DNA of 33,873 bases, from NCBI GenBank assembly GCA_903970395.1, contig CAJCIM010000153.1:1-33873 (forward strand), read 5' to 3'. Positions 1 to 33,873 of this stretch are shown here, piece by piece. The notes under the pieces are model-generated. The model made no database searches, was not told where the DNA came from, and saw only the letters and a program-made list of their open reading frames with translations. The DNA comes from Acidobacteriaceae bacterium. GTDB lineage: Bacteria > Acidobacteriota > Terriglobia > Terriglobales > Acidobacteriaceae. Both the position numbers and the translations under genes were made by a program. The first letter of the stretch is position 1. The number at the start of each line of letters is the position of its first letter.

Positions 1-1994
1 TACTTCTTGACCAGCTTCTTTGCGTGGGCGACGACGTTCGAAACGGAGATGCCGTAGTGCTCCATCACGATGGGGCCCGGTGCCGAGGCTCCGAACTTGT
101 CGATGCCGATGGCTACGCCCTCGCGGCCGATGTACTTCCACCAGCCCATCGTGGCACCGGCTTCGACGGAGATCTTCGGTACGCCGTGCGGGAAGATGGA
201 CAGCTTGTACTCCTCGCTCTGCTCCTCGAAGATCTTGAAGCTGGGCATGGAGACGACGGTGGCGTTGATGCCGGCGTCCTTGAGCTCAAGCGCAGCCTTC
301 ATGATCACCTCGACCTCAGAGCCGGTCGCGACAAGCACGATGTCCTTGCCGAAGGCTTCGAGCACGTAAGCGCCCTTGCGGACGCCGGCGTTTACCTTGT
401 ACTTCTCGGCGTCGAGGACGGGCAGGTCCTGGCGGCTGAGGGCCATCCAGCTGGGGCTCTTACGCTCCAGCGCGAGCTGCCATACTGCGGCGGTCTCATT
501 GGCGTCAGCGGGGCGGAAGTCGGTGAGCTGCGGGATGACGCGCAGCGACATCAGGTGCTCGACCGGCTGGTGTGTCGGGCCGTCTTCGCCCAGGCCCACG
601 GAGTCGTGCGTGAAGATGTAGAGCGAGTGGCTACCCTGCAGCGCGCCCATGCGGATGGCCGAACGGCAGTAGTCGCTGAAGGTGAAGAACGTGGAGCCGA
701 ACGGGATGAGACCGCCGTGCTCCGCGATGCCGTTTACCGCTGCCAGCATGCCGAACTCGCGTACGCCGAAGAAGACGTTGCGGCCCTTTGGATCGACGTG
801 GAAGCTGGGCGAGTCCTTGAAGATGGTTTTGGTGGAGGCGGTGAGGTCGGCCGCGCCGCCGAAGAGCTCCGGCACCATGCCAGCGACCGCGTTGAGGATC
901 ACCTGGCCCGCGTTGCGCGTGGCCACGGCCTTCTCGGTCGGGAAGACGGGGATGACTTTGGCAAGACCGTCGCTTAGCTTGCCGGCGAAGGTGCGCTCGT
1001 ACTGCTCGCCGAGCGTGGGGTAGGCCTTCTTGTAGGCGGCGAACTTCTCGTTCCACTCAGCCTGAGCCTTCGCGCCTTTGTCCTTGGCCTGCAGCCAGTT
1101 CTTGCCGGCCTCTTCGGGGACGTAGAAGCTCTTGTCCTCGGGGAAGCCGAAGTTCTTCTTGGTGGCCTTGGTGGCTTCCGCACCGAGCGCTTCGCCGTGC
1201 ACCTTGTTCGTGCCGGCCTTGGGCGAGCCGTAGCCGATGACTGTGCGAACGCGGATCAGCGTGGGCTTCTTCGTCTCTGATTTGGCTTCCTTGATGGCGT
1301 TCTCGAGGGCGACGAGGTCGTTGCCGTCGGCGACGTGGAGCACCTGCCAGTGGTAGGCCTCGAAACGCTTAGTCACGTCCTCGGTGTAGCTGAGGTCGGT
1401 GGGGCCGTCGAGGGAGATGAGGTTGTCATCGTAGAGGACGATCAGCTTGCCCAGCTCCAGGGTCCCGGCGAGCGACGCGGACTCGTGCGAGATGCCTTCC
1501 ATCAGATCACCGTCGCCGCACAGGACGTAGGTGTGGTGGTCGACCGGGGTGTGGTTCTCGTGGTTGTAGATGGCGGCGAGGTGCTTTTCCGCAATGGCAA
1601 GGCCGACGGACATAGCAAAGCCCTGCCCGAGCGGGCCGGTGGTGACCTCGACGCCCGGGGTCTCGTGCACTTCGGGGTGACCGGCGGTGTGCGAGCCCCA
1701 CTGGCGGAACTGCTCCAGCTGGCTCATCGGGAGGTCATAGCCGGTGAGGTGCAGAGCGCCGTAGAGCAGCGCGGAGGCGTGTCCGTTGGAGAGCACGAAA
1801 CGGTCGCGGTCGCTCCACTTCGGGTCGGCCGGATTGAACTTCATCAGCTTGTGGAACAGGAGGTACGCGATTGGCGCGCAGCCCAGCGGTGCTCCGGGGT
1901 GGCCGCTGTTGGCCTTCTGCACCTGGTCGACGGCCAGCAAACGGAGCGTGTTGATCGAAAGTTGGTCTAGGGCGTCTTGCTGCAGATCACTCAT
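1..1994 (-). CDS. tkt: Transketolase (missing only the last base of its stop codon)
   Basis: Thiamine-diphosphate enzyme that moves two-carbon ketol units between sugar phosphates in the non-oxidative pentose phosphate pathway and Calvin-type carbon shuffling; cytoplasmic. The frame gives 664 residues, the usual family length. Visible signatures are NSGHPGAP at about residues 29-36, the diphosphate/metal motif GDGDLMEG at 160-167, and in the pyrimidine-binding half THDSVGLGEDGPTHQP with the catalytic glutamate region nearby. The ATG at 1994 is preceded by AAGGACAGG, a good ribosome binding site. The coding strand ends ...AAG AAG TA at the window edge, so one base of the stop lies outside. It is divergent from the esterase gene. 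The long plus-strand open frames across it are shadows. Confidence 0.96.
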   Translation of the reverse strand, partial: MSDLQQDALDQLSINTLRLLAVDQVQKANSGHPGAPLGCAPIAYLLFHKLMKFNPADPKWSDRDRFVLSNGHASALLYGALHLTGYDLPMSQLEQFRQWGSHTAGHPEVHETPGVEVTTGPLGQGFAMSVGLAIAEKHLAAIYNHENHTPVDHHTYVLCGDGDLMEGISHESASLAGTLELGKLIVLYDDNLISLDGPTDLSYTEDVTKRFEAYHWQVLHVADGNDLVALENAIKEAKSETKKPTLIRVRTVIGYGSPKAGTNKVHGEALGAEATKATKKNFGFPEDKSFYVPEEAGKNWLQAKDKGAKAQAEWNEKFAAYKKAYPTLGEQYERTFAGKLSDGLAKVIPVFPTEKAVATRNAGQVILNAVAGMVPELFGGAADLTASTKTIFKDSPSFHVDPKGRNVFFGVREFGMLAAVNGIAEHGGLIPFGSTFFTFSDYCRSAIRMGALQGSHSLYIFTHDSVGLGEDGPTHQPVEHLMSLRVIPQLTDFRPADANETAAVWQLALERKSPSWMALSRQDLPVLDAEKYKVNAGVRKGAYVLEAFGKDIVLVATGSEVEVIMKAALELKDAGINATVVSMPSFKIFEEQSEEYKLSIFPHGVPKISVEAGATMGWWKYIGREGVAIGIDKFGASAPGPIVMEHYGISVSNVVAHAKKLVKK

Positions 1995-2207
1995 TACCTG
2001 TCCTTTTATTAGTAGTATTGCGGGCGGGCACGTTCACTCCGTGCACCTGGAGATGTCGCTTCGAGCGCTCCAACTAGTGTACTCGTGCTGCGGGTCTTTG
2101 CCAGTGAACGGCAGATCAGGCCACGTACAAAACTGCATGAAAACTTCGTCGCAGGAACCAACCTCCGCAGGAAGGCATGGGGCCGGTTTCCTGTATTCGG
2201 AGTCCGT

Positions 2208-2213
2208 TATAGT
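2208..2213 (+). promoter_or_regulatory. -10-like box directly before the esterase start
   Basis: TATAGT lies exactly 7 nt before the ATG at 2221, and no Shine-Dalgarno sequence is visible. A transcript starting at the usual distance from this box would begin at or next to the start codon, making a leaderless mRNA. No good -35 element is seen, so this rests on the box and its spacing, which recur at other genes in the window. Confidence 0.4.
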
Positions 2214-2220
2214 TCGGGTC

Positions 2221-3717
2221 ATGGCATTTCGAGGGATTTTGTCTACAGTGGCGCTGCTGCTCGTCTCCGTAACTACCGCGCATGCCGCCCACTCCTGCGA
2301 GGCACTTGCGAAGTCCGCCTCACCGCATGTTCATATCACGACGGCAGCTCTCATTGCGGCGGGTGCGTTCATGCCGCCGGACAGTCGCAAAGCGATGGCG
2401 AGTCTCCCTCCGTTCTGCCGCGTGGCTGCGACGCTTGCGCCTACGGCTGACTCCGCGATTGGGATCGAGGTCTGGATGCCGGTTAGCCATTGGAACGGGA
2501 AGTACCTCGCGCTGGGCAGCGGCGGCTGGGGCGGGTCTATCGCTTATGGTGCGTTGGCGGACGCGCTGCGGCGGGGCTACGCGGCCAGCGCTACGGATGA
2601 CGGCCACACCGGTCCGAGCGCCAGCTTTATCTCCGGGCATCCGGAGAAGTTCGTTGATTTTGCGTATCGCGCTGAGCATGAGATGGCGGTTGAGGCCAAG
2701 ACGCTGATCCAGGCGTTCTATGGGGCAGCGCCGCGCTATTCGTACTGGGATGGCTGCTCCGGCGGCGGGCGCGAAGGGCTGATTCAGGCTGCGCGGTATC
2801 CAGATGAGTTCGATGGGATCATTGCCGGCGATCCGGCCAATGTGCGGCGGAATGCCTGGGCGCTGTGGCTGGCGAATGAGACGTTCAAAGACCCCGCTGC
2901 ATATATTCCCCCGGCGAAGTACCCGATGATTCATCAGGCGGTGCTTGCGGCGTGCGATGCCAACGACGGGCTGAAGGACGGCCTGATCGAAGATCCCGAG
3001 AGCTGCCATCCGGACTTTGCGGCCCTTACGTGCAAGGAAGGAGACGGGCCGGAGTGTCTGACCCCGCGGCAGGTCCAGAGCGCGCAGACGCTCATCAGCC
3101 CGGCGACAGGGAAGACCGGCATGGTGTACTTTCCGGGGCTTGAGCCGGGCACGGAGCTGCGCTGGGCGCGGATGGCGGGTGGTCCGGAGCCTGCGGAGCT
3201 GTTCTACGACCAGTTCCGCTACGTCGTCTATCACGATGCGAACTGGGACTGGCGCAGCTTCGATCTCGACCGCGATGCTGCCAAGGCGAACACCATCGAC
3301 AAGGACGTCGACGAGATGGACCCGCACCTTGCGGCGTTCGCCAAACACGGCAAGCTGCTGCTGTATCACGGCTGGGCCGATCAGCAGGTCGCGCCGGGGT
3401 CGACGGTTGAGTTCTACAAGGCCACTGTTGCCGACAGCGGCGATGCGGCGAAGTCGTCGGCGTGGGTGCGACTTTTCATGGAGCCGGGCATGGGCCACTG
3501 CTCTGGCGGCGAAGGGCCGGACACCTTCGACAAGATCTCGGTGATGGAGGCCTGGGTGGAGCAGGGCAAAGCGCCGGAGAGCATCGTCGCTGCGCATAGC
3601 TCGGCTGGCAACGTGGACCGCACGCGTCCGCTGTGCCCGTACCCGCTGATTGCGCGCTACAAGGGCAACGGCAGTATCGACGAGGCCGCAAACTTTAGCT
3701 GCGGCCCCGCTCGATAG
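2221..3717 (+). CDS. Secreted tannase/feruloyl esterase family hydrolase
   Basis: Probable exported serine esterase of the tannase/feruloyl esterase family, which cleaves ester bonds of plant phenolics such as galloyl or feruloyl esters; the actual substrate cannot be read from the sequence. It has 498 residues with a signal peptide (about 1-22, hydrophobic core ending in AHA). The nucleophile motif CSGGGRE places Cys179-Ser180. The acid is likely Asp387 in HGWADQQ, and the base His426 followed by Cys427 in GMGHCSGG. The paired cysteines next to Ser and His match the CS-D-HC arrangement of this family. I chose the ATG at 2221 because it gives a clean signal peptide; the frame stays open upstream to 1786 but that part has no protein-like features. 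It is convergent with the next gene, 12 nt apart. Confidence 0.88.
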   Translation: MAFRGILSTVALLLVSVTTAHAAHSCEALAKSASPHVHITTAALIAAGAFMPPDSRKAMASLPPFCRVAATLAPTADSAIGIEVWMPVSHWNGKYLALGSGGWGGSIAYGALADALRRGYAASATDDGHTGPSASFISGHPEKFVDFAYRAEHEMAVEAKTLIQAFYGAAPRYSYWDGCSGGGREGLIQAARYPDEFDGIIAGDPANVRRNAWALWLANETFKDPAAYIPPAKYPMIHQAVLAACDANDGLKDGLIEDPESCHPDFAALTCKEGDGPECLTPRQVQSAQTLISPATGKTGMVYFPGLEPGTELRWARMAGGPEPAELFYDQFRYVVYHDANWDWRSFDLDRDAAKANTIDKDVDEMDPHLAAFAKHGKLLLYHGWADQQVAPGSTVEFYKATVADSGDAAKSSAWVRLFMEPGMGHCSGGEGPDTFDKISVMEAWVEQGKAPESIVAAHSSAGNVDRTRPLCPYPLIARYKGNGSIDEAANFSCGPAR

Positions 3718-3729
3718 GGGTTGCGTTCG

Positions 3730-5679
3730 TTACTTCTTGGGTGGACCGGCCGGGCGCTGCATGTCGTTGTGCGGTGCCGGGGGTTGAGGACGTGGCGCCT
3801 GGGGTTGAGGGTGAGGCTGTTCGGCCTGCTGCGGTGGCCCTGCGGGACGGTTCTCGCGCAGGTTGTTCAGCTGCTGTGGGCCCAGAGGGCGACCTGGATC
3901 GTTCTGCTGGATCGCTTCGCGCTGCTGGTCGAAGCTGGGCCGTGGTGGCGGGGGAACGGCCTTGTTGAAGAGCACACGCGGCTGCTCCTGCGGGGCGGGC
4001 TGCTGCGGCTCAGGCCGTTGTACCTGCTGCGGGGCGCGTTCCTGCTGCTGAACCTGCGGCTGTTGCATAGGCGGAGTTGGCCGTTGCTGAACTGGTAGTG
4101 GCTGTTGGAGCGGCTGCGGCCTCTGTTGAGGTACGTTCGGCTGCGGAGCTGCATTGGGCTGCGGCCGCTGAATCTGCGGCTGCACTGGCTGCGGTTGCGC
4201 TCCGCGGTTTATGAACGTGCCGGGGCGTACGGCTGTGTCCTCGTGCGAGGCCAGCACTGGGCGCGAGATCACCGGTGGTATCGCTCGCGCTGGTGTGCCG
4301 ATGACGGTTCCGCGTTCAGGGCTGACAACGGGATGCGGCAGCACCGGCGCAGCGGCGATCTGTTGCGCATCCACATGCACCTGTGCGCCTTGCACGCGGT
4401 GGCCACCGGCAAAGGTGTCGTGCGAGACGGCGACCGTGCCGACGTTGCGGTTGACGTACGTATTGTTCACGACCGTGTAGTTGTTCACGATCGTGCGCTG
4501 GTTGTAGATGTTGCGCACCTGCGTCACGTTGCGGTTGTAGATGTTGGAGACGTTGACGCGGTTGGTGTACAGACCGCTGGCGTGATACCAGGGACGGTAG
4601 ACCTCGCCGGGGCCGAGCGGGAACCACGCGGTGACGCCAACGCCGCCGATGGCGAAGTTCGCTCCGCCGACGAAGGTGACCAGTGCGGGCGAGTACACCG
4701 GGCGCGCGATGGGCGGGCCGGGCCTCCAACCCCAGCGGCCACCGAACTGGCCCCAGCGGCCGTAGTGGAAGGGCGCGAAGCCCCACGGCTCGTACTCGAT
4801 CCACGTCCATCCCCACGGCGCAACCCACGCCCAGTGGCCGTCCTGGTAGGGTTGCCAGTCGACGGCGACGTTCGTGGGATACCAGACGGGACCGTCGTCG
4901 GAGTCCTGCCAGGTGCCGTAGCCGCTGAGGTCCTCCGCGCCGATGGTGCCGGGATTGACGTACTGCTGCTCGGCGGCCATCGCGTTCAGGTACAGGCTGT
5001 CGCGCTGCGCAGAGAAGGAGTCGAGGCCGTCGGGCTGCATGCCGCGGATAGGTTCGGCGCCGTTGGGTGCGACGAGCAGCCACTCGCCGGGCTCCAGCAC
5101 CTGCTGCACGTTGTTGCCGTTCACCTGCACCTGTCCGCTGAAGACGCCGATGGTGGTGTTGCCGCTGCCGGGGTCGACGTTGACGCGAACGTCGCCGGCC
5201 TGCAATACGGTGACAGCCACGCTAGGGGTGTCGAGCTCCACGGCTTCGCCCTGGTAGACGTTGAAGGTGCGCAGATGAACGCTGCCCTGCGCCAGGCCGA
5301 ACTGAGCCAGCGTGTCGGTCATGGCGGTCACAGTGAGGTCGGTGCGCTGGCCGAGACGCGCGGCGATCTGGCCGGTCTGCAGCTCCGCGACTGCGCCGAC
5401 GTCGGCGTAGATGCGGTCGCCGGTGGTCATGGGGTAGTTGACCTCAGCGGTGTTGAACTGCTGCACGCTGGCCGGCTCCAGCGAGACGTTGCCCTGCAGG
5501 ACGCTGACGCGGGCGACGCGGGCGGGCGGATCGACTGCGTTGGGATCATCTGGTCCCGGTTGATTCGGTCCCGGCTGATTGAAGTCCTGCGCCTTCAACA
5601 TTGGAGCTGCCACCAACGCCGCGAGCAATCCGGCAGCGATCAAACCTGTGTACCTGAACTTCCAACGCAGAGAGATCAT
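3730..5679 (-). CDS. FecR-domain / DUF6600-like secreted protein with Pro/Gln-rich tail
   Basis: Predicted exported protein of 649 residues with no known enzymatic function. After a signal/anchor segment (about 8-30, ending in LKAQ) comes a FecR-like beta domain at roughly 52-210 (ARVSVLQGNVSLEP, GDRIYADVGAVAEL, GVFSGQVQV). A tryptophan/tyrosine-rich block follows at about 260-340 with repeats such as WQPYQDGHWAWVAPWGWTW, typical of DUF6600-type proteins. An Asn/Tyr/Val-rich stretch leads to a long low-complexity Pro/Gln tail over the last 150 or so residues. I chose the ATG at 5679 because GAAAGGTGAGG ends 6 nt upstream; an in-frame ATG at 5703 would add eight residues and lacks such a site. 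A cell-surface or envelope role is inferred from the signal peptide and composition only. Confidence 0.85.
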   Translation of the reverse strand: MISLRWKFRYTGLIAAGLLAALVAAPMLKAQDFNQPGPNQPGPDDPNAVDPPARVARVSVLQGNVSLEPASVQQFNTAEVNYPMTTGDRIYADVGAVAELQTGQIAARLGQRTDLTVTAMTDTLAQFGLAQGSVHLRTFNVYQGEAVELDTPSVAVTVLQAGDVRVNVDPGSGNTTIGVFSGQVQVNGNNVQQVLEPGEWLLVAPNGAEPIRGMQPDGLDSFSAQRDSLYLNAMAAEQQYVNPGTIGAEDLSGYGTWQDSDDGPVWYPTNVAVDWQPYQDGHWAWVAPWGWTWIEYEPWGFAPFHYGRWGQFGGRWGWRPGPPIARPVYSPALVTFVGGANFAIGGVGVTAWFPLGPGEVYRPWYHASGLYTNRVNVSNIYNRNVTQVRNIYNQRTIVNNYTVVNNTYVNRNVGTVAVSHDTFAGGHRVQGAQVHVDAQQIAAAPVLPHPVVSPERGTVIGTPARAIPPVISRPVLASHEDTAVRPGTFINRGAQPQPVQPQIQRPQPNAAPQPNVPQQRPQPLQQPLPVQQRPTPPMQQPQVQQQERAPQQVQRPEPQQPAPQEQPRVLFNKAVPPPPRPSFDQQREAIQQNDPGRPLGPQQLNNLRENRPAGPPQQAEQPHPQPQAPRPQPPAPHNDMQRPAGPPKK

Positions 5680-5794
5680 CTTCGGCCTCACCTTTCGCGC
5701 CATGCGCGCAGCAAGTGTAACCCTAACGCGTAGAGAAAGATGCCTCGTGGTGAGACGCTTTTGGGTTCGGTGTCACCAGGTTTCTACAGTTTCT

Positions 5795-5822
5795 GGGAAC
5801 CACATACGTTGGCGGGACGTAT
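5795..5822 (+). promoter_or_regulatory. ECF-sigma-like promoter / inverted repeat in a divergent spacer
   Basis: In the 179-nt gap between two divergent genes, GGAACC (5795-5800) is followed after 17 nt by CGTAT (5818-5822), resembling -35 and -10 elements used by extracytoplasmic-function sigma factors. The same stretch contains an inverted repeat, ATACGT (5804-5809) and ACGTAT (5817-5822), spaced by 7 nt, that could be an operator. It points toward the lipoprotein at 5859. Either reading is possible; neither is proven. Confidence 0.35.
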
Positions 5823-5858
5823 CCTTCCACTGTCAGGAAAGATTCTATGGAGGATGGG

Positions 5859-6503
5859 ATGTCTCTCAACACTCGCATACTTGCTGCCTCTATACTGGCC
5901 TGCTTACTGCTCTGCGGCTGCCGCGTCACTACCGACGATCATGGTGATAAGAAGAACGTCGATATCAGCACGCCCTTCGGCGGCATGAAGGTGAACACCG
6001 ACAACTCCACTGACACCGCATCGATTGGCTTTACAGCGTATCCTGGCGCCGTACCGGTCAAAGACGGTGACGGCGATAACGGTAATAACGCCAATGTGAA
6101 TATGAGCTTCGGCGACTTCCACCTCGGGGTCAAGGCGGCCACCTTTCAGACTTCCGACTCCTCTGACAAGGTCATCGCGTTCTATCGTAAGGACCTTGCC
6201 AAGCGTTACGGTGACATCATCACCTGCCACGGCAGCAAAACTGTCGGCACCCCTGTCCGCACTAGCCAGGGCCTCGGCTGCGATGACAACGGTACCCACA
6301 TCAGCACTGGCGACCACGGCCACAAGGGCGTATCCATCACCACCGGCGACCAGGACTCGGGCAGCCTTGAACTGCGCACCGGCTCCGAGCAGCATCAGCA
6401 CATCGTCGGCGTCGAGCCCAAGGACGGTGGAACCAAGATCGGCCTGGTCGTGCTGGATCTGCCGACGCACCTTGGCAGCCACGACGGCAAGAACATCGAG
6501 TAA
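5859..6503 (+). CDS. Predicted lipoprotein of unknown function
   Basis: A 214-residue predicted lipoprotein. The N-terminus has a hydrophobic signal ending in the lipobox LCGC with the lipidated Cys at residue 21. A YPGA motif at 61-64 is followed by a segment (TFQTSDSSDKVIAFYRKDLAKRYG, described here by its ends TFQTSD and KRYG) that looks like a small alpha/beta domain tracking a helix ahead of a conserved-looking cysteine. The rest is rich in Gly, Asp, His and Thr. The ATG at 5859 is preferred because GGAGG lies 5 nt upstream; the in-frame ATG at 5847 would overlap that site. The likely location is the inner leaflet of the outer membrane or the periplasm. I do not recognise a function. It may be co-transcribed with the next gene, 47 nt downstream. 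Confidence 0.8.
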   Translation: MSLNTRILAASILACLLLCGCRVTTDDHGDKKNVDISTPFGGMKVNTDNSTDTASIGFTAYPGAVPVKDGDGDNGNNANVNMSFGDFHLGVKAATFQTSDSSDKVIAFYRKDLAKRYGDIITCHGSKTVGTPVRTSQGLGCDDNGTHISTGDHGHKGVSITTGDQDSGSLELRTGSEQHQHIVGVEPKDGGTKIGLVVLDLPTHLGSHDGKNIE

Positions 6504-6537
6504 CAGGGACAGCGAGAGAACAGCGGGCACAGTCTGA

Positions 6538-6543
6538 TAGCCT
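6538..6543 (+). promoter_or_regulatory. Possible -10 box 7 nt before a GTG start
   Basis: TAGCCT fits the TAnnnT pattern and ends 7 nt before the GTG at 6551, which has no Shine-Dalgarno sequence. It matches the spacing at 2208, 30010 and 33721. On its own this is weak. Confidence 0.25.
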
Positions 6544-6550
6544 TAAGCTT

Positions 6551-7294
6551 GTGCCCGTTCGTCTCTGCTCCCGCTGCCATGGGGATCTCCCTGTTGAGGT
6601 CTCCGGCGATCTACTTTACTGCCCGCACTGCGGCGCGCCCCAGGTCATCCTGTCCGAGGAGCTGCGCGAGCAGTTCGAGCAGCAGCAGCTGGCCGCGCAG
6701 AACCCTGCCAGTGCAGCGGAGATGGAGAACTTGCCGATCGAGCCGGTATCCGACCCCACAGCGATTGTGTGGCCGCGCGCGCTGCAGCTGATTGCGCTGG
6801 GCGGAGCGCTGTTTGGCCTGCTGCTGCTAGCGGGGCTGACGTTCCCGGCACTGGGCCTGTTTGCGGTGCTATGGCTGCTGATTGCGCCGATCGTGTTGGT
6901 GGGCATCTACGCTGCGCGGCACCCGCAGAGCCGGATCACGGTACGCTTCGGCGCACGGTTCGGTCTGCTTACGGGGCTGTCCATTGGCGTTGCCGGATTG
7001 CTGATCGGCACCTTCCGTCTGCTGGTGATGCGCTTTGCGCTGCATCAGGGCGCGGTGATCGATCAACAGATTACCGCTCTCTTTGCGCAGATGCAGTCGC
7101 CTGATGTCGTCAGGGCGTTTGGGATGGACAAGGCGGAGCTGCAGCGAGCCTTTGATCTGTATAACCTGCCGGAGTACCGCGCTGCGCTGTTCCTGCTGGA
7201 CGCGGCTGTGATGGTGGGGCTTTACGCCCTGTATGCAGCGGTCGCCGGTTCGTTTTCCGGCCTGCTCCGTTCGCGGGGGAGTGTCCGCCGGTAA
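6551..7294 (+). CDS. Zinc-ribbon membrane protein, function unknown
   Basis: A 247-residue protein beginning with a GTG. The N-terminus holds a zinc-ribbon made of two CxxC pairs, Cys6/Cys9 and Cys24/Cys27 (CSRCHG and CPHCGAP). A charged Gln/Glu-rich linker follows (about 35-50), then roughly four hydrophobic segments: two near 76-120, one near 137-160 and one near 215-240. This layout, a cytoplasmic zinc ribbon tethered to a membrane domain, is common among uncharacterised bacterial proteins and gives no specific function. It sits 47 nt after the lipoprotein and 26 nt before pyrR. The start is set by the first cysteine pair needing to be included; no alternative ATG lies upstream of it. Confidence 0.72.
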   Translation: MPVRLCSRCHGDLPVEVSGDLLYCPHCGAPQVILSEELREQFEQQQLAAQNPASAAEMENLPIEPVSDPTAIVWPRALQLIALGGALFGLLLLAGLTFPALGLFAVLWLLIAPIVLVGIYAARHPQSRITVRFGARFGLLTGLSIGVAGLLIGTFRLLVMRFALHQGAVIDQQITALFAQMQSPDVVRAFGMDKAELQRAFDLYNLPEYRAALFLLDAAVMVGLYALYAAVAGSFSGLLRSRGSVRR

Positions 7295-7320
7295 CTGGCA
7301 CTGGTATCATCTCCTCAGCC

Positions 7321-7914
7321 ATGAGCGATACCACCAGCACCGCCGTCACCGAGACCACCGCCAAGCCCCGCCTCCGCGAGAAGGGCCGATTGCTCTCCGC
7401 CTCCGAGATCGAGCGCACGCTCGTCCGCCTGGCCCATGAGATCGTCGAGCGCAATAACGGCGCAGCGAACCTCGGACTGGTGGGCATCAAGCGCCGCGGC
7501 GTGCCGCTGGCGCAGCGCATCGCCAAGCATATTGCCACCATCGAGAAGGCGCCGGTGGATACGGGTGTGCTCGACATCAGCTTCTATCGCGACGACCTCT
7601 CCACCCGCGACGTTCGGCCTGTGGTCGAGAAGGCCGACATCGGCTTCGACGTCAATGGCCGCGACATCATCCTGATGGACGATGTGCTGTACACGGGCCG
7701 CACGATTCGCGCCGCGCTGGATGCGCTGTTCGATCACGGCCGCCCGAAGAGTGTGCAGCTACTGGTGCTGATCGACCGCGGCCACCGCGAACTGCCGATC
7801 GAGGCCCGCTTTATCGGCCGCACTGTGCCTACGTCGCGCCGCGAGATCATCGAGGTGAAGTTGCGCGAGATCGATGACGACGAGCAGGTGATTCTGGTGG
7901 AGCTGGCGGACTAG
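7321..7914 (+). CDS. pyrR: PyrR-type pyrimidine regulator / uracil phosphoribosyltransferase
   Basis: PyrR proteins bind pyr mRNA in response to UMP/UTP to attenuate pyrimidine biosynthesis genes and often also make UMP from uracil and PRPP. This 197-residue protein carries the PRPP-binding motif DDVLYTGRTIRAALD starting at Asp120, plus GIKRRGVPLA and the basic stretch VPTSRREIIEVK typical of PyrR. Its N-terminus is about 20 residues longer than the core domain. No pyrB, pyrC or other pyrimidine gene lies beside it, so regulation of distant targets, or an enzymatic salvage role, is inferred. A TATCAT box ends 10 nt before the ATG and there is no clear Shine-Dalgarno sequence, suggesting a very short leader. 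Confidence 0.92.
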   Translation: MSDTTSTAVTETTAKPRLREKGRLLSASEIERTLVRLAHEIVERNNGAANLGLVGIKRRGVPLAQRIAKHIATIEKAPVDTGVLDISFYRDDLSTRDVRPVVEKADIGFDVNGRDIILMDDVLYTGRTIRAALDALFDHGRPKSVQLLVLIDRGHRELPIEARFIGRTVPTSRREIIEVKLREIDDDEQVILVELAD

Positions 7915-7995
7915 GTTCGGACCGGCTTCGAGTGCTGTAATCACGATTATCTCCGCATCTCGCATTACCGCACTCGCATCTCTAGGGGAATACCT

Positions 7996-9348
7996 ATGAG
8001 CGAAGCTGCTTTTAACGAAGTCGATTCCGAACTCGTCGATGCGCCCGCTGAGGCTGCGCCTGTGCCCACTCCAGCGGTCGAGCCTCTTTCGATGGCCGAG
8101 GTGCTGCGTGTGCCCACGCTGCGGCGGCTCTGGTATGCGCAGATCGTTAGCGTGTTTGGTGACTTCCTGGCGCTGTTTGCGATCATCGACGTCATGACGT
8201 TTCAGCTGCATGCGACGCCGCAGCAGGTTACGGGGCTCAATATCGCGTACCTTCTGCCGATTGCTGTGCTGGGCGTGATCAGCGGCGTTTTCGTCGATCG
8301 CTGGCCGGTGAAGCTGACTCTGGTGGGCAGCGACTACACGCGCGCCGCGCTGTGCCTGCTGCTGTTTTTCGTGCACAGCATCTGGGGTTTCTACGTGGTG
8401 ATGGCGTCGATCAGCGTCTTTTCAAGTTTCTTCGGGCCAGCCCAGGGTGTTGCGATCCGCTCAGCCGTGCCGATGCACGGACTGCGTTCGGCCAATGCAC
8501 TCATGCAGCAGGTGATGTTTATTATGCGCATCGTCGGTGCGCCGATTGCGATCACAGTGGTGAACGTTTTTGGCGCACGTGCCTGCTATGGCCTCGATGG
8601 CCTGAGCTTCCTTGCATCCGGGTCGTTGATCTTTTCACTGGCGTTGATTCTGCCGGCGAAACCCGCGGTCGAGAAATCGAAGCAAACCGGTGCGGTGGCG
8701 GGCATCCTGACGGACATGAAGCAGGGAGCCAGCTTCATCCTGCACCACGCCGCCCTACTCTTTGTTATCGTGGCCCTTGCCGCCGGCATGTTCGTCATGG
8801 GATGCTTCGGCCCGCTGATCGCTATCTATGTTCGCGACACGCTACACGCATCATCCACCGTCTTCGGCGTGGTGAGCCCATCGATCGGAGTAGGCCTGCT
8901 CGCAGGTGTTAACCTTCTGAACGTCTTCGCTAAGCGCATTGCGAACACGACGCAGGTTTATCTCGGTCTCGGGGGCATCGCACTCGGGACAGGGTTGTTG
9001 TTTGTCGCCCCAATATTCGCTGTGGTGCTGCCGTTGGTTCATGTCACCTTGCCGATCGTCCTGACCGTGCTCGGATGTTTCCTTATCGGCTTTGCGTGCG
9101 CTGGAATCATCGTTCCGTCGCAGACGCTGATGCAGGAAGAGACGCCGCATGAGCTGATGGGGCGCGTGGGTTCCACCACGATGTCGACCATCTTCGCCGC
9201 GCAGATTCTTGGGCTGCTGCTCTCCGGCATCCTCGCCGACCATACCAGCGTGCGCAGCGTCTTTGCCATCTGCACGGCGATGCTGGTGGCGCTGATGCTG
9301 GCGGGCAAGCTGTGGATGGAGCCAACAGACCACCCAGGGTTAGCCTAG
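7996..9348 (+). CDS. Major facilitator superfamily exporter
   Basis: A 450-residue integral membrane transporter of the MFS, closest by eye to the efflux branch (EntS/MefA-like MFS_3 type). After a soluble, Ala/Pro/Glu-rich N-terminus of about 35 residues, eleven to twelve hydrophobic segments follow. The loop between helices 2 and 3 has the family signature-like GVFVDRWPVK, and the central loop (about 225-245) is hydrophilic and Lys-rich. A second signature-like stretch is PHELMGRVGS near 380. The substrate cannot be deduced. AGGGGA lies upstream of the ATG at 7996 at suitable spacing. It lies 81 nt after pyrR; co-transcription is possible, but a functional link to pyrimidines is not evident. 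Confidence 0.88.
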   Translation: MSEAAFNEVDSELVDAPAEAAPVPTPAVEPLSMAEVLRVPTLRRLWYAQIVSVFGDFLALFAIIDVMTFQLHATPQQVTGLNIAYLLPIAVLGVISGVFVDRWPVKLTLVGSDYTRAALCLLLFFVHSIWGFYVVMASISVFSSFFGPAQGVAIRSAVPMHGLRSANALMQQVMFIMRIVGAPIAITVVNVFGARACYGLDGLSFLASGSLIFSLALILPAKPAVEKSKQTGAVAGILTDMKQGASFILHHAALLFVIVALAAGMFVMGCFGPLIAIYVRDTLHASSTVFGVVSPSIGVGLLAGVNLLNVFAKRIANTTQVYLGLGGIALGTGLLFVAPIFAVVLPLVHVTLPIVLTVLGCFLIGFACAGIIVPSQTLMQEETPHELMGRVGSTTMSTIFAAQILGLLLSGILADHTSVRSVFAICTAMLVALMLAGKLWMEPTDHPGLA

Positions 9349-9361
9349 CTTCTGGCCAGTC

Positions 9362-9377
9362 CAAGCCGCGGCGCTTG
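9362..9377. terminator. Possible stem-loop between convergent genes
   Basis: CAAGC (9362-9366) pairs with GCTTG (9373-9377) around a GC-rich hexanucleotide in the 30-nt gap between the convergent MFS and cytochrome c genes. It could end transcripts from either side, but there is no T-run, so it is weak as an intrinsic terminator. Confidence 0.25.
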
Positions 9378-9378
9378 C

Positions 9379-9780
9379 CTAGTGTTTGCCGTAGGCCCGT
9401 ACCAGGGTGACCATGTTCCACAGCACTTCGGGGCTCGCGCGGCCTTCTTCGCCGGTCATGCTTCCACGGCCTTTGAGGATGATGTAGTACAGCTCGCCGT
9501 CGGTCATGTCCTTTAGCGATGCAGGGTCGGTCCAGTCCTTCAGGGGTAGGTTCATCTGCGCGGCGACGTCGCCCTTGCCGTTGCCGGTGGGGCCGTGGCA
9601 CAGGGCGCACTCGTAGCCGTAGACCTTTCTGGCGTGGGCCAGCGATTCGGCTGTAGGTTTCACCGGGCTCACCATTTTGGCGGCGTCCGGCGGGATGGGT
9701 GTCGGAGCGGGCACAGCAGTTTGCGGTGATGAGGCACCGATCAGCAGTAGCGTGGAGAGGCACAGCAGCGGTTTCAGCAT
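9379..9780 (-). CDS. Small c-type cytochrome
   Basis: A 133-residue exported mono-heme cytochrome c. The N-terminus is a signal peptide (about 1-17). After a Pro-rich linker comes the heme attachment motif CALCH (Cys58, Cys61, His62). Met108 in GRGSMTG is a good candidate for the sixth heme ligand, giving a class I-type fold of about 85 residues. It should act in periplasmic electron transfer, but no partner dehydrogenase or oxidase is adjacent. The ATG at 9780 is preceded by GGAGAA, and this ribosome binding site lies inside a 14-bp perfect palindrome. It is convergent with the MFS gene and divergent from the SDR gene. Confidence 0.9.
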   Translation of the reverse strand: MLKPLLCLSTLLLIGASSPQTAVPAPTPIPPDAAKMVSPVKPTAESLAHARKVYGYECALCHGPTGNGKGDVAAQMNLPLKDWTDPASLKDMTDGELYYIILKGRGSMTGEEGRASPEVLWNMVTLVRAYGKH

Positions 9781-9785
9781 GACGT

Positions 9786-9799
9786 TCTCCGATCGGAGA
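9786..9799 (-). promoter_or_regulatory. Perfect palindrome covering the cytochrome c ribosome binding site
   Basis: TCTCCGATCGGAGA is a 14-bp perfect palindrome that begins 5 nt upstream of the cytochrome c ATG and contains its GGAGA ribosome binding site. It could be a repressor site, or could pair between transcripts or fold weakly to hide the site. There is no spacer, so a tight RNA hairpin is sterically less likely than a protein-binding operator. Confidence 0.4.
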
Positions 9800-9949
9800 G
9801 CGTCTCGGCGGGCAGCGAAACTTCAGGCTGCGCCGTTCACCGATTCGCAATCCGCCTGCCACAATACGCTTAAAGGTGTTTCATCGTGCAGTTTTTTGTG
9901 AGGATGACTCCGTTGCATCGTGGGAGCCGGGTCGAACGTCATATGTAAT

Positions 9950-10816
9950 ATGTCGAATACGTTGAATGGATCGCTTGAAGGTAAGGTCTGGTTTATCACC
10001 GGGGCTTCGGTGGGGCTGGGTCGGGAGTTGGCGGAGTTGTTATTGGCACGCGGAGCCAGCGTAGTGGCGACGGCGCGCCGGACGGAGTTGCTCGCAGAAC
10101 TTGCCAAGGCATACCCTGAGACGGCACTGGTGCTGGGGTTGGACGTGACGCGCTCCGAGCAGGTAGATGCGGCGGTGGCCGCGGCGACGCAGCGGTTCGG
10201 GAAGATCGATGTGCTGGTGAACAACGCCGGATATGGCATGGTGGGGGCGGTGGAGGAGTCCGACGAGACTGAGTACCGGCCGATGTTCGAGACCAATGTG
10301 TTTGGGCTGATCCGGATGACGCAGGCCGTGCTGCCGCAGATGCGCACCCGGAAGAGCGGAACGATCGTGAACCTGTCGTCGATCGGCGGTCTGGTGGCAA
10401 CGCCGGGGTTTGGGATGTACAACGGCACCAAGTTTGCGCTGGAGGGCATCAGCGAAGCACTGGCGCATGAGGTAAAGCCGCTGGGGATCGAGGTAATGAT
10501 CGTGGAGCCGGGGCCGTTCCGGACGGATTTCCTCGCGCGCGGAGACATGGCTGCGGCCAAGCGCATCGCCGACTATGATGCGACCGCAGGCAAGCTGCGT
10601 GAGTATGCCGAGCAGCAGAACGGCAGGCAGCCGGGCGATCCGAAGAAGGCCGTCGCGGCGATTGTAAAGGCAGTTGAAACGGGTAATCCGCCGCTGCATC
10701 TGTTGCTGGGTGCGGGGGGCATACCGCGGCTGCAGGGGAAGATCGATGCGTTGCTGAAGGACGTCGCAGACTGGCGCGATACGACGGTAGGCGCAGACTT
10801 TCCAGCGGGACAGTGA
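9950..10816 (+). CDS. Short-chain dehydrogenase/reductase (SDR)
   Basis: A 288-residue classical SDR, an NAD(P)-dependent oxidoreductase of unknown substrate. The cofactor motif TGASVGLG spans 17-24, NNAGYG follows near residue 92, and the catalytic Tyr157 and Lys161 lie in YNGTK, with an upstream Ser in NLSSIGG. The C-terminal region resembles oxidoreductases annotated as NAD-dependent epimerase/SDR in soil bacteria. I start it at the ATG at 9950; a GTG at 9920 would add ten residues that are not part of the fold, and neither start has a clear Shine-Dalgarno sequence. It is divergent from the cytochrome gene, and 209 nt separate it from gnd. Confidence 0.9.
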   Translation: MSNTLNGSLEGKVWFITGASVGLGRELAELLLARGASVVATARRTELLAELAKAYPETALVLGLDVTRSEQVDAAVAAATQRFGKIDVLVNNAGYGMVGAVEESDETEYRPMFETNVFGLIRMTQAVLPQMRTRKSGTIVNLSSIGGLVATPGFGMYNGTKFALEGISEALAHEVKPLGIEVMIVEPGPFRTDFLARGDMAAAKRIADYDATAGKLREYAEQQNGRQPGDPKKAVAAIVKAVETGNPPLHLLLGAGGIPRLQGKIDALLKDVADWRDTTVGADFPAGQ

Positions 10817-10924
10817 TACAGAGCAAGTTGCGGGGCCGGTCGGCAATTTCTTCGGGCGGTGCGACGTATTGTTTTGTACATCGGGCCGCGAGTGGAGCGA
10901 TTCATAAAAGACGTTCACGTGCCA

Positions 10925-10954
10925 TTGACAGTGATTCGGATTACTCTCTAAGAG
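10925..10954 (+). promoter_or_regulatory. Possible housekeeping promoter for the gnd cluster
   Basis: A perfect TTGACA (10925-10930) is followed after 18 nt by TAAGAG (10949-10954), a poor -10 element. It lies about 70 nt before gnd in the only sizeable gap ahead of the gnd-zwf-pgl-glk run. The -35 match is convincing and the -10 is not. Confidence 0.35.
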
Positions 10955-11025
10955 GTGTCATATCCTGTGGCATTTGGTATGCAGGACATCCCTAGACAAA
11001 AGTTTTGGAAGAAGGACGGATCATC

Positions 11026-11934
11026 ATGGAACTCGGAATCATCGGACTCGGCAAGATGGGCGGCAATATGGCGGAGCGGCTGCGGCTGGCAGGGCATCGC
11101 GTAATTGGCTTCGACTTCAATGCAGCGGCCGTGCAGAAGCTGATCGATGCCGGATCGGTGGGTGTGCACTCGCTCAAGGAACTGGACGAGGCCTTCACTG
11201 GCCGCCGCGCGGTATGGATCATGGTGCCTGCTGGCGATCCGGTGGATCAGACGATTGCCGGTCTGAAGCCTTACATGAAGCCGGGCGACATCTTTATCGA
11301 TGGCGGCAACTCGAACTACAAAGACACGCAGCGCCGGCATGATGAGCTGAAGAAGGAAGGCTTTGAGTTTGTCGACGTAGGTACGTCAGGCGGCATCTGG
11401 GGCATCACCGAAGGCTATTCGATGATGATCGGCGGCGACGATGAGCCGGTAAAGTACCTCACGCCGATCTTTGAGGCGCTCGCGCCCGCACCGCATGAAG
11501 GCTGGGGCCACACAGGCCCGACGGGCGCCGGCCACTTCGTGAAGATGATCCATAACGGCATCGAGTACGGCATCATGCAGGCGTATGCCGAGGGCTTCTC
11601 GATCATGAAGGCGAAGACGCCGATGAATCTCGACCTCGTGCAGATCTCGGAGATCTGGCGCTATGGCTCGGTGGTGCGTTCGTGGCTGCTGGACCTCACG
11701 GCCGATGCGCTCAAGAAGAACCCGACACTCGACGGTCTCGAGGCATTTGTGCCGGACTCCGGCGAAGGCCGCTGGACGGTCTTCGAGGCGATCGACCTGA
11801 ATGTTTCGGCATCTGTGATTACCGAAGCGTTGATCCGCCGGTTGCGCTCGCGTGAGGAGAACAACTTTACCGACCGCATGCTGAGCGTGATGCGTAATGA
11901 GTTCGGCGGACACGCAGTCAAGAAGACCTCGTAA
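11026..11934 (+). CDS. gnd: 6-phosphogluconate dehydrogenase, decarboxylating (short form)
   Basis: Oxidatively decarboxylates 6-phosphogluconate to ribulose 5-phosphate, the last step of the oxidative pentose phosphate branch. At 302 residues it belongs to the short form, often NAD-preferring, rather than the 470-residue Gnd. It opens with the dinucleotide motif GIIGLGKMGGNMAERL. The catalytic lysine is Lys173 in GAGHFVKMIHNGIEYG, with the substrate-binding SGGIWG near 122-127. The ATG at 11026 is supported by GAAGGACGG 6 nt upstream; the frame's earlier GTG/ATG codons would include that site. It is first in a run with zwf, pgl and glk, all on the same strand. Confidence 0.95.
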   Translation: MELGIIGLGKMGGNMAERLRLAGHRVIGFDFNAAAVQKLIDAGSVGVHSLKELDEAFTGRRAVWIMVPAGDPVDQTIAGLKPYMKPGDIFIDGGNSNYKDTQRRHDELKKEGFEFVDVGTSGGIWGITEGYSMMIGGDDEPVKYLTPIFEALAPAPHEGWGHTGPTGAGHFVKMIHNGIEYGIMQAYAEGFSIMKAKTPMNLDLVQISEIWRYGSVVRSWLLDLTADALKKNPTLDGLEAFVPDSGEGRWTVFEAIDLNVSASVITEALIRRLRSREENNFTDRMLSVMRNEFGGHAVKKTS

Positions 11935-11981
11935 GCAACAGCGAACAAGAACAAGGAAAAAGAACAAGCAAGGAGCAGGTG

Positions 11982-13508
11982 ATGGCTGACGGAGTGCAGG
12001 TGGCCCAGACGGGCGTGGGCAAGAAGCAGGAGCGGATTCCCGATCCGTGCATTGTGGTGATCTTTGGTGCGTCAGGCGATCTGACGAAGCGCAAGCTGCT
12101 GCCAGCGCTGTTCCATCTGGAACAGCAGGGCCTGCTGCCGGAGAATTTTTCGGTAGTGGGCGTGGCCCGGCGCGACATCTCGGCGACCTTCTCTGCGGAC
12201 ATGCAGGATGGCATCGAGAAGTTTGGCGGCGTGGATGCGAGCGATCCGAAGCTGAAGGGCTTCATGGAGCGCGTGCAGTACTTCGCCACGAACTTTGACG
12301 ATGATGCAGGCTACGAGAAGCTGAAGGGCTTCCTCGCCGATCTCGATACGAAGTTCGGCACAAAGGGCAACCGCCTGTTCTACCTGGCGGTCGCGCCGGA
12401 GTACTTTGCGGACATCACGCAGCGGCTGTCCAAGCAGGGTATGACCAACCCGGCTGAGCCCTCGTGGGCGCATGTGATCATCGAGAAGCCGTTTGGCACG
12501 GACCTGGAGTCTGCCAAAAAGCTGAACGACGAGATCAATGCGGTGCTGAAGGAAGAGCAGATCTTCCGCATCGACCACTACCTGGGCAAGGAGACGGTGC
12601 AGAACATCCTCGTATTCCGTTTTGCGAATGCTTTGTTCGAGCCTGTGTGGAACCGCAACTACATCGACCACGTGGAGATCACCGCTGCGGAGTCGATCGG
12701 CATTGAAGGCCGCGGTCCGTTCTACGAGAAGGCCGGTGCGCTGCGCGATGTGCTGCAGAACCATGTGATGGAGGTTCTGAGCTTCGTGGCGATGGAGCCG
12801 CCTGACAGCTTCGAGTCCAGCTCTGTGCGTATCGAGAAGCTGAAGGTGTGGCGTGCGATCGAGCCGATCCCGGTAACCGACACGGTGCGTGGGCAGTACT
12901 CCGCCGGCACGGTGGACGGCCAGAAGGTGATTGGCTATCGCGAGGAAGACCGCGTAGATCCGAACTCGACGACCGAGACGTTTGCAGCGATGAAGCTGCA
13001 GATCGAGAACTGGCGCTGGGCGGGTGTGCCGATCTACATCCGCGCCGGCAAGCGTCTGGCCAAGCGCGTGACCGAGGTGACGGTGACCTTCAAGCAGCCG
13101 CCACTACACCTCTTCAAGAGCAACGACCCCAAGGCAACCGTGCAGCCGAATGTGCTGAAGATGCGCATTCAGCCGGACGAAGGCATCATGCTGCAGTTCG
13201 GTGCGAAGATTCCGGGGCCGACGACGAACGTGAAGCCGGTGGTCATGGACTTCAGCTATGCGGAGAGCTTCGGCAAGAGCTCAGCCAACGGGTATGAGCG
13301 GCTGCTGCTGGATGCGATGCTGGGCGACGGAACTCTGTTCGCGCACCGTGACGGGGTGGAGGCGACCTGGGCGCTGATGACGCCGATCCTTGAGCAGTGG
13401 GCCAAAAACCCGCCGGCGGACTTCCCCAACTACGAGGCAGGCAGCTGGGGGCCGACGGCCGCCGATGAACTGCTGCATCGTGATGGGCGGAAGTGGCACA
13501 AGCTGTAA
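11982..13508 (+). CDS. zwf: Glucose-6-phosphate 1-dehydrogenase
   Basis: Oxidises glucose 6-phosphate to 6-phosphogluconolactone with NAD(P)+, the entry step of the oxidative pentose phosphate branch. The 508 residues match the family length. The coenzyme motif GASGDLTKR occupies 29-37, and the active-site signature RIDHYLGKE starts at Arg196 with His199 and Lys203. The ATG at 11982 follows AGGAG by 6 nt; an overlapping in-frame GTG at 11979 is less well spaced. It lies 47 nt after gnd, across an A/AAC-rich spacer. The next gene, pgl, is separated by 106 nt containing a perfect hairpin. Confidence 0.97.
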   Translation: MADGVQVAQTGVGKKQERIPDPCIVVIFGASGDLTKRKLLPALFHLEQQGLLPENFSVVGVARRDISATFSADMQDGIEKFGGVDASDPKLKGFMERVQYFATNFDDDAGYEKLKGFLADLDTKFGTKGNRLFYLAVAPEYFADITQRLSKQGMTNPAEPSWAHVIIEKPFGTDLESAKKLNDEINAVLKEEQIFRIDHYLGKETVQNILVFRFANALFEPVWNRNYIDHVEITAAESIGIEGRGPFYEKAGALRDVLQNHVMEVLSFVAMEPPDSFESSSVRIEKLKVWRAIEPIPVTDTVRGQYSAGTVDGQKVIGYREEDRVDPNSTTETFAAMKLQIENWRWAGVPIYIRAGKRLAKRVTEVTVTFKQPPLHLFKSNDPKATVQPNVLKMRIQPDEGIMLQFGAKIPGPTTNVKPVVMDFSYAESFGKSSANGYERLLLDAMLGDGTLFAHRDGVEATWALMTPILEQWAKNPPADFPNYEAGSWGPTAADELLHRDGRKWHKL

Positions 13509-13529
13509 GGCAGGCCATCGGAAGGCAGG

Positions 13530-13566
13530 GAATAGGGAGCAGCGAGATGCTTGCTGCTCCCTATTC
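13530..13566 (+). repeat. Perfect 14-bp hairpin between zwf and pgl
   Basis: GAATAGGGAGCAGC (13530-13543) and its exact complement (13553-13566) enclose a 9-nt loop. The hairpin is followed by TTGTTAG, not by a true T-run, so it is a poor intrinsic terminator, but in mRNA it would be very stable. It may protect the zwf 3' end or reduce readthrough into pgl. It shares its vocabulary (GGCAG, then purine-rich stem words like AATAGGGAG) with hairpins at 14437 and 23426. Confidence 0.7.
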
Positions 13567-13614
13567 TTGTTAGAGTCAAAAGGCAGATTTCTTCGCGAAG
13601 GAGTGGGTTCGAGT

Positions 13615-14430
13615 ATGGCGAAGCCGGTGACGGTAACGTACGAGGTGTGGGCGACGAAGGAGGCGACGGCGTTGGCTCTGGCGCGCCTGTTCGCGCGGAA
13701 GGTAGAAGAGGCGGCAGCAAAGCGCGGAGTAGCGCGCGTGGCCGTATCGGGGGGCTCGACGCCGCAGGCGACGTTTGCCCTGCTCGCTGATCCGGCAGGC
13801 CCGTTTGCAACGACCGTGCCGTGGGACAAGCTGCACCTCTACTGGGTAGACGAGCGTTGCGTCGGGCCGGAGCATCCGGAGTCGAACTACGGCGTTTGCC
13901 GCGAGCTGCTGCTGAGCAAAGTGCCGCTGCCGGCCACGAATGTGTATCGCATGGAAGGCGAGCTGGATCCCGAAGAGGCGGCGGCGCGGTATGAGAGCGT
14001 GCTGCGGAATTCCATGAAGCTTGAAGGCGCGGAGTCACCGGCGTTCGATCTGCTGCTGCTGGGCATGGGCCCGGACGGGCATACAGCATCGCTGTTTCCG
14101 CACACGGAAGGGCTGGAGGTCATCAACCGTCTGGTGATTGCAAACCATGTGCCGCAGAAGGACACGTGGCGTATCTCGCTGACGGCGCCTGTGATTAACG
14201 CCGCTACCGAGGTTGTGTTCGCCGTTGAAGGTGCAGGCAAGGCTTCCATTCTGGCTGAGGTGCTGACCGGACCGCGCGATGTGGAGCGGCTACCGTCGCA
14301 GCTGATTCGGCCCACGAATGGCAAGCTGCTGTTCCTGCTCGACGATGCCGCGGCGGCAGAGCTGCCGGAGACGCATGAGGTATTTGTAAGCAGTGACGGC
14401 AGCCGCAGGATTGGGACGCTGGAGATTTAG
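13615..14430 (+). CDS. pgl: 6-phosphogluconolactonase
   Basis: Hydrolyses 6-phosphogluconolactone, the product of Zwf, to 6-phosphogluconate. It has 271 residues of the glucosamine-isomerase/6PGL fold. Motifs in order: SGGSTP at 45-50, WVDERCVGPEHPESNYG with Asp79-Glu80-Arg81, and GPDGHTASLFP at 152-162, with His156 as the expected catalytic base. I chose the ATG at 13615, where the similarity begins; an AAGGAG site lies 11 nt upstream, a long spacing, and an in-frame GTG at 13603 is an alternative start adding four residues. It follows zwf, with glk next after a 91-nt structured spacer. Confidence 0.94.
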   Translation: MAKPVTVTYEVWATKEATALALARLFARKVEEAAAKRGVARVAVSGGSTPQATFALLADPAGPFATTVPWDKLHLYWVDERCVGPEHPESNYGVCRELLLSKVPLPATNVYRMEGELDPEEAAARYESVLRNSMKLEGAESPAFDLLLLGMGPDGHTASLFPHTEGLEVINRLVIANHVPQKDTWRISLTAPVINAATEVVFAVEGAGKASILAEVLTGPRDVERLPSQLIRPTNGKLLFLLDDAAAAELPETHEVFVSSDGSRRIGTLEI

Positions 14431-14436
14431 AAAGGC

Positions 14437-14505
14437 AGAGGAGTAGAGGCGAAAAGAGTAGAGCGCTCTATCTAGAACTCTACTCATCCACTGCTTTACT
14501 CCTCT
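14437..14505 (+). repeat. Nested double hairpin between pgl and glk
   Basis: The outer arms AGAGGAGTA (14437-14445) and TACTCCTCT (14497-14505) and inner arms GAGTAGAG (14456-14463) and CTCTACTC (14478-14485) are all perfect complements. A 12-nt palindrome, TAGAGCGCTCTA (14459-14470), gives a competing inner fold. The element ends 16 nt before the glk start, so it may influence glk translation or separate glk expression from pgl. It uses the same GGCAG plus (G)AGTAGAG words as other spacers in the window. Confidence 0.65.
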
Positions 14506-14521
14506 TACTGAGAGAGAAGCG

Positions 14522-15553
14522 ATGATTCTGGCAGGCGATGTAGGCGGGACGAAGGTTCATCTGGCGCTGTACAACTTTGTTGCAGGACGCCTGGTAGCGG
14601 TGCGCGACCACAAGTTTCCGGCGCACGAGTACGACTCGCTGGATGCGGTGGTGAAGGCGTTTCAGGCGCAGGCTGGCGCGAATGAGCCGGAGATCTTTGC
14701 GGCGTGTTTTGGCTGTCCGGGGCCGGTACGAGATGGCCGGCTGAAGCTGACCAATCTGCCGTGGACGCTGGATACGCGCGACCTGCAGAAGTCGCTGGGT
14801 ATCGAACATATCTTCCTGATCAACGACCTGGAGGCGAACGGGTACGGTATACCGGAGCTGGCGCCGGAGAGCATCTTTACGTTGCACGAGGGAGACCCCA
14901 GGGCTGTGGGGCACCGCGGACTGGTTTCGGCCGGCACGGGGCTGGGCGAGGCGCTGCTGATTTGGGATGCGAAGTCGAAGACGCATCTGCCGCTGCCGTC
15001 TGAAGGCGGCCACACAGACTTTGCCGCAAGGGACACGCGGGAGATTGCTCTGCTGGAGTATCTGCAGCGAACGCTGAAGGGCCGCGTGAGCCACGAACGA
15101 GTGGTTTCAGGGATCGGGATGAAGAACATCTACGCGTTTCTGCGCGACGACGTAAAGATGGAGGAGCCGCAGTGGCTGGCCGCACGCATGGCGGCTGAAG
15201 ATCCGAATGCCGTCATCGGTCAGTGTGGTGAAGACGGGTCGAGCGCGATCTGCGCCGAGACGCTCCGGATCTTTGCTTCAGCCTATGGCGCAGAGGCGGG
15301 GAATGTGGCGCTGAAGGTGCTCGCCATGGGAGGCATCTACCTGGGTGGCGGTATCGCGCCGAAGATCCTGAAGACGATGCAGAATGGCGAGTTCACCAGG
15401 GCTTTTCTGGATAAAGGACGCCTGTCCCCGCTGCTTGAAGCGGTACCCATACGAATAATTCTTGACGATACTTGCGCTTTGCTGGGTGCGGCAGCGTATG
15501 CTGAAGCACGAGCAGCAGAGCTATCTGGGCGGTCGGAGCGGGCGGGATCATAA
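14522..15553 (+). CDS. glk: Glucokinase
   Basis: Phosphorylates glucose with ATP to glucose 6-phosphate, the substrate of Zwf encoded two genes upstream. The 343-residue protein is of the E. coli Glk type: the phosphate motif GDVGGTKVHLALY at 5-17, CFGCPGPV near 62-69, INDLEANGYG near 100-109, the adenosine/phosphate loop SAGTGLGEALL near 137-147, and the glucose-binding EGGHTDFAARD. The ATG at 14522 is preceded by GAGAGAAG. It closes the gnd-zwf-pgl-glk run. A short inverted repeat (CTGTT/AACAG, 15607-15619) followed by ATTTTG lies downstream and is at best a weak terminator. Confidence 0.94.
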   Translation: MILAGDVGGTKVHLALYNFVAGRLVAVRDHKFPAHEYDSLDAVVKAFQAQAGANEPEIFAACFGCPGPVRDGRLKLTNLPWTLDTRDLQKSLGIEHIFLINDLEANGYGIPELAPESIFTLHEGDPRAVGHRGLVSAGTGLGEALLIWDAKSKTHLPLPSEGGHTDFAARDTREIALLEYLQRTLKGRVSHERVVSGIGMKNIYAFLRDDVKMEEPQWLAARMAAEDPNAVIGQCGEDGSSAICAETLRIFASAYGAEAGNVALKVLAMGGIYLGGGIAPKILKTMQNGEFTRAFLDKGRLSPLLEAVPIRIILDDTCALLGAAAYAEARAAELSGRSERAGS

Positions 15554-15661
15554 CCGGCACCAGCATGCTCCAGCAATCACATCTGACATACGGGCCCGTA
15601 AATTTCCTGTTCTTAACAGATTTTGCAGGCGTGCGTTTATTTTTCGAGGCGAAGGATTTTT

Positions 15662-15847
15662 ATGAAGCTGAAATATCTTCTGATGTCTGTTTTTCTCTGC
15701 GTGGTGGTAGTGGCTGCTCATGCGCAAGGAGGGTCGGTGTCGAGCGGCTGTGATACCTCGCCTGAAAACCCAACGGCAATTCTGGCTTTGGTGGGTTCTG
15801 GAAGCGGCTTCCTGATGGCTCTGCGTAGCAAGCTGCGCCGAAAGTAA
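15662..15847 (+). CDS. Mini-protein: signal peptide plus PEP-CTERM-like sorting tail
   Basis: A 61-residue protein made of two sorting signals with almost nothing between them. Residues 1-21 form a signal peptide (MKLKYLL..., cleavage likely after AHA). Residues 34-38 are Pro-Glu-Asn-Pro-Thr, followed by a hydrophobic Gly/Ser/Leu/Ala segment (39-54) and the basic end RSKLRRK. This three-part tail is the layout of PEP-CTERM-type exosortase substrates, in an acidobacterial PExPT-like variant. Mature sequence before the motif is only about 12 residues and contains one Cys (Cys30). The ATG at 15662 follows GAAGGA by 5 nt, a strong site that argues for real translation. No exosortase gene is in the window. 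The role is unknown. Confidence 0.75.
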   Translation: MKLKYLLMSVFLCVVVVAAHAQGGSVSSGCDTSPENPTAILALVGSGSGFLMALRSKLRRK

Positions 15848-15925
15848 CCGCAAGCTGTTTTTAAATGCGCGTGGCCTGTGCCCCAGTCGCTCGTTTCCGC
15901 TTATATTCGATGTACGGCAACAGTT

Positions 15926-15984
15926 GCTCTCCGCCCGGAGAGCTGACGGAACCAAGAACTGCGTGGTTCGGTCAGCTCACTGAC
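15926..15984 (+). promoter_or_regulatory. Folded leader with overlapping hairpins before the collagen-like gene
   Basis: Three inverted repeats overlap in tandem. GCTCTCCG/CGGAGAGC spans 15926-15943 (2-nt gap). A 14-nt pair at 15941-15954 and 15964-15977 differs at one position and has a 9-nt loop. GTCAG/CTGAC spans 15971-15984 with a 4-nt loop. Each overlaps the next, so they are mutually exclusive, like a switch. No T-run follows. The GGAACC at 15949 plus GTCAG 16 nt later could instead be an ECF-sigma promoter. Confidence 0.45.
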
Positions 15985-16027
15985 GGTGCGTCGTTGGCAC
16001 TCTTGTCTGGGGGCTAGCTACGTGCGG

Positions 16028-18250
16028 ATGAACAGGGTGTCGGTGGTTACAGTTCTGGCGTTGGTTTGCGCCATGGGTCTGGCTGGATGTGGTGGGGGCT
16101 CTTCGGCGTCCACAGGCCCGATAGGCGCGTCGGGTCCCACAGGCTCGACAGGTTCCACAGGCTCGACAGGCACAACGGGTACGACGGGCACTACCGGCTC
16201 TACGGGTACGACTGGTACAACGGGTGCTACCGGTACGACTGGCTCCACCGGATCAACGGGTACGACGGGTTCCACGGGTACGACGGGTACCACAGGCACT
16301 ACCGGTCCCACAGGCTCGACAGGCACAACGGGTACGACGGGCACTACCGGCTCTACGGGTACGACGGGTTCCATAGGCACTACCGGTTCCACTGGTGCGA
16401 CTGGCACCACGGGTTCCACGGGTACGACTGGTACAACGGGTACGACCGGATCCACGGGACCAACGGGTGTACCGGGTCTGGGCTTCGGTGGGAAGGTGAT
16501 GGCGGGCAGTTTCCCCCTGGCGGGGGCGAGTGTCCAACTGTATGCTGCAGGGACGACCGGCAATGGCTCCGCCCCGACGGCGCTGCTGAGTACTGCAATG
16601 ACGACGGACAGTACAGGCGCGTTCAACATCGCGGCGGCCGCCTATACGTGCCCGTCGGCGAGTTCGGTGCTATATCTGGTTTCCACGGGTGGCTATGTGG
16701 GAGCGAGCGGTACATCGAACCCTGATGCGGTGCTGATGAGTTCACCCGGCGCGTGCAGCGCGGTGGCGACTGGCGCCAGCTATGTGGTGAATGAATTGAC
16801 CACAGTCGCAAGCGCCTACGCGTTTGCGCAGTTCTTGAGCACTGGCGCGAATCTGGGTGCGAGTGCCACGAACACCAGCGGACTGACCCTGGCAGCGGGC
16901 ACTCTGGCGAATCTGGTGAATGTAACCACCGGAGCCGCGCCAGGCACCGGATTTCCCAGCACAGGTACGGCTCCGACCGCGAAGCTAGACTCGCTGGCCA
17001 ATGCCGTCGATGCCTGCGTCATCATTTCTGCTGAGTGCTCTACCTTGTTCTCCGCTGTCGCGCCGGTCGGAGCTTCACCGACCAACACCCTGGATGCCCT
17101 GCTAGACTTGGCAAAGAACCCAGTAGGATCCAGCGCTGTGTATGGAGCGACACTCAGGTCGACGGCCTACGCATCGCCGATACTAACCGCAGCGCCAGCG
17201 GACTGGACCTTGTTTGTGACCTATGCCGGAGGAGGGATGAACGATCCATCGGCGCTGTCGATCGACTCCAGGGGCAACGTGTGGGTCGCCAACTATTTTT
17301 CGACCGCGAGCCTGTTCACCAACGCAGGTGTGCCCGTGTTCGGCACAGGACTCACGAGCAGTGTGCTGGGCCTGGGCCATGAGTATGGCGGCGCGGTGGA
17401 TGCGAACGACGTGATGTGGTTTGCCAATGAGCCATGCAGTTCCAACCCGCCGACGGATCCCTGCCCGGGGAACAACAACACGAGTTCCGTGACGCTGTTG
17501 ACTTCGGCTGGAACAGCTGCGGCTGGCTCTCCGTACACGGCCGGCGGTCTGGACTTCCCGATTGCCATCGCCGTCGATACGACAAATGTCTCGTGGATTG
17601 TGGACTACGGCAACTCTCACGTGACGCTGTTGAGCAATGCGGGAACGACTCTTTCGGGTGCCAGCGGCTATAACGGAGTGGACTCGAACGGTACCTTAAA
17701 CTTTGTGTTCCCGGTGGCCATCGCGGTGGATTCGAACCGCAATGGCTGGGTAGCGAATCAGAGCAGCGATACGGTGACCAAGGTCTCTCCAGATGGGTCG
17801 AGCTACACAAGCTATGCGACCGGCAACGGTCCCTCCGGCGTCGCGGTCGATACCGCGAATAATGTGTGGGTGTCGAACTACTTCGACGACAGCGTCGGCA
17901 TCGTGTCGGCGGCAGGTAAGGTACTTTCGGGTCCGGGCATCATGGGGGGTGGCATCCTTCACCCGCAGGGCATCGCGGTGGATGGTGCGAATAACGCCTG
18001 GGTGGCGAACTACCGCGGGAACTCGGTGAGCGAGCTGTCGGCCGTAGGCTCTAGCGCGGGCTCAGGCGCGATCCTGTCGCCGTCGACCGGCTGGGGATCG
18101 GATGCGTCCTTGCTGGAGGCGTTTGGCCTGGCCATCGACGCCAGTGGAAACGTGTGGGTCACGAACTTCGGCCTGAACACCCTGACCGAGTTTGTGGGAC
18201 TGGCCGTGCCGGTGAAGACGCCGCTGCTGGGAGCCGCGAGGATTCCATAG
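16028..18250 (+). CDS. Lipoprotein with collagen-like repeats and an NHL-type beta-propeller
   Basis: A 740-residue predicted surface lipoprotein. A signal peptide ends in the lipobox LAGC (lipidated Cys21). Forty uninterrupted Gly-X-Y triplets occupy about 30-149, nearly all Gly-Ser-Thr or Gly-Thr-Thr and with few Pro. A small beta domain resembling a carboxypeptidase-regulatory fold follows (about 153-225), then an Ala/Thr-rich helical region (about 240-385). The remainder is a repeated NHL-like propeller with units such as [15 protein letters not shown] and [15 protein letters not shown]. No transmembrane tail is seen. The ATG at 16028 gives a normal lipoprotein signal; an in-frame GTG at 16022 sits better behind GGGGG (16009-16013). 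A structural or adhesive role is inferred from the domains. Confidence 0.85.
16115..16474 (+). repeat. Gly-Ser/Thr-Thr coding minisatellite
   Basis: A 360-bp tract of 9-nt-like units (variants of GGTACGACG, GGCACAACG and GGCTCGACA) encodes the forty Gly-X-Y triplets of the collagen-like domain. Units vary by synonymous and Ser/Thr changes, and longer blocks recur within it (for example around 16150-16200 and 16320-16355). It is in frame throughout, so gain or loss of whole units would change protein length without breaking the frame. Confidence 0.9.
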
Positions 18251-18370
18251 CGGTCTGACAATCTCTGGGCGGCATCCCTGGTTTAAGAGTGCAGGATCCA
18301 CGTTTGGGATCCGACACTAAGTGCAATCGGATACGGATTTTAGCCGCAAAACTGCGGAGGGGTGCGCGCG

Positions 18371-18682
18371 CTACATGATGCGGAAGCGCTCACGCATCAG
18401 GCGCTGGAAGCGTGGTCGCCAGATGAGGTCGTAGGCGAGTTCCTTGCCGGGAAACATCGCCAGGGCGGCGGTGCGGCTGTCGGCGATCATCTGCGAGGCG
18501 TCGTCGATGGTGAGCGAGGTGTCCTGCGCGATGGTCTGCATCACGAGGTTCATCATCATCTGCAGACGCCGGATGAGACGCGCCTCCTCAAGTTCAGCGG
18601 GAGACTTGATACGCGAGGAGGTTGATTGGGAGAGTTGCTCTGCGCGATGCGGTTGTGCGGCGGGCGATGAGGGCTTTTCCAT
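18371..18682 (-). CDS. Conserved-looking small protein, function unknown
   Basis: A soluble, charged protein of 103 residues without signal peptide or membrane segment. The first 30 residues are Ser/Pro/Gln-rich and probably disordered; the rest looks helical (EEARLIRRLQMMMNLVMQTI, then LTIDDASQMIADSRTAALAMFPGKE) and ends in a basic Arg-rich stretch. The ATG at 18682 is set by AAGGAG about 6 nt upstream; the frame stays open to 18718, but that would bury the site. It is the last gene of the run that starts with birA, 62 nt after comEC. I do not recognise the family. Confidence 0.72.
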   Translation of the reverse strand: MEKPSSPAAQPHRAEQLSQSTSSRIKSPAELEEARLIRRLQMMMNLVMQTIAQDTSLTIDDASQMIADSRTAALAMFPGKELAYDLIWRPRFQRLMRERFRIM

Positions 18683-18744
18683 GGATCTCCTTACGGTGAA
18701 TGAGGCGTTGGAGAGCATCCGTGCAAGCTCGGCTTGCCAGCATT

Positions 18745-21468
18745 CTAGTCTGGAGCGTCTGCGGAAAACGCTTTAATCTGGCCTGTTGGGCTGAGCAGGA
18801 AGGTCTCGGCACCGTGACGGTCGGTGCGATAGGTCTTCACATGCGCGGCCTCGAGACGGCTGAGGACCTCCGCGCGTGGGTGTCCAAAGGTGTTGCGCCG
18901 CCCGACGCTGATGACGGCATCGCGGGGAGTGACGGCGTCTAGAAACTCGGGATTTGTGGAGGTTTTGCTGCCGTGGTGGCCGACTTTGAGCAGAGTGACG
19001 GGCGCGAGGCGGTGGTTGCTGAGCATGGCACTTTCGCTGGGGGCTTCAGCGTCGCCTTCGAGTAATGCGCTGGCGCGATCGTAGTCGATGCGCAGGACGA
19101 GGGAGTCGTCGTTCACGGGCACGCCAGGATTGCTGTAAGTGCGCTCAGGCGCTAGGACAGAGATCCGCGTGCCAGCCCAGGGAAGCGCGTCGCCGGCGTG
19201 CAGGTGACGTACAAGGATGTGCAGTTGCTTCGCCTCCGCAAGCAGGGCGCGGAAGTTCGCGGAGTTGCCGGGATCGATGCTGAGCCAGAGTTCGCGCGGG
19301 CGAAGGTCGCGTAGGATAGCAGGCATTCCGCCCATGTGGTCGGAGTGTGCGTGGGTCAGGACGACAATATCTAGACGGCGGATGCGGCGAGACCAGAGGT
19401 AGGGAGCGACGATCTGTTCGCCGATGTCCCAGCTGGCGACGGCGGTCGAGGTGCGACCGGTGGGGCCGCCTGCGTCGATGAGCATGGTGCTTCCGGTGGG
19501 AGAGACGGCGAAAATCGAGTCGCCCTGGCCGACATCAAGTGCTGTGATTTCGAGCATGCCGTGATGCAGAAGCGGCGGCGTTGGCCACGCGACGATAACA
19601 GGGACAAACAGAGTCGCGAGTATCCCAATCAGCACGAGGAAACGACGTTGTTCACGCAGGAGAATGCAACCCAAGGCGATGAGAGTACCGGCGATCGCAA
19701 TGGCAACAATCGCGGGCGCAGGCATGCGGAGATCCGCCAGTGGAGCAGTTTGGAGGCGAAGCACCGTGTACCGCATGACGTGCAACAAAAGTGCGGTGAG
19801 CGTCATAGGAATCACCGCGAGCCAAGTGCTGATGAGCGAGGCACAGAACATCAGCACGGCGGCGCAGAGCAGAGCTGCAAGCAGAGGAATGTTAACCAGG
19901 TTGAGCGGCAGAGCGAAGAGCGTGGCGCGGTGGAAGTAGATAGCCATTGGAATGGCAAGGCAAAGTTCGGCTGCGACGCTGACGATACATGCTTCGGCGA
20001 AGTAGAAAGCGAGGTGCAGCAACCAGACGGGAAGGTTGCGAAGGCGCTGGCCCAGAAGGCCTGCGGAGAGATTGCAGGCCATGCGGACGCCGACTCGAAA
20101 CTGCGCGAGGCGTGGATGGACGAAAGCGTCCAGCGCGAAGACGTTGAGGAGCTTCAGGACACGGACGTAAGGAGTAAGGGTTCGCTGGAGCAGTGGTGAG
20201 GCGATACCCGCGATAGAGAGGATGACCAAGAAGGTCATCTGGAAGCTGGACTCGAAGAGCGCGCGTGGATCGAGCGCGAGTACAGCGCAGGCAGCGAATC
20301 CCAGCCCATTGAGCGCGTTGCTCTCGCGGTCGAGCCACAGCGACAGCAGGTAGATGGAGGTCATCAGCAGTGCGCGTTGCGCGGGTGCGCCGAAGCCGGT
20401 AAGCAGAGCGTATGCAGCGGTGAGTGCGATGGTGATGAGTACTGCAGGGCCTTCGGAGAGGCGTAGTCTGCGCAGTAGCCAGTAGAGACCTGTGGCGAGC
20501 AAGGCGATGTGCAGGCCCGAGACGACGAAGAGATGGAACGTTCCGGTGCGCTGGAAGGCGTCGCGCAGACTGCTGGAGAGAAGTGTCCGGTTGCCGAAGA
20601 GCATCGCGTTGAGCATGGCGATGTCTTCTCTGTTCAGATGCAGAGAGCGAGGAAGCATTGTGTTGGGACGTGAGGCGAGGACGTGATCGAGGCGGTCGGC
20701 GGCCCATGTCTGTATGTCGTAGAGGTGGCAGCTAACGGTTGGTGCTGTGCTGGAGAACTGCGTGATGGCTTTGGACTTTGCGGATGCAGTTAAGTCAATG
20801 CCTTCGGCGAGGAGTTGGTTGGCGTAAGAGAAGGCTCCTGGGTCGCGGTAGACATCCGGAGTGCGCATTCGCAGCGGAAGTTCGATCTCTTCGCCGCAGT
20901 GAAGAGCAACGGGTTCGCCGGTGAGCACGATGCGTACGCCGCCGGTGAGTGGGCGCATCGTGGAGATATCCGGTGTGATGTCTTCTACGGCGGCGATGTC
21001 GAGGTCGATGGATTCGCGTGGAGGAGCGGTGTCGAGCTCCCAACCGCCTGGCTCGATCTGCCACGGTTGCAGTGTCTGGATGTCGGTATCGCTGGGTTGT
21101 GCGGGCAGCAGGCGAACCCGGGTGATGCGGCCGCGGACGTTGCGGCTGAGGCCGTCTGCGTAGCTCTGCAACTCAGGATGCGTAGGTACTGATGGCTCGA
21201 TCTCCGCGCACCAGCAGCCAACGACGATCCAGAAGGCTAGAGCCGCTGCGACCATGATGCGTGGAGCGTAATAACGGCTAAAGACAGTAAGGCTGATGAG
21301 CAGTGCTGCCGCCAGGACGAGGAGTCGTGTCGGCTGCCAGTTCCGTGTCAGCACATCGCCGATGGCAAAGCAGAGAGCAGCAGCAAGCATGGGGACTCTG
21401 CGAAGTCGCAGAGGCTCCACGGAGAGCGGACGGTTCATCCAATGGCTTGCAGCGCCGACTGCCTGCAT
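18745..21468 (-). CDS. comEC: ComEC/Rec2-family DNA uptake channel
   Basis: Inner-membrane protein that in competent bacteria passes single-stranded DNA into the cytoplasm. At 907 residues it has the full three-part layout: an N-terminal hydrophobic and soluble DUF4131-like part with several short membrane segments, a central multi-helix competence domain with the signature HLFVVSGLHIALL near 313-325, and a C-terminal metallo-beta-lactamase-like domain with the metal motif LTHAHSDHMGG near 703-713. The ATG at 21468 has only a weak TAGG upstream; an internal ATG at 21438 is an alternative. It lies 39 nt after the rRNA methyltransferase gene, in the same run. Whether the cell is naturally competent cannot be judged from one gene. 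Confidence 0.94.
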   Translation of the reverse strand: MQAVGAASHWMNRPLSVEPLRLRRVPMLAAALCFAIGDVLTRNWQPTRLLVLAAALLISLTVFSRYYAPRIMVAAALAFWIVVGCWCAEIEPSVPTHPELQSYADGLSRNVRGRITRVRLLPAQPSDTDIQTLQPWQIEPGGWELDTAPPRESIDLDIAAVEDITPDISTMRPLTGGVRIVLTGEPVALHCGEEIELPLRMRTPDVYRDPGAFSYANQLLAEGIDLTASAKSKAITQFSSTAPTVSCHLYDIQTWAADRLDHVLASRPNTMLPRSLHLNREDIAMLNAMLFGNRTLLSSSLRDAFQRTGTFHLFVVSGLHIALLATGLYWLLRRLRLSEGPAVLITIALTAAYALLTGFGAPAQRALLMTSIYLLSLWLDRESNALNGLGFAACAVLALDPRALFESSFQMTFLVILSIAGIASPLLQRTLTPYVRVLKLLNVFALDAFVHPRLAQFRVGVRMACNLSAGLLGQRLRNLPVWLLHLAFYFAEACIVSVAAELCLAIPMAIYFHRATLFALPLNLVNIPLLAALLCAAVLMFCASLISTWLAVIPMTLTALLLHVMRYTVLRLQTAPLADLRMPAPAIVAIAIAGTLIALGCILLREQRRFLVLIGILATLFVPVIVAWPTPPLLHHGMLEITALDVGQGDSIFAVSPTGSTMLIDAGGPTGRTSTAVASWDIGEQIVAPYLWSRRIRRLDIVVLTHAHSDHMGGMPAILRDLRPRELWLSIDPGNSANFRALLAEAKQLHILVRHLHAGDALPWAGTRISVLAPERTYSNPGVPVNDDSLVLRIDYDRASALLEGDAEAPSESAMLSNHRLAPVTLLKVGHHGSKTSTNPEFLDAVTPRDAVISVGRRNTFGHPRAEVLSRLEAAHVKTYRTDRHGAETFLLSPTGQIKAFSADAPD

Positions 21469-21507
21469 GAGAAGCGCTACCTATCGTTCGGTTGGTATGG
21501 GATGAGT

Positions 21508-22671
21508 TTAGCGGGTTCGGTGAAGGATGGCGACGGTTTCGAGGTGGAAGGTTTGGGGAAAGAGGTCGACGAGATGCAACTCTGAGAGTGTGTAGTGCGA
21601 TTGCAGCACGGCGAGGTCACGAGCGAGCGTGGTGGGGTCGCAGGAGACGTAGACGATGTGTTGTGGCGCTATGCGGTTGAGCAGATCACAGGCTTCGATG
21701 CCAGCGCCGGCGCGTGGCGGGTCGAGGATGACGAGATCCGGGCGCTCACGTTGCAGTGCGGCGTTGCGGAGGTAGTCGAGTACGGTGGATTCGATGGCTG
21801 TGTGCGCGATGCCGAGTTTGCGGAAGACATTACGCAGGTCGGCGATTGCGGTTGTGTTGGACTCGACTGCGGTGACGCGCGCGAAGCTGCGAGCGAGGAC
21901 GCGTGAGAAGAGACCGACTCCGCTGAAGAGGTCCCATGCGAGTGTGCCGCTTCGAGGTGCATTGTTATGGTCGCAGACGAGGTCCACGAGAGTTTCGAGC
22001 ATGAAACGGTTGACCTGGAAGAAACCTCCGCGGGTGATCCAGTAGAGTTCGTCGGCTACGCGATAGTTGAGGCCTGTTGTGCCCGCTTCGGCGAGGACGC
22101 GGCCCGTTGGACCGGTGCGTGGGTCGGCGGCGATAGCGCCTGCGCCGACGATGGTGATGTTCTGTGGTGCGTGCTGCTGGAAGGCCTTGAAGGCCCGGAT
22201 GAAGCTGCCTTGCTGTGACTTCGTGCGTGGTGCGCAGAGCAGTGTAAGCTGCAGCTGCGATTGGTCGTGGTTGCAGAAGAGTTCGACCTCGCTGGCGGCG
22301 TTGAGCCAGAAGAGTGCGTCGCGGTCTTCGCTGGCTGCGTGAATGAGCGAGGCGGCAGTATTCCAGAGAGCGGTTGCGGCGATGGGGCACTCGGTGATGG
22401 GCTGGAAGGCCGTCGTGCCGAGCTGGTTGTAACCGAGTTGCAGCGTGTCTTGCTGTTGCTCGATGCGGAGGCGGATGCGGTTGCGGTAGTGATATGGCTC
22501 CGCGCTGTGCGTTGCGATGTTGTCTGGGTAGACAACGCCTGACTGGGCTAGAAGCTCTTTGAGGCGATCATGCTTCGTGCGTAGTTGCGCGTCGTACGCG
22601 ACGTCCTGATGCTGGCAGCCGCCGCAGCGGCCGAAGTGCGGACAGCGCGGTGTGGCAGTTGGGTTGCTCAT
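21508..22671 (-). CDS. 23S rRNA (uracil-5-)-methyltransferase, RlmC/RlmD (RumA/B) family
   Basis: SAM-dependent enzyme making 5-methyluridine in RNA, most likely 23S rRNA. The 387 residues begin directly with the iron-sulfur cysteines Cys10, Cys16 and Cys19 (CPHFGRCGGCQ), with the fourth at Cys95 (ITECP). The SAM site is in WDLFSGVGLFS, the catalytic nucleophile is Cys344 in YVSCDPTTLARD, and the general base region is FHLETVA near the end. There is no N-terminal TRAM domain, which is closer to the RlmC layout than to RlmD; which uridine is modified is not decidable. Its ATG overlaps the upstream gene's stop (ATGA, 4 bp), indicating translational coupling. Confidence 0.9.
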   Translation of the reverse strand: MSNPTATPRCPHFGRCGGCQHQDVAYDAQLRTKHDRLKELLAQSGVVYPDNIATHSAEPYHYRNRIRLRIEQQQDTLQLGYNQLGTTAFQPITECPIAATALWNTAASLIHAASEDRDALFWLNAASEVELFCNHDQSQLQLTLLCAPRTKSQQGSFIRAFKAFQQHAPQNITIVGAGAIAADPRTGPTGRVLAEAGTTGLNYRVADELYWITRGGFFQVNRFMLETLVDLVCDHNNAPRSGTLAWDLFSGVGLFSRVLARSFARVTAVESNTTAIADLRNVFRKLGIAHTAIESTVLDYLRNAALQRERPDLVILDPPRAGAGIEACDLLNRIAPQHIVYVSCDPTTLARDLAVLQSHYTLSELHLVDLFPQTFHLETVAILHRTR

Positions 22672-23417
22672 GCTTCATGTCCCATGTAGAAGAGGCTGAG
22701 GCGCGGGAGGTTGTGGAGCTCGAGCAGGCGCTTGTGCAGGAACTGCTGTTGCAGCTGGCGGAGTTGCGCGACCGACATGCGGCTGCGGTAAGGAGCGAGC
22801 TCGCGGTCGGCCTGCGCCTTGAGGTCAACGAGTTGCTGCTCAGTTGCGCTGGTTTCGAGGGCGGCGAAGAGTTTGTCCTCGAGGACAGTGAGTGTGCGGT
22901 CGAGGTCGTCGAGCGCGAGCGGTTGTGGCGAGCGCATGGTTGCTGCAAGCTCATTCAAACGCTGGGCTGTGTTGGCAAGTATGGGGAGCGTCACTCCACT
23001 CATGTCGCGATGAGACTGCGCCATGAATGGGGCACCCGAAGTCTGTGGGTTGAAGGCTGCTGCGTTGCGTTCGAGGTAGGTTGCGACGCGATCGGTCTCG
23101 AAGCCGCTTTCCTGTGGCTCGCGCTTGGCGGGTGCTGAGCCTGTTGCGGCTTCGACCATCTCTTCGGTGGCTTGCATTACGGCTTGTGCGCACCAGGCGA
23201 GGCCGTTGACCTTGCGGAGTCGCGCGCCAGCCTTGTGGGCCTTTGCGTCGTGCTTGTCGAATGCGTTGTCGATGCCGCGCAGAACGGCTTCGAGCGGAAT
23301 GCCGGCTTCGCGCCAGGTCTCGATCAGCGCCCAGTCGAGCGTGCTGAGGAGCAGAATGCTTCCGCGACGCTGGCTGAAGCGCTCTTCGATCTCGGAGAAG
23401 TATTCGTAGTAGTTCAT
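22668..23417 (-). CDS. Helical protein of unknown function coupled to the rRNA methyltransferase
   Basis: A 249-residue soluble protein, mostly helical by eye, with no signal peptide. It opens MNYYEYFSEIEERFSQRRG and contains LSTLDWALIETWREAGIPLE near 24-43. This tryptophan-containing stretch followed by a basic His/Lys-rich segment (KHDAKAHKAG) recalls small nucleic-acid-associated domains, but I cannot name a family. The middle has a Pro/Glu/Lys-rich linker, and the C-terminal half looks like coiled coil (LRQLQQQFLHKRLLEL). It overlaps the methyltransferase start by 4 bp, so the two are probably translated together. No Shine-Dalgarno sequence is visible; a hairpin lies 8 nt upstream of its ATG. 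Confidence 0.78.
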   Translation of the reverse strand: MNYYEYFSEIEERFSQRRGSILLLSTLDWALIETWREAGIPLEAVLRGIDNAFDKHDAKAHKAGARLRKVNGLAWCAQAVMQATEEMVEAATGSAPAKREPQESGFETDRVATYLERNAAAFNPQTSGAPFMAQSHRDMSGVTLPILANTAQRLNELAATMRSPQPLALDDLDRTLTVLEDKLFAALETSATEQQLVDLKAQADRELAPYRSRMSVAQLRQLQQQFLHKRLLELHNLPRLSLFYMGHEA

Positions 23418-23425
23418 GAAAGGCA

Positions 23426-23448
23426 GAGTGTAGACACTCTCTACACTC
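23426..23448 (-). repeat. Perfect 9-bp hairpin between coaX and the 249-residue gene
   Basis: GAGTGTAGA (23426-23434) and TCTACACTC (23440-23448) pair perfectly around a 5-nt loop in the 33-nt gap. On the transcript it sits just before the ATG at 23417, which has no ribosome binding site of its own. On the plus strand it is preceded by AAAGGCAG, as is the hairpin at 14437, which suggests a shared origin. Confidence 0.6.
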
Positions 23449-23450
23449 GC

Positions 23451-24251
23451 TTATCTGCGCTTGTAGCGGTCGTGGTTGCGTTCGTAGATGATGCGCAGGC
23501 CGTTGAGGGTGAGGCGTTCATCTACCTGATGGATGTACTTGCTGTCTGCGGCGATGAGCTTGGCGAGGCCGCCGGTGGCGATGGTCTTGGTTGCGGGGCC
23601 GAGTTCGGCCATCATGCGTTCGAGGATTCCGTCGACAAGGCCGATGTAACCGTAGTAGAGGCCGATCTGGATGTTGTCGACGGTGTTGGTTCCAATGATC
23701 TTTGCGGGCTTCTTGATCTCGACGCGTGTGAGACGAGCGGCGCGGGCGAAGAGCGCGTCGGCGGAGATGCCCAGGCCGGGGGCGATGGCGCCGCCGAGGA
23801 ACTCGCCTTTCACGGAGACGACGTCGAATGTGGTGGCCGTTCCCATGTCCACGATGATGGTGGGACCGCCGAGGAGGTCGAAGGCGGCGACGCAGTTGAC
23901 GACGCGATCCGCGCCGACTTCGGAGGGGTTGTCGGTGAGGATGGGCAGGCCTGTTTTGACGCCAGGCTCGATGAAGAGGGGCCTGGTGTGGAAGTACGCT
24001 TCGCAGACCTTGCGCAGTGTGGAGTCGAGTGGCGGGACGACGGAGGAGACCACGACGCCGGTGACGAGCTCATGCTTGAGGTTGCGCATGGAGAAGAGGG
24101 TCTGGAAGAGGACGCCGAGCTCGTCGGCGGTCTGCTTGTAGGGCGTGGTGATGCGCCAGTCGGCGATCATCTGCGTGGGCGCGGTCTCGGTGGCGAAGGA
24201 GTAGAGACCGAGAACGGTGTTGGAGTTACCTACGTCGATCGCCAGCAGCAT
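23451..24251 (-). CDS. coaX: Type III pantothenate kinase
   Basis: Phosphorylates pantothenate, the first step of coenzyme A synthesis, using the CoaX fold that does not respond to CoA feedback. The 266 residues carry all family marks: the phosphate loop DVGNSNTVLGLY at 6-17, GADRVVN at 113-119, and the second phosphate motif DMGTATTFD at 135-143. AAAGG lies 6 nt upstream of the ATG. It follows birA by 39 nt, a pairing often seen in bacteria, since both serve cofactors of acyl metabolism (CoA and biotin). The downstream gene is 33 nt away. Confidence 0.95.
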   Translation of the reverse strand: MLLAIDVGNSNTVLGLYSFATETAPTQMIADWRITTPYKQTADELGVLFQTLFSMRNLKHELVTGVVVSSVVPPLDSTLRKVCEAYFHTRPLFIEPGVKTGLPILTDNPSEVGADRVVNCVAAFDLLGGPTIIVDMGTATTFDVVSVKGEFLGGAIAPGLGISADALFARAARLTRVEIKKPAKIIGTNTVDNIQIGLYYGYIGLVDGILERMMAELGPATKTIATGGLAKLIAADSKYIHQVDERLTLNGLRIIYERNHDRYKRR

Positions 24252-24290
24252 GAAGAGCCTTTCTGCCCAAGTCGGACTATGTGGTGCGCG

Positions 24291-25094
24291 CTACAGTACG
24301 TCGCGTACGCCGCCGGAGAGCACGGTGCGTTGCGTGCCATCGTCAGCGTTTACGAGCAGAAAGCCGTGAGCGTCGAGACCAGCGGTCGTTCCAGTATAGC
24401 CACCTTGCTCGGGCACCTGGACGCGGCGTCCGTGGACCCAGTCCGATGAGGCGGTGAAGCGCTCGAGGAGCGGCTTGCCGTCGGTTGCGGCCGCTGCATC
24501 GTCTTCCAGCAGGGTGAGCTCGTGGTCGAGTGCGCGGAGCAGAGCGACGACCATTGCCTGCCGGTCCTGCGTCTTGGTCGTGACGAGGCGCAGCGAGGTT
24601 GCGAGCGGATAGAGCTCGCTGGGGAACCTCTCCTGGTTGAGGTTGATGCCGATGCCGATGACAGCGTAGTGCAGCGGCGCGTCGCTGCCGGAGCCGGCGG
24701 AGGTCTCGACCAGGATGCCTCCAACTTTCTGGCTGCCGATCATGAGGTCGTTGGGCCAACGGAGATCGACGCGCACGCAGGCGGTGGCGAGGATTGCCGT
24801 CTGCGCGGCGAGGCCAGTGGCGAGCGAGAGCATGAGCGCTTCGCGGAGGCGCACCGAAGGCCTGGCGAGGACGCTGAGGTAGAGGCCAGCGTCGGGATCG
24901 GAGACCCAGCTATGTCCGCCGCGACCGCGACCTGCGGTCTGCTCGTCGGCGATGTAGACGGTCCCTTCAGGAGCGCCTTCAACGGCTGCAGCGATGAGTT
25001 GTGTGTTCGTGGAGTCCACGACAGCGAAGTGGTGGATGTGCGCGCTGAAGCGAGTGCCGACGAGCGCGGTCCGAAGGTCTTCTACAAGAGACAT
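24291..25094 (-). CDS. birA: Biotin--[acetyl-CoA carboxylase] ligase
   Basis: Attaches biotin to the biotin carboxyl carrier protein of acetyl-CoA carboxylase via biotinyl-AMP. It has 267 residues, with STNTQL near 28-33, the adenylate loop GRGRGGHSW at 55-63, LRWPNDLMIGSQKVGGILVE with the catalytic Lys, and a C-terminal SH3-like part. It lacks the N-terminal helix-turn-helix of E. coli BirA, so it is a ligase only and not a repressor. It heads the minus-strand run birA-coaX-orf249-methyltransferase-comEC-orf103. A TAGCAT box ends 9 nt before its ATG and no strong Shine-Dalgarno sequence is present, so the transcript may begin very close to the start. Confidence 0.94.
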   Translation of the reverse strand: MSLVEDLRTALVGTRFSAHIHHFAVVDSTNTQLIAAAVEGAPEGTVYIADEQTAGRGRGGHSWVSDPDAGLYLSVLARPSVRLREALMLSLATGLAAQTAILATACVRVDLRWPNDLMIGSQKVGGILVETSAGSGSDAPLHYAVIGIGINLNQERFPSELYPLATSLRLVTTKTQDRQAMVVALLRALDHELTLLEDDAAAATDGKPLLERFTASSDWVHGRRVQVPEQGGYTGTTAGLDAHGFLLVNADDGTQRTVLSGGVRDVL

Positions 25095-25506
25095 GCTCTC
25101 GTTATGCTACAGGGCGGCAACCCTCCCCCCTCCCTCGCTTTTGAGGGCTGCTATAAGAATCAGCCATTTAGCGGGGTATCCCAGGGGTAAGTGATGATTC
25201 TAAGCGGGTTGCGGGTATGATATTGCGAATAAAGCAGTTAGTTTAGAGAGGAGTAGAGAGTAAGGAGTAGGGAAGGTGGCGTTTTGGCTTCTGTTTCCAT
25301 TATAGAGAGTGGGGATGGGGGAATGTGTTTTTGTTTGGCGGGTGTAAGTGTTGCATTGGCTTGGGTTATGGCGTGGTTGAATGGGTCGAGGGGTTGACAT
25401 AGGGGATTTGCCGGGGATTCGCGGGAAGTTTACTTCTCATGATGTGGAGGGGATGGCATATCTGTCGTTGGTATCCGGGCATGGCAGTAAAATCCACCCA
25501 ACAGAC
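25095..25506. other. Gene-free 412-nt divergent spacer with extreme G over C bias
   Basis: Between the divergent birA and LuxR-type genes I see no credible gene. From 25201 to 25440 a hand count gives about 94 G and 22 C on the plus strand, far more one-sided than its surroundings. A 7-nt inverted repeat (AGAATCA 25156-25162, TGATTCT 25195-25201) and GAGTAGAG-like words (25246-25275), as in other spacers, are present. TTGACA at 25394 has no matching -10. Both flanking promoters should lie here. Confidence 0.6.
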
Positions 25507-25974
25507 ATGAAGCGTCCTGTCCTTAGCCCCGTCCTTGGCCACGTACTGATGCTGGGACTCGTCGGTGGCGTCCTCATCGCCATTCTGCGCTGGTCCGAGT
25601 ATCAGTTCCTTGTCATCGAACACTCTTTCGCAATCTATGGCGCGCTCGTCGCGATTCTCTTCGCCACCTTCGGCATCTGGCTCGGCATCAAGCTCACCAA
25701 ACCCCGCGAGACAATCGTTCTGCAACAAGTTCCCGTTGCAGCCGAACCCTTCACGCTCAACCAGCCCCAGCTCGACGCGCTCGGCATCACGCCACGCGAG
25801 CTAGAAATCCTCACCCTCATCGCCCAGGGACTCAGCAACCGCGAGATCGCCGGCCGCCTCTTCGTCAGCGAGAACACCGTGAAAACCCACTGCAGCCGCG
25901 CCTTCGACAAGCTAGGCGCTCGGCGTCGCACGCAGGCCGTCCAGCTGGGCAAACAGCTAGGGCTTCTGCCCTAG
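25507..25974 (+). CDS. Membrane-anchored LuxR-type transcription regulator
   Basis: A 155-residue regulator with no receiver domain. Two hydrophobic segments (about 6-28 and 41-63) precede a short linker and a C-terminal LuxR/GerE helix-turn-helix (about 95-150: LTPRELEILTLIAQGLSNREIAGRLFVSENTVKTH, given here by its ends LTPRELEIL and SENTVKTH). Both termini should be cytoplasmic, so the DNA-binding domain is tethered to the membrane. It could respond to a membrane partner or signal. I chose the ATG at 25507 because membrane segments begin right after it; the frame is open to 25381, but that part looks non-coding and G-rich. The next gene encodes a DUF4199-like membrane protein, 270 nt downstream, and may be the partner. 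Confidence 0.82.
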   Translation: MKRPVLSPVLGHVLMLGLVGGVLIAILRWSEYQFLVIEHSFAIYGALVAILFATFGIWLGIKLTKPRETIVLQQVPVAAEPFTLNQPQLDALGITPRELEILTLIAQGLSNREIAGRLFVSENTVKTHCSRAFDKLGARRRTQAVQLGKQLGLLP

Positions 25975-26007
25975 TGGGGTGAGTCAAAAGTGTTTATCTC
26001 CAAAGGG

Positions 26008-26035
26008 CCGTCATCCTGAGCGGAGTTTGTCGCGC
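26008..26035 (+). repeat. Candidate intergenic repeat fragment (CGTCATCCTGAGCG type)
   Basis: CCGTCATCCTGAGCGGAGTTTGTCGCGC in part (quoted ends CCGTCATCCTGAGCG and TTTGTCGCGC) resembles dispersed intergenic repeats common in acidobacterial genomes, sharing the GTCAT-C opening with the pair around 33278-33684. Only one copy of this variant is in the window, so the call rests on resemblance. Confidence 0.3.
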
Positions 26036-26244
26036 TTTTATGTTCTGAACCAAGATTTAGTGATCATGGAGGATCATGGTAGTTCTTCTTGTATTGCATA
26101 CAGGGTCACTTTCGATGAATTTGCTTTAAGCCATCACTCCAAAGCATGATTTCCCGTGTCCATCTCCAAAATCACCCAAAAGCATGACGACAATTACCGG
26201 CTTCGCCCCGCAAAGTGTCTCCAGATCACCCACAGGAGCCTCCC

Positions 26245-26796
26245 ATGAAGAAGACCATCCTCACCTTCGGCCTCATCTCCGGCATTCTTGCCTCCGTACT
26301 GATGCTCGCCACGATCCCCTTCTTTAAATACCTTGAACATGGCAACCGAGGCTTGATCCTCGGCTACACCTCCATTGTTCTCGTGGCACTCCTGGTTTAC
26401 TTCGGCATCCGCTCCTACCGCGATAACCTTGCTGGCGGCGTCATCACCTTTGGCCGCGGCTTCACCATTGGGCTCGGCATCACCCTTATCTCCTGCGCCA
26501 TCTACGTCATCACGTGGGAGATCGTCTTCTTCAACTTCATGAGCCACTCCATGGATGGCTACTTCGCTCACATGATCCAGAAGGCCCAATCCTCACCTGG
26601 CACCGCCGAAGCCATCCAGGCCAAAGTCGCCGCCATCCGCCACTCGCAGCAGATGTACCAGAACCCCTTCGTCAACGCCCTCTACACCTTCATCGAACCC
26701 TTCCCCGTAGACCTCTTCATCACACTGGTCTCCGCGGCCATCCTACGCAGGAAGCCCCAATCGCAACCCGATTCACTTCCGGCGACGGCGGCGTAG
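26245..26796 (+). CDS. DUF4199-like membrane protein
   Basis: A 183-residue integral membrane protein with about four hydrophobic segments: 4-24, 35-53, 72-97 and a final one near 155-172. The layout (MKKTILTFGLISGI..., a GIRSYRDNLAGGVITFGRGFTIG-like amphipathic stretch between helices 2 and 3, given here by GIRSYRD and FGRGFTIG, then a soluble Gln/Lys-rich loop at 105-150) fits the DUF4199 family, whose function is unknown. AGGAG lies 6 nt upstream of the ATG at 26245. Its neighbour upstream is a membrane-bound LuxR-type regulator on the same strand, which suggests, without proving, that the two work together. Confidence 0.78.
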   Translation: MKKTILTFGLISGILASVLMLATIPFFKYLEHGNRGLILGYTSIVLVALLVYFGIRSYRDNLAGGVITFGRGFTIGLGITLISCAIYVITWEIVFFNFMSHSMDGYFAHMIQKAQSSPGTAEAIQAKVAAIRHSQQMYQNPFVNALYTFIEPFPVDLFITLVSAAILRRKPQSQPDSLPATAA

Positions 26797-26816
26797 AGGA
26801 TCCTTCCTTCAGGTGC

Positions 26817-26869
26817 AGGTGTTGCGCTATGTGTCGGGCCTTCAGCGCGGAGGGCATAGTGCTACACCT
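26817..26869. repeat. Long imperfect inverted repeat (foldback element)
   Basis: AGGTGTTGCGCTATG (26817-26831) and CATAGTGCTACACCT (26855-26869) are complementary at 13 of 15 positions around a 23-nt loop that contains GGGCCTTCAGCGCGG. It lies in the 284-nt gap between the DUF4199-like gene and the next coding region. It looks like a small dispersed palindromic element or an RNA structure at the end of the upstream transcript; no T-run follows. Confidence 0.5.
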
Positions 26870-27080
26870 ATGGGAAGATGCTAAAGCGCGAAACGACCTT
26901 CTTTGACAACGCATCCACCGGGTAACCTCCCATGGGTTATGGACCTAACCTCAATCCGCTGCGGATCTTGCCAAGAAGATTGGGGAAGGGGTGCAGTAGG
27001 CAGTAACCAGAGATCCACCGGTCAGCGTAGAATCAAAGCAGCGCTTCCATCCGCTGCCACCCTGCACCGAGAAAGGCCCC

Positions 27081-27401
27081 ATGGCCACGAAAATCCTTAC
27101 AGTTCCCGAGAAGTTCTACGAGTGCGAAGTAAAACGCCGCCGTGTCCGCGCCAACGGCCCCGGTTATGAACCCTTCTGGAGGCTGAAGGCCCTCGCTGAC
27201 GCCCTGCTCGACGGCGACACCGAGTTTCGCTGCAAGGACTGCCACGGTCCGCTCAAGCTCCACCGCCGCCATACCCCCGGCACAGCATCTTATCTCGAAC
27301 ACAAGTTCAAGGTAGACTCCGAACACTGCCAGCAGGGCGCACGCTTCATTGAAGCCTCTGACGGCCGCGCCCATCGCCAGTCGGCGACTCCCGTCGCCTG
27401 A
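27081..27401 (+). CDS. Small putative zinc-binding protein
   Basis: A 106-residue cytoplasmic protein of unknown function. The N-terminus is basic (KRRRVRANG at 18-26). A cluster of likely metal ligands follows: Cys51 and Cys54 (CKDC), His61 and His64, His74, and His82-Cys83, with the aromatic/basic stretch YLEHKF between. This recalls the Cys-Cys ... HFAH ... Cys zinc modules found at the start of CoiA-like and related nucleic-acid proteins, but I cannot assign it. GAAAGG sits 4 nt before the ATG. It ends 11 nt before pmbA, so the two are probably co-transcribed. Confidence 0.7.
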   Translation: MATKILTVPEKFYECEVKRRRVRANGPGYEPFWRLKALADALLDGDTEFRCKDCHGPLKLHRRHTPGTASYLEHKFKVDSEHCQQGARFIEASDGRAHRQSATPVA

Positions 27402-27412
27402 CGCTTTTACGT

Positions 27413-28846
27413 ATGTTGAAGACTGCATCACCGGCTGAAACGCCTCGCGAACTGCTGAACCTCGCCGAACAGGCCGTTGCGCTCGCGCTGCGAGCCGGTG
27501 CGGCCGATGCTGAAGCGGTCGCATTCGAATCCGACGAGTTCGGCGTCAACGTCCGTCTCGGCCAGGTCGAACAGCTCACCGAATCCGGCTCGCGAGCCCT
27601 TGGCCTGCGTGTCTTCTTTCCCGGCCAGAGTGGTCAGCAGACAGCCAGCACCTCAACCTCCGACCTCTCCGCCGACGGTCTCGCAAAACTCGTCAGCGGA
27701 GCGGTCGAACTCGCCAAAGTTACAGGCGCGGATCCCTTCGCCGGCCTGCCTGATCCTGACCACTTCGGCGTTCTCGATATCGACTCGCTCGCGCTGTACT
27801 TCAGCGACGTCGACCAGGTTCCTCCCGCCGAACGCATCGACATCGCTCGCCGCTGCGAAGCCGCCGCGCTAGCGTATGACACACGCATCCAGAACTCCGC
27901 CGGCGCGCACTTCGACGCGAGCACCGCGCACCGCGTCATGGTCAACTCGCGCGGCTTCTCCGCGGACTATCGCCGCAGCTACTGCGGCTTCTCCGTCACG
28001 CCTATCGCGCACGACGCGGCAGGCAACATGCAGCGCGACTATTGGTTCTCCTCGGCACGCAGCGCAAAGCTGCTCGCCTCACCGGAAGAGATAGGCCGCA
28101 TCGCTGCCCAGCGCGCGCTTCGTCGCATCGGCGCACGCCGCGTCCCCACGCAGAGCTGCCCCGTCGTCTTCTCTCCCGACGTTGCGCGCTCGCTGATGCA
28201 TAACCTGATCAGCGCAGCCGACGGCGACGCCATCTACCGCAACGCCTCCATGTTCTCCGGCAAGCTCGGTGAGCGCGTCGCCGGCGACAACATCACCATG
28301 GTCGACGACGGAACAATGGTCTTCGATCACACGCTCCCGAACGGTGAGACGCTCCGCACCGGCGGCTTCGGCACCTCGCCCTTCGACGGGGACGGCCTGC
28401 CCACGCGCCGCACGGTCATCGTCGAACGCGGCATCCTGAAGAACCTGATGCTCAACACCTACACCGGCCGCAAGCTCAGCCTGCCTTCGACCGGCAAAGC
28501 CAGCCGCGGCCTCGCCGGCGCACCGGGCATCGGCGGCGGCAACTACTACCTCGAACCCGGCACGCTGACGCCGGAGCAGATCATCGCTGACGTCCCCAAT
28601 GGCCTCTACGTCCTCAGCACGATGGGCTTCGGCGTCAACCTCGTCACAGGCGACTACTCCCAGGGCGCCAGCGGCCTCTGGATCGAAGACGGCGAGCTCG
28701 CCTATCCCGTCGAAGAGATCACCATCGCCGGCAATCTCAAGGAGATGTTCTCCAACGTCGTCGCCATCGGCAACGACGCCGAGTTCCTCAGCTCCGGCTC
28801 CGTCCCAACGATCCGTATCGAAGGCATCACCATCGCCGGCAGTTAG
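27413..28846 (+). CDS. pmbA: PmbA/TldE-family metalloprotease-associated protein
   Basis: TldD and PmbA (TldE) form a heteromeric zinc protease that trims peptides such as microcin precursors and is widespread outside toxin systems. This 477-residue protein fits the PmbA partner: N-terminal helices with AEQAVALALRAGAADAEAVA, the strand-rich LTESGSRALGLRVFF, the middle PVVFSPDVARSLMHNLISA, and the C-terminal GNYYLEPG and LYVLSTMGFGVNLVTGDYSQ. No HExxxH is present, as expected for PmbA and unlike TldD. No tldD lies in the window. There is no clear Shine-Dalgarno sequence; the gene starts 11 nt after the preceding stop, so translation may rely on coupling. Confidence 0.9.
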   Translation: MLKTASPAETPRELLNLAEQAVALALRAGAADAEAVAFESDEFGVNVRLGQVEQLTESGSRALGLRVFFPGQSGQQTASTSTSDLSADGLAKLVSGAVELAKVTGADPFAGLPDPDHFGVLDIDSLALYFSDVDQVPPAERIDIARRCEAAALAYDTRIQNSAGAHFDASTAHRVMVNSRGFSADYRRSYCGFSVTPIAHDAAGNMQRDYWFSSARSAKLLASPEEIGRIAAQRALRRIGARRVPTQSCPVVFSPDVARSLMHNLISAADGDAIYRNASMFSGKLGERVAGDNITMVDDGTMVFDHTLPNGETLRTGGFGTSPFDGDGLPTRRTVIVERGILKNLMLNTYTGRKLSLPSTGKASRGLAGAPGIGGGNYYLEPGTLTPEQIIADVPNGLYVLSTMGFGVNLVTGDYSQGASGLWIEDGELAYPVEEITIAGNLKEMFSNVVAIGNDAEFLSSGSVPTIRIEGITIAGS

Positions 28847-28921
28847 CCTCTCGTCTCTGCTTCCATCGTTCGCATCGCGCATCTAAACCCTGCGCGACGC
28901 CTCTGCGTCCATGGGAGCTTC

Positions 28922-29989
28922 ATGTCAGCAAAGACAGCTTTGGTAGTAGGTTCCACCGGCATCGTAGGCCGTAACTTGTGCGACCGTCTCGCCGCCGATC
29001 CTGCCTGGAACGTCTACGGCCTCGCCCGCAAACCCATCGCGCAGCAAGGTGTTGTTCCCGTCGCTGCCGACCTGCTCTCTCCTGACTCCGTTCAAACGGC
29101 GCTGAAGAGCATCGCACCAACACACGTCTTTTTCTCATCATGGCTTCGCCAGCCCACAGAGGCGGAGAACATCCGCATCAACAGCGCGATGGTTCGCAAT
29201 CTGCTCGATGCCGTATCACCTTCAGGCAGCGTTCAGCACGTCGCGCTCGTCACCGGCCTCAAGCACTATCTCGGCCCATTCGAGGCCTACGGCAAGGGCT
29301 CGCTGCCCGCCACGCCCTTTCGCGAAGAGCAGCCGCGTCTCGACATCGACAACTTCTACTACGCGCAGGAGGACGAGGTCTTTGCCGCTGCCGTTCGCGA
29401 CGGCTTTGGCTGGTCCATCCACCGGCCGCACACCATCATCGGCTACGCCGTTGGCAACGCGATGAACATGGGCGTCACGCTTGCGGTCTACGCAACCATC
29501 TGTCGCGAAACCGGCCGCCCGTTTTTATTTCCCGGCTCCTCCACGCAGTGGAACAGCCTCACCGACATGACCGATGCAAGGCTACTTGCCAGCCATCTTG
29601 AATGGGCCGCAACCACGGCCGCCGCGCGCAACCAGGCATTCAACATCGTGGACGGCGATGTCTTCCGCTGGAGCTGGATGTGGTCGCGTCTGGCTGAATA
29701 CTTTGGAATCGAGCCTGCGCCCCTTCCCGGCGAAGGCACACCGCTCGAAACGCAACTAGTCGGCGCCGAGCCCATCTGGCAGCAGATTGCGGCGAAGTAC
29801 CACCTGATCGAGCCCAATCTCAGCGGCCTCATCTCACCGTGGCACACAGACGCCGACCTCGGCCGCCCCATCGAGGTCGTGACCGATATGTCCAAGAGCC
29901 GCAAGCTGGGTTTTCTCGACTACCAGTCCACCGACGAAAGCTTCTACACTCTCTTTGACCGGCTGCGTCACGAACGCCTCATCCCCTAA
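28922..29989 (+). CDS. PRISE-like NAD(P)H-dependent enone reductase (extended SDR)
   Basis: An extended SDR of 355 residues resembling progesterone-5-beta-reductase/iridoid-synthase-type enzymes, which reduce activated double bonds of enones. The cofactor motif is VVGSTGIVGRNL (8-19). The PRISE-type catalytic elements are visible: Lys114 in TGLKHYLGPF, and Tyr146/Tyr147 in DNFYYAQEDEVF, followed by SIHRPHTIIGYAVGNAMN. Bacterial members act on small enones; the natural substrate here is unknown. GGGAG lies 5 nt before the ATG. It follows pmbA by 75 nt and is 33 nt ahead of the UvrC-like gene, though the latter seems to have its own promoter. Confidence 0.86.
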   Translation: MSAKTALVVGSTGIVGRNLCDRLAADPAWNVYGLARKPIAQQGVVPVAADLLSPDSVQTALKSIAPTHVFFSSWLRQPTEAENIRINSAMVRNLLDAVSPSGSVQHVALVTGLKHYLGPFEAYGKGSLPATPFREEQPRLDIDNFYYAQEDEVFAAAVRDGFGWSIHRPHTIIGYAVGNAMNMGVTLAVYATICRETGRPFLFPGSSTQWNSLTDMTDARLLASHLEWAATTAAARNQAFNIVDGDVFRWSWMWSRLAEYFGIEPAPLPGEGTPLETQLVGAEPIWQQIAAKYHLIEPNLSGLISPWHTDADLGRPIEVVTDMSKSRKLGFLDYQSTDESFYTLFDRLRHERLIP

Positions 29990-30009
29990 TTTCACACGAG
30001 GCCAGCGGC

Positions 30010-30015
30010 TACAAT
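30010..30015 (+). promoter_or_regulatory. -10 box directly before the GTG of the UvrC-like gene
   Basis: TACAAT ends exactly 7 nt before the GTG at 30023, and no Shine-Dalgarno sequence is present. A leaderless transcript is the simplest reading. The -35 region has only a weak TAATTT. Confidence 0.45.
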
Positions 30016-30022
30016 CTCCACT

Positions 30023-31468
30023 GTGGCCGCCCTCTTCACTCACCACGTCGACTTCACCCCCGCGGACGCCGACGCCTTGCTGCGCGCCATCCCCGCAGCA
30101 CCGGGCGTCTTCTCGCTGCGTGGCGCGCCCGCGGCAGACGGTACTCCAGCCGAGCCCTACATCACGCGCACAGCGGACCTCCGCCGTCGCCTTCGCCGTC
30201 TACTAGCACCACCCGAAGCCCTCGACGACAGCGGCAATCCTGTCCTCTCCAAGCGCCTCAACCTCCGCGACCGCGTCCGCATCATCGAATACACTCGCAC
30301 CGGCTCCGACTTCGAGTCCACGCTGCTGCTCTACCACGCCTCACGCCTCGCCTTCGGCCCTGACCAGGCCCGCAAGCGCCTGCGCCTGCACACGCCCTAC
30401 CTCATACGCGTCACCATGGCCGCGCCGCATCCACGAGCCTATGTCACCAACCGGCTCAGCAAAAAATCTCTGCACGAATCCTTCGGCCCGTTCCCCTCGC
30501 GCGCCGCTGCCGAGCGCTACTGCGACGCCGTCCTGGACCTCTTCAAGCTCCGCCGCTGCTACGAAGACCTCGAACCCTATCCCGATCATCCCGGCTGCGT
30601 CTACGGCGAGATGAACAAGTGCCTCATGCCTTGCAAGGAGGGAAATCCCGCAGCCTGCACGCCAGCCGAGTACACAGCAGAAGCCCAACGCGTTCTCGCC
30701 TTCTTCACCACACGCGGCCAGTCACTCCTCGACAACATCGCCAGCCAGCGCGAAGCCGCCAGCGAAGCCATGGACTTCGAGACCGCGGCCATGCACCACA
30801 AGCAGTGGGAGAAAGTCCGCGCCGCAACGCTTCTCGCCGACGAACTCGTCCGCCCCATCACGGAACTCCGCGCACTCATCCTCCAGACATCAGCACCACC
30901 CGCAGAGGAAACCACACACGACTCCGCAGCCGTCTTCCTCTTCGCCAACGGTCACCTCACAACACCCACCATGCTCTCCACCCTCGGCGTCCGCGCCGTC
31001 CGCGAGCAGACCGCTGTCGGCAGCAGCCTCTTCGCGCAGCCACTCATGCTCGCACCCATTCCGCTCGATGAGTCCAGCAACACGCTTTCCCCTGAAGACC
31101 GTGCGCGCACTGTCATCGAAACCCTCACCGCAAACAACACGCAACCTGCCCCACTCGACGAGTTCTGCGACGCGCTCTCGCTCTTCCGCCGTTGGTACTA
31201 TCGCCCGGAAAAGCAGCGCACCGGCGAAGTCTTCCTGCCAAACGCAGACGGCACATGGCCCATCCGCCGCATCCTCAACGGAGCCGCGCGCATCGTGCTC
31301 GGGCCGCCCGCAGAAGCAGCTCCCGTCGATCGCGAAGCCGCCAAAGCCCTCAAGACCAAGATCATCCACCCGGGCCGTGAAGGCGTCGAACGTGAAGTAC
31401 CCGTTCTCCCCAGGCGCACCCGCTCCAGAAAATCCATCACTCCTACAGACATCCCCACTGACAACTGA
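30023..31468 (+). CDS. Half-length UvrC-like protein, nuclease centres degenerate or missing
   Basis: A homologue of the excinuclease subunit UvrC, 481 residues against about 600 for UvrC. The N-terminal GIY-YIG region is altered: PGVFSLRG replaces PGVY, and PYITRTADLRRRLRRLL replaces the YVGKA-type motif, losing its Gly and Lys. The region matching the fingers and iron-sulfur site is kept: Cys179, Cys192, Cys200 and Cys204, spaced 12-7-3, close to the 11-7-3 of E. coli UvrC. A UVR-like helix pair (EAMDFETAAMHHKQWEKV, about 243-262) follows. The C-terminal RNase H-like nuclease and helix-hairpin-helix domains are absent. It starts with GTG. The role may be structural or regulatory in repair; this is inference. 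Confidence 0.82.
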   Translation: MAALFTHHVDFTPADADALLRAIPAAPGVFSLRGAPAADGTPAEPYITRTADLRRRLRRLLAPPEALDDSGNPVLSKRLNLRDRVRIIEYTRTGSDFESTLLLYHASRLAFGPDQARKRLRLHTPYLIRVTMAAPHPRAYVTNRLSKKSLHESFGPFPSRAAAERYCDAVLDLFKLRRCYEDLEPYPDHPGCVYGEMNKCLMPCKEGNPAACTPAEYTAEAQRVLAFFTTRGQSLLDNIASQREAASEAMDFETAAMHHKQWEKVRAATLLADELVRPITELRALILQTSAPPAEETTHDSAAVFLFANGHLTTPTMLSTLGVRAVREQTAVGSSLFAQPLMLAPIPLDESSNTLSPEDRARTVIETLTANNTQPAPLDEFCDALSLFRRWYYRPEKQRTGEVFLPNADGTWPIRRILNGAARIVLGPPAEAAPVDREAAKALKTKIIHPGREGVEREVPVLPRRTRSRKSITPTDIPTDN

Positions 31469-31504
31469 GAACCGGGTCAAGCCGCGCATCGCACCTTCGA
31501 ACCC

Positions 31505-31510
31505 TATACT
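31505..31510 (+). promoter_or_regulatory. -10-like box before the glycosyltransferase
   Basis: TATACT lies 25 nt before the ATG at 31536, leaving a leader of about 18 nt that holds GGAGA. There is no clear -35. It could give the membrane glycosyltransferase its own promoter. Confidence 0.3.
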
Positions 31511-31535
31511 GGCTCTCGGAGACCGCATCCACGCG

Positions 31536-33236
31536 ATGACCCCCAGCAAGCCCACAACCTCACCCTGGCAACCGGCCGACTCGCTCATTCTCGTTGCGTT
31601 GCTCGCGCTCTCCTCCCTCTGGATCGCCATCAAAATTCATTGGTCCTGGGCACCGATGGAAGACGCAGCCATGCTTCTGCGTTACTCGCAGAACCTCGCC
31701 GCCGGCCACGGCATCCGCTGGAGCCTCAACCAGGCCCCCATCGACGGCGCCACCGACTTCCTCTACATGGTGCTCACCGCCGGGTTCTCGCGTGTTGCGC
31801 ATCTCGATGTCGTCACCGCCAGCCGCTGGGTCAACATCCTCGCGCAGACAGCCACCATCGCTCTGCTCTATCCCGCCGCGCGGCGTCTCGGCGGCAGCCG
31901 CCTGCTCTCGGCGGCAGCAGCGCTCTATCTCATCGCCGGCCCTTTCCTCAACCTCACCGACTCCTGCTTCGGCACCCCGCTCTTCGCTCTCTTTCTCATG
32001 CTCTGCTGGTGCATGGGTCTCCGCTACGCACTGCATCGCTCCAGCTGGCCCACAGCTCTGTTCATGACGCTTCTAGGCCTCATCGCCGGCCTCACACGGC
32101 CCGAAGGCGTGCTCACCGCCGCGTTCATCCTCATCGCCACTCTTTACCTCGCACGCAAAGACCGAGTGCCCCATGTCTCGCTTCTGAGACATGGGTTCAC
32201 AGGATGCCTCCCGCTCATCACCAGCTATATCCTCACCTTCGGCATTCTCGGCGGAGCCTACTTCGCCTGGCACTGGCACTACTTCGGCTACCCGCTGCCC
32301 AACCCCTTCTACGTAAAAGGCAACGGCCACCTCTACCCGCATAGCGTCGAGCACTCCGCAATGAACGTCGTTATGCTCCTGCTGCCCGTGCTTCCGCTCA
32401 TTCCTCTCGGCTGGCTCGCGGACTCCACACGCCGCCTCACCAACGCTCTTCTGCTCGTGCTCATCCCCTTCACGCTGATGTGGGTTCTGCTCGCAAACAC
32501 CAACAACCACTTTTACCGCTTCCAGTACGCCATCGTCCCGCTGGTGCTTGTCACGTCACCGGCCCTCGTTCGCGGTCTTGCGGATGCCCCACAGCCTGCC
32601 CTGAGCCTGTCTCCGCTGCGACGCATCCCCCTTATCCTCGTCACAGGCCTCGCCATCCTTGGAGCCATGTTCTACATCAACCGCCTCACCGTGAACTTGT
32701 ATACCGCCTGGGGCATGCGCATCTTCGCGGAGCGCCTGCAGCCGCTCGCCTCGCGCGGCTACACCATGGCCGTCACCGAAGCCGGAGCGCTCCCGCTTTA
32801 CTCGCAGTGGAACACCATCGACGCCCTTGGCCTCAACGACGCCTACGTCGCACACCATCATCAGCGACTTGATGACGCCTATCTCGACCGCACCCACCCC
32901 GAGCTGATCATGGTGCACGTGGACCGCTCCATGCCCAGCGAGTACCTGCCCGGCGGCCTCGCCGCCCCGCCAGCAGACGACGACCCCCGCTATAACGCCG
33001 AGTTTCTCAACTTCTACGCCAGCACCCACGGCTACACCCTCGCCGCCACCTGGGGAGCCGACCAGTGCAACCTACACCTCTACTGGCTACTCCCCGGCTT
33101 CGCCGACTACGCCACCGTCCTCTCCGCTATCCGCGACCACACCTACAACTTCCTCGACGACGCGTACCTCTCCCACGACTACCGCAACCAGATGGAGTCC
33201 ATCCGCCCCTGCGCCGCCCCCGAAGGCCCACAGTAG
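31536..33236 (+). CDS. GT-C-type membrane glycosyltransferase, substrate unknown
   Basis: A 566-residue integral membrane protein with about ten hydrophobic segments in the first 400 residues and a soluble, likely periplasmic, C-terminal part. The first extracytoplasmic loop has the acidic motif PMEDAAMLLRYSQNLAAGHG followed by APIDGATDFLYM, the layout of GT-C enzymes (ArnT/dolichyl-phosphate mannosyltransferase-like, including AftB-type arabinosyltransferases) that take sugars from lipid-phosphate donors. The tail begins with a YSQWNTIDALGLNDAYVAHH-like segment (given here by QWNTIDALGLND) typical of this group. Donor and acceptor cannot be read. The ATG at 31536 follows GGAGA by 13 nt. The frame is open upstream into the previous gene, but that part has no membrane segment and overlaps another reading frame. 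Confidence 0.82.
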   Translation: MTPSKPTTSPWQPADSLILVALLALSSLWIAIKIHWSWAPMEDAAMLLRYSQNLAAGHGIRWSLNQAPIDGATDFLYMVLTAGFSRVAHLDVVTASRWVNILAQTATIALLYPAARRLGGSRLLSAAAALYLIAGPFLNLTDSCFGTPLFALFLMLCWCMGLRYALHRSSWPTALFMTLLGLIAGLTRPEGVLTAAFILIATLYLARKDRVPHVSLLRHGFTGCLPLITSYILTFGILGGAYFAWHWHYFGYPLPNPFYVKGNGHLYPHSVEHSAMNVVMLLLPVLPLIPLGWLADSTRRLTNALLLVLIPFTLMWVLLANTNNHFYRFQYAIVPLVLVTSPALVRGLADAPQPALSLSPLRRIPLILVTGLAILGAMFYINRLTVNLYTAWGMRIFAERLQPLASRGYTMAVTEAGALPLYSQWNTIDALGLNDAYVAHHHQRLDDAYLDRTHPELIMVHVDRSMPSEYLPGGLAAPPADDDPRYNAEFLNFYASTHGYTLAATWGADQCNLHLYWLLPGFADYATVLSAIRDHTYNFLDDAYLSHDYRNQMESIRPCAAPEGPQ

Positions 33237-33277
33237 TAGCCCATTTGTCTTCTAAACCCGTCCCCTCTCTTCTTCCT

Positions 33278-33314
33278 CTGTCATTCCGCAGCAACGCGAA
33301 GGAATCTGCTTTCT
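33278..33314 (+). repeat. REP-like repeat, left copy
   Basis: A 37-nt element starting CTGTCATTCCGCAGC and ending GGAATCTGCTTTCT. It contains the inverted words ATTCC/GGAAT, so it can fold back. It is 30/37 identical to the reverse complement of 33648-33684. It lies 13 nt beyond the 3' end of the GIY-YIG gene. Confidence 0.75.
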
Positions 33315-33327
33315 TCCCGAATCACCT

Positions 33328-33624
33328 CTAGTTCACCTCAGCAGCAAGATCCTCCCAAGTCGGATTCATCCCTTCAATCAAAGCGATCTTCCTTCCCCGG
33401 TTCCAGTCCTTCAACTCTTTCTCCCGCGCAATCGCGCTATTGATGTATTGAAAGCTCTCAAAATAGAGCAGCCTGGTGATGTTGTACCGTGCCGTAAATG
33501 AGCCAGGCACAAGCTGCCGGTGCTGCAACACCCGCACGCGCAGATCATTCGTAACGCCGATATACAGTGTTCGAGAGCGGCTTGCCAGAATGTAAACGTA
33601 GTAGAAGTGTTCGCGCAGGGGCAT
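33328..33624 (-). CDS. GIY-YIG mini-nuclease
   Basis: A 98-residue single-domain GIY-YIG protein of the small YhbQ/UPF0213-like sort. Motifs in order: the GIY strand as YYVYIL at 8-13, the YIG strand as YIGVTND at 21-27, the conserved Arg in DLRVRVLQH (27-35), the catalytic-type Glu in [11 protein letters not shown], and an Asn-containing end [10 protein letters not shown]. Such proteins are predicted nucleases; cellular roles are largely unknown. The ATG at 33624 is where the domain starts; the frame is open upstream across the right repeat, with an in-frame ATG at 33633 and no Shine-Dalgarno sequence. Inverted REP-like repeats lie 13 nt beyond its end and 23 nt before its start, which suggests a mobile unit. 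Confidence 0.87.
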
Positions 33625-33647
33625 GGTCAGCATTCTAGCCGTCCCCC

Positions 33648-33684
33648 AAAAAGCAGATTCCGACGCTGCGCTACGGAATGACAG
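33648..33684 (-). repeat. REP-like repeat, right copy
   Basis: A 37-nt element that, read on the minus strand, begins CTGTCATTCCGTAGCG and ends GGAATCTGCTTTTT. ATTCCG and CGGAAT form a 6-bp stem. It is in inverted orientation to the left copy and lies 23 nt upstream of the GIY-YIG start. Confidence 0.75.
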
Positions 33685-33720
33685 TGAGTTGAGCCATACG
33701 ACTCTCTGCTCACACTGCAT

Positions 33721-33726
33721 TACACT
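33721..33726 (+). promoter_or_regulatory. -10 box directly before rpe
   Basis: TACACT ends 7 nt before the ATG at 33734 (4 nt before an in-frame GTG at 33731). No Shine-Dalgarno sequence is present, so a leaderless transcript is likely. The -35 is not recognisable. Confidence 0.4.
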
Positions 33727-33733
33727 GTCCGTG

Positions 33734-33873
33734 ATGATCGAACTTGCCTTCTCCATCCTCGCCGCCGACTTCGCCCACCTCGCCGACGAGATCGCCATAG
33801 CGACCGCTGGTGGCGGTACCATCGTCCACGTCGACGTCATGGACGGCCACTTCGTCCCCAACATCACCTTCGG
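33734..33873 (+). CDS. rpe: Ribulose-phosphate 3-epimerase, N-terminal part
   Basis: Interconverts ribulose 5-phosphate and xylulose 5-phosphate, linking the oxidative and non-oxidative pentose phosphate branches; a TIM-barrel metalloenzyme. Only the first 46 codons are in the window. Ser7 (in AFSILAADF), His32 and Asp34 (in [16 protein letters not shown]) are substrate and metal ligands at the exact positions expected for the family when the ATG at 33734 is used as start, which supports that choice over the GTG one codon upstream. Together with transketolase at the other end and gnd-zwf-pgl-glk in the middle, it makes this stretch rich in pentose phosphate genes. Confidence 0.93.

Follow-up and report, generated by a model that had tools for sequence, protein, structure and literature searches.

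A GIY-YIG nuclease gene between inverted REP-like repeats: a probable REPtron-like element in an Acidobacteriaceae genome

When a small nuclease gene is tightly bracketed by inverted copies of a repeat, the question arises whether the enzyme acts on the repeats that surround it. One such gene lies in the stretch of DNA analysed here, a contig of 33,873 nucleotides from an Acidobacteriaceae bacterium (the window, Table 1). An earlier note on its letters had proposed, by analogy with the REP sequences that flank RAYT transposases, that the nuclease may mobilise or maintain the repeats, and the comparisons reported here support that idea. We conclude that the 407-bp unit is probably a REPtron-like element, in which a GIY-YIG nuclease gene sits between inverted cognate REPs and whose spread would start from hydrolytic cutting. 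The bracket, the matching of repeat type to gene, the recurrence of both across phyla, the turnover of sites and selection on the gene are all read directly from the sequences.

Table 1. Coordinates of the unit, its neighbours and the second unit of the same genome
Feature	Position	Strand	Remarks
Left neighbour, 722-aa gene	31068..33236	+	"glycosyltransferase" is the earlier note's name; served to locate the empty site
Left REP, CTGTCATTCCGCAGCAACGCGAAGGAATCTGCTTTCT	33278..33314	+	TGTCAT tag outermost, tail facing the gene
GIY-YIG nuclease gene, 98 aa	33328..33624, including stop	-	
Right REP, CTGTCATTCCGTAGCGCAGCGTCGGAATCTGCTTTTT (minus-strand reading)	33648..33684	-	inverted copy of the left REP
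Right neighbour rpe, 5' part	33734..33873	+	name from the earlier note; continues past the contig end
Second GIY-YIG unit (L001 = L146, one gene)	G000:C177:5900-6175		flanked by TGTCATCTCGACCG-type repeats

Repeats and protein of the window unit

The positions of the 98-residue ORF and of both repeats agree with those first given, as do the 30/37 identity of the inverted 37-nt repeats and the gaps of 13 and 23 nt that separate them from the gene. Apart from the pair that flanks the GIY-YIG gene, the window has no two inverted 37-mers lying up to 1 kb apart that agree at 30/37 positions or more; three block-shuffled windows contain no such pair at all, and a chance origin of the bracket is rejected.

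The repeats look like TGTC variants of the CGTC-tagged REPs, which PMC3733652 defines by an unpaired CGTC or TGTC tag, a stem of 8-9 bp starting from AT, a loop of 4-5 nt and a tail that is mostly CCA. Tag and AT start match this definition; stem length, loop and tail differ, the window copies having a 6-bp outer stem, a long interior and the tail CTG instead of CCA. Each repeat had also been described as a fold-back. This stands for several relatives, whose repeats fold strongly, but not for the window's own copies, which are weak as single-stranded DNA: the right REP folds at -4.9 kcal/mol (z -1.4), and the left one (z +0.7) is degenerate. Several relatives' repeats also share with CGTC-tagged REPs the unpaired CGTC/TGTC tag, the AT stem start, a short loop and a short tail, and those of Neisseria and Flavobacteria type fit the definition. 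According to PMC3733652, CGTC-tagged REPs are chiefly alphaproteobacterial and occur also in Neisseriae and others, with dRS3 as a member and TGTC variants noted.

The encoded protein is a compact GIY-YIG domain (structure model mean pLDDT 88.9), with no second domain in its 98 residues. It belongs to the GIY-YIG superfamily by its match to PF01541 (46.5 bits; cut-off 22.6); among Pfam profiles GIY-YIG alone scores above its cut-off, and no Y1 domain is matched. Residues Y11, Y21, G23, R31 and E68 are invariant in 139/139 relatives and H35 and N87 are kept in 138/139; we take all of these to be catalytic positions of the GIY-YIG fold. The best solved-structure match of the modelled fold is 1zg2, UPF0213 protein BH0048 (E 3e-4), with Slx1 next, and phmmer aligns the protein with 1zg2 over residues 8-86 (E 0.0039). 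Its closest homologue, encoded at locus L127 in genome G159, is identical at 78/95 residues in one comparison and 81% identical in another. Because dN between the two genes is 0.14 against a dS of 2.6, which is saturated, the window gene appears to be under strong purifying selection; selection of this kind could also reflect a host function of the nuclease.

Several named families were tried and rejected. The protein has no match among PADLOC defence families, where 5/31 relatives match UzuA weakly (best E 2e-4), and none among NCBIfam families at E <=0.01 or above cut-off. Its score with TIGR01453, the profile for group I intron homing endonucleases, is 12.1 bits, far below the cut-off of 56.05, and 11/31 family members match that profile at E <=0.01 (best 1.2e-6). 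With the GIY-YIG homing endonucleases of group I introns the protein shares its catalytic domain and, as proposed below, a homing-like spread; it differs from them in being a single domain whose gene is flanked by its own repeats. E. coli YhbQ/UPF0213 likewise represents small stand-alone GIY-YIG proteins, but the window protein is not YhbQ: the two align only locally, over 29 residues, yhbQ overlaps yhbS, and no tag occurs in the flanks of the YhbQ gene that were searched.

Recurrence of the bracket and matching of repeats to genes

To judge how general the bracket is, we took, out of 503 relatives found in the genome_contigs collection, the loci of the best 80, which by record title come from Acidobacteria, Bacteroidetes, Chloroflexi, Alphaproteobacteria, Planctomycetes, Verrucomicrobia, Patescibacteria and others. 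Each gene was scored by the local match between its upstream flank and the reverse complement of its downstream flank, with a threshold of 14. The expected enrichment of repeat pairs at GIY-YIG genes was found: 58/80 genes (best 80 of 503) reach the threshold and 22/80 fall below it, whereas 9/377 of the other ORFs at these loci reach it; a slightly different choice of flanks gives 55/80. Scores of at least 20 are found for 35/80 of these best 80 of 503 and for 3/377 other ORFs, and among other short ORFs in the same loci 1/79 scores at least 14 and 0/79 at least 20. Within the same best 80 of 503, direct matching repeats flank 28/80 genes (other ORFs, 18/377), matching repeats in either orientation 64/80 (24/377) and, by a looser test, a tag present in both flanks 65/80 (63/377). 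An inward YGTCRT tag lies within 150 nt on both sides in 56/80 entries (L001, the window gene and the 78 scan loci with full flanks from the best 80 of 503); of 6058 random places 2.7% show this arrangement. Since random places fall mostly in coding DNA, the other-ORF control is the fairer one.

The other-ORF controls (inverted and either orientation) reject general intergenic clustering, and they bear on the reading that gene and repeats merely hitch-hike into insertion-tolerant intergenic sites, with the repeats acting as terminators or being hot spots and the bracket as a by-product. Tags are indeed frequent near other ORFs, as the looser test shows, the 7 other exact copies of the window repeat in this genome are solitary, and in G153 the site corresponding to L127 carries a REP of another type. 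Matching inverted repeats are nevertheless rare at other ORFs, short ones included, and repeat types are matched to genes; we consider hitch-hiking highly improbable.

Loci of the window's genus and family, window included, give a similar picture, with 42/59 scoring at least 14 (genus, 30 of 39 listed matches, those that had loci; family, 29 further loci of many matches). Over all 139 loci, 100 have inverted repeats, 50 direct, 36 both, 14 direct only and 25 neither. The members of this set are not independent, for Bradyrhizobium and Winogradskyella each appear more than once, L016 is apparently the same place as L094, the window gene itself is included as L093, and L001 and L146 stand for a single gene. 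The layout, as read from these loci, is thus mostly inverted and sometimes direct (direct only at L013, L022, L023, L035, L062, L071, L104, L114, L138, L139, L144, L147, L153 and L154), and units with direct repeats could be lost through simple recombination, one repeat remaining. In Rhizobium and Shinella, three copies have arms of ~140-200 nt, each arm built as REP-spacer-REP, and of the 10 plasmid-collection genes read, one, from Rhizobium tumorigenes (L159), lacks a bracket. Low-complexity TTGCTTTTGC-like arrays lie beside the REPs, partly within inverted arms, at L130, L131, L133 and L135 (G151, G152, G168 and G157).

If the brackets reflect a partnership, repeat type and gene should belong together. 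Own flank pairs score a median of 17.25, against 8.5 for mixed pairs (80 entries), and a gene's own right flank is the best of all in 25/80 rows. Repeats were labelled by the six bases that follow the tag, which gave labels to 69/139 loci, 61 of them with a label common to at least three. On the protein tree, whose resolution is poor (94 columns; 135 branches, 8 of them starred), the 61 loci require 22 label changes, whereas 500 shuffles average 40.6 and never fall below 35. For the 14 labelled loci of the window's genus the figure is 4 changes against a shuffled mean of 7.3, with 4 or fewer in 1/1000 shuffles. Because paralogues within one genome have different repeats, repeat type, at least on this evidence, tracks the gene more than the genome.

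This genome provides such a case. It holds three GIY-YIG matches, one of which was identified by eye as UvrC, and both of the others are flanked by inverted REP-like repeats, each from a separate family: the window family has the consensus TGTCATTCCG(C/T)AGCGnnGCGnnGGAATC, and that of the second unit on contig C177 reads TGTCATCTCGACCG...GTGGAGAGA. Elsewhere, both repeats of the G154 cassette show an altered tag, TTTCCATTCCG, which recurs in 2 of the 3 other copies listed for that genome. The closest homologue outside the genus in a 150-genome family sample, that of G130 (65%), is accompanied by repeats of the window's subfamily, and G130 holds 98 matches to the broader repeat pattern. Of four homologues at 65-69% (best 80 of 503), L016, apparently the same place as L094 in G130, goes with the window's subfamily; the repeats of L014 and L015 are of other types, and those of L013 are direct only. 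The 81% homologue L127 has a REP on a single side only.

A Y1/RAYT or other transposase might instead move the repeats, with the GIY-YIG gene as cargo between two REPs. Y1 genes are certainly at hand, in 26/28 genus genomes and with 5 matches in this genome, and 20/30 Y1 loci are themselves bracketed, but by unrelated palindromes; a tag-like six-mer in 3 aligned segments is a chance occurrence inside those unrelated repeats. Since the Y1 brackets differ in sequence, Y1 enzymes are disfavoured, and we reject them, as partners of the tagged repeats. Two further points count against them: repeat type tracks the GIY-YIG protein tree, and PMC3733652 reports, for species bearing CGTC units, no RAYT/IS200 transposase gene flanked by such units. 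We therefore regard transposase-driven movement of the unit as very unlikely. Judged from their brackets, two nuclease-and-palindrome systems thus run side by side in these genomes, and the Y1 loci, as a control of known kind, illustrate the look of a bracket. Their genes (L194-L201, L205, L207, L217-L220 and others) lie in long inverted palindromes such as CCCAGGGTGAAACCCTGGGT and are REPtron/TIRtron-like.

Dispersal of the repeats and turnover of the unit

The claim that the repeat is dispersed through the genome was confirmed: the exact pattern has 9 matches (reversed-pattern control, 0) and a tighter pattern with up to 2 mismatches finds 14 copies. The sole pair of exact copies is that at the gene, the other 7 being solitary within 3-kb loci. 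The family of the second unit gives 20 pattern matches in the genome, and its reversed-pattern control gives none. The check for solitary copies took listed copies, 57 of 57 in G153 and 26 of 98 in G130.

Copy number and gene presence are associated across 150 family genomes, where the median pattern count is 3 with a homologue (n=94) and 0 without (n=56; p = 4e-4); 14/56 genomes without a homologue still carry at least 3 copies. Within the genus, the five genomes with a gene of the window's type, a type assigned by eye, have 5-54 copies; among the other 23, 12 have none and four have high counts (G153, 57; G161, 43; G173, 17; G172, 12), and a rank test of 5 against 23 genomes gives p = 0.006. 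No matching GIY-YIG gene was detected in these four genomes despite their window-type REPs, the assemblies of G161 and G173 being less than 90% complete. For G153 and G161 the copies may reflect a lost gene, the action of a paralogue or an incomplete assembly. Given such counts in genomes without a matching gene, the repeats would seem able to outlive or outrun it.

The unit itself comes and goes. Had the gene been fixed at its locus, it should also lie between the glycosyltransferase and rpe genes of relatives, yet in G159 (left neighbour 77% identical; rpe 91% over 46 aa) neither a gene nor a tag stands between them. Conversely, the L127 site of G159 is empty in the window's genome, with flanks 84-89% identical, so that the two genomes have reciprocal empty sites; in G153 the L127 site has no gene. 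Among 31 loci compared (30 of the genus, plus L094), both flanks are shared by the pairs L130/L131 and L146/L154, and two further pairs share one flank. The second unit of this genome has its site in common with G159 (L154), where the downstream repeat is direct.

Two cases come from the close pair G151/G152. Opposite unit L143, G152 has one 40-nt REP; at the full L143 site that REP stands direct on both outer sides, together with an inverted one. Opposite unit L150, G151 has the same outer REPs around a short gene-less spacer (L170 12100-12230), an inverted pair that resembles a REPIN. Further afield, 11 Sphingobium megaplasmid records span both flanks of one unit, which by coverage is present in 7/11. 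In TYG64 and TYG74 a single symmetric two-tag palindrome, composed of the outer halves of both REPs, replaces it, and the remaining two of the 11 records have no such REP. In Azospirillum lipoferum 4B a unit lies between sufB and sufC and is absent from three relatives read; three Shinella relatives read lack the unit and show no scar.

These cases are, as sequences, instances of turnover, some with junctions within repeats and several with empty sites free of any scar, and are compatible with both gain and loss. The Sphingobium composite palindrome and the direct outer REPs of L143 fit recombination within REPs. Plain homologous recombination could produce the same structures without an enzyme, above all where repeats are direct.

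Possible route of spread and known systems

The RAYT parallel drawn earlier holds in anatomy, in co-variation of gene and repeat, in one gene-less REP pair and in presence and absence of the unit. The arrangement that characterizes REPtrons, a gene between inverted cognate REPs, is found in the window and in 58/80 relatives (best 80 of 503), and dispersed REPs are a further feature shared with REPtron/RAYT-REP (REPIN) systems. The differences lie in an enzyme that is GIY-YIG and not Y1/HUH, in YGTC rather than GTAG repeats and in covalent chemistry being unexpected. Because only GIY-YIG passes the Pfam cut-off, the window unit is no RAYT element, though alike in anatomy. A strict RAYT picture, with cutting and strand transfer via a covalent single-strand intermediate, would draw on that anatomy and on the REPIN-like pair, but it seems to us scarcely credible for a protein whose fold and conserved residues place it among the GIY-YIG nucleases, a hydrolytic class, and which matches no Y1 domain. 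For comparison, TnpAREP processes single-stranded REP and co-evolves with REP, according to PMC8266576.

GIY-YIG enzymes hydrolyse DNA, whereas HUH/Y1 RAYTs hold a covalent intermediate; no such intermediate is known from GIY-YIG enzymes. For these reasons a break-and-repair route, akin to homing, is likelier for the REPtron-like unit than direct strand transfer. The protein would recognise the tagged hairpin (YGTC, stem-loop and short tail), probably met as single-stranded DNA at replication forks or in DNA uptake, and would cleave it. With a second REP copy or an entire unit as template, repair would then spread solitary REPs, gene-less pairs and, occasionally, the gene. Near-palindromic targets would allow either REP half to serve as homology.

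Comparison with the Ssn nucleases suggests a different role. Ssn, reported by Chenal et al. in Nat Commun in 2025, is said to be a small GIY-YIG enzyme from Neisseria and related bacteria that acts on single strands at specific sites and cuts a repeated sequence, NTS; its homologues reportedly cut their own corresponding sequences, and the emphasis is said to lie on transformation and on tools. The N. gonorrhoeae homologue of the window protein, 46/88 identical and encoded amid CGTCATTCCCGCGCAGGCGGGAATC repeats, is presumably Ssn. Two of the N. gonorrhoeae records, NZ_CP119142.1 and NZ_CP119140.1 (~2.17 Mb), are evidently chromosomes, although they are catalogued as plasmids.

Accordingly, the window enzyme might serve genome dynamics of its host in the manner of Ssn, cutting repeat-bearing single-stranded DNA, for example in natural transformation, with target repeats kept around the gene by selection or for regulation and any spread incidental. 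The dRS3-like CGTC repeats around the gonococcal homologue and the low dN/dS of the window gene speak for this. By itself, however, it would leave unexplained the brackets matched gene by gene, the presence of several genes of different type in one genome and the turnover of sites, and we consider it unlikely. Set beside the Ssn work, the present analysis measures brackets matched to their genes, sites that hold a lone REP or a gene-less pair, and the co-variation of gene and REP type. Since the protein probably belongs with Ssn in one family, the enzyme as such is not new; the anatomy of the element and its partnership with CGTC-type REPs are, as far as we have checked, undescribed.

A broader proposal is that GIY-YIG nucleases are, in many phyla, dedicated partners of CGTC/TGTC-tagged REPs and form autonomous REPtrons, a second kind of REP element beside Y1/RAYT; we put this at an even chance. 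Such REPtrons would spread themselves, solitary REPs and gene-less pairs through cutting of the REP hairpin and copying in repair. In the 2013 survey (PMC3733652), CGTC-tagged REPs "apparently lack a dedicated transposase" and their REPtrons are supposed to have perhaps vanished early; its main text does not contain 'GIY', and the survey found no partner gene for them. The main text of the RepRanger paper (PMC12306157) contains none of 'GIY', 'nuclease' and 'RAYT', and listings from the open-licence literature showed nothing that connects GIY-YIG genes with REPs.

If the proposal is correct, REP biology would include a second enzyme class, hydrolytic instead of Y1. Pairing across phyla would assign to every repeat family its enzyme, together with the probable target, which makes the question of what spreads CGTC-tagged REPs testable, and reading the flanks would offer a simple rule to predict the targets of small GIY-YIG nucleases of this family. 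One further gene of this kind, on plasmid p1 of Planktothrix agardhii (L161), is surrounded by TGTCATTCTGAG repeats and has an MmeI-like restriction-modification gene on one side and DISARM drmA on the other.
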